Shown here: piece after piece, positions 1-52,070 of the stretch | How positions within the stretch are numbered: the first letter of the stretch is position 1 | Layout: every line of letters starts with the position of its first letter | Source: an uncultured Verrucomicrobia subdivision 3 bacterium | Lineage (GTDB): Bacteria; Verrucomicrobiota; Verrucomicrobiia; Limisphaerales; UBA11358 | Assembly: GCA_903850425.1 (NCBI GenBank) | Contig: CAINLR010000076.1 | Coordinates: forward strand, 1-52,070 | DNA: 52,070 bases | Direction: 5' to 3' | Program-made: the position numbers and the translations under genes | Notes under the pieces: generated by a model | What the model was told of the DNA's origin: nothing | What the model saw: only the letters and a program-made list of their open reading frames with translations | Database searches by the model: none

Positions 1-57
1 CGAGCCGGCGTTTAACATTGTCTTTGCGCCCGCCGGCTCGCGAGGACGCTCGCCCCA
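1..57. repeat. Palindromic intergenic repeat at window edge
   Basis: A perfect 10-bp inverted repeat (CGAGCCGGCG at 1-10, CGCCGGCTCG at 31-40) is followed by GAGGACGCTCGCCCCACC at 40-57. The latter resembles a dispersed repeat I associate with Verrucomicrobiota and Planctomycetes genomes. The element is cut by the window edge, so its true length is unknown. No gene is visible before 118. Confidence 0.5.
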
Positions 58-117
58 CCCAGGTTTTGCGGCGGCTAGAGCTTTTTTGAAACCATTCTGA
101 AACAGAAAAACGCCTTC

Positions 118-627
118 ATGAATCGAGAACTCATCTTGCGCCGTCGCATCCAATGGCTCACTTGGCTGTTTATCCTCGGCCTGTTCCTGAGCGGCGCCAC
201 GGCGATTCCCCTGACGACTGAAGTGCGGCTGTTGGTCCAACTGCTTGGCGCGGATCACGGTTCCACTGGCTGGGCGCAATGGCTCGTGCGCGTGAGCGAC
301 AGCCTGACCGACACGAAGGCGCAGCATCCGTTTCTCTTTATCGGCACCGACTGGTTGGCGTTCGGCCATTTTGTCATCGCCATCGCTTTCATCGGCGCGC
401 TGCGAGATCCCGTGCGCAACCGCTGGCTGTTTGACTTCGGCCTGATCGCCTGTGTGCTGGTGGTTCCCTACGCGCTCGTGTTCGGCAGCCTGCGCGGAAT
501 TCCGTTCTGGTGGCGCCTGGTGGATTGCTCCTTCGGCGTGTTCGGATTTATTCCGCTCTGGCTTTGCCGCAAGTGGGTAGTTGAATTGGAACTCCGCAAT
601 AACTTGGAACAGACCAAAAGGCTTTGA
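118..627 (+). CDS. Hypothetical multi-pass membrane protein
   Basis: This is a 169-residue protein of no family I recognise. Three to four hydrophobic helices are visible, at about residues 10-30, 80-98, 105-122 and 130-148. A polar loop lies between the first two and a basic, polar tail follows the last. The ATG at 118 is the first start after the edge repeat. The sigma factor gene at 767 lies downstream, separated by an inverted repeat, so the two need not be co-transcribed. Beyond membrane location nothing can be said of its role. Confidence 0.6.
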   Translation: MNRELILRRRIQWLTWLFILGLFLSGATAIPLTTEVRLLVQLLGADHGSTGWAQWLVRVSDSLTDTKAQHPFLFIGTDWLAFGHFVIAIAFIGALRDPVRNRWLFDFGLIACVLVVPYALVFGSLRGIPFWWRLVDCSFGVFGFIPLWLCRKWVVELELRNNLEQTKRL

Positions 628-678
628 CGCGAATTCCACGAATTAACGCGAATGGAAATCAATTCGTGGAAATTCGCG
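628..678. repeat. Inverted repeat of the CGCGAATTCCACGAATT type
   Basis: The left arm at 628-644 pairs with the right arm at 661-678, with a single extra A in the right arm. The repeat begins directly after the stop codon of the upstream gene. A further CGCGAATT-like half-unit extends to about 690. It belongs to the set of dispersed palindromes in the left half of the window and could form a strong hairpin. Confidence 0.75.
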
Positions 679-766
679 CAATTCGCGTAAAGTCCCCGCC
701 TTTGGTTCCTATCCACGCGCGATAAAAGCTAGACAAATTTCGCTGCCGGGCGCGTCATTAAGGTAA

Positions 767-1279
767 ATGCCTGCCGGACTGGACATCGAACGGCTCTACG
801 ACGAACACGCCCAGCCGCTCTATGCCTTGCTCCTGAATTTCACGCGCGACGAGGCGGACACGCGCGACCTGCTCCAGGAGCTTTTCATCAAACTCGCGCG
901 CCACCCGCAGTTGCTCGACGGCGTCCGCGAGGAACGCGCTTTTCTCATTCGCCTGGCGCACAACGCGGCGATTGATCTGATGCGCCGGCGCGGCACGCGC
1001 GACCAGACCAAGGCAAATTTCGCCGCTGAAAACATCTCCCCCTTCGCGCCCACAAATGATCCGGATGAAGCTGTGTTCCGCGAGGAACTGGCGTTGGCGC
1101 TTGGGGAACTGCCGGAGGAACAGCGCGTGGTCGTGCATCTGAAACTCTGGGAGCATCTGACCTTTGAAGAAATTGCCGCCGCGCTGGAAATTCCGGCGAA
1201 CACCGCCGCCAGCCGCTATCGCTACGGCTTAGACAAATTGCGCGACCGGCTGCGTCCTATTTACGAAGAAATCAAATGA
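767..1279 (+). CDS. ECF-type RNA polymerase sigma factor
   Basis: This 170-residue protein has the two-domain layout of an ECF sigma factor. Region 2 spans about residues 8-75, with the LLQELFIKLARHP stretch and an RLAHNAAIDLMRRR segment typical of -10 recognition. Region 4 spans about 105-160, with the LPEEQRVVVHLKLWE and LTFEEIAAALEIPANTAASRYRYG helix-turn-helix. It would direct RNA polymerase to a dedicated promoter set in response to envelope or environmental stress. The next gene, at 1383, is probably its membrane anti-sigma partner, an arrangement common in this phylum. Family assignment is firm; its regulon is unknown. Confidence 0.9.
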   Translation: MPAGLDIERLYDEHAQPLYALLLNFTRDEADTRDLLQELFIKLARHPQLLDGVREERAFLIRLAHNAAIDLMRRRGTRDQTKANFAAENISPFAPTNDPDEAVFREELALALGELPEEQRVVVHLKLWEHLTFEEIAAALEIPANTAASRYRYGLDKLRDRLRPIYEEIK

Positions 1280-1293
1280 AACCACGGAACCCA

Positions 1294-1374
1294 TTAACCG
1301 CAGAGAGCGCAGAGAACCCAAAGCAGGCAAACCAAAGCCACAAGTCTTCACTTCTCTGCGTTCTTTGCGGTTAA
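1294..1374. repeat. Inverted repeat of the TTAACCGCAGAG type
   Basis: The arms at 1294-1316 and 1352-1374 are 23 bp each and complementary with two mismatches. The repeat fills the gap between the sigma factor and the downstream gene and ends nine bases before the ATG at 1383. It is one of several unrelated dispersed palindromes in this half of the window. Its position inside an apparent operon means that it would be transcribed. Confidence 0.75.
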
Positions 1375-1382
1375 TTCATCCC

Positions 1383-1817
1383 ATGAAACCCGACGATTTT
1401 GAATCACGCCTGCAAGGCCAGCCACTGCGGCAACTGCCGTCGGATTGGCGGCGGGAAATTCTGGCGGCCGCGCGCGAGGCGCCAGCGCCGGTTCACGCAG
1501 CCCGCAGCCCGCATGAATCCTGGCTCTCGACTTTCAACCATCAACTCTCAACTTTGTTTTGGCCGCATCCCAAAGCCTGGGCCGGACTGGCGGCGGTGTG
1601 GATTTGCATTGTCGCCTTGAATTTATCCCTGCGGGATTCGTCGCCAAGAATGGCGATGAAGTCGGCCCCGCCCTCGGCAGAGGTGATCATGGAATTGAGA
1701 AAACAGCACCGGATGTTTGCCGAACTGGGCGGCGGGCGGGAACCGGCGGTCGCCGACCAGCGGAAAGTTTTCGCGCCGAAACCACGCAGTCAGCGGGCGG
1801 AAATTTTGGCGGCGTGA
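1383..1817 (+). CDS. Putative anti-sigma factor-like membrane protein
   Basis: The ATG at 1383 is preferred over an in-frame TTG at 1365, because the latter lies in the upstream palindrome. The 144-residue product starts MKPDDFESRLQGQPLRQLP, a form often seen in genes that follow verrucomicrobial ECF sigma factors. It has one transmembrane helix, about residues 63-82, and a basic C-terminal part. Topology and position suggest that it anchors and inhibits the upstream sigma factor, but there is no zinc-binding HxxxCxxC motif. A dispersed repeat sequence lies inside the reading frame just before the helix (residues about 48-58). Confidence 0.55.
   Translation: MKPDDFESRLQGQPLRQLPSDWRREILAAAREAPAPVHAARSPHESWLSTFNHQLSTLFWPHPKAWAGLAAVWICIVALNLSLRDSSPRMAMKSAPPSAEVIMELRKQHRMFAELGGGREPAVADQRKVFAPKPRSQRAEILAA
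1524..1555 (+). repeat. Dispersed repeat inside a coding sequence (CTCAACTTT type)
   Basis: The stretch carries near-tandem units of the type CTCTCGACTTTCAACCATC followed by AACTCTCAACTTT. Low-complexity units like this are common between genes in Verrucomicrobiota. Here it is read in frame as WLSTFNHQLSTLF within the putative anti-sigma factor, in the linker before the transmembrane helix. No stop is introduced. Confidence 0.5.
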
Positions 1818-1970
1818 ACCTTTTCTTTGCGGGCGAACGCGGGACGAAAGCCGCCGCCGTCCAAACGGTCCGCGCCGTTCGGTGACGCAAGGCAAACGCG
1901 AAGCGCCTGGACTGCGGCCGGTTCATCGCCGCTTTTTGGACGAACGAAAAAACGATAACCACCTAAAATT

Positions 1971-3818
1971 ATGAACGAACAACCGAAAGACTTCTGGAAA
2001 AAAACATTCAGCGGGCGGCTCGCACTGGTCGTCTGGCTGGCTGTCACGATATTTGCCATCATCCTCGGCAGTTTCATCATCACCCTGCTCAATGACAGCC
2101 AGTCGATGTCTGATCTGCCAATGGCCATGGGATTGATTGCGGGCGCTTTCCTCCTGGTGTGTTTGTTTTTGATTTATGGCGTTTTGCCGCTGGTGCGCTG
2201 GTTCTGGCCGCCGGTGCGCGGGCTGTTCAGCAAACACTGGCGGCGGGGCCTTTTTGCCGTGGCGTGTTTTGCCACGTTGATCGGGCTGTTTTACGCCGAG
2301 GAGAACTGGCGCGGCTGGCACGCCTGGAACCAGTTCAAACACGAATGGGAGGCCAAGGGCGAGAAATTCAATTTTACTGATTTCGTCCCGCCGCCCGTGC
2401 CGGACGACCAGAATTTTGCCTTCGCGCCGGTGGTCGCTAGTTGTTACGCCATGATGCTCGATCAGCGCGGCCACGAAATCAATCCGCGCAACGCCAATGT
2501 CGTGAGCCGGCTGCAATTCGATTTGGTGGACCCGGTGTATCAAGCAGACGGAGCCAGCCATGGTTTTGGGTCCGACGGCCCGACCAATCGCGGCAACTGG
2601 CCCCTGGCCCAAACAGCCGATTTGCGCGAATGGCAAAATTACTACCGCTGGCTGGCGGCCAAGACGAACGCATTTGCCGTGTCGCCGCAGCCGCAAACGC
2701 CGGCGCAGGATGTTTTGCTGGCGTTAAGCAAATTCGACCGGGTGGTTGAAGATTTGCACGCGGCCGGCAAGCTGCCGGCGTCGCGGTTTCCGCTGGAGTA
2801 TGATAAGGCCGATCCGGCGGCAATTCTGCTCCCGCATCTGGCGGCCATGAAACGCAGCGCGCAATTTTTACAATTGCACGCCTTGGCGGAACTACAAAAT
2901 GCCCAGCGTGATCAGGCGTTTGACGACGTGAAACTTTCCCTGCGGCTGGCCGAGGCCATCCGCACGGAGCCGTTTATCATCACGCATCTCGTCCGCATTG
3001 CGATTTTGCAAATCCTGCTTCAGCCCACTTGGGAAGGCTTGGCCGAACATCGCTGGTCGGACGCGCAACTGGCCGCGCTGGATGCGGAACTGGCCAAAGT
3101 GGATTTTCTGGCGGACTACGAATTTTCTACGCGTGGCGAGCGAACGATGCAGATAAAAATTGTGGATTGGCTGGAATCCAACCGAAGCCGCTATGGGCAA
3201 TTTTTTGATCTGCTTGAAAACGCCAATCGTCAGAATGAGGTGGTGCAGAATTTCGCCGCAACCACGGGCCTTTATCTGATGCCAAAAGGCTGGTTCTATC
3301 AAAATGAAGTCGTCCTCGCGCGACTGGCTCAGCAATGGAGTTGTTCCGGGGTGGATGCCGCGGCGCAAACCATTTCACCGAAGCAAATTGCCCAGGCCGA
3401 TGCCGCCGTCAAATCCATCAGCCATGTCAAGCCGTTCAACCTGTTCGCGTGCGTGCTGCTGCCTGCGCTCGGCAATTACGCGCAAAAAACAGCTTTCGCA
3501 CAAAATGCGGTGAACCTGGCGCGCGTGGCGATTGGGCTCGAACGCTATCGGCTTGTGAATGGCAATTTGCCAGAATCGCTCGCCGCGCTCGCGCCGCGGT
3601 TCCTGGAAAAAATTCCGCACGATGTCATCGGCGGCCAGCCTTTGAAATACCGGCGCACGAGCGATGGACAATTTGTTTTGTATTCTGTCGGCTGGAACGA
3701 GACGGATGACGGCGGGGTGGTGGATACAAAAGCGGCGGGCGCGACCGATCGCGGAAGCGAAACCTCCAGTTGGGACTTCGAGCAAGGCGACTGGGTCTGG
3801 CGGTATCCGGCGAAATGA
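1971..3818 (+). CDS. Large hypothetical membrane-anchored protein
   Basis: This 615-residue protein has three N-terminal hydrophobic helices (about residues 16-40, 50-75 and 88-105), then a long soluble domain. The far C-terminus carries a stretch ending in QPLKYRRTSDGQFVLYSVG followed by WNETDDGG. I know that ending from uncharacterised verrucomicrobial and planctomycetal proteins, where it resembles the C-terminal strand region of pseudopilin-like proteins. It starts with the ATG at 1971, 153 bp after the upstream gene. It may belong to the sigma/anti-sigma locus but no enzyme motif was found, so no function is assigned. Confidence 0.6.
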   Translation: MNEQPKDFWKKTFSGRLALVVWLAVTIFAIILGSFIITLLNDSQSMSDLPMAMGLIAGAFLLVCLFLIYGVLPLVRWFWPPVRGLFSKHWRRGLFAVACFATLIGLFYAEENWRGWHAWNQFKHEWEAKGEKFNFTDFVPPPVPDDQNFAFAPVVASCYAMMLDQRGHEINPRNANVVSRLQFDLVDPVYQADGASHGFGSDGPTNRGNWPLAQTADLREWQNYYRWLAAKTNAFAVSPQPQTPAQDVLLALSKFDRVVEDLHAAGKLPASRFPLEYDKADPAAILLPHLAAMKRSAQFLQLHALAELQNAQRDQAFDDVKLSLRLAEAIRTEPFIITHLVRIAILQILLQPTWEGLAEHRWSDAQLAALDAELAKVDFLADYEFSTRGERTMQIKIVDWLESNRSRYGQFFDLLENANRQNEVVQNFAATTGLYLMPKGWFYQNEVVLARLAQQWSCSGVDAAAQTISPKQIAQADAAVKSISHVKPFNLFACVLLPALGNYAQKTAFAQNAVNLARVAIGLERYRLVNGNLPESLAALAPRFLEKIPHDVIGGQPLKYRRTSDGQFVLYSVGWNETDDGGVVDTKAAGATDRGSETSSWDFEQGDWVWRYPAK

Positions 3819-3888
3819 ATGGGAAAACATTCCACATTCAATGCCGAACCTTCAACCTCCACGGAATGCCGGACCGGGCGTATTGGAC

Positions 3889-3970
3889 GTTCAGGGTTGA
3901 ATGTTGAATGTTCGATGTTTCCGCCTTCCCCGAATTATCTGTGTCCCTCTGCGTCCATCTGTGGTTCAAT
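3889..3970. repeat. Dispersed repeat half-units before a start codon
   Basis: Two low-complexity stretches lie in the gap 3819-3976. One is TTGAATGTTGAATGTTCGATG-like, at about 3897-3920. The other is an ATCTGTGTCC/CTCTGCGTCC/ATCTGTGGTT unit at 3937-3970. The latter is one arm of the same family that forms the complete palindrome at 14032-14186. It ends six bases before the GTG start of the next gene. Confidence 0.55.
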
Positions 3971-3976
3971 TAGCCG

Positions 3977-5353
3977 GTGAATATTACGAATTTGAATCCG
4001 GACACGGATATCGGCGCGAGTGCTTGGCTGGTGGAAATGGACGATCACCGCATTTTGCTCGACGCGGGCATGCACCCCAAACGCGAGGGCCGCGACGGTT
4101 TGCCGCTGCTGGGCAAGATGAGCAATGGCGATCTGGATGCGATTGCGCTGTCGCATTGCCACCACGATCACGTCGGCTCGCTGCCGGTGGTCTGCGCCAA
4201 ATTTCCCAAGGCGCATGTGCTGATGACCGAACTGAGTTATTTCATCGTCGAACGCGTGCTGCACAACTCGGTGAACGTGATGACCCGCCAGCGCGACGAG
4301 CTGGGCATCCGCGAATATCCCCTCTACACGCACGACGAGGTGGATGAAATCGCGCCGCAGTTTCAGGGCTTCAAATACAATCGTGAGGTGGAATGGGGTT
4401 CGTTCAAGAAGCAGCGCGCGGGCGTGCCGTCGCCGACGCTGGAATTCTTTGACGCCGGCCACACGCTGGGTTCGGCGGGCGTGCTGCTGCGCGGCAAAAA
4501 GGAAAAATTATTTTACACCGGCGACGTTTGTTTTCACGACCAGACCATCTTGCGCAGCGCACGGTTCGATGGAGTGAAGGCCGACGTGCTGATCATGGAA
4601 ACGACGCGCGGCAGCCGCGAGGTGCCGAAAAACTTCACGCGCGAAACGGAATCCGAGCGTTTGATCGAGGCAATTTTGGCGGCGCAAAAACGCAAGGGCT
4701 GCGTGCTGATCCCATCGTTCGCGCTGGGGCGCACGCAGGAAATTCTGGCGTTGCTGGCGGGACTGATCGGCGACGGCCGGTTGAAGGAACAGCCAATTTA
4801 CATCGGCGGTTTGGGGCGCGTGTTCACCGAAATTTATGATCTGGAATCGCACCGCGCGCATCGGCGGCTGCCGAATTTGCAGTTGAACCAGGCGCTGCAA
4901 CTGGTCGTGCTGGAAAAAGGCCAGGCCCAGAGCATGAAGCTGAGCGGCGGAAAAATCTTCGTCATCACGGCGGGCATGATGAGCGAAAACACGGCGGCGC
5001 ACGATCTGGCACTGCGGATGGTGGGCGACGAGCGGCAGAGTATTTTCTTCGTCGGTTACGCCGATCCGGAATCACCGGCGGGCCGGTTGAAGTCGGCGAA
5101 GGACGGGGAAACCTTCTCGTTCAGTCCGAGCGGCGGCCAACTGACCCGCAAGTGCGAAATCCTGGACTTCGATTTGACGGCCCACGCCAACCGCGAGGAT
5201 TTGATGACGTTTGTCGGCCAGGTTTCGCCGCGCGCCATTTTGCTCGGCCACGGGGATGACGCGGCGCGCAACTGGTTTGAAGAAAAGATCCGCGAGCGCT
5301 GGCCCAAAATCAAAATCTTGCAGCCGCAGCCGGGCAAGCTGGCGGCGGTTTGA
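3977..5353 (+). CDS. Beta-CASP metallo-beta-lactamase-fold hydrolase
   Basis: The 458-residue protein has the zinc-binding HxHxDH motif at residues 60-65 (H60, H62, D64, H65), a DAGHTLGSAG motif with the next metal ligand, and a YTGD motif. A beta-CASP region follows, with IPSFALGRTQE near residue 250, and the final ligand lies in ILLGHGDD. This layout matches the bacterial KH-less RNase J/CPSF-73-like family, so an RNA endo- or exonuclease role is expected. It starts at a GTG; translation from there gives the family's normal N-terminus. The gene stands alone, ending at a bidirectional terminator shared with the convergent gspF-like gene. Confidence 0.85.
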   Translation: MNITNLNPDTDIGASAWLVEMDDHRILLDAGMHPKREGRDGLPLLGKMSNGDLDAIALSHCHHDHVGSLPVVCAKFPKAHVLMTELSYFIVERVLHNSVNVMTRQRDELGIREYPLYTHDEVDEIAPQFQGFKYNREVEWGSFKKQRAGVPSPTLEFFDAGHTLGSAGVLLRGKKEKLFYTGDVCFHDQTILRSARFDGVKADVLIMETTRGSREVPKNFTRETESERLIEAILAAQKRKGCVLIPSFALGRTQEILALLAGLIGDGRLKEQPIYIGGLGRVFTEIYDLESHRAHRRLPNLQLNQALQLVVLEKGQAQSMKLSGGKIFVITAGMMSENTAAHDLALRMVGDERQSIFFVGYADPESPAGRLKSAKDGETFSFSPSGGQLTRKCEILDFDLTAHANREDLMTFVGQVSPRAILLGHGDDAARNWFEEKIRERWPKIKILQPQPGKLAAV

Positions 5354-5368
5354 GTTGCGAAAATAAAA

Positions 5369-5410
5369 AAACCGCCGGGGGCACACTTTCCCCGGCGGTT
5401 TTAGTTTTTC
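5369..5410. terminator. Bidirectional intrinsic terminator
   Basis: A perfect 12-bp stem (AAACCGCCGGGG at 5369-5380, CCCCGGCGGTTT at 5390-5401) with a 9-nt loop is flanked by an A-run on the left and TTAGTTTTT on the right. It sits between two convergent genes and can serve both. Confidence 0.9.
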
Positions 5411-5415
5411 GCGGG

Positions 5416-6627
5416 TCAGTGGCCGTTGCCGCTGACGATGTTGGCGAGGTTGAAAATGGGCAGGAACATGCAGATGACCATGCCGCCGATGATGACGCCC
5501 AGGAAGACAATCAGCAACGGTTCCAACAGCGACATGAGGCCGGAGAGCGTGTTGTCAATTTCCTCATCCAAAAAATCAGCCACGCGCTCCAGCATGTTGT
5601 CAATATTGCCGGTTTGTTCCCCGGCGCTCAACATGCGGACGACCATGCTGGGAAAAATCGGGTGTTTGGCCAGCGCCGCCGAAATGCCTTCGCCGCGTTC
5701 GATGTCCGCCGCTGAGGCCTTGATGGCTTTCTCCATGATGACGTTGCCGACGGTTTGGGAGACGATTTGCAGCACTTCGAGAATCGGCACACCGCTACGG
5801 ACGAGCGAGGAGAGCGTGCGCGTGAACCGAGCCAGGCAGATCTTGTGGGCGATGGGGCCGAAAATTGGCAGCTTGATGCGTTGCTTGTCCCAGAACTCCA
5901 GCCCTTGCTTGGTCTTGATATAACGCAGCCAGCCGTAAACCGCCGCCACGGTCACCACCACGAACACGACAAAATAATGTCTCAAGGCATCGCTGATATC
6001 CATCAGCACCTGGGTCGGGGCGGGCAGTTTCGCCCCGAAGCCGGAATAGACGTCCTTGAAGACCGGAATCACCTTCACCAACAGAAAGATCGTGATGCCA
6101 ATCGCCACAATGGTAACCGTCGTCGGATACATCAGGGCGGTCTTCACTTTTTTGCGCAGGCGTTCGGTGTTTTCCAGATACGTCGCCAGCCGCGCCAGGA
6201 TTTCCGAGAGCAAGCCGCCTTTTTCCCCCGCGCCAACCATGGCGATATAAAGCCGGTTGAAAGCTTTGGGATGGCGCGTGAGCGCCTCGGAAAAGCTCTC
6301 TCCGCTCTCCACCCGGGTGCAAATGTCGCGGATGGTATCCCGCATGACCTTGTTGGGCGTCTGCTCAGCGAGCGCCTGGAGCGACTGCACAATGGCGATG
6401 CCGGCATCAATCATCGTCGCCAGTTGCCGCGTGAACACCACCAGATCAGCGAGGGACACCTTGCCGCCCTTGGTCTGACCGCGCTTGGCGATCTTCTCCT
6501 TGATCTCCACCACCAGCAGATTGCGGTTGAGCAGGGCGGCAATGGCGGCCTGTTCGGACGCCGCCTCGACCGTGTTGCGGAGTTCGCGTCCCGTGGCCGT
6601 TTCTCGGGCGGTGTATGCGTAGATCAT
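5416..6627 (-). CDS. Type II secretion/type IV pilus inner-membrane platform protein (GspF/PilC family)
   Basis: The 403-residue protein contains two copies of the T2SSF domain, at about residues 65-190 and 268-390. Each has the family's helix bundle and GE-containing turn (GAGEKGG and SAGEQTGN). Three long transmembrane helices are seen near 168-190, 220-240 and 370-395. It would form the polytopic platform that couples the assembly ATPase to pseudopilin polymerisation. No ATPase, pseudopilin or secretin gene lies beside it, so it is an orphan member here. Its own ATG is at 6627 and no clear promoter was seen upstream. Confidence 0.92.
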   Translation of the reverse strand: MIYAYTARETATGRELRNTVEAASEQAAIAALLNRNLLVVEIKEKIAKRGQTKGGKVSLADLVVFTRQLATMIDAGIAIVQSLQALAEQTPNKVMRDTIRDICTRVESGESFSEALTRHPKAFNRLYIAMVGAGEKGGLLSEILARLATYLENTERLRKKVKTALMYPTTVTIVAIGITIFLLVKVIPVFKDVYSGFGAKLPAPTQVLMDISDALRHYFVVFVVVTVAAVYGWLRYIKTKQGLEFWDKQRIKLPIFGPIAHKICLARFTRTLSSLVRSGVPILEVLQIVSQTVGNVIMEKAIKASAADIERGEGISAALAKHPIFPSMVVRMLSAGEQTGNIDNMLERVADFLDEEIDNTLSGLMSLLEPLLIVFLGVIIGGMVICMFLPIFNLANIVSGNGH

Positions 6628-6876
6628 AATAGTGTGTCCGTAAATAATTCAACGCGAACGAATGGCAAACGCAATTCATTTTTCGCTTCCGCCTTTCAAG
6701 CACGATTTGTTCCAGCGCCCGCTGCGCTCATTGTGCCCAGTTTTCCCCCAAAACCACCGTTGCGGCGTCTCTAAATCGGACGTTTCACGCTTCCGCTGAA
6801 GCTGGTTTTCACGCGAATTATTGCCAAAACACGGGGTGCCGAGGGTGGGCCCACTCGAATTTGCCAAAAAAAACAG

Positions 6877-6905
6877 TTGTCATCTTTGGGGATTTTCCGT
6901 AGGTT
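6877..6905 (+). promoter_or_regulatory. Probable sigma-70 promoter of the porin gene
   Basis: TTGTCA at 6877-6882 and TAGGTT at 6900-6905 are separated by 17 bp. Transcription would begin near 6912, giving a leader of about 86 nt that contains the hairpins at 6917-6953. The -10 element matches the consensus only partly. Confidence 0.5.
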
Positions 6906-6916
6906 CGAGGGCAAAT

Positions 6917-6953
6917 GCACCACATTGGTGCTGGGGCAAACTGTTTTTGCCCC
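6917..6953 (+). promoter_or_regulatory. Tandem hairpins in porin mRNA leader
   Basis: GCACC (6917-6921) pairs with GGTGC (6927-6931). GGGGCAAA (6933-6940) pairs with TTTGCCCC (6946-6953). The two stems are adjacent and lie 45 bp before the porin ATG. They could stabilise the mRNA or act as an attenuator; no U-run follows, so they are not a standard terminator. Confidence 0.5.
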
Positions 6954-6998
6954 GCTTATTAACAGTAAATAAACAAACAAAACACATCGGAGGAACAG

Positions 6999-8126
6999 AT
7001 GAAGTTTAATAAATGGACATTGGGTCTCGCAGCCGTCGGAGCCGTCAGCCTGGCTTCCACCGTTCGCGCAGACGAAATGAAAGCGCTCAACACAGCGATC
7101 TCGAACACCACCATCAGCGGCTACGTTGATGTCGCGGCGCAATACAACCCCGGAAACCCCGGAAATACTGCGGCTGTCGCTCAGCCGGCTTTTCTTAACA
7201 ATGGCAAAGTTGACTCTTTTAGCCTCAACGCTGTTGTCATTAGCTTGGACAAAGCGCTGGATGAATCCCCTTGGGCTGCGGGTTACCATATCGACTTGAA
7301 CTGGGGAACTGATGCCGTGAATGTGTCCGGACCGGTTCGTCAGGCATATGTCACCATGCGCACTCCGCTGGGTAATGGCATTGACTGGAAGATTGGTGCC
7401 ATTGACGGTGTGACGGGCTACGAATCCAACACCGGATGGGCGAACCCGAACTATACGCGTTCTTACGGCTATCAAGTCAATCCGGCCTCGTTTGTCGGCT
7501 TGATTGGCAGCTACAAAATCTGCAATGAAGTTACCGTTCAGAGCGGCATTGCCAATCGTGGCGGCACGTTCGGTGGCGGGTCTACACTCTTCTTAGGCCA
7601 AGGCGTGGTTGGGCTTTCCTCGAAAGACTTTATTGCCACGGTGGCTCTGACCGCTCCGGATAGCTGGGGCTTTCTCAAAGGCTCCGTGCTCAACGCGGGT
7701 ATGTTTCAAGGCTTAGATAATGGTGCCGTGAACAATTACAGCGTCAACGCGACTTTCTGCACGCCGCTTGAAGGACTCAAAGTCGGTGCCGCGTTTGATA
7801 CGGTTCAGAGCTTGACCGCTGTTGGTGATAGCTTGAATGGCAACATTTATGGGGCCTATGTCACCTACAAGGCCACCGATAAATTGGGCATGAGCCTGCG
7901 TGGTGAATACTTGGATGGTAAAGACGTCAATGACGCTTATGGAACTAATCGTGGCATGGGCGAAGAGATCACCGCTACAGTCCAATATGACCTCTGGGCC
8001 AATGTCGTCAGCCGTCTGGAATTCCGTTGGGATCATATTGAATCGAGCAACTATGCCTATCAATATAATGCCAATAACACGGAAAACGCGTTTCTCCTCG
8101 CGCTTAACGTCGTTTACAAGTTCTAA
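6999..8126 (+). CDS. Outer-membrane beta-barrel porin (BBP2/OmpL-like)
   Basis: The 375-residue protein starts with a signal peptide, hydrophobic from about residue 8 to 22 and ending in STVRADE. A body rich in alternating hydrophobic strands follows, and it ends in the aromatic LALNVVYKF, the C-terminal signature recognised by the Bam machinery. The TTISGYVDVAAQYN opening is typical of putative beta-barrel porin-2 proteins. A strong GGAGGAA ribosome site precedes the ATG. Compared with its neighbours the gene is less GC-rich and richer in AAC, ACC and GGC codons, as expected of a highly expressed surface protein. It is monocistronic, with a promoter and an intrinsic terminator. Substrate is unknown. 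Confidence 0.85.
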   Translation: MKFNKWTLGLAAVGAVSLASTVRADEMKALNTAISNTTISGYVDVAAQYNPGNPGNTAAVAQPAFLNNGKVDSFSLNAVVISLDKALDESPWAAGYHIDLNWGTDAVNVSGPVRQAYVTMRTPLGNGIDWKIGAIDGVTGYESNTGWANPNYTRSYGYQVNPASFVGLIGSYKICNEVTVQSGIANRGGTFGGGSTLFLGQGVVGLSSKDFIATVALTAPDSWGFLKGSVLNAGMFQGLDNGAVNNYSVNATFCTPLEGLKVGAAFDTVQSLTAVGDSLNGNIYGAYVTYKATDKLGMSLRGEYLDGKDVNDAYGTNRGMGEEITATVQYDLWANVVSRLEFRWDHIESSNYAYQYNANNTENAFLLALNVVYKF

Positions 8127-8143
8127 TCCGATTTAGAATCCTT

Positions 8144-8178
8144 GGCCCCTTCCAGGAAACTGGAAGGGGCTTTTTGTT
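8144..8178 (+). terminator. Intrinsic terminator of the porin gene
   Basis: GCCCCTTCCAG (8145-8155), a GAAA tetraloop and CTGGAAGGGGC (8160-8170) form a perfect 11-bp stem followed by TTTTTGTTTTT. Confidence 0.93.
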
Positions 8179-8238
8179 TTTACGCGTTGGAAAAAGCCAT
8201 TTGCGCCAATTGAGTGGCATGATAAGCTTTTCCCAGCG

Positions 8239-8472
8239 ATGAACTGGCATGAATATATTCACACCGATTCCAAGATCTTGGCGGGCAAGCCGGTGATCAA
8301 AGGCACGCGGCTGTCAGTGGACTTCGTGCTGCGCCTGCTGGCCACCGGCTGGACGGCTGAACAGATCTTGTCCAATTACCCGCGCCTCAAACCCGAAACC
8401 CTACAGGCCTGCTTTGCTTTCGCCGCCGAATGTCTGGCGGAGGAATCCTTTTTCGCCGCCCCGGTCCGCTGA
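8239..8472 (+). CDS. DUF433 family antitoxin-like protein
   Basis: This 77-residue protein matches the DUF433 family throughout: HTDSKILAGKPVIKGTRLSV, then FVLRLLATGWTAEQILSNYP and a C-terminal helix. DUF433 proteins are small winged-helix, VapB-like antitoxins, usually encoded just before a DUF5615 PIN-like protein. That is exactly the case here, with a five-base gap. It would bind and neutralise the downstream toxin and probably repress its own promoter. Confidence 0.88.
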   Translation: MNWHEYIHTDSKILAGKPVIKGTRLSVDFVLRLLATGWTAEQILSNYPRLKPETLQACFAFAAECLAEESFFAAPVR

Positions 8473-8477
8473 CCCGC

Positions 8478-8834
8478 ATGCGCTTTCTGGCCAACGAGAA
8501 TTTTCCCGCTGCCAGCGTCCGGCTCCTGCGCCTGTCCGGCCATGAGGTTCTTTACGTCATTGAAGATTTTCCCAGCTTGGAAGACGAAGTCGTTTTACAG
8601 CGAGCGCATGACGAACAACGAGTGCTGCTCACTTTTGACCGCGATTATGGCGAACTGATTTTCAAACGCCGGCTGCCGGTCCCCTTGGGCGTCATCTTCT
8701 TGCGATTTGATCCAGCCACGCCGCTCGAACCCGCCGAGCGACTGCTGGAATTACTCGCCCTGCCAGACATGGAATGGGTTGGCCGGTTCACGGTGCTGAC
8801 GCGGGATCAAATCCGACAGCGTCGCCTGCCTTGA
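8478..8834 (+). CDS. DUF5615 PIN-like toxin
   Basis: The ATG at 8478 gives a 118-residue protein starting MRFLANENFP. It has the acidic residues expected of a PIN-like nuclease: E7 in the first strand, E33-D34 and the FPSLEDEVV helix, and LTFDRDYGEL in the centre. An upstream in-frame start at 8430 would overlap the antitoxin and is not needed to complete the fold. It is the toxin partner of the DUF433 protein. The predicted activity is metal-dependent RNA cleavage, by family analogy only. Confidence 0.85.
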   Translation: MRFLANENFPAASVRLLRLSGHEVLYVIEDFPSLEDEVVLQRAHDEQRVLLTFDRDYGELIFKRRLPVPLGVIFLRFDPATPLEPAERLLELLALPDMEWVGRFTVLTRDQIRQRRLP

Positions 8835-8881
8835 CCACTTTTAACTTTCCAAGCCCATCCTAAATCGAAAACCATTGACTG

Positions 8882-9769
8882 ATGAAATTCATCCGCGACA
8901 TCTTTTCCGAAAAAAAAGCCGCCGGCCAACCCGTCGTCTCCTTTGAATTCTTCCCGCCCAAGACCGACGAAGGCGACCGCACGCTCCTGGAAAAGCAGAT
9001 TCCCGCCCTGCTCGCGGCACGCCCGGACTTCTGCTCCGTCACCTACGGCGCCGGCGGCAGCACGCGAGAAAAGACGTTGATGATCGTGGATCGCATCCAG
9101 CGCGAACATCGCCTGCCCGCGCTGGCGCATCTCACCTGCGTCAACCACACCCGCGAAGAAGTCCGGGCGCTCTTGGAGAAAATCCGCGCCCTGGATTGTA
9201 AAAACATCCTGGCCTTGCGCGGCGATGCGCCCGGCGGTGGCGCATTCACACCCACGCCCGGCGGTTTTGAATTTTCCGCGCAACTTGTCGAGTTCATCCG
9301 CGCCCAAGGCGATTTTTCCATCGGCGTCGCCGGCTTTCCCGAAGGCCATATCGCCTGCCACCAAGGCAAACACGCGGACTGGCAACATCTGAAGGAAAAG
9401 GTGAATGCGGGAGCGGACTTCGTGGTCACCCAACTTTTTTTTGACAACGCCGACTATCTTGAATTCCGCGATTACGCCGTGAACCAGCTGGGCGTGAGCG
9501 TGCCGATTGTGCCCGGCGTCATTGCCATTTTGAGCGCGAGCCAAATCACCCGGTTCACGCAATTGTGCGGCTCAAAAATTCCGCCGGCACTCCGCGCCAG
9601 ACTGGATGCGCTCGCTGCGGACGATGAAGCGGCCATGAAGTTCGGCATTGAATACGCCACGCAGCAGTGCGAAGCGCTCCTCCGCGCTGGCGCCCCGGGA
9701 CTGCATTTTTACACGCTCAACAAAGCGCATTCGACGGTCGCGGTCCTGAAAAACCTCGGGCTGGCGTAA
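8882..9769 (+). CDS. metF: 5,10-methylenetetrahydrofolate reductase
   Basis: The 295-residue protein matches MetF over its full length (the E. coli enzyme is 296). Visible motifs include VSFEFFPPKTDEGDRTL at the first strand with the catalytic Glu, the SVTYGAGGSTR loop, NILALRGDAPGG, FPEGHIAC, and DFVVTQLFFDN. The enzyme reduces methylene-THF to methyl-THF with FAD in the cytoplasm, supplying methionine synthase. No methionine synthase gene is adjacent. The gene starts at the ATG at 8882, 47 bp after the toxin gene, and faces the GH36 gene convergently with no obvious hairpin between them. Confidence 0.96.
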   Translation: MKFIRDIFSEKKAAGQPVVSFEFFPPKTDEGDRTLLEKQIPALLAARPDFCSVTYGAGGSTREKTLMIVDRIQREHRLPALAHLTCVNHTREEVRALLEKIRALDCKNILALRGDAPGGGAFTPTPGGFEFSAQLVEFIRAQGDFSIGVAGFPEGHIACHQGKHADWQHLKEKVNAGADFVVTQLFFDNADYLEFRDYAVNQLGVSVPIVPGVIAILSASQITRFTQLCGSKIPPALRARLDALAADDEAAMKFGIEYATQQCEALLRAGAPGLHFYTLNKAHSTVAVLKNLGLA

Positions 9770-9850
9770 GGTCAAGCCGCCGTAGCCGCCGAGGAAACGA
9801 GGCGCAAACTGGTTTTGCCACGCCAGCACGCGAATCGAGAATGAGCCGGC

Positions 9851-11995
9851 TTAATTCGTCGTCGCGGTCAGCTCGACGACGCACGCTTCCAGCGCTTTGC
9901 CACAGGACGGTTTGAGGCCATCGCGCATCAGTTCTTCGCCAGTGAAAGTGCCGGCTTCCCGGGTCAGCGCGGCCCGTCCAGGCGCGGGATTGAGTTCGTG
10001 GACGGAATATTTTTTCGCCGGATCAAGCCCCTGTGGCATCACCGGCTTTCCTTCGCCATCCTTAAGTTGAAACGCAAAGATGGCGGCACGATTTCGGTCC
10101 GTTGAAACAAAGTTCAGCGCGCCACGGATGCCTTGATGCGGATTTTCCAGCCGGAACAAATCGCCCAACTGAGTGACGTCGCGGATTTTTTTGTAGGCGC
10201 TGATCGCGCCGGCGCAAATCGCCTTGTCCTCCGGCGACAGTTTCACCAGATCGAGATCCATGCCGAAGCGTGCGCTCATCGCCACGCAGCAGGCGAAGTG
10301 CATCGGGCGATGGCCCCAGTGCGTGACGTGGCTGGCCAGCGCCATCACGGGAAAGAAATAGGAATAGTCCCATTGCATCGCCACACGCACCGTCGGATCG
10401 GTGTTGTCGCTCGGCCAGAACTCGTGAAAATATTTCAGCGCACCGTAATCCGCGCGCCCACCGCCGCCGGAACAAAGCATCAACTCAATGTTCGGATACG
10501 TTTTCGCCGTGCGCTCCATCATCGCGTAGAGCGCGTTGACGTAATCAATCCACAAATGCGACTGTCGGTCCGGCGCGAGATAGGACGAGCCGGGCTGCGT
10601 GAGGTAGCGGTTGCAATCCCACTTCACATAGCTCATGCCGGGCACGCCCAGCGTGTTGGTGATGATGCTCCACTCAAATTCCTGCACGGCGGGGCGCGTA
10701 AGATCGAGCACGAGCTGGTTGCGCTGCAACTCCACTTTGCGCTGGGGCTGCACGATGGCCCAGTCCGGGTGCTGCTCGAACAATTCGCTTTTCGGATTCA
10801 CCATTTCGGGTTCGATCCAGATACCGAATTTCACGCCGCGCTTGATGGCTTGGGCGGCGAGCGGAGCAAGACCGTCCGGCAGCCGCGCGCGGTTGGGCTG
10901 CCAGTCGCCGAGGCCGGCGTTGTCATTGGTGCGCGGGTATTTGTTGCCGAACCAGCCGTCGTCGAGGAGAAAAATTTCCGTGCCGATTTCCTTGGCCGGC
11001 GCAAACAGCCCGGCAATGCGGTTGAAATCGAAGTTGAAAAAAGTTGCCTCCCAGTTGTTCAGCAGCACTGTGCGCGGCTCGTGGCCGGCGCGGAGGCCGT
11101 GATCGCGCGCCCAGGCGTGCAGCTTGCGGCTCATGTCGCCGAGGCCGTTCGCGCTCCACGTCCAGATCATCACCGGCGTGGTGAAGGTCTCGCCCGGCGC
11201 AAGATGATACGCGGACGCAAACGGATTCACGCCGCAGAGCGCGCGGACGTGATCGCCAAAATGATCAAAGGCGCATTGAAAACTGCCGGACCAGGCGAGC
11301 GAACCCGCGAGCACGCGACCTGAATTTTCCTGCGGCTCGCCGTCGAGCGAGAGAATGAAATTGGGATTGCCGAACTGATGCGCACGGACGCCGGTCTTGG
11401 AATCCAGCACCTTCGTTCCCGGTGTCAGCAGCTCCGTCGTCGGGTTCATCTCCTTCGCCCAATCGCCGGAAAAATGGCGGAGATAGAGATTGTGTGGCGG
11501 CAGCAGCAGCGAGGTCGAAGCCATGCGTTCCAGCGTGACCGCGCCGGATTCGTGATGCTGGATTTCCGTCCATTGTTCGATCACATCCCGTTCACGATCC
11601 GTGCGGAAGCAGAGCGTGACTTCGAAGGGATACGCCGGATCGCGCAGCAAAACGCGGGTCAGCTCGCGTCCATCGGCTTCATTGGTGCGGATCAGGCTGA
11701 CATATTGCAACGTCGTGGACGTGTTGCCATCGGCATGGACCGCCTGCAACGCGGGTTCCCAGAAATAGCCGTCGCCCGCCTGCGGATACGCTTCGTCCGC
11801 GCGCTGGGATTTTGCTTTGTCGTCGGCCCCAATGGCCCGCTGATACAGCCGTCCGTCCGCGCCCACCTGGAACGCGAGCGAAAAGTGCGCGGTTTGGAGC
11901 GTGAAACTTGGGCGCAGCGTGGCGGCGGGTTGCGCGTTGAGCAACAAAGCTAAACCCGTGAAGCTGGCCAGCAGCAAAATGCGAAAAGATTTCAT
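9851..11995 (-). CDS. Secreted GH36 alpha-galactosidase
   Basis: The ATG at 11995 is chosen over an upstream start because it opens directly on a signal peptide (MKSFRILLLASFTGLALLLNA), giving 714 residues. The N-terminal beta-supersandwich domain of GH36 is followed by the (beta/alpha)8 barrel. The barrel has ILLDDGWFGNKYP, the nucleophile Asp in YVKWDCNR at about residue 459, and the acid/base Asp in FWPSDNTDP at about 530. It should hydrolyse alpha-galactosides such as raffinose or galactomannan side chains in the periplasm. No sugar transporter or other glycosidase is beside it. The gene is transcribed divergently from prfC, across a repeat-filled gap. Confidence 0.92.
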   Translation of the reverse strand: MKSFRILLLASFTGLALLLNAQPAATLRPSFTLQTAHFSLAFQVGADGRLYQRAIGADDKAKSQRADEAYPQAGDGYFWEPALQAVHADGNTSTTLQYVSLIRTNEADGRELTRVLLRDPAYPFEVTLCFRTDRERDVIEQWTEIQHHESGAVTLERMASTSLLLPPHNLYLRHFSGDWAKEMNPTTELLTPGTKVLDSKTGVRAHQFGNPNFILSLDGEPQENSGRVLAGSLAWSGSFQCAFDHFGDHVRALCGVNPFASAYHLAPGETFTTPVMIWTWSANGLGDMSRKLHAWARDHGLRAGHEPRTVLLNNWEATFFNFDFNRIAGLFAPAKEIGTEIFLLDDGWFGNKYPRTNDNAGLGDWQPNRARLPDGLAPLAAQAIKRGVKFGIWIEPEMVNPKSELFEQHPDWAIVQPQRKVELQRNQLVLDLTRPAVQEFEWSIITNTLGVPGMSYVKWDCNRYLTQPGSSYLAPDRQSHLWIDYVNALYAMMERTAKTYPNIELMLCSGGGGRADYGALKYFHEFWPSDNTDPTVRVAMQWDYSYFFPVMALASHVTHWGHRPMHFACCVAMSARFGMDLDLVKLSPEDKAICAGAISAYKKIRDVTQLGDLFRLENPHQGIRGALNFVSTDRNRAAIFAFQLKDGEGKPVMPQGLDPAKKYSVHELNPAPGRAALTREAGTFTGEELMRDGLKPSCGKALEACVVELTATTN

Positions 11996-12429
11996 GGTGG
12001 CGTTGATTCTGATTTTCCACGGGGCGTTAAACAAGTTTTGATTTTCAGCGCCAACCAACTCGGCGCACCGTGATACTGCCCGGAGACGCTGCCAAATCGA
12101 AGCGCGGCGGTGCCGTCCTTGACCAGTCGCCGCAGCTTAAAATGCGCGGCGGCGGCTTGATTTCTGGCGAGCTCTCATTAGCACCGGGCTTCAGCCCGGT
12201 CGGACCTGACGTCGCGTCGCCCAGCCGTTTCAACGGCTTGGTGGCCGCAGGTGGGAAAACGGTTGAAACCGTTTCTGTTCTCTCCCTGCCCGATGCACCT
12301 GGCTGAAGCCGGGTGCTAATGGGAGAAGAAACTGTCGGCACCAACAAAGGAAGCCACTTCAAAAAGCCGCCGCGCTACATTTCCCGGCTTGTGACCTTGC
12401 GTTTTTCTGTTATTTTCTGCGGCTCATTT
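11996..12429. other. Repeat-filled divergent intergenic region
   Basis: The region between the GH36 gene and prfC has no gene I can support. Its centre (12174-12322) is a compound palindromic repeat described separately. An in-frame ATG for prfC at 12313 lies inside that repeat and is not used as the start. Confidence 0.6.
12174..12322. repeat. Compound palindromic repeat (CACCGGGCTTCAGCC / GTTGAAACC types)
   Basis: The outer arms CATTAGCACCGGGCTTCAGCC (12176-12196, 21 bp) and its complement at 12301-12321 match with one mismatch. Between them lie a second inverted unit, AGCCGTTTCAACGGCTT at about 12233-12239 onward, and AACGGTTGAAACCGTTT at about 12258-12274. The element is therefore a nested set of two repeat types. 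Confidence 0.8.
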
Positions 12430-14031
12430 GTGGATATAGCCAAAGAAATCCAGCGGCGGCGCACGTTCGCCATCATTTCGCATCCGGACGCGGGTAAAAC
12501 CACGTTGACGGAAAAGCTGCTGCTTTACGGCGGCGCGGTGCAACTTGCCGGCTCGGTGACCGCTCGCAAAAATCAACGCGCCACCACCTCCGACTGGATG
12601 GAGCTGGAAAAAAAGCGTGGCATCTCCATCAGCTCGACGGTGCTGCAATTTGATTACGACGGCTATCGCCTCAACCTGCTTGACACACCAGGTCACAAAG
12701 ATTTTTCCGAAGACACTTATCGCGTGCTCACGGCTGTGGACGCGGTGGTCATGGTGATTGATTCCGCGAAAGGCATCGAGCCGCAGACGCGCAAACTGTT
12801 TGAAGTCTGCCGTCAGCGTGGCGTGCCGATCTTCACGTTCATGAACAAGTGCGATCGGCCGATGAAGAATCCATTGGAGCTGATTGATGAACTTGAACGC
12901 GTGCTCGGCATCGGCGCGTTCCCGGTGAACTGGCCGATCGGCAATGGCCCGGAATTTCAAGGCATCTACGACCGGCAGACGAAAACGATGCATACGTTCG
13001 AGCGCGTCGTGGGCGGCAAACATCGCGCGCCGGTCATCGTCGGCGGACTGCACGATCCGGCGGTGCGCGGCAATCTCAGCGACGCGGAATTCAGCAAGAC
13101 GCTGGAAGAATTGGAAATGCTCGAACACGCCGGGAATGACTTTGACGAAGCTTCTGTGCTCGCGGGTAAGACGACGCCGGTGTTTTTCGGCAGCGGCGTG
13201 AATAATTTCGGCGTGCAACTCTTACTCGACGGTTTTCTAAAACATTCGCCCGCGCCGAAATCGCGCGTGATGGGCGGCATTGAGATCGCGCCGGAGAACC
13301 CGGAGTTTTCCGGTTTTATCTTTAAGATTCAGGCAAACATGGATCCGCGCCATCGCGACCGCATCGCGTTCATCCGCGTCTGCTCCGGCAAGTTTGATCG
13401 CGATATGACGGTGCATCATTCGCGCTCCGAGAAAAAGGTTCGCCTGTCCAGTTCGCACAAACTGTTCGGCAACGAGCGCGAGACGGTGGACGAAGCCTAT
13501 CCCGGCGACGTCATCGGCCTCGTCGGCCATGATAGCTTTGGCATTGGCGACACGCTGACGACCGATCCCAAAATTCTCTACAAAGAAATCCCGCGCTTCA
13601 CGCCGGAAGCGTTTTCGTATCTGCACAATCCGAACACGGGGAAATACAAACAGTTTCGCCAAGGCTTGGATCAGCTTTTGCAAGAGGGCGTCATCCAGGC
13701 GTTGTATCTGCGCAACTCGTCCATCAAGACGCCGTTGCTCGCCGCCGTCGGCCCGTTGCAATTTGAGGTCGTGCAGTTCCGGCTCGAAAGCGAATACGGC
13801 GCGGAATCGCGCCTCGAAGCCGCGCCTTGGAGCGTCGTTCGCTGGCTGCCCACCGACATCACCGAAGACGCACTGGATTCGCTGTCGCTGCCCACCGGCG
13901 CGAAGCTTGCCTACGACCTCGGCAAAAATGCCGTCGTGCTTTTCCAAAACGAGTGGTCGGCGAATTATTTCGGCGAGACGAATAAGAACACGCCGCTTTC
14001 CTCCTTACCCGTGCAAACGGCCAGGGAATAA
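12430..14031 (+). CDS. prfC: Peptide chain release factor 3
   Basis: With a GTG start at 12430 the product is 533 residues, close to E. coli RF3 (529). It begins VDIAKEIQRRRTFAIISHPD. The GTPase motifs are complete: the P-loop HPDAGKTT, a TTSDWMELEKKRGISI switch I, DTPGHKDF, and NKCDR. RF3 removes RF1 and RF2 from the ribosome after termination. An upstream ATG at 12313 would add 39 residues encoded by repeat DNA and is rejected. The neighbour, an ABC-F protein, also acts on ribosomes by family, but a repeat separates the two genes. Confidence 0.95.
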   Translation: MDIAKEIQRRRTFAIISHPDAGKTTLTEKLLLYGGAVQLAGSVTARKNQRATTSDWMELEKKRGISISSTVLQFDYDGYRLNLLDTPGHKDFSEDTYRVLTAVDAVVMVIDSAKGIEPQTRKLFEVCRQRGVPIFTFMNKCDRPMKNPLELIDELERVLGIGAFPVNWPIGNGPEFQGIYDRQTKTMHTFERVVGGKHRAPVIVGGLHDPAVRGNLSDAEFSKTLEELEMLEHAGNDFDEASVLAGKTTPVFFGSGVNNFGVQLLLDGFLKHSPAPKSRVMGGIEIAPENPEFSGFIFKIQANMDPRHRDRIAFIRVCSGKFDRDMTVHHSRSEKKVRLSSSHKLFGNERETVDEAYPGDVIGLVGHDSFGIGDTLTTDPKILYKEIPRFTPEAFSYLHNPNTGKYKQFRQGLDQLLQEGVIQALYLRNSSIKTPLLAAVGPLQFEVVQFRLESEYGAESRLEAAPWSVVRWLPTDITEDALDSLSLPTGAKLAYDLGKNAVVLFQNEWSANYFGETNKNTPLSSLPVQTARE

Positions 14032-14186
14032 ACCACGGATGGACACCGACAAACACGGATTCCGGTGCGCGGCTGTGGTTGAAGACCCAGCCGCAGCGCG
14101 TGCGCAAATACTGCGGCTGGTGCTGCGCACCCAGCCGCGCTCCAATGAAATTTTTCATCCGTGTCCATCGGTGTCCATCCGTGGTT
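14032..14186. repeat. Palindromic repeat of the ACCACGGATGGACACCG type
   Basis: The left arm (14032-14060) starts immediately after the prfC stop and pairs with 14157-14185 with few mismatches. An inner hairpin, GCGGCTGG to CCCAGCCGC, lies between. The right arm ends nine bases before the ATG of the ABC-F gene, so the whole intergenic region is repeat. The same unit occurs as a single arm at 3937-3970. Confidence 0.8.
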
Positions 14187-14194
14187 AATTAAAT

Positions 14195-16120
14195 ATGCCC
14201 ACCATCCTCTCCGCCTCCGAAATCACCGTTCGCTACGGCGATCGCGCCATCCTTGATAATACCACGCTCGGGATCCAGGAAGGCGAACGCCTCGGCTTGG
14301 TCGGCCGCAACGGCGCGGGCAAGACCACTTTTTTGCGCATTCTCGCCGGCCTGCAAAATCCTGATACGGGTGAAGTGGCGCGGCAAAAAGATCTCGTCGT
14401 CAGTTACCTGCCGCAGGATTTCATGCTCGATGCGAATAAGAACGTGATCGAAAACATTCGCGACGGCGCGAAGCCGGTTTTGGATTTGATCGCCGAATTT
14501 GAATCGCTGCCGCACGACTCGAAACGCCACGCCGATCTGGAGCATCACATCCAGGTGCTTGAAGGCTGGACGCTGGATCAGCGCATCGAAATCGCGATGG
14601 CGCACCTGAATTGCCCTGCTGCCGAGCGCAGCATCGATACGCTTTCCGGCGGTGAAAAGCGTCGTGTCGCGATGGCGCGCGCGATTGTTTCCAGTCCCGA
14701 TTTTCTGATTCTCGACGAGCCGACCAACCATCTCGATCCGGAATCCATCGAGTGGCTGGCGGAGTTTCTTGAAGACTTTCACGGCACGTTTCTCGTCGTG
14801 ACGCATGACCGCTATTTTCTCGATCGTGTGGTGAAGCGCATGATCGAGTTGTCCGACGGGAAATTTTTCTCGCACGACGGCAACTACACGGAATATCTGC
14901 TCGCCAAAGCCGAACGCCAGGAGGCCGACGCCACCGTTGAGCACAAGCGCCAGATGTTTCTGAAAAAGGAACTCGCCTGGGTGCGCCAGGGTCCGCGCGC
15001 GCAACGCAGCAAGCAGAAAGATCGCTTTGAGCGCTATTATGACACCGCCGCGCAGTCCGGTCCGGTGATCGAGGAAGATGTGGAACTCGTCATCCCGCCG
15101 CCGCCGCAGCTCGGCAATCGCACGGTGGATGTCACGGGTTTGGGCATGACCATCGGCGGGAAGAAATTATTTTCCAACTTTACTTACAGCTTCGCGAACG
15201 GCCAGCGCATCGGCGTCTGCGGACGGAATGGCCTCGGCAAAACGACGATGCTCAAGGCGATCATCGGCCAGTTACCCGCGACCGAAGGCCTGGTGAAAAC
15301 CGGCCAGCTCACGAAATTCAATTACGTGGACCAGGGCCGGCTCCAGTTGAACGAAGACCGCACCGTGCTCGACGAAGTTGCCGACGGCTCGGAGTTTGTC
15401 ATTTGGGGCGACACGAAAATTTCCGTGCGCTCGTATCTCAAGCGCTTCTTGTTTTCCGACGACCGCATCCTAACGCTCGTCAAAAAACTGAGCGGCGGCG
15501 AACGCAGTCGGCTCTTGCTCGCGCGCATTTTGAAAAGCGGCGGCAACTTCCTGATTCTCGACGAACCGACGAACGATCTGGATCTGCCGACCTTGCGCGT
15601 GCTGGAAGAGGCGTTGATCGCTTTTCCCGGCGTCGTGCTCGTCGTGAGCCATGACCGCTATTTTTTAAACCGCGTCTGCACGGACATTCTCGCATTTGAA
15701 GGTGACGGCAAGATTCATCACAGCGTCGGCGACTACGATTATTATCTGGAGAAAAAGAAGAAGGCGGAAGTAGCGGCGGCTCGGCAGAGCGCCGCCATTC
15801 TTGCCACAAACAAAGCCGAAAAATCGGCGGCACTCTCCCGAGATGCCGCTACGAAACCAGCGAAGGCGCGCAAACTTTCCTTCAAAGAAACCCGCGAGTT
15901 GGAGGGCATCGAGGAACATATTCGCACCGTGGAAGCCGACGTGGCGCGCATCGAAAGCCTGTTCGCCGACCCGGGATTTTTCCGCAAACACGCGGCGCAA
16001 GTGAACCAGCTTACTTCTGAACTCGACGCGGCGAAGGCGAATGTCCCGAAGCTTTACGCGCGCTGGGAAGAACTCGAAGCCATCAAGTCTGCGAGCGAAA
16101 CAAAATCGCCGGCGGCGTGA
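14195..16120 (+). CDS. ABC-F family ATP-binding protein
   Basis: The 641-residue protein has two ABC cassettes and no membrane segment. The first has Walker A GRNGAGKT at 37-44, signature LSGGEKRR near 151, and Walker B LILDEPTNHLD near 170. The second has GRNGLGKTT near 345, LSGGERSR near 430, and LILDEPTNDLD near 450. The inter-domain linker is charged, and a C-terminal coiled coil (about 565-640) resembles that of Uup. ABC-F proteins act on the ribosome rather than in transport. A palindromic repeat is embedded in frame just before the coiled coil. The 3' end overlaps the convergent gene by 67 bp. Confidence 0.92.
   Translation: MPTILSASEITVRYGDRAILDNTTLGIQEGERLGLVGRNGAGKTTFLRILAGLQNPDTGEVARQKDLVVSYLPQDFMLDANKNVIENIRDGAKPVLDLIAEFESLPHDSKRHADLEHHIQVLEGWTLDQRIEIAMAHLNCPAAERSIDTLSGGEKRRVAMARAIVSSPDFLILDEPTNHLDPESIEWLAEFLEDFHGTFLVVTHDRYFLDRVVKRMIELSDGKFFSHDGNYTEYLLAKAERQEADATVEHKRQMFLKKELAWVRQGPRAQRSKQKDRFERYYDTAAQSGPVIEEDVELVIPPPPQLGNRTVDVTGLGMTIGGKKLFSNFTYSFANGQRIGVCGRNGLGKTTMLKAIIGQLPATEGLVKTGQLTKFNYVDQGRLQLNEDRTVLDEVADGSEFVIWGDTKISVRSYLKRFLFSDDRILTLVKKLSGGERSRLLLARILKSGGNFLILDEPTNDLDLPTLRVLEEALIAFPGVVLVVSHDRYFLNRVCTDILAFEGDGKIHHSVGDYDYYLEKKKKAEVAAARQSAAILATNKAEKSAALSRDAATKPAKARKLSFKETRELEGIEEHIRTVEADVARIESLFADPGFFRKHAAQVNQLTSELDAAKANVPKLYARWEELEAIKSASETKSPAA
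15770..15852. repeat. Palindromic repeat inside the ABC-F gene
   Basis: GTAGCGGCGGCTCGGCAGAG continuing to 15796 forms the left arm (27 bp). The complement of 15826-15852 matches it with four mismatches. The element is translated in frame as the Ala-rich stretch VAAARQSAAI through SAALSRDAATKP, between the second ABC domain and the coiled coil. Confidence 0.7.
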
Positions 16121-18237
16121 CTGGCGTGAAAGACCGCGAGACAAACTTGAGTCGAGGCCGGATCATTCAGGCAAAGCAGGCCGTCGCTGATGCGCGGTGA
16201 TGGTTCGCCTTTGAGCCGGATGGGAAAGCGTTCGCTCAGCGAACGGGCGTAAACCGCAAAATTCTCGAAACCCTCGGCGAGCACTCGCTTGAGGCCGACT
16301 AGCCGGAACTCGCCGCGGCTGCCGGGCGCAACGTGTTTCATCAGCTCCACTGTCACGCGGCCCATCGTGTAGCGCGGATTGATTTCCACAATCGGCTTGA
16401 GCCGGACTTTCCCATCCGCCGCGCGATAGGCAAAGGCGTCAATGCCCACCGGGCCGAGGAAGTGGACGCGGCGCAATTCAACTTCGAGCACCGCGAAAAT
16501 ATCCGCGTAAAGTGCGTGCAGCCGTTGCGCGATGTCGGGCGGCTCGGGGAACAGCGCGAGCAAGTTGATCGGAATCTTCTTCTGATGCCCCGGCAGCGCG
16601 ACGTTGGCCTGGAACTGACCGCGCGCGTCGTTGATCAAACCGGTGTAGCCGCAAAGCTTCAGTCCTTCGTCCGACATTTCCAGTTGCACGGAAAAATCCA
16701 GCTCCCGTTCCAGCCACGGCTCGACGACGAGTTGTCCCCCGTTGGCAACCGCGTTCGTGATCCAGCGGCGGTGCGTTTCCAAAACCGCCGGCTCGAACAA
16801 GCGCATCGCGTTGCTGCCGGCGAGGCCGAGCGATTCTTTGATGACAATTTTGTGATGGCCGCGCTGGCGAATGGTCGCGATGGCCGCCAGCGCTTTGGCC
16901 AAAGAATTCACGGCCCCGCCAACTTCGTGGGTGGTGCAGAGCCAGTCATCGTCGGTAGGGCGGCCCTGCGGCGCCGCCTCCCGGTTCTGGCTGCGCGGCA
17001 GCGCAGCCCTACCAACCAGAATTTTATTCAACAGCGCCGCGCTCCACGCTTTCGAGTAGAGCTGCGCGATATCTGGATTAAAACTCCCGCTTACGGTGCG
17101 CTGCTCGCCGGTGAGATTGGCGAAGATCGGTTCGAGTGATTCCACGCTGTCCGGTCCCCACGCCCACGGGCGCAAACGCCCAAGCTTGCGTTCAGCCAGA
17201 CTGTCGCGATTCTCCAGCTCCACAAATTCCGGCAACGCAAAACCGGCCTGCTTGATGCCGCTCAAAAATTCCACCGACGGCTTTTCGTTCACCAACACGA
17301 TGTCGTCCTGCCGACATAAGAACTGCGGCAGGTTCGCAAGGTCGCGCGCGAGCTGCGTCTGATGCTTGGTGGGATTGAACGATTTACCATGCGCGATCCG
17401 GGCTTCGGCGAACGGATTGAAAACAAACACATTCGGCGTGCGGCCTTTGGATTGCGAGAACACGTCGAGCTGCGCGATGAATTCCGGGTCGAGTCCGGCC
17501 GCGCGGCGGCCTTCCACATTCAGCGTCATGCCTTTTGCGCGCTGTGGCGAGAGCGGAAATTTGAGCTGGCGGCAGAAGGCTTCCCAATCGCTCTCGCTCG
17601 GATTTTTCCAGCGGCGAAACCATTTCAGGCCGTAGGCGACATGTCCGATTTCGTCGTGATAAATTTTGTCGAGCAGCTTGGCGGTCGCGGCATCACCGAC
17701 CGTGGCGAAGCCTTGCGCGAAGTGCCGCGCGAAATCCAGATTCGCCTGCTCGAACGTCAGGCAGAGGCTGGAGACGTAATCCATCGGATTTTCCATCACG
17801 GAAACCGAGCGCCAGAAATAGCCGCTCACCGGCAGCTCGCCGAAGTGGACGCCGCATTGCTTCATGCGGTGCAGGTAAAGCTGCGTGTGTTCCTGTTCGT
17901 CCTTGAGCGTTTGATAAACCCCTTTGCGAAACGCGGCGGGCGCCTCGGGAAAGCGCAGCAGCACGAGCGCCATCAATTCGGTGGCGAGCAATTCGTGGTT
18001 CGCAAAAAAGTGCAGCAACTTGCCGCGTTCACTTTCCTGCTCCAGATTTTTGGTGCCGGGAAAACTGTCGCGCGCCTCGCCGGTGGCTTTGAATTGCAAC
18101 TCGGCCGGACGACCGGGCGCGGCGGGCGTCTCGAAGGCCGGACCGGGACGATCGTCGGTAACGTCCGCCGGACGCAGGAGTTTTTCCTCCAGCGTCGTGG
18201 CGAACAAAACGCGCTCGGCAAATTCACGCAGTTCCAT
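16054..18237 (-). CDS. Ferritin-like (DUF455) and ATP-grasp fusion protein
   Basis: This 727-residue protein has two parts. Residues 1 to about 290 are a DUF455 ferritin-like domain with a plausible complete di-iron ligand set: E82 or E87, E114xxH117, E163 and E196xxH199. Residues about 300-690 look like an ATP-grasp ligase, with IVIKESLGLAGSN near 465 as the glycine-rich ATP loop, VEPWLERELDFSV, and VEINPRYTMG near 620 with the metal-binding E-x-N-x-R. I know of no assigned reaction for such a fusion. A 60-bp palindrome is embedded in frame at residues 409-428. The gene follows pntB by 121 bp on the same strand and its 3' end overlaps the ABC-F gene. Confidence 0.75.
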   Translation of the reverse strand: MELREFAERVLFATTLEEKLLRPADVTDDRPGPAFETPAAPGRPAELQFKATGEARDSFPGTKNLEQESERGKLLHFFANHELLATELMALVLLRFPEAPAAFRKGVYQTLKDEQEHTQLYLHRMKQCGVHFGELPVSGYFWRSVSVMENPMDYVSSLCLTFEQANLDFARHFAQGFATVGDAATAKLLDKIYHDEIGHVAYGLKWFRRWKNPSESDWEAFCRQLKFPLSPQRAKGMTLNVEGRRAAGLDPEFIAQLDVFSQSKGRTPNVFVFNPFAEARIAHGKSFNPTKHQTQLARDLANLPQFLCRQDDIVLVNEKPSVEFLSGIKQAGFALPEFVELENRDSLAERKLGRLRPWAWGPDSVESLEPIFANLTGEQRTVSGSFNPDIAQLYSKAWSAALLNKILVGRAALPRSQNREAAPQGRPTDDDWLCTTHEVGGAVNSLAKALAAIATIRQRGHHKIVIKESLGLAGSNAMRLFEPAVLETHRRWITNAVANGGQLVVEPWLERELDFSVQLEMSDEGLKLCGYTGLINDARGQFQANVALPGHQKKIPINLLALFPEPPDIAQRLHALYADIFAVLEVELRRVHFLGPVGIDAFAYRAADGKVRLKPIVEINPRYTMGRVTVELMKHVAPGSRGEFRLVGLKRVLAEGFENFAVYARSLSERFPIRLKGEPSPRISDGLLCLNDPASTQVCLAVFHASHAAGDFVSLADLMASSSSQRA
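16954..17013. repeat. 60-bp palindromic repeat inside the ferritin/ATP-grasp gene
   Basis: GGTAGGGCGGCCCTGCGGCG and the complement of the 3' arm, GGTAGGGCTGCGCTGCCGCG, share most positions and run to GCC on both sides. The element is 60 bp, a multiple of three, and is read as about 20 residues (GRAALPRSQNREAAPQGRPT) between a helix and the DDDW motif. This repeat type normally lies between genes. Confidence 0.75.
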
Positions 18238-18358
18238 GGAACACGAATGAAGTAACAGTTACGCGGCGCGATGGCCAGCCGGTCTTGCTGGCAAATCCAT
18301 GTGGAAGCTTAGTGGCAAGGCCCCGTGCGACCAAGGCCACCCAAACGCATCTCCAACC

Positions 18359-19807
18359 TCAGCTCGCTTTCACTTGCGCGACCAGTGCGTTGAGCGAGGC
18401 TTTTGCATCGCCGAACAGCATGCGGGTATTGTCTTTGTAGAAGAGATGATTTTCAATGCCGGCGAACCCGGCGGCCATCGAGCGTTTCATCACGATGACG
18501 GTCTTGCAACGATCGGCCTCAATGATGGGCATGCCGTAGATCGGACTGGATTTGTCCTCGCGCGCGGCGGGATTCACCACGTCGTTGGCACCGATGACGA
18601 GACAGACATCCACGCGATCCATCGAGGGATTGATGGCTTCCATTTCCACGAGCTGGTCGTAGGGAACATTCGCCTCGGCGAGCAATACATTCATGTGGCC
18701 AGGCATGCGGCCGGCGACCGGATGAATGGCAAATTGCACTTCCACGCCGCGTTTGCCGAGTTCCTCGGTGAGTTCGCGGACGGAATGTTGCGCCTGCGCC
18801 ACGGCCATGCCGTAGCCGGGCACCACCACCACGCGCTGGGCATACGCGAGCAGCAATGCCACTTCGTCGGCTTGAATCGGTTTGACGGTTCCAGCAACTC
18901 CGCCCGCAGCGGCAGCGCTGCCACCGCTCGAACCAAACGCACCGAACAAAACATTCGTGACCGGGCGGTTCATCGCCTTGCACATGAGCAGCGTGAGCAA
19001 GGTGCCGGAGGAGCCGACGAGCGTTCCGGCAACGACCATCGCCAGATTATTGATGGCAAATCCATCCGCCGCCACGGCGAGGCCGGTGAAGGAATTCAGG
19101 AGCGAGATCACGACCGGCATGTCCGCCCCGCCGATGGGCATGACCATCGCCACGCCGAAAAACAAGGCGAGACAGAACAGCACAATAAACGCCAGGGTGG
19201 CGTTGCCGCCGGAAGCATTGAAAGTGAGGAACCCGCACAGACCGAGAATGACGAGCAGGATGAGGCCGTTCAAAATGTTCTGGCCGGGGAACGTGTGCGG
19301 TTTTTCAAATTTTCCCTCCAGCTTCAGATACGCGATGATGCTGCCGGAAAATGAGAGCGAGCCGATGAGCGTGGCGAACAGCATGGAGCCGGCGATGAAG
19401 GCGGAAGCTGCCTGCAGCGCTGGCAGTTTGATCCCGGCAATTTCGGGGCCGTGCGCGCCCTTGATGAATTCCAGACTCGCCACCAAAGCGGCTGCCCCGC
19501 CCCCGAGCCCGTTGAAGAGCGCGACCATCTGCGGCATCGAAGTCATCTTCACGGAATACGCGCCGATCGCGCCAATGATCAATCCGATGAGGGTGCCGAT
19601 GACGATGAGCGTGTAATTAAAACTCCAGCCGTGCGACCACACGGAGGTGCCATCGGTCTTGAGCAGCACGCACAGCGCGATGAACATTCCGGCCGCAGCG
19701 ACCAGGTTGCCGAGCCGCGCGGTTTTCGGCGAACTCAGAAACTTGATGCCGAGGATGAATAAAACCGAGACACCGATGATGACGAGGGGAACGATTTGAG
19801 AACTCAT
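18359..19807 (-). CDS. pntB: NAD(P) transhydrogenase subunit beta
   Basis: The 482-residue protein has about nine hydrophobic helices in its first 290 residues (domain II). The soluble NADP(H)-binding domain III follows, with VVPGYGMAVAQAQ at the start of its Rossmann fold, the HPVAGRMPGHMNVLLAEA motif, and VIGANDVVNPAA, then the MKRSMAAGFAG loop. It forms the proton channel and NADP site of the membrane transhydrogenase. It starts two bases after pntAb, indicating one operon with pntAa and pntAb. Confidence 0.96.
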   Translation of the reverse strand: MSSQIVPLVIIGVSVLFILGIKFLSSPKTARLGNLVAAAGMFIALCVLLKTDGTSVWSHGWSFNYTLIVIGTLIGLIIGAIGAYSVKMTSMPQMVALFNGLGGGAAALVASLEFIKGAHGPEIAGIKLPALQAASAFIAGSMLFATLIGSLSFSGSIIAYLKLEGKFEKPHTFPGQNILNGLILLVILGLCGFLTFNASGGNATLAFIVLFCLALFFGVAMVMPIGGADMPVVISLLNSFTGLAVAADGFAINNLAMVVAGTLVGSSGTLLTLLMCKAMNRPVTNVLFGAFGSSGGSAAAAGGVAGTVKPIQADEVALLLAYAQRVVVVPGYGMAVAQAQHSVRELTEELGKRGVEVQFAIHPVAGRMPGHMNVLLAEANVPYDQLVEMEAINPSMDRVDVCLVIGANDVVNPAAREDKSSPIYGMPIIEADRCKTVIVMKRSMAAGFAGIENHLFYKDNTRMLFGDAKASLNALVAQVKAS

Positions 19808-19809
19808 GG

Positions 19810-20085
19810 CTATTTCTTTTTCTTGAACATTTGCAGCATGCGGTCGGTGACCATGAAGCCGCCAAACACGTTGGCCGAGCCGAAAACAACCGCGACAAAT
19901 CCTAGCGCCTGCGCGAGCGGCGTGGCCGCGTCGGCCAGCACCAGAATGCCGCCGAATAATATGATTCCGTGAATGGCGTTGGTGCCGGACATCAAGGGGG
20001 TGTGCAACATCGAAGGCACTTTTGAAATCACCTCGATGCCGACGAAAATGGCGAGGATGAAGATGAACAGGACGTTGGTATCCAT
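19810..20085 (-). CDS. pntAb: NAD(P) transhydrogenase subunit alpha 2 (membrane part)
   Basis: The 91-residue protein consists of three hydrophobic helices with the family sequence FVGIEVISKVPSMLHTPLMS and GTNAIHGIILFGG. It corresponds to the C-terminal membrane domain of E. coli PntA. As in Rhodospirillum rubrum, it is encoded by a separate gene between pntAa and pntB. The gaps on its two sides are six and two bases. Confidence 0.96.
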   Translation of the reverse strand: MDTNVLFIFILAIFVGIEVISKVPSMLHTPLMSGTNAIHGIILFGGILVLADAATPLAQALGFVAVVFGSANVFGGFMVTDRMLQMFKKKK

Positions 20086-20091
20086 AAATTG

Positions 20092-21225
20092 TTAGCTGGT
20101 TTTGGGGAGGAGTTTTTCGTTCACGATTTTGCCGCCGTGCGTCACGAGGCAGCCCTTGATGATTTCATCGTCGAGCTTGAGGACGAAGGTCTTTTCTTTC
20201 TTGTCCCAGAACTCTTCGACGAGCGCTACGAGGTTCGCGGCGTAAACCTGGCTGGCATGCAGCGGCACGCGGCCGGGCAGGTTGGCGATGCCAATGATTT
20301 TTACGCCATGGCGGTCGGTGATCTGGTCATAGACCACGCCTTCGACATTGCCGCCGGTCTCGACGGCGAGATCCACGACCACGCTGCCGGGCTTCATGGC
20401 ATTGAGCATTTCGGCGGTGACAAGAATCGGCGCCTTGCGCCCGAACACCTGCGCGGCGGAAATCACCACGTCGGAATCGCCACAGGTTTTCTTCATCGCG
20501 TCGCGCTGCTTTTGAATCTGCTCTTCGGTCAATGCTTTCGCGTAGCCGTCCTTCGTTTGGCCGGTTTCGCCAATATCAATCTTGAGAAATTGTGCGCCGA
20601 GCGATTTTACCTGCTCCTCCACGACGGGCCGCGTGTCGTAGGCGGTGACTTTCGCGCCGAGACGTTTTGCGGTGGCGATGGCTTGCAAGCCCGCGACGCC
20701 AACGCCGATGATGAAAACTTTGGACGGCAAAATCGTGCCCGCTGCCGTGGTCATCATCGGAAAAATCTTGTTGGAATAGCGCGCAGCAAGAATGACGGCT
20801 TCGTAGCCGCCGAGATTGGCCTGCGAGGACAGCACATCCATCTTCTGGGCGCGCGTCGTGCGTGGAATAAATTCCATGCTGATGGCGCTGACGCCGCGCT
20901 CGGCGAATTTCTGGACCAGCTCCTTTTCGTTGAAGGGATCCAGCAGGCTTGCGTGGATCGCCCCGGCTTTGAGCCAGGCGATTTCTTCCACCGGCGGCTT
21001 GCGCAGCCGCAGCACGATGTCGCCGGACGCGATGAGTTCTTTGCGGTCGGCGGTGATGAGCGCGCCGGCTTTTAGATAGGCTTCGTCAGAAAAGCCCGCC
21101 GGGAGTCCGAGCCCGGCTTCAACTTCGACCTGCGCGCCGAGCTTGACCAGTTTGGCGACGCTGTCGGGCGTCAGGGGTGCGCGGCTTTCGCCCGGATGCG
21201 TCTCGCGTGGAACGGAAATTTTCAT
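20092..21225 (-). CDS. pntAa: NAD(P) transhydrogenase subunit alpha 1 (NAD-binding)
   Basis: This 377-residue soluble subunit binds NAD(H). It opens with ISVPRETHPGESRAPLTPDS and contains the Rossmann fingerprint VFIIGVGVAGLQAIATAKRLGA at about 165-186 (with AYDTRP after it) and GSVVVDLAVETGGNVE near 275. With PntAb and PntB it couples proton re-entry to hydride transfer from NADH to NADP+, giving NADPH for biosynthesis and thiol defence. It is the first gene of the operon, and an extended -10 promoter lies just before it. Confidence 0.96.
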   Translation of the reverse strand: MKISVPRETHPGESRAPLTPDSVAKLVKLGAQVEVEAGLGLPAGFSDEAYLKAGALITADRKELIASGDIVLRLRKPPVEEIAWLKAGAIHASLLDPFNEKELVQKFAERGVSAISMEFIPRTTRAQKMDVLSSQANLGGYEAVILAARYSNKIFPMMTTAAGTILPSKVFIIGVGVAGLQAIATAKRLGAKVTAYDTRPVVEEQVKSLGAQFLKIDIGETGQTKDGYAKALTEEQIQKQRDAMKKTCGDSDVVISAAQVFGRKAPILVTAEMLNAMKPGSVVVDLAVETGGNVEGVVYDQITDRHGVKIIGIANLPGRVPLHASQVYAANLVALVEEFWDKKEKTFVLKLDDEIIKGCLVTHGGKIVNEKLLPKTS

Positions 21226-21242
21226 AACTTAAATTCGCGGAG

Positions 21243-21251
21243 ATTATATCA
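21243..21251 (-). promoter_or_regulatory. Extended -10 promoter of the pnt operon
   Basis: On the minus strand TGATATAAT (TGN plus a perfect TATAAT) lies 18 bp before the pntAa ATG. No good -35 box is seen at 17 bp (GGTTAC), which fits an extended -10 promoter. The leader would be about ten nucleotides. Confidence 0.6.
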
Positions 21252-21373
21252 GTTTCCAAGTGCAAGTAACCCCTTATTTCCGTTTTGGGTTTTCCCAGCA
21301 TGAAGATTTTACCGAAGCACAACTCGCCAAGTCGTTTCGCGTGCACCGTCCGTCGCTCGAACTTGAGTCCAAC

Positions 21374-22813
21374 TCAAACCGCCGCACACAAACTCACTGA
21401 CTTGGGAAGTTCCGCCAGATAGTTGTCCATCGCCTGCGCGGATTTCTTGCCGTCGCCCATCGCCAGGATCACCGTGGCCGCACCGCGCACGATGTCGCCG
21501 CCGGCAAACACGCCGGGAATGCTCGTGGCGCCATTTTCATCCGCGACGATGTTGCCCCACTTGTTCAATTTCAAATCCGGGCAGGTGGCCGTGAGCAGCG
21601 GATTGGCTTTCGTGCCGATGGCCACGACCACGACATCGCAATCCAAAATAAATTCCGAGCCGGGAATGACTTCGGGGCGACGCCGGCCGGAGCTGTCGGG
21701 TTCGCCGAGTTTCATCTTCTGGCATTTCATGCCCGTGACCCAGCGCTTGTCGTTGCCGATGACTTCAATCGGCGCGGTGAGAAATTCAAATTGAATCCCT
21801 TCCTGCTCGGCGTGGTGAACTTCCTCGGCACGAGCCGGCAGCTCGTCGTGCGTGCGGCGATAAACGATCATCGCCTCCTTCGCGCCGAGCCGCTTGGCCG
21901 TGCGCACGGCGTCCATCGCCACGTTGCCGCCACCGACGACCGCGACGCGCTGACCGTTCAGCACCGGCGTGTCGGAACGCGGAAAATCATACGCCGCCAT
22001 CAGGTTGATGCGCGTGAGATATTCGTTGGCAGAGTAAACGCCTTTGAAATTTTCGCCCGGCACATTCATGAAGACCGGCAAACCCGCGCCATTGGCGATG
22101 AAGATGGCGTCGAATTTTTCCTGCAACTCGGGAATCGTGTAGGTGCGGCCGATGATGACGTTGCACTCGATTTTCACGCCGGCGGCTTCGAGCCGCTGGA
22201 CTTCCTGCGCGACGATTTTTTTCGGCAGCCGAAATTCCGGGATACCGTAAATCAACACGCCGCCCGCCTTGTGCAAGGCTTCGTAAATGGTCACGTCATG
22301 GCCGCGCTTGGCGAGCTCGCCGGCGGCGGTCAGGCCCGCGGGCCCGGAGCCAACGATGGCGACTTTCTTGCCGGTCGGCTGCGGCTTGACCTGCGGCAAC
22401 TGGTCGCGATTTTCGCGGGCCCAGTCGGCGACGTAGCGTTCCAGATAACCCACCCCCACGGGCATTCCTTTCCCGGCGCGCACGCAAACGGCTTCACACT
22501 GCGTTTCCTGCGGACAGACGCGCCCGGTCACAGCGGGCAGCGCATTGTCGCACAGCAAACTTTGCGCGGCCTCCGCGAGTTTGCCGGCGGTGAGCAGATC
22601 GAGAAATTTCGGGATGTTCACGCCCACGGGACAGCCGTTCATGCAGCGCGGATCTTTACATTGCAGGCAGCGGTCCGCTTCCAACAGCGCCAGCCGCTCG
22701 GGCAGGCCGAGATTCACTTCCAGAAAATTAGCGGCGCGCGCGGCGGCGTCCTGTTCCGGCATGGCTTGCCGGGTGATTTGCATCCGTTGTTTGGCGGTGA
22801 TTCTGGGTGTCAT
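21374..22813 (-). CDS. NfnB-like/GltD-like flavoprotein oxidoreductase
   Basis: Starting at the ATG at 22813 the protein has 479 residues. The N-terminus binds two iron-sulfur clusters through CLQCKDPRCMNGCPVG and a second cysteine set (CPQETQCEAVC). FAD binding is shown by VAIVGSGPAGLTAAGELAKR and NADPH binding by VAVVGGGNVAMDAVRTAKRLG, with a final FAGGDIVRGAATVI motif. This is the homotetrameric glutamate synthase small-subunit type. Its partner at 22815, one base upstream, is an NfnA-like FAD/2Fe-2S protein, so ferredoxin:NADP oxidoreductase (NfnAB) or sulfide dehydrogenase (SudAB) activity is more likely than glutamate synthesis. No large GltB subunit is nearby. Confidence 0.88.
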   Translation of the reverse strand: MTPRITAKQRMQITRQAMPEQDAAARAANFLEVNLGLPERLALLEADRCLQCKDPRCMNGCPVGVNIPKFLDLLTAGKLAEAAQSLLCDNALPAVTGRVCPQETQCEAVCVRAGKGMPVGVGYLERYVADWARENRDQLPQVKPQPTGKKVAIVGSGPAGLTAAGELAKRGHDVTIYEALHKAGGVLIYGIPEFRLPKKIVAQEVQRLEAAGVKIECNVIIGRTYTIPELQEKFDAIFIANGAGLPVFMNVPGENFKGVYSANEYLTRINLMAAYDFPRSDTPVLNGQRVAVVGGGNVAMDAVRTAKRLGAKEAMIVYRRTHDELPARAEEVHHAEQEGIQFEFLTAPIEVIGNDKRWVTGMKCQKMKLGEPDSSGRRRPEVIPGSEFILDCDVVVVAIGTKANPLLTATCPDLKLNKWGNIVADENGATSIPGVFAGGDIVRGAATVILAMGDGKKSAQAMDNYLAELPKSVSLCAAV

Positions 22814-22814
22814 A

Positions 22815-23666
22815 TCAGGCGTTGGCTGCGGCGGCTTTTTCCATGCGGCAGGTGCCGTTGGCGCAGGCGATGGAGCGCTGTTCAAATTCGCGGTAGGTCG
22901 AAAGCCGGTCCTGCAACTCATCAAAATTCACCAGATGCCCGTCGAATTCCGGGCCGTCCACGCAGGCAAACTTGGTTTCGCTGCCGAGCGAAACGCGACA
23001 GCCGCCGCACATGCCGGTGCCGTCAATCATGACCGGATTCAGCGAGACAATCGTGCGGACGCCGAGGCCGCGCGTCAGGTTGGCCACCGCGCGCATCATC
23101 GGCACGGGGCCGACGGCATAGACGATTTCCACTTTTCCCGCCGCGAGAATTTCCCTGGCGGCATCCGTCACAAAACCTTTGCGGCCGTAGCTGCCGTCGT
23201 CCGTGCAGACCACAACTTTGCCGTAGCGCTCAAGCTCTTTTTCAAAAATCACCCATTCTTTCGAGCGGCCGCCGATGACGCTCGTTACCTGCACGCCGCG
23301 CTGTTTCAAGCCTTGCGCAATCGGATGCACGACCGCCGTGCCGACGCCGCCACCGATACACAACGCGTGGCCGCGCTCAATCATTTCCGTCGGATGGCCC
23401 AGCGGCCCGGCGACGTCGCGAATAAAATCACCCACGTTGAGCGCCACGAGTTCATTGGTGCTTTTGCCCACGGCTTGTATGACCAGCGTGATCGTGCCAG
23501 TTTCGGAATTGGAATCAGCAACCGTGAGCGGAATGCGCTCGGCGTTTTCGGAAAGGTGGACGATGACGAACTGCCCGGCCTGCCGGATCTGGGCGATGCG
23601 CGGCGCGTGAACGTCCAGTCGCGTGACGTTCGGGCTCAGGGTCTGTTTGGCCAATATGCGATGCAT
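22815..23666 (-). CDS. NfnA/SudB-like FAD and 2Fe-2S oxidoreductase subunit
   Basis: The ATG at 23666 gives 283 residues beginning MHRILAKQTLSPN, the normal start of this family. A ferredoxin-reductase-type FAD domain and an NAD(P) domain with CIGGGVGTAVVHPIAQ and YAVGPVPMMRAV are followed by a CGGCRVSLG...FACVDGPEFDG region. The latter gives a C-x2-C-x11-C cluster site for 2Fe-2S. The family includes the bifurcating NfnA, SudB and PyrK. The stop codon is one base before the start of the NfnB-like gene, so they are translationally coupled. Reaction choice (bifurcating transhydrogenase or sulfide/polysulfide reduction) cannot be settled from sequence. Confidence 0.87.
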   Translation of the reverse strand: MHRILAKQTLSPNVTRLDVHAPRIAQIRQAGQFVIVHLSENAERIPLTVADSNSETGTITLVIQAVGKSTNELVALNVGDFIRDVAGPLGHPTEMIERGHALCIGGGVGTAVVHPIAQGLKQRGVQVTSVIGGRSKEWVIFEKELERYGKVVVCTDDGSYGRKGFVTDAAREILAAGKVEIVYAVGPVPMMRAVANLTRGLGVRTIVSLNPVMIDGTGMCGGCRVSLGSETKFACVDGPEFDGHLVNFDELQDRLSTYREFEQRSIACANGTCRMEKAAAANA

Positions 23667-23849
23667 TGCCGCAAATTTTACCCTGCTGCTCCAGCCTCGC
23701 CATGCGCCGATTGCTTTATGCCTGCCATATTTTGTCCGGGCGCGAAAAAATGCGCCACGGCGCTTGCCCTGGGTCGCCAGGCAGGCTTGGGACACGTTTC
23801 CACCAGCTCAACTTCGGTGTCAGGTTAAACCCTTTTTTCCAGGCAGCCT

Positions 23850-24419
23850 TCAACGCACCCACTTAACTTCCGATGGCGGACGGTGGCGGCTCATCCGGTG
23901 CAGTAGTTTCTCCGGGTCGTGGTCCGCGATCACCAGTTCGCGATGTTTCGCGCGGATGAAACCCTCCGCCGTCGTGTGATCCAGAAATTCCAGCAGGCTG
24001 CGATAAAACCCATTCACATTGAAAAGCCCGAACGGCTTCTGGTGCCAGCCGAGCTGACTCCACGCCAGCACCTCGAAAAATTCCTCGAATGTCCCGTAGC
24101 CGCCCGGCAGCGCGATGAAGCCATCGGACAATTCCGCCATCAACGCCTTGCGTTCATGCATGTTTTTCACCACGCGCAAGTCCGGCAACTTTTCGTGGAC
24201 AACTTCCTTGATCACCAGTTTTTCAGGAATCACGCCGATGACATGGCCGCCGTGTTTCAGCGCCGCGTCCGCCACGATGCCCATCAGGCCCACCATGCCG
24301 CCGCCATAGACGAGTTCGATATTTTCGCGCGCGAGCAAGGCGCCGAGTTGTTCCGCCGCCGCCGCGTATTCCGGGCGGACGCCTTGGTTGGAGCCGCAAT
24401 AGACGGCGATGCGTTTCAT
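23850..24419 (-). CDS. LOG family nucleoside monophosphate phosphoribohydrolase-like protein
   Basis: The 189-residue protein has both LOG motifs: a nucleotide-binding YGGGMVGLMG near residue 38 and the catalytic PGGYGTFEEFFE near 105. LOG proteins cleave the ribose phosphate from cytokinin riboside monophosphates or related nucleotides. In bacteria the physiological substrate is often unknown. It stands between a repeat-filled gap upstream and 183 bp before the Nfn-like operon, so it may be a single-gene unit. Length fits the family. Confidence 0.92.
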   Translation of the reverse strand: MKRIAVYCGSNQGVRPEYAAAAEQLGALLARENIELVYGGGMVGLMGIVADAALKHGGHVIGVIPEKLVIKEVVHEKLPDLRVVKNMHERKALMAELSDGFIALPGGYGTFEEFFEVLAWSQLGWHQKPFGLFNVNGFYRSLLEFLDHTTAEGFIRAKHRELVIADHDPEKLLHRMSRHRPPSEVKWVR

Positions 24420-24424
24420 TTATC

Positions 24425-24523
24425 GTGGCACAGGCATCTTGCCTGTGCGTTCCAAGATGGTGGCATTATCACGAAACCCGTGCGACGAAAAACAGAAACA
24501 TACGGGCAGGATGCCTGTGCCAC
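24425..24523. repeat. Palindromic repeat of the GTGGCACAGGCATC type
   Basis: GTGGCACAGGCATCTTGCCTG (24425-24445, continuing TG) is complemented by GGGCAGGATGCCTGTGCCAC at 24504-24523. Each arm is itself partly self-complementary. The element fills the gap between tag and the LOG gene; it touches the tag stop codon. Confidence 0.75.
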
Positions 24524-25092
24524 TACGCAAGCTCCTTGTGCCGGAAGCATGTCACCCAATGGTCGTTCACCATGCCGACCGCCTGCATGTGGGCGTAGCA
24601 AATCGTCGAGCCGACAAATTTGAATCCCCGCTTCAACAAGTCTTTGCTCATCGCGTCGGAAATTTCCGTTTTGCCCGGAACGTCCTGCATGTTCCGGCGA
24701 CGATTGATGATCGGTTTGCCACCTACAAACCGCCAGAGATACGCATCAAAGCTGCCGAACTCCTCCCGCACCTTCAGGAACGATTTTGCATTCTGAATCG
24801 TGGCGTGAATCTTCAGGCGGTTACGGATGATGCCGGCGTTGCCCAGCAGTGCGACGATTCTCTTGTCGTCATAGCGCGCGATCTTTTCCGCATCAAAATG
24901 GTCGAAAGCGGCGCGATAATTCTCGCGCTTCTTCAAGACTGTGTGCCAGCTCAGGCCCGCTTGCGCGCCTTCCAGAATGAGGTATTCGAACAGCAGCCGG
25001 TCGTCGTGGACCGGCACGCCCCATTCCGTGTCGTGATAACGGAGATAAAGCTCGTCGGTCGGCCAGGGGCAGCGGCTGCGTTCGGTTTTCAT
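24523..25092 (-). CDS. tag: DNA-3-methyladenine glycosylase I
   Basis: The ATG at 25092 gives 189 residues and the family start MKTERSRCPWPTDELYLRYH. Zinc ligands expected for Tag are visible: the Cys in RCPW, the His in YHDTEWG, and the final His and Cys in VNDHWVTCFRH. The substrate-pocket motif EGAQAGLSWHTVL is present. The enzyme removes 3-methyladenine from alkylated DNA. An upstream in-frame start at 25149 would include repeat DNA and is rejected. The gene is divergent from the acetyltransferase gene. Confidence 0.94.
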   Translation of the reverse strand: MKTERSRCPWPTDELYLRYHDTEWGVPVHDDRLLFEYLILEGAQAGLSWHTVLKKRENYRAAFDHFDAEKIARYDDKRIVALLGNAGIIRNRLKIHATIQNAKSFLKVREEFGSFDAYLWRFVGGKPIINRRRNMQDVPGKTEISDAMSKDLLKRGFKFVGSTICYAHMQAVGMVNDHWVTCFRHKELA

Positions 25093-25113
25093 GCCATGGA
25101 GAATAATCATCCA

Positions 25114-25245
25114 CGCTCCAATCTCCAAGCTCCCGAGAAGCGCCAACAATCAAAACGGCTGGTAGGGCGCGTCACTCCGTGCGCGCCGTGCCATGACGTT
25201 TGAGGCTTGATACTTCTCTGGTGCTTGGAGCTTGGATTTGGGTGC
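25114..25245. repeat. Two dispersed repeat types between tag and the acetyltransferase gene
   Basis: Imperfect outer arms lie at about 25114-25139 (CTCCAATCTCCAAGCTCC type) and 25213-25245 (TGCTTGGAGCTTGGATTTGG type). They enclose a GGTAGGGCGCGTCACTCCGT unit at 25161-25180. The GGTAGGG unit resembles the in-frame element at 16954. From 25246 to 25475 no further structure or gene is seen. Confidence 0.55.
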
Positions 25246-25475
25246 GTTTTCCTTTCGGCCTCGTTTACTTTTCCGACCGCCGCACCGGGGGCTTTTGCGC
25301 TTGCACGTCAGAATCGTTGTGCGAAGAATCCTTCATGGCTGGGCTGGTTGCCCACAAGATGTTTGCGACAACGTCAAAACTCTTCGCTGCCGACTGTGCC
25401 CGATTGTCCCAGATCCGAATTAGCCCACAGCGGTTCGGTTCAATACGGTGTTCTGCAACCGAAAGGAACAGCACA

Positions 25476-26288
25476 ATGACTGACTACGAAATCGTCGAAA
25501 CCAACGCCGAGAACATCGGCTGTTGCAGCTTCTGTGGCTACCAAGATGCCAGTGGCCTGGGACATCGTCGTAAAACGGCTTGGTTGAAGAAGCGCTACGC
25601 CGAAGGCCTCAGATTCAAGGTGCTCCGCTCACGGAGATTTGGTGATATTGGGATGATCGAATACGTTCTTGGCAATCATGCCTGGAGACCGGTGGCGGCG
25701 GCGGGCTACGTGATCATCCATTGCCTCATGGTCAACGGCAAGCACAAGGGGAAGGGTCTGGGCACGCTCCTGTTGGACGGTTGTCTCAGCGATGCGAAGA
25801 AGAACCTGGGCCGCGGCGTCGCCGTGGTGACCAGTTCCGATAGTTTCATGGCCCGAAGGGATTTCTTCATCAAGGCCGGTTTTGTCTCGGTAGAGTGCGC
25901 TCCGCCATACGAGTTGCTCGTTAAGAAATTCAACCGAGCCGCCCCGGATCCTCGTTTCATCGTCAATCAGGAGCGACTATTGCAGCGGCACAAGCAGGGG
26001 CTCACGATCCTGGCGGCAGATCAGTGCCCGCTGGTGCCCAAGTGCGTGAAGGACATTGCGGAGGTCTCCAGAGGATTGGGGTTGGAACCGAAAGTGGTTC
26101 GCGTCAGGAGAGCCAAGGCGTCGCGGGAACTCCCGACACCCTATGGCATGTTCAGTATCCTTTACGATGGAAAGCTGATCGCAGACCGTCCGGTTAGCGG
26201 AACGAGATTCAGGTTCATTATGAGAAAGCTTGCAAAACCAGCCGGCGGAGCGGACGGCGGAAAGGACATGCCAAGACCTACGCTTTGA
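25476..26288 (+). CDS. GNAT N-acetyltransferase with YoaP-like C-terminus
   Basis: The ATG at 25476 follows a GAAAGGAAC ribosome site; earlier in-frame starts back to 25200 run through repeat DNA. The 270-residue protein has a GNAT domain at about 40-160, with the acetyl-CoA loop NGKHKGKGLGTLLL. The remaining C-terminal part, with CPLVPKCVKDI and TPYGMFSILYDGKLI, resembles the YoaP extension. An N-terminal CCSFCGYQD cysteine cluster and the C-terminal CPLVPKC are unusual and may bind metal or a thiol. Its codon use is less extreme in GC than its neighbours, and the flanks lack operon partners, so recent transfer is possible. Confidence 0.75.
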   Translation: MTDYEIVETNAENIGCCSFCGYQDASGLGHRRKTAWLKKRYAEGLRFKVLRSRRFGDIGMIEYVLGNHAWRPVAAAGYVIIHCLMVNGKHKGKGLGTLLLDGCLSDAKKNLGRGVAVVTSSDSFMARRDFFIKAGFVSVECAPPYELLVKKFNRAAPDPRFIVNQERLLQRHKQGLTILAADQCPLVPKCVKDIAEVSRGLGLEPKVVRVRRAKASRELPTPYGMFSILYDGKLIADRPVSGTRFRFIMRKLAKPAGGADGGKDMPRPTL

Positions 26289-27044
26289 GTTGCGGTTCCG
26301 CCGCTTGGCCGCGCACGCATTCACGTTAGCTGGCGATCAGATCAAGGTGGCTCGTAGGCCAATGCCCGCGGACGGCGGGAAGCCAACCCAGCCGCCCGCC
26401 GCATAGGACTGCCTGCTCAAATTTCCAGGCGTGACTGTGCTCAGGAAAAAGGTTTTCACCGAAACAAGCCCGTTGCTGCCCGCCACCTGCACGATAAAAT
26501 TTACATTCGTCATCACGCTTGGCGGCGATTGCGAGCATCAAAAGCGGTTGGAAGGACAGGCTGGGTGAATGGCCGAACACAAGTGAACTGCTCAAGGCAA
26601 GGTTAGACCTGCTGAGCCAAAGATGCTGATAGGCTCAAACCAAAAAAGTATGCAGTCGGTTGTTCCACCAAGGTCATGGAACACACGGATAATCAAGACT
26701 GTCGGGGTAAAGGCGGGGGCTAAATCATTCATATCACCGCAATCCAACATTGTAAACCCGACACGCCGACTCGGCTACGAGGCCGGTGCGTCCGCAAGCA
26801 ACGCTCCTGGGCTGGAGGACACAATCCCGTTGGGACAGCACAATTGACGCGATTTAGCCTCGAAAAACTCTCTCAAAAACCCATATTCGCATTGTATAAT
26901 AAGGGTTTCAGGCTTTTTTAGCCCTGCTTTGCACAATCCGGCAAAATCATCCTTAATGGGGTGTAAAAAGTCGTTTTCGGCAACCGCTGGCAACTGACTT
27001 TCACCTGCGAACCTGATAAATCATTTACCAAGGCTGGCGGGCGG
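26289..27044. other. Long region without a supportable gene
   Basis: About 755 bp lie between the acetyltransferase and RND genes. Short open frames exist (for example 26623-26847 plus and 26775-26993 minus), but they overlap each other, have no ribosome site and match no family I know. The right part is more AT-rich. It contains a perfect TATAAT in CATTGTATAATAAGG near 26895, without a good -35. No terminal inverted repeats or transposase remnants were recognised. Confidence 0.5.
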
Positions 27045-30000
27045 TTAACTTTTCTCCTTCCGGTTGTTCGCCATGAAGTAAAGGAGCGGCACCAGCACCG
27101 GCGCGGTGAACATGGAGATCAGGCTTCCCGCCATCAGCGCTATCGCCAGCCCTTGAAAAATCGGGTCGGTCAGAATCACGGTTGCTCCTGCCACCACCGC
27201 CAGCGCGGTGAGCATGATGGGGCGAAACCGGATCATGCCTGCCTCAACCACCGCCTCGGCGAGCGGATGACCTTCCGCCAGCCGCAGTTCGATGAAGTCC
27301 ACGAGGATGATGGAATTGCGCACCACAATGCCCGCGCCCGCCATGAAACCGATCATCGAAGTCGCCGTGAAAAAAGCGTGCAAAATGCCGTGCGCCGGTA
27401 AAACGCCAATGAGCGAAAACGGAATCACAATCATCACGATCAGCGGCGTGACGAACGACTTGAACCAGCCGACCATCAAAACGTAAATCAGCACCAGCAC
27501 GGCGGCGAACGCCAGGCCGAGATCGCGGAAGACTTCAATGGTGATGTGCCATTCACCGTCCCATTTCATTGAGGGCTGCTGGTCAGAGAACGGCAGGATG
27601 GCGTTGTAAATTTTCAGAGGCGAGCCGTCGCCTCCGAATTCTCGCGTATCGAGTTTTGCCAGAGCATCATTCATTTTCAAAATGGCATACACCGGACTTT
27701 CCACTACGCCCGCCACGTCGCCGATAACGTAAGTGACCGGCATGAGGTTCTTGTGATAGATGCTTTTGTCCGTGATGGTCTGTTTCACCGTCACCAACTC
27801 GCGCAATGGCACGAGTGGCGCGGCACTGCCGGCGGTCGCCGGTTCAGGCAAGGCGTTTGCATCGCCGGAACGCACACGCAGCGCGAGCAATTCCTCCGGG
27901 TTGCTCCGGCTGGCCAGCGGCAGTTGCAGGACGATGTTCACGTCCTCCTTCTCGCGCGGGACGTGCAGTAAATCCACTGACTCGCCGCCCACGGCGATTT
28001 TGAGCGTCTGCGAAATCGTCTCCGCGCTGATGCCGTGTAGTGCCGCCTTTTCCTTATCAATGACAAATTCCACTTTCGGCTGGTCGGCCTCGATATACCA
28101 GTCCGTGTCCACCACGCCGGGCGTGTTGTGGAAAATATCAATTACCTTTTGCGCCATCTTCAAACGGTTCTCTTCGGTCGGCCCGTAAATTTCGGCAACC
28201 AAAGTTTGCAACACCGGCGGGCCGGGCGGCACTTCGGCCACGGCGACCCGTGCGCCATATTTCGCCGCGATTTCCGCCACGCGCGGACGCACGCGCTTGG
28301 CAATATCGTGACTTTGCGCCTTGCGCTCGCCTTTCGGAACCAAGTTGATTTGCAAATCCGCCACGTTCGCGCCACGGCGCATGAAGTAGTGGCGCACGAG
28401 GCCGTTGAAATTAAACGGTGACGCGACACCCGCATAAATTTCGTAATCCGTCACTTCCGGCTCAACACGAACAGCGGCGGCGATTTCTCGCGCGGCCTGC
28501 GCGGTGCGTTCGAGCGAACTGCCTTCCGGCATGTTCAGGATGATTTGAAATTCGCTCTTGTTGTCGAACGGCAGCATCTTCACCTTCACCCAGCCGACAT
28601 AGACCAGCGCCATCGAGACGAGCAGTAGCACGACGAGCGCGGCGAGAAATTGATAACGCCGTTTCGCGCTGGCAATCAGCGGTGTCATCAGCCCGCGATA
28701 CATGCCGCTGAAAAAACTTTCGCTGGCGGCTTCGTGATCCGGCGCGTGACTGTCAGCCGCCTGGATTTTCTTCCGCCATTGCAAAATGCGGATGGCCGCC
28801 CAGGGCGTGACGATGAAGGAAATACCCAGCGAGAAAAACATCGCCGCACTCGCCCCTATCGGAATCGGCCGCATATACGGCCCCATCAGCCCGCCGACGA
28901 ACGCCATCGGCAGCACGGCGGCAATCACCGCGAACGTCGCGAGGATCGTTGGGTTGCCCACTTCGCCCACGGCCTCGATGGCGACCATGACGCGGCTGCG
29001 CCCCTTGCTTTCCGGCAGATGGAAATGGCGCACGATGTTTTCCACCACCACAATCGCGTCATCCACCAAAATGCCGATGGAGAAAATCAGCGCGAACAGC
29101 GTGATGCGATTCAGTGTGAAGCCGTAGAGGTAAAACACCAGCAGCGTCAGCGCGAGCGTCGCGGGGATTGCCAGTGCCACGATGAGTGATTCACGCCAGC
29201 CCAGCACGAACAGAATCAGCACGGAGACGCTCACCACCGCGAGGAGCATGTGCCAGAGCAGTTCGTTGGATTTGTCCTCCGCCGTCACGCCGTAGTTGCG
29301 TGTGACGCTGACTTGGACATCCGCCGGAATGATGTAGCCCTTGAGCGTGTCCACTTTTTTCAAAACTTGCCGGGCGACGGAAATGGCATTCGCGCCGGGC
29401 CGCTTGGCAATGGAGATCGTGACCGCCGGTTCATCGGCGGAAACTTTGTTCGCCGCACCCGAACCAAAGAAAACATATTGGCTTGGCTCTTCCGCGCCAT
29501 CTTTGATGTCCGCCACGTCGCGCAAATAAACCGGCTTGCCGGAATACGCGCCCACCACCACGTTGCGCACATCGTCGGCGGTTTGCAAAAACGCGCCGGT
29601 TTCCACGACAACTTCGTGGTTGTCGCTGGTCAGGCCGCCGGCGGAAAATTGTTTGTTCGCCTGTTGCAACATCGGCACCAGACCGGCGGGCGACAGATTG
29701 CGCGACGCCAGCCGCACCGGATCGAGCAGCACGCGCACTTGCCGTTGCGCGCCGCCGATGATGGTCGTCTCGGCCACCAGCGGCACTTGCTTGATCGCAT
29801 CATCCACTTGCGCGGCCAGCCGCCGCAACGTGAGGTGATCGTAATGCGGACTGTGAATCGTCAGCGCCAGAATCGGCACGTCATCAATCGTCCGCGCCTT
29901 GATCAGCGGGGTCGAAACACCGTGCGGAATCTTGTCGAAATTCTGCTGCAACTTCTGGTTCAGCTTCACCAGACTGTTTTCCATGTTTTCGCCGACCTTG

Positions 30001-30329
30001 AAACGCACGATGACCGTTGACTGCCCTTCGCTCGAAGTCGAATAGATGTATTCCACGCCGGGAATTTCCCAAAGCAGCTTTTCCATCGGGCGCGTGGCGC
30101 GTTCCTCGACTTCCTTTGCGTGGAAACCTGGCATGGACACCAGCACATCCACCATCGGCACTTTGATTTGCGGCTCCTCCTCACGCGGTAGCATAACCAC
30201 GGCAAACACGCCCAGCAGCAGCGACGCGACGACGATGAGCAGCGTCAGTTTGGAATCAATGAATGACTGCGCAATGCGCCCGGCGATGCCCAAATGCTCG
30301 CCCGCTGGATTGTCTTGGCTGGCTTTCAC
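27045..30329 (-). CDS. RND-family efflux pump permease
   Basis: The 1094-residue protein is a full-length RND permease with an N-terminal helix (about 27-47), two large periplasmic loops (about 48-350 and 590-900) and twelve membrane helices. Helix 4 has [11 protein letters not shown], with the proton-relay pair D423-D424. This resembles the hydrophobic-compound (HAE-like) branch more than heavy-metal CusA, which has a different pattern at this place. The start overlaps the adaptor's stop by four bases (ATGA). It lies last in a thioredoxin-DUF6132-DUF2892-adaptor-pump operon that has an ECF-type promoter element. No outer-membrane factor gene is in the window. Confidence 0.94.
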
Positions 30330-31345
30330 GGTTTGATCGTCACAGGTTGTCCATCAACCAAGTCCGAAGCATTTTCGGAAACAACTTGTTCGCCGGAATT
30401 CAAACCGGAGACCACTTCAATTTCATCACCAATGCGGCTGCCCGTTTTGACGATTCTCAATTGCGCATGGCCGTTCGCGACAACGAAAACCAATTCCATT
30501 TGTCCACGCTGAATCACGGCGGCAGCGGGAACGCGAATCGCGCTCGCTTCACCAACCGGAACCGCGACGCGCCCAAACTGACCGGAACGCAAACCCGTTG
30601 CGCCCGGCAAATCCAGTTTCACCAGATAGGTGCGGCTGTTGGGATCAGCCGTGGGAGACATTTCAGCAACCGTGCCTTCAATTTCGCTGGCCACGGCGGC
30701 GATGCGCACGGCAAGTTTGTCGCCGACCTTCACATTACCGACCAGCGCTTCCGGCACATCCGCTTCGAGGCGCAGCGTGTCGGGATTTTCCATTTGCAGC
30801 AGCGGCTTGCCCGGCGCGGCCAGGTCGCCCACATCCGCCAGTTTGCGCGTAATGACGCCGCCAAACGGCGCGGCAATCAGGGTGTAGTCGAGCATGGTTT
30901 TGGCTTCGGCTTCGGCAGCGGCGGCGATGCGGAACTTGGACTGCGCGTTGTCGAATTCCGACTGCGAAAGAATTTTCTGCTGTATCAAATCTGTGTCACG
31001 TTTCAAATCGTTCTCGGCTTGCTGCCGGGCGGCGGCGGCTTGATCCAGCCGCGACTGAATTTCTTGCGCGTTCACCAGCACGAGCTTTTCACCGGCCTTC
31101 ACCAACTGGCCAGGGACGACCAGCATTTGCTCGATGCGACCGCTGACTTTCGCCTCAATGACCGCGCTCAATTTCGGGCGCACCGTGCCGACGACATCCT
31201 CCGTGGCGGCGCGCGACTTGCGCTCGACGGTTTGAACGCGAACTGTGGCGGACGGCAGTTCCGTTTGATTTTGTTCCGTTACCTTATGACAGCCGGAAAA
31301 AAGCGGAATCGCCGCGACGAGGGTTGAAAGCAGAAAGCGTTTCAT
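30326..31345 (-). CDS. RND efflux adaptor (membrane fusion) lipoprotein
   Basis: The ATG at 31345 gives 339 residues with a lipoprotein signal (LFSGC, Cys19). The body has the HlyD/AcrA order: a beta-barrel strand and lipoyl half ([20 protein letters not shown]), an alpha-hairpin coiled coil at about 90-150, the second lipoyl half ([16 protein letters not shown]), and barrel and membrane-proximal domains. It would link the permease to an outer-membrane channel. It overlaps the pump gene by four bases and follows the DUF2892 gene by 17 bp. Confidence 0.94.
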
Positions 31346-31362
31346 GGCGTAACACAACTCTG

Positions 31363-31596
31363 TCACGAACAGCACGAGCTGTCAGACTTTTTCTCGTTGC
31401 CACAGCAAGACCCGCCGACGCCCATTTTCTTCAACACCATCTCCAATGGGCAAAAATTCGTGAACGAAGATTGCAGCAGGTTGAAGCCGACAAACGCGGT
31501 GAACCAGAGCCAGTTCGGGCTGTGGTAATGCGCGAGCAGCAGGCTGAGGAGGATAAACGTGCCGGCGAACCGGCGGATGATCATGTGCATTTTCAT
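31363..31596 (-). CDS. DUF2892 small membrane protein with cysteine tail
   Basis: This 77-residue protein has two hydrophobic helices and the DUF2892 pattern (FVGFNLLQSSFTNFCPLEMVLKKMG), as in the C-terminal part of E. coli YgaP. The tail GGSCCGNEKKSDSSCCS adds four cysteines in two CC pairs to the one in the core, suggesting metal or persulfide binding. Its place between the DUF6132 microprotein and the adaptor gene puts it in the ECF-linked operon. An internal ATG at residue 5 is an alternative start. Confidence 0.82.
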   Translation of the reverse strand: MKMHMIIRRFAGTFILLSLLLAHYHSPNWLWFTAFVGFNLLQSSFTNFCPLEMVLKKMGVGGSCCGNEKKSDSSCCS

Positions 31597-31617
31597 ATAG
31601 ATGTTATTTTGGTTTGT

Positions 31618-31785
31618 TTAATGGAAACTGGTCGCAATCAACACGCCGAGCACCGCGCCGTATATCGTGCTGATGACGGGATGGCTGGTAAGCGGGCAGG
31701 CACCGGAGGAACAGCCCACAAATTTATACCATCCAAAGCCGAGACCGCCGCCAGCAATGACCCCAATGACAATGCGTAGTATCAT
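31618..31785 (-). CDS. DUF6132-like microprotein
   Basis: A 55-residue reading frame begins with the ATG at 31785, four bases after the thioredoxin stop codon, and ends 21 bases before the DUF2892 start. It encodes two glycine-rich hydrophobic helices flanking CSSGACPLTSHPVIS. The same CSSGACPLT core and following IYGAV segment form the N-terminus of the thioredoxin fusion at 42688-43242, which strongly supports that this short gene is real. Function is unknown; the paired cysteines face a membrane interface and may be redox-active or bind a metal. Confidence 0.8.
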   Translation of the reverse strand: MILRIVIGVIAGGGLGFGWYKFVGCSSGACPLTSHPVISTIYGAVLGVLIATSFH

Positions 31786-31789
31786 GGCT

Positions 31790-32131
31790 TTAAGCGGTGA
31801 CGTTCAAATTTGCCGCTTTCTCCAGCCAGGCTTTGAATGGGCGCGGGCCGTAAAAGCCTTCGACTTGATCCACCGGCTCACCGTCGCGAAACACCATCAG
31901 CGTTGGCACGCTGCTGATTTCATATTCGCCAGCCAGTGCGGGAGCATCATCAATGTTCACCTTGGCGAACTTTATTTTGCCGGCAAATTCGGCGGCGAAT
32001 TGTTCCAGCAGTGGCGCGAGCATCAGACACGGCCCGCACCACGGCGCGTAAAAATCCACCAGCACCGGGCCGGGGGCGCGCAGGACTTCGGTTTCAAAAT
32101 TGGCTTCGGTCAGTTCGATGATGTTTTTCAT
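31790..32131 (-). CDS. Thioredoxin
   Basis: From the ATG at 32131 the protein has 113 residues and begins MKNIIELTEANFETEVL, like classical thioredoxins. An ATG twelve bases upstream (32143) is also possible. The redox motif WCGPC lies at residues 31-35, and the cis-proline in SVPTLMVF is present. It is first in the operon with DUF6132, DUF2892 and the RND pump. A TGTAAC/GGCTC ECF-type promoter element lies 29 bp before the chosen start. As there is no signal peptide it acts in the cytoplasm. Confidence 0.93.
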   Translation of the reverse strand: MKNIIELTEANFETEVLRAPGPVLVDFYAPWCGPCLMLAPLLEQFAAEFAGKIKFAKVNIDDAPALAGEYEISSVPTLMVFRDGEPVDQVEGFYGPRPFKAWLEKAANLNVTA

Positions 32132-32159
32132 GGCAAAATCCATCGTTGCTACCTTTACC

Positions 32160-32185
32160 GAGCCGCCAACGGAGGAAAAGTTACA
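32160..32185 (-). promoter_or_regulatory. ECF-type promoter element A (thioredoxin-RND operon)
   Basis: Read on the minus strand, TGTAAC (32185-32180) with following TTTT and GGCTC (32164-32160) are exactly 15 nt apart. The same pair with the same spacing occurs at four other operons in the window. The AAC core is typical of ECF -35 boxes. Transcription would start near 32153, leaving about 22 nt before the thioredoxin ATG at 32131. Confidence 0.7.
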
Positions 32186-32248
32186 ATTCAATTGCGGATT
32201 TGCGTCCGGGCTTTCACTGGCCCGGATTTTTGCCTATGCTCCATTGCC

Positions 32249-32638
32249 ATGAATGAAAAAGACGATTCAGCCACCGACCCGCGCATTTATATGGCTGCCG
32301 AACGCACTTTCCTCGCCTGGATAAGAACCGGCATCGCTTTCATGGGATTCGGATTTGTGGTTGCCCGCTTTGGCCTGTTTTTGCGGGAAATCGCGCATAG
32401 CAACAACATGACTGTGCCACAGCATGACAGCGGCCTTTCCCTACCCGTTGGCATTTCCCTTATCGCCGCAGGCATCATGGTCAACCTGATTGCCGCCATC
32501 CGGCATCATCGTTACATCAAGGCGCTTGACCGGGGCCAATTCAGGCAGGCATACGGGTCCGCATTCACATTTTTGGTCGCAGGATTTCTGGCGATCATTG
32601 GACTCGCCGTGGCGGTTTATCTGGCTGTTTTGCTGTGA
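32249..32638 (+). CDS. DUF202 family small membrane protein (YidH-like)
   Basis: The ATG at 32249 gives 129 residues with the DUF202 signature MAAERTFLAWIRTGIAFMGF near the N-terminus and three transmembrane helices (about 23-45, 68-87 and 103-126). The function of this family is not established. It is divergent from the thioredoxin operon, and the 3' end faces the rhodanese-thioredoxin gene with no obvious hairpin between them. Confidence 0.88.
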   Translation: MNEKDDSATDPRIYMAAERTFLAWIRTGIAFMGFGFVVARFGLFLREIAHSNNMTVPQHDSGLSLPVGISLIAAGIMVNLIAAIRHHRYIKALDRGQFRQAYGSAFTFLVAGFLAIIGLAVAVYLAVLL

Positions 32639-32701
32639 CTGATCCCCTTGATTGATTTCCAACACCAATAGTCCATCCCGTCCGAGTTCAATCGCAAAGG
32701 T

Positions 32702-33559
32702 TCATTTCTCTACCGGCTTGCCAGCTTTTGCCCACGCCCTAAATCCAGCGGGCAGGTTATAGAGATTTGGGAAATCAAGATGGTTGAGTTTGTCACACGC
32801 TCTGGCGCTGCGCACGCCGCTGGCGCAATGCACCAGATAAGTTTTGCTCCGGTCAAGCAAGGCGGCTTTGGCTTGAAAGCCAGACGCGGTAACGTCGAGG
32901 TTCACCGCTCCCGGAATATGGCCGGCTTGAAATTCCTCGGGCGTGCGCACATCCAGAATCACGTTTTGTTTGTCATCCGCCATGCGCGCAAATTCCTCGA
33001 CGCTCAAATTTTTATACGCGGCGGTGGCGGCAGGCGTTGCTCCAGTCCCAGGATGACGCTGCAGTTTCGGCAGGACTTCCGCCGCTCCGCCGCCAACGTA
33101 GCCGGATTCCTGAAAGACCGTTTCGCCCGCATCATTCAACAGAACGATGGTGGGAAAACCTTCACCCGGTTCCCGGCTTAAATTGAATCTGGCTTTCAGC
33201 GCGAGGTTGGCCCGTTTTAATTCTTCGCTTTGCGTGAACTTTTGCGGAAAGTCAACGTCCACGAGAACCAGCGCACGGCGGGCGTATTGGACAAATTCCG
33301 GGGAGGTAAAAACCTGACGCTGCATTTCGACGCAGGGCGGGCACCAGTCAGAACCATGAAAAAAGAGCAGGACAGATTTGCCTTCAGCTTTTGCCCGAAC
33401 CAGCGCGTTCGGAAGGTCAGTCAACCAGGTCAGTTCGGTTTGGTTTGACTGGCGCACGGCAGTCGTCGCCGTGATTTCTGATGATTGGGCATCCGCCGTC
33501 ATGGCCAAGCCAGCCAGCAGAATTGCGAAAATTAAGGTGGTGATTGAACTGGTTTTCAT
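32702..33559 (-). CDS. Periplasmic thioredoxin-rhodanese fusion protein
   Basis: The 285-residue protein has a signal peptide (to about residue 24). A thioredoxin-like domain follows, with SDWCPPC (C73, C76) and GFPTIVLLNDAG. A rhodanese domain comes last, at about 184-283, with catalytic Cys245 in HCASGVRSA. This combination suggests a periplasmic sulfur-transfer or disulfide function, such as handling persulfides. Its gene lies between the DUF202 and methyltransferase genes. No copy of the TGTAAC/GGCTC element was found directly upstream. Confidence 0.9.
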   Translation of the reverse strand: MKTSSITTLIFAILLAGLAMTADAQSSEITATTAVRQSNQTELTWLTDLPNALVRAKAEGKSVLLFFHGSDWCPPCVEMQRQVFTSPEFVQYARRALVLVDVDFPQKFTQSEELKRANLALKARFNLSREPGEGFPTIVLLNDAGETVFQESGYVGGGAAEVLPKLQRHPGTGATPAATAAYKNLSVEEFARMADDKQNVILDVRTPEEFQAGHIPGAVNLDVTASGFQAKAALLDRSKTYLVHCASGVRSARACDKLNHLDFPNLYNLPAGFRAWAKAGKPVEK

Positions 33560-33624
33560 TTTTTAATTTTGCGTCAGATGATGATTCACGACAATGCACA
33601 ATTCATTCACACATGACACAGGAG

Positions 33625-34089
33625 TTAGTAAATCCACGGAATGAATCGCCGCACGCGTCGCTCATAGGCAGCGTAGTCAGGGAATTGCTGCCGCAGCCAA
33701 AGCTCTTCGTGCCGGGCTTTGGCATCAAAGAAAATAGCCAGCACCAAGGACACGGCCAAAGCCAGCCAGCTTTGCCAAATGAGTGACCAGCCCACGGCGG
33801 CACAAAAAACGGCAGTGTAAAGCGGATGCCGAATCAGAGCGTAAATGCCGTGTTGGACAAACTGCGCGGATGCGGATGGCTTGGGAAAGGGTGTCAGGTT
33901 TCGCCCCAACGTTAGCGCACCGAAGATGCCACAGATCGCGGAGGCGCAGAGAAAAACCACACCGGAAAGAAAAATCAAATGCAGCTTCGCTGTCGCGTGA
34001 CCGGTGATGCCCAAAATGGCAATGGCAAAGAGAAGCAGGAATTGCCCAACCACCCACCAACCGCCGCGTTGGACAAAGCCGTTACTCAT
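33625..34089 (-). CDS. Isoprenylcysteine carboxyl methyltransferase-like membrane protein
   Basis: The 154-residue protein has four or five transmembrane helices and the C-terminal ICMT/PEMT-type motif: ALIRHPLYTAVF, then EELWLRQQFPDYAAYERRV. Bacterial members methylate small molecules or have unknown substrates. It overlaps the upstream SAM-dependent methyltransferase gene by eight bases, so the two are co-translated. Confidence 0.85.
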   Translation of the reverse strand: MSNGFVQRGGWWVVGQFLLLFAIAILGITGHATAKLHLIFLSGVVFLCASAICGIFGALTLGRNLTPFPKPSASAQFVQHGIYALIRHPLYTAVFCAAVGWSLIWQSWLALAVSLVLAIFFDAKARHEELWLRQQFPDYAAYERRVRRFIPWIY

Positions 34090-34684
34090 TTCGGCGGGCT
34101 AGAATTTGCACCACCGCGCCGCGACCCGTGTGGCCATTGCCTTCGATAACCTCGCGCTCAATCTCACGGCCAACCAGCAATTCTAAACCCGCGAGTTCGG
34201 CGCGCAGGCCAGGCAGTGTCATCAGTAGTTCTGGGGATTTTGGCCCACCGGTGTCAAACGCCAGTTGCGCCGGGGTATAGGCTTCGAGCACGAACACTCC
34301 GCCCGACCGCAGACCCCGCACCGCTTGCGCGTGGACTTGGCGGCGAATCGCCGGCGGCAAATGGGCAAACGTGGCGACGATGCCGGACCAAACACCCGGC
34401 TCGATGGTGAAGTTTTCCAAGTCCGTCAGCACCGTCTCAATTTCAACGCCGCGCGCTGACGCGAGTCGCCGGGCTTTGGCTAAACCAGCAGCGGATTGAT
34501 CCACCGCTGTCACCGGATGGCCCAATGTTGCAAGGTGAACGGCGTTGCGTCCTTCGCCTTCCGCCAGACAAAGCACCGGGCCGGCGGGAATCTGCGACGC
34601 TATTTCCGCCACGAAGGCATTCGGCGTTTCGCCGTAAATATACTGCTGTGTGCCGTAGCGCTGGTTCCAAAATTCGGCGTCCAT
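34082..34684 (-). CDS. TehB-like SAM-dependent methyltransferase
   Basis: This 200-residue class I methyltransferase opens MDAEFWNQRYGTQQYIYGE. It has the SAM loop VLCLAEGEGRNAVHLATLGH at about 37-56 and the acidic VTAVDQS strand. It matches the TehB/thiopurine methyltransferase-like group often linked to tellurite or thiol detoxification. It is the first gene of a two-gene unit with the ICMT-like gene. The 177 bp upstream hold no gene; a TGCAAC box near 34758 has a poorly spaced downstream partner and is not called. Confidence 0.87.
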   Translation of the reverse strand: MDAEFWNQRYGTQQYIYGETPNAFVAEIASQIPAGPVLCLAEGEGRNAVHLATLGHPVTAVDQSAAGLAKARRLASARGVEIETVLTDLENFTIEPGVWSGIVATFAHLPPAIRRQVHAQAVRGLRSGGVFVLEAYTPAQLAFDTGGPKSPELLMTLPGLRAELAGLELLVGREIEREVIEGNGHTGRGAVVQILARRNE

Positions 34685-34861
34685 GGTTTTATTGTCTTAA
34701 GTTATCAGCCGGCGTCGTGTCTCTCAGCACATTAGCCGGGATGCCAGCGAAGAGAAAGTTGCAAACGGTTTTCCAAACGATTGGCTTTGCCCCGTTAGCC
34801 ACGCTCCCTTGCGCCACCCAGAGGTATCCCTGTTTCCCATAACGAATACTGGTAAAGGCAT

Positions 34862-36160
34862 TCATTCCGGCTGTCGCACCCGGAAAAATATATTTACGCC
34901 CGCCGAACCAGCCGCCACATTGGTCCATTCAAGCCGATTGGTCAGAAACGCTCCCGGAAGGAATGGCCCGGCACAGTTGGTTGCGGATTCCACAACTGTC
35001 AACGGCGCGGCGCGATCCCACCTGAGAATTAAGTCCGCATTGTTGGTGGCTTGCAGTTGGAGTTGCGGTGCGCCTGCCGTCAGCCGTGACTGCCAGCGCG
35101 TGAGCTCGTCGCGATAAGCCAGTGCGTCAATATCACTCACATACAACTCAAAATAGGTGCTGCCGTAAGTGCCGAAAGCGTAGCTGATGCCATCGCCGGG
35201 CGTAGCGTTGGTCACGCTGGCATCGTAGTTGTTGAAAGGCCGCAGCCATGAGGTCAGCGCCTGGAAGTTCGCCCAGGTATTCGTCTGCGATAAGTAAAGT
35301 GGCCCGCCAAACGTCGTCACGGGTTTACCGATAACCGGCTCTTGTTCCGGCGTGAGACGACTGGCGGAAAGGTTCTCCATCCAGAAGCCGACGCGCGGCC
35401 GTGTCACGCCGTTGAATTCGGATAAAATGGACTGCCGCAATTCCTCCCACAATGTTGGCGAGTTCTGCGTGTCCGCGACGGGCCAGAAGCCCGTCTGCAC
35501 AAACTTCGTGGGGAAATTGGTGACGGCAGCGCGCAGGCTGCGCCGCACGGCGTCCGTGAGGTTGGCGCGTGAATAGCCAGTCAGGTCGCGCAGAAACATT
35601 GGCGACGGATCGCGGATGGCGAGTTTCGCGCCGGGCAGGCCGGCGTTTACGACTGCGAGCACGGGATGATCTTTGAACTTCACCCCGTCAATCGTGTGTT
35701 CCGCCAGGGCGTGCAGAAAGGTCTCGAACCGAGTCAGCAAAAGCGCATCCCACGGCACGGCACGGTTGCGGCCGAGGCTTGCGTCATACCAGGTGGTGAC
35801 GCCGGGGCTTTGCGCCACCCACGCGGGGTCAGTGTTGATGAACAGGAACGAAAGTTTCTTCCCGCCAGCCGCCAATCGCCGCACGTTCCAGTCAATGAGG
35901 GTGAAATCAAACTGGTCCTGCACCGGTTCCATCGTGCTCCAGTCGGCGCGCAAGGCGTAGCCGGTGACGAAGGCATTGGTCCGAATGTTGGCGTCCCGCA
36001 TCGAGACGCCGTTGATATTAGTGGTGCTCCCCTGACTATCGAGAACGTAAAGTCCGCGCGGACAGGCAAATCCTTCACTCGCAACGACCGTGTTGACCGC
36101 GCCCGCAGCGACCAGCCACAAGCTTGCGGCCATCACCCAATGTTGAGCGTATGGTTTCAT
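34862..36160 (-). CDS. Secreted glycoside-hydrolase-like protein
   Basis: The 432-residue protein has a signal peptide (about residues 1-27). A TIM-barrel-like region follows, with YALRADWSTMEPVQDQFDF and WNVRRLAAGGKKLSFLFINT, reminiscent of the GH42/DUF4038-type clan A glycosidases. The C-terminal 80 residues resemble a beta-sandwich and end FFRVRQPE, a form I know from verrucomicrobial secreted proteins. The catalytic pair is not securely identified. It starts three bases after the double-hydrolase gene, so both form one operon. Confidence 0.65.
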   Translation of the reverse strand: MKPYAQHWVMAASLWLVAAGAVNTVVASEGFACPRGLYVLDSQGSTTNINGVSMRDANIRTNAFVTGYALRADWSTMEPVQDQFDFTLIDWNVRRLAAGGKKLSFLFINTDPAWVAQSPGVTTWYDASLGRNRAVPWDALLLTRFETFLHALAEHTIDGVKFKDHPVLAVVNAGLPGAKLAIRDPSPMFLRDLTGYSRANLTDAVRRSLRAAVTNFPTKFVQTGFWPVADTQNSPTLWEELRQSILSEFNGVTRPRVGFWMENLSASRLTPEQEPVIGKPVTTFGGPLYLSQTNTWANFQALTSWLRPFNNYDASVTNATPGDGISYAFGTYGSTYFELYVSDIDALAYRDELTRWQSRLTAGAPQLQLQATNNADLILRWDRAAPLTVVESATNCAGPFLPGAFLTNRLEWTNVAAGSAGVNIFFRVRQPE

Positions 36161-36163
36161 GCG

Positions 36164-37969
36164 TTACTTTTGGAATTTGGACAGCGGTGTGCCGACGGCA
36201 CCCGCGCCCAAGACGGCGCGATAAAACTCCCAGTTGGCGGCACCGAGTGCATGCAAGATCGCCATTGGGTCATGGGCCACGCCGGGCAGAACGGTAAAGG
36301 TGTGCGGAATTTGCAACTGGGTCAGATGCTCGTGGAAATCGTTATTAAAGGCCAGCGTTTCGTCGCGTCCACCGATGATCTGGCGGATGCGCGTTCCGCC
36401 CCGCAGCGCCGTGGCGTTCTGTTCGGCAATCCGCCACGGGCTTTGCGCCTTGAAATAGTCCATATCATCGCCGAAGACCTTGCCCAGCACCTGGTCGCGT
36501 CCATGCGGTCCCGCGCGGGGCGCTTCGGTGAAATCTAGTTGTAACGGTCCCGCGGCGAGCAGCGAAACGGCGGCAAAGAGTTGCTCGTATTTGAATCCTA
36601 GTCGCGCCGCGCCATAGCCGCCCATGCTGAAGCCCTCGATGATGCGTCCCTCGCGCGTGGCAATCGTGCGATACGTGGCTTCAAGGTGCGGCAGCAAATC
36701 CCTGATCACGATGGTTTCCATCGGCACCGAACCGTCCTTCCAATCACACCACATGCCCATCGGCAGGCCGTTGGGAAAAACCACCAGCATCGGTGGAATC
36801 TTCCCCGCCCGAATGGCGGCATCAAAATAGGCGGCAATCTTGGACACGCCGGCGCTGCTGCCGCCGCTGCCGTGCAGCCAATACAGCACCGGAAAACGCC
36901 GCTCCTTTTCGGTGTTGTAAACCTCCGGTGTGTAGATGTAGTAACTGACGTTCGTTTTCACCGTGGCACTGTCAAAAGTGCGAAGCTGAACGTGGGGCGC
37001 GTGAACGTCTGGCAGCACCCAGTGCGGCGGGGTTGCGGCGTCTGCATTTTGGCGTGAACGGGTTGATCCGATTTCGCCTTTCTCCCCGCCGAGCCTGCCC
37101 GCTGAATGGACGGCGCCATTTGTTTCCGGATTTTCCACCGTGGGCAAAATACCGTATTTCGCGAACCATTCCCGCAGTAGGCGATTCATTTCATCGGTGC
37201 GTTCGGTGGGCACATTATGGCCCACACCCTCAAAGACGCGTCGCTCATTTGGCACCTCGTTCTGGTCGAGCACCTGCTTGAACCGCGCGGAGCTTTCCGG
37301 CGGCACGGTTTGATCCAACGCTCCCTGCAAAATGAGAAACGGCGCGCGCACCTGCGCCGCCACGTTCGTGGTGGGCGCGGCGGACGTCGAAGCTTTCGTG
37401 GTTTGAACCCCGCCGGAGGAGATCGCAGCGGCGGCGAGTCGATCCGTTGCCGCCGCCAGCGCGATGGTCACGAAGGCCCCCATGCTGTGGCCATAGGCGG
37501 CCAGGCGATGCACGTCCACCTCTTTTTGCTGGCGCAAAATTTCCAGACAGGCCAAGGCCCGCCGAATATTTTCCGGGCGCGCGCCCGCCTGGGCAAAATC
37601 CACGTCCGAGGTATTTGCCCGTCCACCGGCCGGGCCGCGGCCTTTGCCGGCATGGGTGTAATCTGTGGCGATGCATACGAAGCCTGCCTTGACCAGCTCT
37701 GGCCCTCGGGACCGGGCGATGTTCTGCGCATTGCCGCCCAGGCCGTGACTCAACACGATGCCGGCGAACGGCCCTTTTCCTTCGGGCTTGAGCAGAACGC
37801 CGCTCAAGGGCCGGCCATCGGCAGTGCAAGTCCAGCGTTCCCCGTTCAACTGGAAATTCTCAATATTGGGCGCGGAATCGGGCCGCGCGGTGGACGGTTG
37901 CGCCCCGGCAACCAGCGCACCAGCCAGGCACAGGAATGTTAGCATCAATAGGTGCAGAAAATCCTTCAT
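36164..37969 (-). CDS. Secreted protein with two alpha/beta-hydrolase domains
   Basis: The ATG at 37969 gives 601 residues with a signal peptide. Domain one (about 35-265) is dienelactone-hydrolase-like, with the nucleophile elbow YGHSMGAF. Domain two (about 320-590) is of the esterase D/enterochelin esterase type, with LHGSGGSS, the elbow GFSMGGYG, and a late GVAHDP histidine. The two are joined by a basic linker. Such double esterases would act on ester-decorated polysaccharides or other periplasmic esters. The gene precedes the glycosidase-like gene by three bases, and a TGCAAC/GGCTC promoter element lies about 180 bp upstream. Confidence 0.85.
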   Translation of the reverse strand: MKDFLHLLMLTFLCLAGALVAGAQPSTARPDSAPNIENFQLNGERWTCTADGRPLSGVLLKPEGKGPFAGIVLSHGLGGNAQNIARSRGPELVKAGFVCIATDYTHAGKGRGPAGGRANTSDVDFAQAGARPENIRRALACLEILRQQKEVDVHRLAAYGHSMGAFVTIALAAATDRLAAAAISSGGVQTTKASTSAAPTTNVAAQVRAPFLILQGALDQTVPPESSARFKQVLDQNEVPNERRVFEGVGHNVPTERTDEMNRLLREWFAKYGILPTVENPETNGAVHSAGRLGGEKGEIGSTRSRQNADAATPPHWVLPDVHAPHVQLRTFDSATVKTNVSYYIYTPEVYNTEKERRFPVLYWLHGSGGSSAGVSKIAAYFDAAIRAGKIPPMLVVFPNGLPMGMWCDWKDGSVPMETIVIRDLLPHLEATYRTIATREGRIIEGFSMGGYGAARLGFKYEQLFAAVSLLAAGPLQLDFTEAPRAGPHGRDQVLGKVFGDDMDYFKAQSPWRIAEQNATALRGGTRIRQIIGGRDETLAFNNDFHEHLTQLQIPHTFTVLPGVAHDPMAILHALGAANWEFYRAVLGAGAVGTPLSKFQK

Positions 37970-38148
37970 GATGCGAATTAGACGTGCGCTCCGATTCAAT
38001 TGTTACCGCGTCTTGCCCGGTAGGCTGGCGATCCATTCATGGGAGACAAGATTGAAGGCGTTCTAGCCGCGTATCCGCTTCGCCCGCCATCTGTCGCCTT
38101 TCATCCGGCAATCAAATCCGGGGTGCACCGGATTCAACTTTATCAGTG

Positions 38149-38174
38149 GAGCCACGGCTGGTGAAAAAGTTGCA
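38149..38174 (-). promoter_or_regulatory. ECF-type promoter element E (double-hydrolase operon)
   Basis: On the minus strand TGCAAC (38174-38169) with following TTTTT and GGCTC (38153-38149) are separated by exactly 15 nt. It differs from the other four copies by C for T in the -35. The leader to the hydrolase ATG would be about 170 nt with no gene seen inside. Confidence 0.55.
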
Positions 38175-38184
38175 ACCAGATCGT

Positions 38185-39207
38185 TCAATAACTCATCCGA
38201 TCCAGCTTCACTTTGCCCCGGAAAATCCAGTAGATGCAAACCGTGTAGGCGATCACCACCGGCACGCCGATGCACGCAATGACGAGCATGATGCCCAGCG
38301 TTTTCGGCGACGAGGCGGCGTTGTAAATGTTCAAACTGTTTTCAGGATTCGGCAGGCTGTAAATCATGTTCGGAAAAATGTTCAGCGCGAACAGCGCCAT
38401 CAGCGTGACAATCGTGGCGCATGAAGATAGAAATGCGCGACCGTCGTTGCCGTGATGAAATTCACGAGGGATGTTGGCGATGGCCAGCATGTTCGCCAGC
38501 GCGATGCTGAACAGCCACGGATTTTCGCGGATGCGCGCGGCCATGTGCGGCACATAAAGCAGCGTGGACATCGTGAGCGTCACCGCACAGATCACAAAGA
38601 AGATGATGCAACCCATCGCCCAGCCGCGCAGCTTGTCATGGAGTTCGCCTTCCGTTTTCATCACGCCATAGATCGCCCCGTGCATCATGAACAGCGCCAC
38701 GGTCGTGATGCCCACAAGCAGCGGATAGGGCGACAACAAACCGAGAAAGGTGCCGGCAAATTCACCGTTGGCATCCACCGGCACACCCCAGGCGATGTTG
38801 CCGAGCGCCACGCCAATGAGCAGTGACGAAAGGATGCTGCCGATGGAAAAACTCACATCCCACATCTGCCGCCACCAACGCATCGGTTGCTTGCTGCGAA
38901 ATTCAATGGCCACCGCGCGAAAAATCAGCGAGGCGAGCAACAGCATCAGCGCGAGATAAAAGCCGGAGAACGCGGTCGCATACACGTTCGGAAACGCGGC
39001 AAACAGCGCGCCGCCGCCGGTGACGAGCCAGACTTCGTTGCCGTCCCAGACCGGGCCGATGGAATTGAGCATGACGCGGCGTTCCTCATCTTTGTTCGTG
39101 AACAAATGCAGCGCGCCGATGCCGAGGTCGAAACCGTCGAGCACGGCATAGCCGGTCAATAAAACGCCGACAAGGATAAACCAGATGGTATTGAGATCGA
39201 GGTGCAT
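38185..39207 (-). CDS. cydB: Cytochrome bd ubiquinol oxidase subunit II
   Basis: The 340-residue protein has about eight to nine transmembrane helices and the CydB opening FILVGVLLTGYAVLDGFDLG. The conserved GPVWDGNEVWLVTGGGALFAA loop follows. With CydA it forms the high-affinity quinol oxidase, which also resists sulfide and nitric oxide. It starts six bases after cydA. The C-terminus ends IFRGKVKLDRMSY, as usual. Confidence 0.96.
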   Translation of the reverse strand: MHLDLNTIWFILVGVLLTGYAVLDGFDLGIGALHLFTNKDEERRVMLNSIGPVWDGNEVWLVTGGGALFAAFPNVYATAFSGFYLALMLLLASLIFRAVAIEFRSKQPMRWWRQMWDVSFSIGSILSSLLIGVALGNIAWGVPVDANGEFAGTFLGLLSPYPLLVGITTVALFMMHGAIYGVMKTEGELHDKLRGWAMGCIIFFVICAVTLTMSTLLYVPHMAARIRENPWLFSIALANMLAIANIPREFHHGNDGRAFLSSCATIVTLMALFALNIFPNMIYSLPNPENSLNIYNAASSPKTLGIMLVIACIGVPVVIAYTVCIYWIFRGKVKLDRMSY

Positions 39208-39213
39208 GGCAGT

Positions 39214-40575
39214 TTAATTTTTGGTGGGCAGCGCGAGTTTCCCGGATGGAATCAAATCCGCATCATCCGGGCCGTGCTGGATTTTGTCATTGAGCAGATA
39301 AATGAAAACGGCGAACAGCAGCGAGTAAATCAGCGTAAATAAAATGAGCGAGGACAATACGACGTTCGCCTTAACCACCGCCGACAAACCTTCCGGCGTC
39401 CGCATCACTCCATAGACGATCCACGGCTGCCGCCCGACTTCGGCGGCGAACCAGCCGAGTTGATTGGCAAGCTGCGGGCCGAGCACGGAGAAAACCAAAA
39501 TCCACAACAGCCAGCGGCGTTCGTGCAAGGTGCCTTTTTTGAAATACAAAAAGCCGAGCGCGGCGATCGCAATCAGCGTGAAGCCAATACCCACCATGCC
39601 GTGAAAAAACAGGAAGGATGCCGTGACCGGCGGGCGGTCCTCCGGCTTGAATTCGTTCAACCCGATGACGGGCGTGTGAAAATCGTTGTGCGTGAGAAAA
39701 CTCAACATTCCCGGCGCCGCAATGCCCACGACCTTTTCATTTTTCTCATCCACCCAGCCCGCGAGCACCAGCGGCGCGTTGGACGTGGTCTGGTAAAGCC
39801 CCTCGAAGGCGGCGAGTTTGGCCGGCTGATTTTTTCCAACGCCCTGCGCACTCTTGTGGCCGGTAACGGCTTGCAACAACGTCGAGACGAGCGCCACCGT
39901 CAGGCCGACTTTCAGCGACTTGCGCGCAAATTCGAGATGTTTCCCTTTCAGCAAATACCACGCGCTCACGCTCACCACAAGAAATGCACCGGTGCACCAC
40001 GCCGCCGTGACGGTGTGAAACAGCCGGTCCATCGAGGACGGATTGAAAACGAGCTGCCAGAAATCGGTGATTTCCGCCCGCGCCTTCAGCCCTTCGCCAA
40101 CGATGTGATAGCCGGCCGGCGTCTGCATCCACGAATTCGCCACGATGATCCACACCGCGCTAAAATGCGCGCCGAGCGCCACCATGCACGTCGAGAAGAA
40201 ATGGGTTTTGCGGCCGACCTTGTCCCAGCCGAACAGCAGCACCGCGAGAAAACCGGATTCGAGGAAGAAGGCGAAAATCCCTTCCGCCGCCAGCGCGCTA
40301 CCGAACACGTCGCCGACAAAACGCGAATACGACGCCCAGTTCGTGCCGAACTCGAACTCCATCACGATGCCCGTCGCTACGCCGATGGCGAAGGTGAGCG
40401 CGAACACCTTTGTCCAAAACCGCGCCATCTGGTGATAGAGCGTGTTGCCGGTCTTGAGCCATGCGCCTTCCATCAGCACCAGCATGAGGCCCAGACCGAT
40501 GCTCAAGGGCGGGTAGATGTAATGAAACGCAACAGTCGCGCCGAACTGAATCCGTGAAAGGGTTAAGACATCCAT
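39214..40575 (-). CDS. cydA: Cytochrome bd ubiquinol oxidase subunit I
   Basis: The ATG at 40575 gives 453 residues and the standard start [20 protein letters not shown] with the haem b595 ligand His. The [13 protein letters not shown] motif of the quinol site is present and the Q-loop is of the short type. The enzyme reduces oxygen at high affinity without pumping protons. A TTG six bases upstream is less likely. The gene is the middle one of yeiH-cydA-cydB, 120 bp after yeiH. Confidence 0.96.
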
Positions 40576-40695
40576 AAACAATAGGTTAAAGTTCTACTAA
40601 ATTGGCGCACTGCCAACCGCTAATTGCTCCGCCGGCAAAAGTATTGGTTTTGCTGAATTTCATAAGAAGCTGGCAGTTTTTTATGCGCATGGAAT

Positions 40696-41727
40696 TCACG
40701 TTGTCAGTTTGAAAAGAAGAATGGCCGCCAGCGACGCAACGCTGACAAACAGCCAGAGCGTCAGCCCCGTCACCACCGTCCGCCAGCCCACCGCCCGCAA
40801 CGCGCGGACGGACAGCGCAGTGCCGATCAGGAACAGCACCAGAATCATGCCCCGGCGCGCGATTTCCGAAAGCTGCGGCGACCAAGTCGAAATCACCGGC
40901 ACATAACTTCGCAGCAGCGAGGCCAGCAGAAAAAAGCCGATAAACCACGGCACGGTGATTTTGAAACGGTTGTTTCGTCGGGCAACTTCCGCGCCCGCCG
41001 GTTTCCGCCGGGCTAGGCCGAAGGCAATGGCCAGCGTCAGCGGCACGATCCACAGCGTGCGCGACAACTTGACCGCCGTGGCGGTGGCCAACGCATCCGG
41101 CCCGTAGCTCATGCCCGCTCCGACCACCGAGGAAATATCGTGAATCGCCACGCCCGCCCACAGGCCGAATTGCGCCTGGCTCAAATGCAGCAAATGTCCG
41201 GCGAGCGGAAAAACGTAAAGCGCCACGGCATTCAGTAGGAAAATCGTCCCAATTGAGACGGCGATTTCCGCCTCGGACGCCGCGATGACCGAACTCACGG
41301 CGGCAATGGCCGAACCGCCGCAGATGGCGGTGCCGACCGAAATCAGCGTGCTCGTTTTCTGGTCCAGCGCGAGCTTGCGTCCCAGCCAGTAACCCAGCAG
41401 CAAGGTCGCTCCGATGGTGGCGGCGGCGAATACCGAGCCGTTAACCCCCAGCCGCAGCACCATCGGCAAATCCATGCCGAAGCCCAGCAGCACCACACAG
41501 ATTTGCAGCAGCCATTTGGTGACGTTGTGATTCCAATGGGCAAAGGGATGCCCGATCAAAAGCGCGAACAGGATGCCCGCCACCAGTGCCGTTGGCGGCG
41601 ACGCCCAGAGAACCAGGCAGACAACGATAACGACCAGCGCGACGACTTTGGCCCGGTGTCCGGGCCGGGGTGCCAGTTCAGGCCGGCGATGAGCGTGTTT
41701 CAGTTTTTCAGGGTGAACTGCATTCAT
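40696..41727 (-). CDS. YeiH-type putative sulfate/sulfite exporter
   Basis: From the ATG at 41727 the protein has 343 residues with ten to eleven helices. It shows the UPF0324/YeiH motifs (LLIGHPFAHWNHNVTKWLLQ, GTAICGGSAIAAVSSVI, and WAGVAIHDISSVVGAG). Members are thought to export sulfate or related anions. The gene is divergent from a LysR gene (79 bp), matching the yeiH-yeiE arrangement of enteric bacteria, in which YeiE responds to sulfite. Cytochrome bd genes follow on the same strand. Confidence 0.88.
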   Translation of the reverse strand: MNAVHPEKLKHAHRRPELAPRPGHRAKVVALVVIVVCLVLWASPPTALVAGILFALLIGHPFAHWNHNVTKWLLQICVVLLGFGMDLPMVLRLGVNGSVFAAATIGATLLLGYWLGRKLALDQKTSTLISVGTAICGGSAIAAVSSVIAASEAEIAVSIGTIFLLNAVALYVFPLAGHLLHLSQAQFGLWAGVAIHDISSVVGAGMSYGPDALATATAVKLSRTLWIVPLTLAIAFGLARRKPAGAEVARRNNRFKITVPWFIGFFLLASLLRSYVPVISTWSPQLSEIARRGMILVLFLIGTALSVRALRAVGWRTVVTGLTLWLFVSVASLAAILLFKLTT

Positions 41728-41806
41728 ACTGGCGGAAAGAATGCCTTCGCCGTGTATATGCCACAAAGACATTGTTTGTATGTCATTCATAGCTTATGGT
41801 TATGCC

Positions 41807-42712
41807 ATGAATCGGAATCATCTGGCTTTGTTTCACGCCGTTGCCCAGGCCGGCAGCATCAGTCGCGGAGCCGCCACGGCGCGCGTCAGCCAGCCGGCAG
41901 TCTCCAAACAAATCGCCGAACTGGAGGACGCGCTCGGCGTCCGCCTGCTGGAACGCCTGCCGCGCGGCTGTCAGCTTACCGAGGCGGGGAAAATTCTGGC
42001 CGACTACGCCGCGCGCTGGCGTTCGCTGGAAAACGACGCCGGCCGGGCTATTGAGGAATACCGTGGCTTGAAACGCGGTCGGCTGGCCCTTGGCGCGAGC
42101 CTGACGATTGGCGGCTATCTGCTGCCGGGCGTGATCGCGGAGTTTCACCGGCAGTTTCCGGAAATTGAATTGCAACTGGAGATTGCCAACACCGAACACA
42201 TTCAGCGCTCGTTGCTGGATGGCACGATTGAACTCGGCCTGACCGAAGGACTGCTGGAATCCGAAGAGCTGGAATCCACGGTGTTTTTCAAGGACGAGCT
42301 GGTAGCCATCGCGCCCGCCGGCCATCCGCTGTTGAAAAAGAAAAATGTGACCGTCCGGGAAATTTGCCGCGAACCGTTTATTCTGCGCGAGGAGGGTTCC
42401 GGCACGCGCGCGGTGGTGGAGCGCGCGTTGCGCCGGCACGGCCTTAAAATCAAACCGCTGCTGTCGCTCGCCAGCCCGGAGGCGATCAAGAATTTGGTCG
42501 CCGCCGGCGTGGGCATCGCCATCGTGTCGCGTTTGATTGTCGCCTTGGAATTGCTGACGGGTTCTTTGGGCATCATCCCGCTGAAAGATTTGACCATCCA
42601 GCGTCCGCTTCACTTGCAACGCATCCGAAACCGGAGCCAAAGCCCGGCACTGGTCAAGTTTCTGGAGGTGCTGGCGGCGCGAACGTCTCATCGTCCGGTG
42701 GCGGCGGGTTGA
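41807..42712 (+). CDS. LysR family transcriptional regulator (YeiE/CbbR-like)
   Basis: The ATG at 41807 gives 301 residues beginning MNRNHLALFHAVAQAGSISR. The winged HTH is at about 3-62 (SQPAVSKQIAELEDALGVRL). The effector domain has GASLTIGGYLLPGVIAEFHR and GSGTRAVVERALRRHG. It most likely controls the divergent exporter and possibly cydAB. An imperfect ATA-N9-TAT dyad lies just before its start (41789-41803), consistent with autoregulation. The last 25 bp overlap the convergent DUF6132-thioredoxin gene. Confidence 0.92.
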   Translation: MNRNHLALFHAVAQAGSISRGAATARVSQPAVSKQIAELEDALGVRLLERLPRGCQLTEAGKILADYAARWRSLENDAGRAIEEYRGLKRGRLALGASLTIGGYLLPGVIAEFHRQFPEIELQLEIANTEHIQRSLLDGTIELGLTEGLLESEELESTVFFKDELVAIAPAGHPLLKKKNVTVREICREPFILREEGSGTRAVVERALRRHGLKIKPLLSLASPEAIKNLVAAGVGIAIVSRLIVALELLTGSLGIIPLKDLTIQRPLHLQRIRNRSQSPALVKFLEVLAARTSHRPVAAG

Positions 42713-43242
42713 GCGTTGGTTTTCAGGAGCGAATCCAGCCGCAGAATCAAATCGTCCTTCGCCACCAAACCGACGGACGTTCCCGCCGTTTTTCCGTGCT
42801 GGAGAAACACCAGCATCGGGATGCCTTCCACCTGAAATTTCTGCGCCAGCTTCGGCGATTCATCCACGTTGACTTTGACGAACTTGATCTTGCCCGCGTA
42901 TTGCTCCGCCAAGCTGTCCATCGTCGGCGCGAGTTGACGGCAAGGACCACACCACGTTGCGTAAAAATCCACGACGACCGGCAGCGCCGCCTGCGTCACT
43001 TCCGGGTCGAACTCGGCGTCGGTGATATGCTTCACATTCGCGGTGGACTGGTTCATTTCAACCGCGCCAACCCCGCGTCCAGACACGAAGTAAAACAACG
43101 CTGCCATCACCGCGCCATAGATTGCGCCGCGCCGCCAGTTCGCCGTCAACGGGCACGCCCCGGAACTGCATTTTCCAAAATAGCCGAGCGTCGCGCCCAC
43201 GCCGCCGCCAATCAGGAGGTAAATGAAAAGTGTTGTTGTCAT
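42688..43242 (-). CDS. DUF6132-thioredoxin fusion protein
   Basis: From the ATG at 43242 the protein has 184 residues. Residues 1-60 match the separate microprotein at 31618-31785: a glycine-rich helix, the shared CSSGACPLT core (CSSGAC at 25-30), IYGAV and a second helix. Residues 65-180 are a thioredoxin with ATWCGPC (C98, C101) and GIPMLVFL. The thioredoxin domain would be held at the membrane. The gene follows the C_GCAxxG_C_C gene by 31 bp and shares its ECF-type promoter element. Earlier in-frame starts overlap the upstream gene. Confidence 0.88.
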   Translation of the reverse strand: MTTTLFIYLLIGGGVGATLGYFGKCSSGACPLTANWRRGAIYGAVMAALFYFVSGRGVGAVEMNQSTANVKHITDAEFDPEVTQAALPVVVDFYATWCGPCRQLAPTMDSLAEQYAGKIKFVKVNVDESPKLAQKFQVEGIPMLVFLQHGKTAGTSVGLVAKDDLILRLDSLLKTNAQPAATGR

Positions 43243-43273
43243 TTTATGCCAGGGTTTCTGGAGTGAATCGTTC

Positions 43274-43615
43274 TTACTTGCGGCGGTCTTGCCCGGTTTG
43301 AAGCAGTTCCGTCGCCTGCACGACACAGGTTTCGCACGGATGCACTTTGGCCGCGCGCAATTCCTTGCAGTAGATCGAGCCGAGCCGCGCGGCGAAATTC
43401 TGCTTCAACGCCTCCGCCCGGTCGGGGGCAACCAGGCAAGCCGTGTGCAGCGCGCCGCAGAGTCCGCCCGGTGCCCGCCCGCCGCCAAACGGTTTCAGGT
43501 CGTCGAGCGCGATGGACGTGTCACCGGAAACTTCGCGCCAGGCATACAGCACAGCTTGGGCGCAGTTGAGACGTTCCGGCGGCTGCCGGAAAACTTTCAG
43601 GGCGTGTTCTTTCAT
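43274..43615 (-). CDS. C_GCAxxG_C_C family redox protein
   Basis: The 113-residue protein carries the family's cysteine pattern: LNCAQAVLYAW near residue 17, APGGLCGALHTACLV near 50, and a late HPCETCV pair near 92. The family is annotated as redox-active or metal-linked, of unknown reaction, and is found mainly in anaerobes. It has no signal peptide. It is the first gene of a unit with the DUF6132-thioredoxin fusion. The TGTAAC/GGCTC element ends nine bases before the ATG, implying a nearly leaderless mRNA. Confidence 0.85.
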   Translation of the reverse strand: MKEHALKVFRQPPERLNCAQAVLYAWREVSGDTSIALDDLKPFGGGRAPGGLCGALHTACLVAPDRAEALKQNFAARLGSIYCKELRAAKVHPCETCVVQATELLQTGQDRRK

Positions 43616-43624
43616 GCCAAGAAT

Positions 43625-43650
43625 GAGCCGCGAGCGAGGGAAAAGTTACA
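43625..43650 (-). promoter_or_regulatory. ECF-type promoter element B (redox protein-thioredoxin operon)
   Basis: On the minus strand TGTAAC (43650-43645) with following TTTTCCC and GGCTC (43629-43625) are 15 nt apart. The element lies nine bases before the start codon at 43615, so the predicted transcript has almost no leader. Confidence 0.7.
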
Positions 43651-43789
43651 AAGCCAGATGGATTTGCCCTGCCAGCGTGGCGGGAAGCCTCGTTATGCCT
43701 CGTGGTGCTGTGCTATTCGCCTTCGTGCTGATGGTGTTCGTTTGGGGCGAATGGGACTCCTATGAGTGCCACCCATTCTTCATAAACGG

Positions 43790-43827
43790 TTGACATGCCA
43801 AAGCCAGTTATGAACAATGGTTCATAA
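43790..43827 (+). promoter_or_regulatory. Promoter and palindromic operator of the DUF134 operon
   Basis: TTGACA (43790-43795) is followed after 17 bp by AACAAT (43813-43818) as a weak -10. Across the -10 lies a perfect palindrome, TTATGAAC-AATG-GTTCATAA (43808-43827). An operator overlapping the -10 suggests repression, probably by the downstream DUF134 protein itself. Confidence 0.6.
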
Positions 43828-43831
43828 CAAG

Positions 43832-43933
43832 CTGATCTATGGCCCGACCTGTCAACCGGCGTTCAATTGAAAAACCTCCCATCTGATCTATGGCCCGACC
43901 TGTCAACCGGCGTTCAATTGAAAAACCTCCCAT
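43832..43933 (+). repeat. 51-bp exact tandem duplication over the DUF134 start codon
   Basis: Bases 43832-43882 and 43883-43933 are identical. Each copy contains the ATG GCC CGA CCT start of the gene. The first copy opens a 15-codon frame from 43839 that stops at the TGA 43884-43886, four bases before the true ATG at 43890. The duplication therefore adds a short upstream reading frame. Confidence 0.9.
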
Positions 43934-44450
43934 CATGGAGGGGTTTAAGCCTTTTGGCATCCCGATGCGCGAGCTGGAATCGGTTATTTTGCTTTTCGAG
44001 GAGTATGAAGCCGTGCGCCTGGCGGACTATTTGGGTCTCTCCCATCAGAAGGCGGCCCGGCAGATGAACGTGTCCCGCCCCACCTTCACCCGCGTCTATG
44101 AAAAGGCCCGGCGAACTCTTTCAACGGCCCTGGTGGAGGGGAAAGCCCTTTTAATTGAAGGCGGCAATTACCAGACCAACGATTGTTGGAATCGGTGCGA
44201 ACGGTGTTCCAAACTCTTTGTCTGTTCCGATGAGAAGGCCGTGTGCCCGTTCTGTCACAAATCCTCCGTGCGGTGTTTGAATCCCGATCAAGCCGCGACC
44301 GAAACCAACGGTTTTTGTATTTGCACCCGATGCAACACCAAGGTTGCCCATGTGCGGGGTAAGCCTTGCCGGGAAAGTCAATGTCCATCCTGCGGGGCCA
44401 GAATGGTCCGCGAAAACTGTCCCTCAACAAAAACTAAAAACGAAAGCTGA
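43890..44450 (+). CDS. DUF134 family DNA-binding protein with zinc ribbon
   Basis: This 186-residue protein begins MARPVNRRSIEKPPI and continues FKPFGIPMRELESV, as DUF134 proteins do, which supports this start over ATG 43935. A sigma-4-like HTH follows (YLGLSHQKAARQMNVSRPTF) at about 47-70. The C-terminal half has four CxxC-type pairs (CERCSKLFVC, CPFC, CTRC, CPSC) likely to form zinc ribbons. DUF134 genes commonly neighbour NifX/NifB-domain genes, as here, and probably act as their regulator. No Shine-Dalgarno is visible; the duplicated leader frame could serve for reinitiation. Confidence 0.86.
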   Translation: MARPVNRRSIEKPPIMEGFKPFGIPMRELESVILLFEEYEAVRLADYLGLSHQKAARQMNVSRPTFTRVYEKARRTLSTALVEGKALLIEGGNYQTNDCWNRCERCSKLFVCSDEKAVCPFCHKSSVRCLNPDQAATETNGFCICTRCNTKVAHVRGKPCRESQCPSCGARMVRENCPSTKTKNES

Positions 44451-44453
44451 AAA

Positions 44454-44837
44454 ATGAGTATATTAATTGCGGTTCCCACCCGGTTCGACAACACCGTTGA
44501 TGACCATTTTGGTCATTGCCGGCAATACAGTCTGTTTACGGTCGGTGATCAAAACACTGTTCAGGAAGCCGGGATTCTGCCTTCGCTCCCAGGCTGCGGG
44601 TGCAAATCCAATATTGTGATGGTTTTGAAGGCCAAGGGCGTTTCTATTCTCTTGGCCGGCAACATGGGAGCCGGAGCGGTGAATGTTCTCCAACGTCAAG
44701 GGATTGAAGCCCACCGGGGCTGTTCCGGCGACGCCCGCAAAGTCGTCGAGACTTTTCTAACCGGCGAATGGAAAGACTCCGGCTTGACCTGTGCCGCGCA
44801 TCATCACGAGGATGGTCACCAATGCCCTTCTCAATGA
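44454..44837 (+). CDS. Dinitrogenase iron-molybdenum cofactor family protein (NifX/NifB C-terminal-like)
   Basis: The 127-residue protein matches the NifX/YbaP-like fold: DDHFGHCRQYSLFTVGD, then PGCGCKSNIV, and ILLAGNMGAGAVNVLQRQG. The C-terminal tail CAAHHHEDGHQC is rich in His and Cys. In organisms without nitrogenase such proteins may bind iron-sulfur or molybdenum-containing clusters. No nif genes are in the window. It starts three bases after the DUF134 stop, and its own stop overlaps the next ATG. Confidence 0.88.
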   Translation: MSILIAVPTRFDNTVDDHFGHCRQYSLFTVGDQNTVQEAGILPSLPGCGCKSNIVMVLKAKGVSILLAGNMGAGAVNVLQRQGIEAHRGCSGDARKVVETFLTGEWKDSGLTCAAHHHEDGHQCPSQ

Positions 44838-45280
44838 AGACAACACCGCTTGCGCCGGACCGCGCTCAAATCCATTTGGTCAATAACCAGACGGAGGCAC
44901 ATCCATTTTGTTTTGTGTGCAGCGGCTCCAACCCAATGGGGCTGGCACTGCGCTATGAACCACAGCCGGATGGCGGCGTGAGCGCGAAATTTTTAGGCCA
45001 CAGCGCGCTGGAAGGATATTCCGGCTTGCTGCATGGCGGCGTCATCGCGGCCATGCTCGACGGCGCGATGACCAACTGCCTGTTTGCGCGTGGCGTTCGC
45101 GGCCTCACGGCGGAATTGAAAGTGCGCTACCATCAAAGTGTCGCCGCATCCGAGGAAGTCTTTTTACAGGCATGGCTGGAGGATGACGCGCACGGCCTTT
45201 ACCAATTACGCGCCGAACTGAAACAGGGTGACACGGTCAAGGCCAGCGCCACCGGAAAATTTATGAAACAACATGAGTGA
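44834..45280 (+). CDS. PaaI family hotdog-fold thioesterase
   Basis: The ATG at 44834 overlaps the stop of the NifX-like gene (ATGA) and gives 148 residues; an in-frame ATG at 44822 is an alternative. The hotdog signature is clear: CFVCSGSNPMGLAL, GHSALEGYSGLLHGGVIAAM with LDGAMTN, and a final strand pattern. The family hydrolyses acyl-CoA thioesters. Its role in a NifX-type operon is unclear. It overlaps the next gene by eight bases. Confidence 0.86.
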   Translation: MKTTPLAPDRAQIHLVNNQTEAHPFCFVCSGSNPMGLALRYEPQPDGGVSAKFLGHSALEGYSGLLHGGVIAAMLDGAMTNCLFARGVRGLTAELKVRYHQSVAASEEVFLQAWLEDDAHGLYQLRAELKQGDTVKASATGKFMKQHE

Positions 45281-46118
45281 AACCATTCGCATCACGGTGC
45301 TCGTCGAGAACAGCGTCCATCGCCAGGGTTTGGTCGCTGAACACGGGCTGTCTTTTCATGTTCAATGCGGAGAACGCAGTCTGCTGTTCGACACCGGCCA
45401 GACGGACTTGGCGGTGATCAACGCGGAAACCTTGCGTCTCCCGCTGGACCGGGTGGAAGCCATTGTCTTGAGCCACGGCCACTACGACCACACCGGTGGC
45501 GTGCCCGCCATGCTTGATGTCGTGCCGACCGCGCGGATTTATCTGCATCCCGCCGCGTTTGAAAACAAATTCAGCCGCAACCACGCCGGATCGGCGCGCC
45601 AGATCGGCATGAGCGACTGCGTGGCGCAAGCCATTCGCCATCGTGCGTGCGGATTCATTGAAACAAAGGGGCGCACCGAGATCATGGATGGCGTTTTTGC
45701 CACGGGAGAAATCCCGCGCGCGACCGCTTACGAAGATACTGGCGGCGCTTTCTTTCTCGATGCCGCCGGCACCTGTCCCGACCCGCTCGTGGATGATCAG
45801 GCGCTGGTGATTGACCTTGGCCGCAGCGTCGTTCTGCTGCTGGGCTGCGCTCACTCCGGCGTGGTCAACACGCTGGATCACGTCCAGCGGCTGACCAACG
45901 GAAAACCTGTCAGCGCAGTGATTGGCGGCCTGCATCTCGGTTCAGCCAGTGAAGAGCGAATTCAGCAAACCATCGCGCGCCTGCGGGACGCCCAATTGGA
46001 GATGCTTGCACCCGCCCACTGCACCGGCTGGCCCGCGACGGCGCAATTGTGGCAGGCGTTCCCGGACCTTTGCCGTCCCGCCGGCGTCGGTGCCGTCTTT
46101 GAATTCAAACGGGATTAG
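45273..46118 (+). CDS. MBL-fold metallo-hydrolase
   Basis: The 281-residue protein has the zinc motif SHGHYDHTGG (H68, H70, D72, H73), GCAHSGVVNTLD and GGLHLG. It is close to the group that includes the archaeal-type 7,8-dihydropterin-6-methyl-4-(beta-D-ribofuranosyl)aminobenzene 5'-phosphate synthase-like hydrolases. Such MBL genes often travel with DUF134 and NifX-like genes in anaerobes. It is the last gene of the four-gene plus-strand operon. Its 3' end overlaps the convergent rhodanese gene by four bases. Confidence 0.88.
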   Translation: MSETIRITVLVENSVHRQGLVAEHGLSFHVQCGERSLLFDTGQTDLAVINAETLRLPLDRVEAIVLSHGHYDHTGGVPAMLDVVPTARIYLHPAAFENKFSRNHAGSARQIGMSDCVAQAIRHRACGFIETKGRTEIMDGVFATGEIPRATAYEDTGGAFFLDAAGTCPDPLVDDQALVIDLGRSVVLLLGCAHSGVVNTLDHVQRLTNGKPVSAVIGGLHLGSASEERIQQTIARLRDAQLEMLAPAHCTGWPATAQLWQAFPDLCRPAGVGAVFEFKRD

Positions 46119-46483
46119 TTTTTGCCGTTAACAATCTTTTCCGCCCGGCCATAGCCGCCGAGATTAAAAGCGTTCGTGTAGCCCATGCCTATCAATTTGC
46201 TTTTTGCCATGCCGCTGCGCATCCCGCTGGCGCAGTGCAGTAGCAGCATCTGATTTTTGTCCTTCACGCGCTTCGGCAGGGCGGATTCGATTTCATCCAG
46301 CGGAATGTTGATGGCCTTGGGCAGATGACCGGAGCTGAATTCGCCGGGACTGCGCACGTCAATCACCAGCGCACCGTTTCTCAGCTTTTCGAGCGCGTCT
46401 TTGGCCGAAATCTGGCCGGACTTTTTCATCATAAAAATGACCGCGACGATTGCCGCGATGACTAAAATAGTTGTCCAATTCAT
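46115..46483 (-). CDS. Membrane-anchored rhodanese
   Basis: The ATG at 46483 gives 122 residues with an N-terminal transmembrane helix (about 5-20) followed by a single rhodanese domain. VIDVRSPGEFSSGHLPKA leads to the catalytic Cys84 in LHCASGMRSG. It would transfer sulfane sulfur at the membrane. It lies four bases after the DUF2892 gene. Together these two correspond to the two parts of E. coli YgaP, encoded separately. Confidence 0.9.
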   Translation of the reverse strand: MNWTTILVIAAIVAVIFMMKKSGQISAKDALEKLRNGALVIDVRSPGEFSSGHLPKAINIPLDEIESALPKRVKDKNQMLLLHCASGMRSGMAKSKLIGMGYTNAFNLGGYGRAEKIVNGKN

Positions 46484-46487
46484 AAGG

Positions 46488-46706
46488 TTAATCCTCGTCA
46501 TCATCATCATCCGCTGCTTCACCAAGTTGTTTTCTTAAACATTTCTTTACCGGACAATAGCCGGTGAAACCGGAAACAACCAAATAGGCACTGACCAGAA
46601 ACGTCAGCAGCAGCCACCATTGACTGACCGCTTGCGAGAGCCAGACACTGATGAGAATCAGTGCGCCAGCCAGAATCCAAACCAAGCTGTTCAACAACCT
46701 GTTCAT
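46488..46706 (-). CDS. DUF2892 family membrane protein
   Basis: This 72-residue protein has two helices and the DUF2892 core (FLVSAYLVVSGFTGYCPVKK with CLRKQL). It ends with a strongly acidic tail (AADDDDDED) instead of the cysteine tail of its paralogue at 31363. It is cotranscribed with the rhodanese. The TGTAAC/GGCTC element ends nine bases before its ATG, giving a nearly leaderless predicted mRNA. Confidence 0.85.
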   Translation of the reverse strand: MNRLLNSLVWILAGALILISVWLSQAVSQWWLLLTFLVSAYLVVSGFTGYCPVKKCLRKQLGEAADDDDDED

Positions 46707-46715
46707 GCAGGCATT

Positions 46716-46741
46716 GAGCCGCCAACTTGGAAAAAGTTACA
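46716..46741 (-). promoter_or_regulatory. ECF-type promoter element C (DUF2892-rhodanese operon)
   Basis: On the minus strand TGTAAC (46741-46736) with following TTTTT and GGCTC (46720-46716) are exactly 15 nt apart. The TTGGCGGCTC end is shared with element A at the thioredoxin operon. Confidence 0.7.
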
Positions 46742-46884
46742 GCCATTGTTCGCGTTTGTTCCGTCAAACATAAACAAATTGTAATCCACGCAAGGGCCTC
46801 ATGTTTATCCAAAGATGGTCTGTTCTTGTGTAGCGGGCGCTGTGGAGGCGTCCAACAAAACAACAACAGAACAAAAGAACAGTT

Positions 46885-47220
46885 ATGAAACATAAAACAC
46901 TCGCGGGTTTGGTCATTGCAGGATTATTGGTGAGCGGCGCGGCTTTTACTGCCTTTGCGCAAAACGGGGCGGGTCGGGCTGGCAACGGCAAGGGCTACGG
47001 CGGGCCGCCGCAATCCCAGGAAGAACGCGCCGCGCGGCAGGCAGCCTGTCTCGAAAAGAACAGCGTCGTCTGCCCCAACGGCGGGACGGGGACCAATTGC
47101 CCGGCGGGCGGCATGGGCAAAGGTAAAGGCAAGGGCGGCCAGCATGGCTTGCGCGATGGCACCGGCCCGCGCAATGCCAGCGGAACCTGCCCCAATGCCT
47201 CTGCCCGGGGACAAAAGTAA
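46885..47220 (+). CDS. Small secreted glycine-rich, cysteine-containing protein
   Basis: The 111-residue product has a signal peptide ending AFTAFAQ. The mature chain is rich in Gly, Ala and Lys, with cysteines at CLEKNSVVC, NCPAGGMG and GTCPNAS. It lies in front of the convergent kinase gene and is separated from it by a terminator. I do not recognise the family. Small periplasmic proteins of this style near CusS-like kinases are often metal-stress or envelope-stress proteins. No ECF-type element is seen upstream on its strand. Confidence 0.6.
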   Translation: MKHKTLAGLVIAGLLVSGAAFTAFAQNGAGRAGNGKGYGGPPQSQEERAARQAACLEKNSVVCPNGGTGTNCPAGGMGKGKGKGGQHGLRDGTGPRNASGTCPNASARGQK

Positions 47221-47240
47221 CGGGGAACTCCAAGTCACAA

Positions 47241-47274
47241 ACAGGCGGCAGCAATGCCGCCTGTTTTATTTTAT
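47241..47274. terminator. Intrinsic terminator between convergent genes
   Basis: ACAGGCGGCA (47241-47250), a GCAA loop and TGCCGCCTGT (47255-47264) form a perfect 10-bp stem followed by TTTATTTTAT on the plus strand. It serves the small secreted protein gene; the kinase stop codon on the other strand lies in the T-rich tail. Confidence 0.88.
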
Positions 47275-48807
47275 GCCGATGGCATTCCCGGAGGCGGGCA
47301 GCCACAGGACAAAACATGTCCAGCCGGAGCGACCTTCCTTCAGCGAGAGTTCCCCGCCGTGGGCACGCACAATCTCCCGCGCCAGACTCAACCCCAAGCC
47401 GATGCCGTCAACCCGCCGCCCGCCGGCATGGCTGGCACGATAAAACCGATCAAAAATCATCATTTGCTCATCCGCCGGGATTCCGGGGCCGGTGTTACCG
47501 ATGGTGAAAACAACCTGTCCGTTTGCGGCCTCGATCTGAACGCTAATCTGTCCGTCCGTCTCGTTGTATTTGATGGCGTTCATGATGAGGTTGAACAGCG
47601 CGGTGTGCAGCATCGCTCGATCGGCCACGACCAGCAATTGCGGCGGGAGTTCAACTTCAAATTGCAGACGGGCATCGGCGGCGAGCACGCGTGCGTCCTC
47701 AATCATGGCATCCAATTCCGCGCTCAAATCCACCGGTTCGAGCGCGAGCTTGAGTTGACCAGCATCGGCTTGGGCCAGCAGGAGGAGGCTGCGCGTGATG
47801 GTTTTCAGCCGCTGGGTTTCATCCAGAAGATTGCTGAATAACCGTTGCTCGGCCGAGCCGGGCGCGGCGGACTTCAGTGCGCTTTCCAATTCACCCTGCA
47901 TCACGGTGAGTGGCGTCTTCAATTCATGCGAGGCGTCCGCACTGAAGCGGGTCGCCTGCCGGAAGCTCGTTTCCAGGCGATCCATCATGCGATTCAAAAC
48001 TTGAATGACGCGCCCGGTTTCCGGGCTGTCGCCAGCGTCGGGAATCCGCTGCTCCAACCCGCGTGCGGTGAAACGCTCGGCCGTTTCGGCGATAGTCTTG
48101 AGCGGACGCAACGCGCGGCCCGCGACCGCCCAGCCGCCGAGGCCGACGAGAAACAACGCCCCCGGCAACGTCAGCCAAAACGCGGCGCGCACACGATTAA
48201 GTTCCTGTTCCACTTCCTGCTGGTTTAGGCCGATGACCAGCGTTACGTCATCATTGCCCAGCACGCCCATCCGCCAAGTGGAATCCGCCGCTTTGACCGT
48301 GGAAAATTTTGGGGCCTTGGTAAAAACCACGTTGGGTGGCGGCCCGCCACGGCCCTGTCCGAAGCCTCGTCCGCCGAAGCCTCGTCCCATGCCGGAATCA
48401 GCCGGTGGCGCTGCGGCGACGGAGATATTCGTCCCGCCATCTTGCGCCATGACGATGTGGTTGGTTTCCTCCAAACGCAGGCGGTAATTGTCCGGGGCGA
48501 TTTCTTTCGGCCAATATGGCGAACAGTAGGAAGTGCGTCCGGCGGCGTCCTTGATCAGGAGAATGATGTGGTTGGTGTAATCGTCGCCGAAGGTGGATTC
48601 CAGCGAGCCGGCCAGCCGCTCGTAGTTGCCGCGACCGGCAAACAAGCCGGGATGGCGCGATCCAAGCGAACGAATTTCCCGATCCACCGCCGCGATACGC
48701 GTCTGGTAGATGAGCTGCCACATCGCCACGCCAAACACCAACAGCACCACGCCGGAAATGGCCGCCGAGAGCAGCGCGATCTTGAGGCGTGAGGGCAGCG
48801 CCTTCAT
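47266..48807 (-). CDS. Sensor histidine kinase (CusS/heavy-metal sensor-like)
   Basis: The 513-residue protein has two membrane helices (about 9-35 and 207-230) bounding a periplasmic sensor of about 170 residues. HAMP (about 230-285), HisKA with ASHELKTPL (His294), and HATPase with LFNLIMNAIKYN and IGNTGPGIP follow. The sensor contains a Gly-rich insert, MGRGFGGRGFGQGRGGPPPN, at 140-159. It overlaps the response regulator gene by four bases. The architecture fits kinases that sense copper, silver or envelope stress, but no clear metal-binding His/Met cluster is visible. Confidence 0.93.
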   Translation of the reverse strand: MKALPSRLKIALLSAAISGVVLLVFGVAMWQLIYQTRIAAVDREIRSLGSRHPGLFAGRGNYERLAGSLESTFGDDYTNHIILLIKDAAGRTSYCSPYWPKEIAPDNYRLRLEETNHIVMAQDGGTNISVAAAPPADSGMGRGFGGRGFGQGRGGPPPNVVFTKAPKFSTVKAADSTWRMGVLGNDDVTLVIGLNQQEVEQELNRVRAAFWLTLPGALFLVGLGGWAVAGRALRPLKTIAETAERFTARGLEQRIPDAGDSPETGRVIQVLNRMMDRLETSFRQATRFSADASHELKTPLTVMQGELESALKSAAPGSAEQRLFSNLLDETQRLKTITRSLLLLAQADAGQLKLALEPVDLSAELDAMIEDARVLAADARLQFEVELPPQLLVVADRAMLHTALFNLIMNAIKYNETDGQISVQIEAANGQVVFTIGNTGPGIPADEQMMIFDRFYRASHAGGRRVDGIGLGLSLAREIVRAHGGELSLKEGRSGWTCFVLWLPASGNAIGIK

Positions 48808-49478
48808 GCGCCGGCCTTGATGCGATAGCCCACGCCGCGAATGGTCTCAATGAGCTTGTTGGGGAAATCGCCGTCCACTTTTTTACGCAGGCGCTGGATG
48901 TAAACCTCCACGAGGTTCGTGCCCGGATCAAAATTGTAATCCCAGACCCGCTCGCAAATCTCAACCCGCGTCAGCACCCGGCCCGGCGAGCGCATCAGAT
49001 GTTCGAGCAGCGAAAATTCACGGGCGGTCAATTCAATGGCCTGCTCCCCGCGCGCCACTTTGCGCGTGAGCAGGTTCATTTTCAAATCCGCCACGACGAG
49101 GATGCTCTGACTGGTGCCCGCCGCGCGCCGCGTGACGGCGTGGAGCCGGGCGATCAGTTCTTCGATATGAAACGGTTTGGTAAGGTAATCATCCGCGCCG
49201 AGGTTCAAACCTTCGAGGCGCTCGTTAAGTTCGCTGCGGGCGGTCAGCAGGATGACCGGAAGTGCAATCTTTCGTTCGCGCAAATTGCGCAGGATGCTCA
49301 AGCCATCTTTGCCCGGCAGCATGATGTCGAGCACGAGCGCATCGTAAGGCCGCGAACATGCCATCACATATCCCTCATCACCGTGCGGTGACACCTCGAC
49401 GACGAAGCCCTGCGCCTCCAAGCCTTTGCGGACAAAGGAGGCGATCTTTTTCTCATCTTCGATAACCAGGACTTTCAC
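48804..49478 (-). CDS. OmpR/CusR family response regulator
   Basis: The 224-residue regulator has a receiver domain with the acidic pair E7-D8, phospho-acceptor D51 in LVLDIMLPG, and the conserved K in YLTKPF. A winged-helix DNA-binding domain follows (about 127-220, with NLVEVYIQRLRKKVD). It forms a two-component system with the kinase encoded four bases downstream. It lies nine bases after the anti-sigma factor gene, so the sigma regulator and the two-component genes appear to share one transcript. Confidence 0.95.
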   Translation of the reverse strand: MKVLVIEDEKKIASFVRKGLEAQGFVVEVSPHGDEGYVMACSRPYDALVLDIMLPGKDGLSILRNLRERKIALPVILLTARSELNERLEGLNLGADDYLTKPFHIEELIARLHAVTRRAAGTSQSILVVADLKMNLLTRKVARGEQAIELTAREFSLLEHLMRSPGRVLTRVEICERVWDYNFDPGTNLVEVYIQRLRKKVDGDFPNKLIETIRGVGYRIKAGA

Positions 49479-49487
49479 GGGGCGTTT

Positions 49488-49733
49488 TCACTGGCCAGGG
49501 TGTTTCTCTTTCCATTTTTTGCGCAACGTGTCGTGCATCTTTTCACGGAATTGCATCGGCATCGCATACGGCTGGCCGTCCTTGAAGAGCGTGATGGTCT
49601 GGCGGATGTTGTCCACGACCACCTGGCAGGGATTGCAGCCCGCCATGTGCTTCTCGAACTCCTCGCAGACAGCCGGGTCAACCGTGCCATCCACGTATTC
49701 ATTCAACAGCGTCAGTAGTTCTTCGCACTTCAT
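49488..49733 (-). CDS. Zinc-finger anti-sigma factor
   Basis: This 81-residue soluble protein has the anti-sigma zinc-binding pattern: C3, H29, C33 and C36 (HMAGCNPC). It is short, like the ChrR/RsrA ZAS domain without a sensor extension. It follows the ECF sigma gene and has its own TGTAAC/GGCTC element in the gap, so the sigma factor would raise the level of its inhibitor. ZAS proteins often release their sigma factor on thiol oxidation or metal exchange. The response regulator gene follows after nine bases. Confidence 0.85.
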   Translation of the reverse strand: MKCEELLTLLNEYVDGTVDPAVCEEFEKHMAGCNPCQVVVDNIRQTITLFKDGQPYAMPMQFREKMHDTLRKKWKEKHPGQ

Positions 49734-49755
49734 GGTTTTTGTCTCTTTGATGACC

Positions 49756-49781
49756 GAGCCATGAGCCGGCCAAAAGTTACA
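49756..49781 (-). promoter_or_regulatory. ECF-type promoter element D (anti-sigma/two-component operon)
   Basis: On the minus strand TGTAAC (49781-49776) with following TTTT and GGCTC (49760-49756) are exactly 15 nt apart. It lies between the end of the ECF sigma gene and the anti-sigma gene, 23 bp before the latter. A second GGCTC occurs at a shorter distance, but the 15-nt one matches all other copies. Confidence 0.7.
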
Positions 49782-49803
49782 AGGATTGTGGCAAAATAAG
49801 TTT

Positions 49804-50448
49804 TCATTCGTGGTGGTGATGCGACTGGATCAACTGCCGTGCCGGGTCACCCAGCACGCGAGTCAATTCCTCGCGCAATTGCAACCGGGCGCGGAGCAGC
49901 CGCACTTTCACATTGGCCTCGCTCAATTCGAGCGCCGCCGCAGTTTCCTGAATGGACAAACCCTCCATATCGCGCAGCAAAAAAACCAGCCGATGCTTCT
50001 CATCCAGTCGCGTCAATGCGTCGTCCAGCAAACGACGCACTTCGTTCCGTTCCACCAGATGTTCCGGCGACTGCCGCCAGTCGGCGATGAATTCCGGGTG
50101 CGGAATGGAATTCAAATCTTCGGATGGTTCCGTCGCCTCTTCCAAGGAAACGGTGTTCAGCCCTTTGCGTTTGCGGATGATTTTCAGCGCCGCGTGGCTG
50201 GCGATGCGCAGCACCCAGGTGGAAAAACTGGCCTCACCGCGAAAACCTTCCAGGTTTTCCAGCACGCTCAAAAACGTCTGCTGCGTCACATCCTCGGCGT
50301 CTTGCTCCTGTCGCAGCATTCGCATGGCCAGCCCAAAAACCCGCTGCTCGTAACGGTTGGTCAACGCCTCGAAAGCGTCCAACTCACCGGCTTTGGCTCG
50401 GCGCACCAATTCGGTATCGGATGTTTCTGGAGTGAACTGATTAGCCAT
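49804..50448 (-). CDS. ECF-type RNA polymerase sigma factor (RpoE/SigW-like)
   Basis: The 214-residue sigma factor has region 2 at about 15-85 (RYEQRVFGLAMRMLRQEQDAEDVTQQTF) and region 4 at about 140-195, with RLVFLLRDMEGLSIQETAAAL and LSEANVKVRLLRAR. The C-terminus ends HSHHHHE, a histidine tail that could bind metal. It is the best candidate to recognise the five TG(T/C)AAC-N15-GGCTC elements. Such an element separates it from its anti-sigma gene. No copy was found before the sigma gene itself. It is divergent from the ArsR gene, 66 bp apart. Confidence 0.93.
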   Translation of the reverse strand: MANQFTPETSDTELVRRAKAGELDAFEALTNRYEQRVFGLAMRMLRQEQDAEDVTQQTFLSVLENLEGFRGEASFSTWVLRIASHAALKIIRKRKGLNTVSLEEATEPSEDLNSIPHPEFIADWRQSPEHLVERNEVRRLLDDALTRLDEKHRLVFLLRDMEGLSIQETAAALELSEANVKVRLLRARLQLREELTRVLGDPARQLIQSHHHHE

Positions 50449-50454
50449 GTCAAT

Positions 50455-50483
50455 TTGACAACATCATTGTATTTGCCTATCAG
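50455..50483 (+). promoter_or_regulatory. Sigma-70 promoter of the arsR-like gene
   Basis: TTGACA (50455-50460) and TATCAG (50478-50483) are separated by 17 bp. Downstream, an imperfect dyad GCAAG-CTGAA-CTTGC (50488-50502) could be the ArsR operator and would block early transcription. Confidence 0.6.
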
Positions 50484-50514
50484 TGCAGCAAGCTGAACTT
50501 GCAATCACACCGCC

Positions 50515-50817
50515 ATGCCGAAAAAAGCCGCAACCCAAGCCATGACCGAAAAAGAGCTCGAAAGTATCGCCACGCGCTTTCGTGCCATCGGGGAAGTGAG
50601 CCGTCTCAAGCTGGTTTTTGCCGCCGGCCAAGGCGAGAAGAATGTAACTGAACTGATTGCCGCCACGGGCTTGTCGCAGGCGAATGTCTCAAAACATCTT
50701 CGGATTTTGACCGAAGCCGGTTTGCTCGTGCGTCGGAAAAAGGGAATCTTCGTGTTGTATTCCACGCCCAATGCGGCCGTTTTTAAGCTGATCGCAATGG
50801 TGACCCTGCGCAAATAG
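50515..50817 (+). CDS. ArsR family transcriptional repressor without cysteines
   Basis: The 100-residue protein is an ArsR/SmtB-type winged helix: RFRAIGEVSRLKLVFAAGQG, the recognition region TGLSQANVSKHLRILTEAG, and a beta-hairpin RRKKGIFVLYS. It contains no cysteine and just one histidine, so the usual metal sites are absent. It also cannot be a BigR/SqrR-type persulfide sensor, which needs a Cys pair. The effector is unknown. It is divergent from the ECF sigma gene and could regulate it. Confidence 0.9.
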   Translation: MPKKAATQAMTEKELESIATRFRAIGEVSRLKLVFAAGQGEKNVTELIAATGLSQANVSKHLRILTEAGLLVRRKKGIFVLYSTPNAAVFKLIAMVTLRK

Positions 50818-51562
50818 TTCGCTCTGCTCAATAGATAATTCAGTTCGCGCTCCATTCCTGAATCCACTCTGCGCTCAACAGGACGAATCGCGCGGCAATT
50901 TCACGGTCTCCATTCACGAATGCCAATTCCCGCGCGCGGACGCCGGCGCTCATGCTGGCGGCGGCGGCTAACGCCACCGCAACGCCAGCACCGGCCAGCC
51001 TTCACAGGTTTACGAATGGTTTCTCACGGCTGGCCTTTCGCTGACAGCGCGCGCGATTCGGACGTCGCAGGTTGTCGGATATTTTCAGGTCTTCTTCACG
51101 CTTTCAGGTTGGCGGATGATTTAGCGCGCTGTCCGGCGACGAAACCTCGTCACTTCGTTCCTCGATTGGATAATGTTGGTCACACTTCCGGCAGCGTGAC
51201 CAAGGGCCGCGAGACTTCGTCCGGCCAGTTCCAGCATTACGACGCGAGGCGTTGCCTGTCGTCGAGGACGGGCATTAGATGATTGGCTCCCTACGGTCGG
51301 GGACAGTTTGCTCGCGTTGCTCGGATAAATAATTGGGTTGGTTTTTTTGTGAAGGGCGCTTCGTTTTCAAGTCCTTTTTCCACTGCTCAACCAAACCCCC
51401 TCAGTCCATCGGTCGCCTTGTCACGGCCTCACCCAAGACACCAGCCGCCTCTCGCGGCTCCTTCTGACGACCACGTCCACGGAGGAGGGCTGGGGGTTCG
51501 GCTTTTTCGCGAACAAGGCGACCGACGGATGAGGGGCGATCAGAGCGAGAAAAAAAAAGACC
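50818..51562. other. Long apparently non-coding region with inverted repeat
   Basis: No gene is supported in these 745 bp. Open frames at 50920-51282 and 51283-51657 lack ribosome sites and look like low-complexity translation. The right part holds a 13-bp perfect inverted repeat: TCGGTCGCCTTGT at 51409-51421 and ACAAGGCGACCGA at 51513-51525. Inside it is a smaller hairpin, AGCCGC-CTCTC-GCGGCT. A structured leader or an RNA gene is possible. Confidence 0.5.
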
Positions 51563-52070
51563 ATGAAAACTACCTCCCAAAAAAAAGCGAACAGGCTCCC
51601 TCAAGAATCGAAGCTATCACAGCTGGCCGCGCCAGCGCAGCCAACCCGCAAGCATGACGGCGAAGTCATCACTGCCCGCCAGCAGGAATCATGGGTTGTT
51701 TTCGAGGCAAGCATTTACACAAACGACATGTTGCGCGCCCGCATCGTCCATTATCTGGATCGCTTCGGACTCGGCTCTAGCTCCGTAATGGTAGACGAGG
51801 CCCTGGATTTTTTGGTGCACAAGGAACTCGGCCCCACCGCCCTTTTTTTCAACCAGACCGGCAGAGTCGGTTTCAACCGCCGCCAAGTGAAACACGCGGT
51901 TTTGGGCTTCATGTCCCGCAAAGAGCAGCAGCGCCACCTGACCGACCTCGTCATCGTGAACGATGACACCGATCTGGACGACCTCCCTAATGGCCCGTGC
52001 GGCACGCACCGCGCCAGCCATCTGGCCGACGCTTGCACCCTGTCACCTGACGAGCACGCCGCCCGTGCCG
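51563..52070 (+). CDS. Unrecognised protein, cut by the window edge
   Basis: An open frame starts at the ATG at 51563, after a purine-rich GAGCGAGAAAAAAAAAAGACC stretch, and stays open for 169 codons to the window end. The N-terminus is Lys-, Gln- and Ser-rich (MKTTSQKKANRLPQESK). The rest is a mixed alpha-type sequence, with YTNDMLRARIVHYLDRFGLG and VDEALDFLVHKELGP. I do not recognise a family. Its length and even composition suggest a real gene, but without the end this is uncertain. Confidence 0.5.
   Translation, partial: MKTTSQKKANRLPQESKLSQLAAPAQPTRKHDGEVITARQQESWVVFEASIYTNDMLRARIVHYLDRFGLGSSSVMVDEALDFLVHKELGPTALFFNQTGRVGFNRRQVKHAVLGFMSRKEQQRHLTDLVIVNDDTDLDDLPNGPCGTHRASHLADACTLSPDEHAARA

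Follow-up and report, generated by a model that had tools for sequence, protein, structure and literature searches.

The DUF134 gene and its duplicated start

Analysis of the window, that is, the whole stretch of 52,070 nucleotides of DNA, revealed a gene for a predicted DNA-binding regulator of the DUF134 family whose start codon lies in a tandem duplication. This gene is followed by a gene encoding a dinitrogenase FeMo-cofactor-type (NifX-like) protein. The features of the locus are as follows (window positions).

43790..43818, + strand: predicted sigma-70-type promoter TTGACA-17-AACAAT, agreeing with the consensus at 10 of 12 positions; the homologous loci L002 and L012 retain both TTGACA and its spacing to the ATG
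43807..43828, no strand: perfect palindrome with 9-bp arms, GTTATGAAC-AATG-GTTCATAAC, predicted from its sequence and from related palindromes before some DUF134 genes to be an operator over the -10 box
43832..43882, + strand: first 51-bp unit of the exact tandem duplication (copy 1)
43839-43841, + strand: ATG1, which opens a mini-ORF and is as far from the promoter as the ancestral start
43839..43886, + strand: 15-codon mini-ORF from copy 1, MARPVNRRSIEKPPI followed by a stop, assigned from the sequence and from the spacing in relatives
43883..43933, + strand: second 51-bp unit of the exact tandem duplication (copy 2)
43884-43886, + strand: TGA stop codon of the mini-ORF
43887..43889, + strand: TCT, the 3 nt that separate the stop of the mini-ORF from ATG2
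43890-43892, + strand: ATG2, the start of the DUF134 gene, matching the starts of relatives
43890..44450, + strand: intact gene for a predicted DNA-binding regulator of 186 amino acids, DUF134 family (Pfam match, PF02001)
43926..43941, no strand: small inverted repeat CCTCC-N6-GGAGG, with the 3' duplication breakpoint inside its loop
44454..44837, + strand: NifX-like protein gene (PF02579), 3 bp downstream of the DUF134 gene

With 76.5 bits, the match to PF02001 exceeded the curated Pfam cut-off of 27 and covered model positions 5-97 of 98, which places the protein in the DUF134 family. DUF134/UPF0251 is counted once in a table of PMC10434189 and once in a table of PMC5886521. The DUF134 gene and the NifX-like gene probably belong to the same operon, and a NifX-like gene likewise lies downstream of the DUF134 gene in L002. 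A search of positions 43000-45000 against Rfam at gathering thresholds found no known RNA elements.

The exact 51-bp tandem duplication that doubles the start codon, which had been pointed out in a sequence-only reading of this DNA, was confirmed. The base C at 43934 extends the match to an exact run of 52, so that the whole array comprises 103 bp (43832-43934). An exact adjacent copy of 51 bp is far beyond chance, and no further exact repeat of at least 30 bp, direct or inverted, was found in the 52-kb window. Each copy consists of 7 bases 5' of the ATG, the first 14 codons, as that reading had counted them, and two more bases. The unit corresponds in length to 17 codons, is in frame and carries its own stop; ATG1 and ATG2 share one reading frame. 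The frame opened by ATG1 was correctly given as 15 codons ending in TGA, but its distance to the true start is three bases (TCT) instead of the four claimed.

The same reading had also placed the ribosome region inside the duplicated unit. Each copy holds just 7 bases upstream of its ATG, and no Shine-Dalgarno (SD) motif was found before ATG1 or ATG2, so this part of the description does not hold. In the sampled part of the genome, an SD core was present upstream of 35 of 456 ORF starts, compared with a mean of 39.4 in shuffled sequences and 26 in the downstream control, and thus no enrichment was detected; the test covered ORFs of at least 300 codons whose starts were taken mechanically, which blunts it. 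In a 50-kb control from E. coli K-12, 7 of 21 starts had the core, compared with 3.2 in shuffles (largest value, 9) and 2 downstream, so that the control itself is weak. Duplication of an SD site was rejected as a description of the event, since the copies lack the motif and this crude genome-wide test gave no SD signal. The genome seems not to rely on SD sites, as judged from its sequence, and some Verrucomicrobia have been described as SD-scarce (PMC10783764).

Derived state and origin of the duplication

A scan of genome contigs for homologues yielded 12 homologous loci. The nearest (L002) belongs to an uncultured Verrucomicrobia subdivision 3 bacterium, apparently of the same genus, and encodes a protein with 92% identity. 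A single copy is present at the start of the gene in L002 and in L012, the contig of the latter being cut 96 bases into the gene. The distance from TTGACA to the ATG is 48 and 49 nt in L002 and L012, respectively; in the window it is 49 nt to ATG1 and 100 nt to ATG2. Since both relatives have one copy at the promoter-to-ATG distance of copy 1, the two-copy state is derived, and ATG1 occupies the ancestral start position. This comparison rests on few sequences: any protein match was obtained in 6 of 146 relatives, own genome included, and a strong DNA match in 2 of 49 family genomes, again with the own genome, while a third (G033) matched over 25 bases only. An order-level homologue with 63% identity (G143) lies on a contig that ends before the start of the gene. 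Among the 41 other DUF134 start regions scanned (29 Verrucomicrobiota loci and the 12 homologous loci), no tandem repeat with a period of 18-120 was found; the two-copy state thus occurs in one genome only among the loci scanned. The proposal of a recent duplication is borne out by this comparison insofar as the duplication is derived. The identity of the copies fits a recent event; slippage can also keep copies alike.

An assembly artefact had been offered as the alternative to a recent duplication. One true copy would then have been doubled in the assembly or in a read, for instance by the joining of two contigs over a 51-base k-mer or by a chimeric PCR product. The number 51 is odd, as is typical of k-mer settings; moreover, the assembly is a draft in 197 contigs, the doubling is confined to one genome, and the junction homology amounts to just 1 bp. 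The contig ends speak against this explanation. Comparison of 77 ends of 53 contigs gave 22 pairs that begin alike when read inward, and in every one the shared stretch was 139-141 bases long (15 pairs derive from one repeated element, which leaves 6 independent groups). End-to-end contig overlaps measured 141, 141, 140, 84 and 37 bases, that is, 140-141 in three of five. These overlaps indicate an assembly k near 141, longer than the 103-bp array and not 51. Such a value agrees with the default k series of MEGAHIT, in which, to our knowledge, 51 does not occur. With k above the repeat run of 52, assemblers of this kind need the junction to be present in the reads, and this would apply here to any k >52. 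The window contains no Ns. No second 51-bp doubling was found in the genome sample, which comprised 80 stretches and the window (1,206,116 bases, including 27,665 N, of 6,888,713). Concatenation at k = 51 was rejected on the basis of the 139-141-base contig overlaps and the lack of a sister doubling in the 1.2 Mb sampled. These results make an artefact unlikely; a read-level chimera, or a minority allele taken as the consensus, may still account for the doubling.

Besides the duplication, 21 tandem rows were present in the sample, all with periods of 12-21 except for a period of 42 inside the 21-bp array. The 21-bp array is located on contig C77 (L079, positions 243-418). The sequence of 139-141 bases shared between contig ends was found at the ends of contigs C1, C2, C3, C5, C6 and C196 (L054, L025, L026, L027, L063 and L103) of the own genome (G000) and also near the start of C74 and C120 (L077 and L039). 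This common sequence suggests that the assembly breaks at a multi-copy element.

Replication slippage is a general source of short tandem duplications in bacteria. The junction homology of the two copies is one base. The 3' breakpoint lies inside the loop of a 5-bp hairpin, a placement shared by 3.6% of window positions, and the 5' breakpoint lies at most 4 nt from the inverted repeat with 9-bp arms, which holds for 0.1% of window positions; these fractions belong to a test framed after the breakpoints were known, and an operator near the start codon is expected anyway. The placement fits hairpin-assisted slippage and is suggestive only. Replication slippage between these two hairpin-prone sites would have copied a stretch of 51 bp that takes in 7 bp ahead of the ATG as well as the first 14 codons. 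The array resembles slippage duplications known from bacteria in its exact head-to-tail copies, its 1-bp junction homology and its breakpoints at or near inverted repeats. It differs in that the start codon was hit, which produced an upstream mini-ORF instead of a frameshift.

Predicted translation from the two start codons

Taken together, we favor, with a probability of roughly 0.6, a genuine and recent slippage duplication in a single lineage, in which the mini-ORF at ATG1, followed by reinitiation at ATG2 and/or direct initiation there, lowers the production of the DUF134 protein, and which is near neutral. Ribosomes would still take ATG1, which lies as far from the promoter as the ancestral start did. 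Its translation would yield a useless 15-residue peptide ending at the TGA, after which ribosomes could reinitiate at ATG2, 3 nt past the stop, while some would begin directly at ATG2. The output of DUF134 protein per mRNA would probably be lowered and not abolished. With a unit that is in frame and brings its own stop, the gene stays intact at any copy number; the mutation is therefore tolerated and is probably close to neutral.

Termination-reinitiation is characterized by overlap or a very short distance between stop and start, and the distance of 3 nt found here makes reinitiation at ATG2, as suggested in the sequence-only reading, geometrically plausible. In three E. coli gene pairs, coupled reinitiation fell by 5, 20 and 70% when the gap was +2 nt, and an upstream-gene stretch of 15 nt was enough for it (PMC10666635). 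Of five E. coli pairs from which the SD site was removed, three lost 60-90% of their reinitiation and one lost it altogether (PMC6728339). Given this strong SD dependence, reinitiation without an SD site may be poor. The locus is like the gene pairs described in these two sources (PMC6728339 and PMC10666635) in that stop and start are a few nucleotides apart and the upstream frame is short. It differs from them in its gap of +3, where an overlap of -4 or -1 is usual, in an upstream frame that merely copies the gene's own start, in the lack of an SD site and in being known from sequence alone. Transcripts from the predicted promoter would reach ATG1 after a leader of about 13-14 nt. Folding around ATG1 and ATG2, calculated with an assumed transcript start, gave no clear preference.

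A silent duplication, in which ribosomes start directly at ATG2 as they did at the ancestral start, ATG1 is mostly ignored and expression is unchanged, would be in keeping with a genome that apparently does not rely on SD sites and with the identical 7 nt that precede both ATGs. It is ATG1, however, that stands at the ancestral distance from the promoter, and ribosomes started at ATG1 would run past or cover ATG2, which lies 51 nt further on. This explanation has a low probability.

A comparably low probability is assigned to a selected tuning mutation, in which the new mini-ORF was favored because it resets the level of the DUF134 protein and its operon. The position on the start codon, the in-frame unit with its own stop and the 3-nt stop-start gap would suit such a role, as would a promoter with a probable operator. 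Against it stands the restriction of the two-copy state to one genome; neither the relatives nor the 41 other DUF134 start regions scanned showed a doubling. The suggestion of the sequence-only reading that the duplication tunes expression is not supported.

Readthrough of the TGA, which would give a regulator with a 17-residue N-terminal extension since both ATGs are in one frame, is hardly credible and was rejected because of the in-frame stop codon between them and the relatives with a readable start, which begin at the position of ATG2.

Candidate operator and expression of the probable operon

The consensus score of the predicted promoter is weak by itself and within the reach of chance, as shuffles of the region contain on average 0.7 such sites. 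The palindrome at 43807-43828 was compared with other DUF134 loci. By eye, a similar palindrome was seen before the DUF134 gene in L002, L004-L007, L009, L011 and L013, and an imperfect one in L008, L010 and L012; inspection upstream of the gene in L003 showed none. The palindrome regions of L004 and L006 are nearly identical in sequence. As these upstream regions come from a Bacteroidales MAG and from a MAG labelled as Alphaproteobacteria, the second label is doubtful.

A consensus, TTATGAACATATGTTCATAA, was taken from the loci inspected by eye and used to score 29 further Verrucomicrobiota loci, namely, the best-scoring 30 of 63 DUF134 matches less the window's own. Six of the 29 loci had a site before DUF134 at p<=0.01 and seven at p<0.05, leaving 22 of 29 without a site at that level; none of 28 downstream controls had one. 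The six loci with p<=0.01 include two from one genus and one whose site lies 167 bases before the match. Loci with a palindrome upstream of DUF134 are L115, L116, L124, L126, L131 and L137. A palindrome near TTATGNNCATATGNNCATAA before some DUF134 genes of Verrucomicrobiota and Bacteroidota is proposed as a candidate operator.

In the own genome, no exact ATGAACNNNNGTTCAT site was found other than the palindrome at 43807-43828. Sites with one mismatch numbered 16 more, compared with 1 for a backwards control pattern. Judged by exact sites, of which one was found, the idea that the palindrome marks a regulon in this genome was rejected.

An operator-like site over the promoter is a mark of autorepression, and the palindrome covers the predicted -10 box. 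From its position, the palindrome is probably an autorepression site in part of the DUF134 family. If the DUF134 protein represses its own operon, lower translation would lead to derepression, which would partly offset the loss of the protein and mildly raise the downstream NifX-like gene. The locus shares with other DUF134/UPF0251 regulators beside NifX-like proteins (PF02001 and PF02579) the domain, the neighboring gene and, with some of them, the upstream operator-like palindrome; it differs in the doubled start, found here only among the loci scanned. The duplicated start could further be viewed as a new-born leader ORF that cuts translation of an autorepressor and derepresses the operon, such that the NifX-like protein is made in excess over the regulator, and a single step, reversible by slippage, resets the set point. 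This view is doubtful.

Mutations of this class are ordinary; the place of this one is informative. By itself, the event adds another short tandem duplication to those known. Provided that it is real and expressed, it would be a clear natural example of how the start of a gene can give rise in one step to an upstream ORF, here in a bacterium without a detected SD signal. The titles and abstract openings among the literature matches listed contained nothing on a DUF134 operator and no bacterial start-codon tandem duplication with reinitiation. The palindrome before some DUF134 genes in two phyla offers a testable DNA site for a poorly described regulator family.

The DUF134 gene itself (43890-44450) is rare in the genus, with the own genome accounting for one of the two strong DNA matches in the family. 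Its homologues with 51-61% protein identity occur in genomes mostly labelled Bacteroidota. This distribution may point to horizontal transfer.
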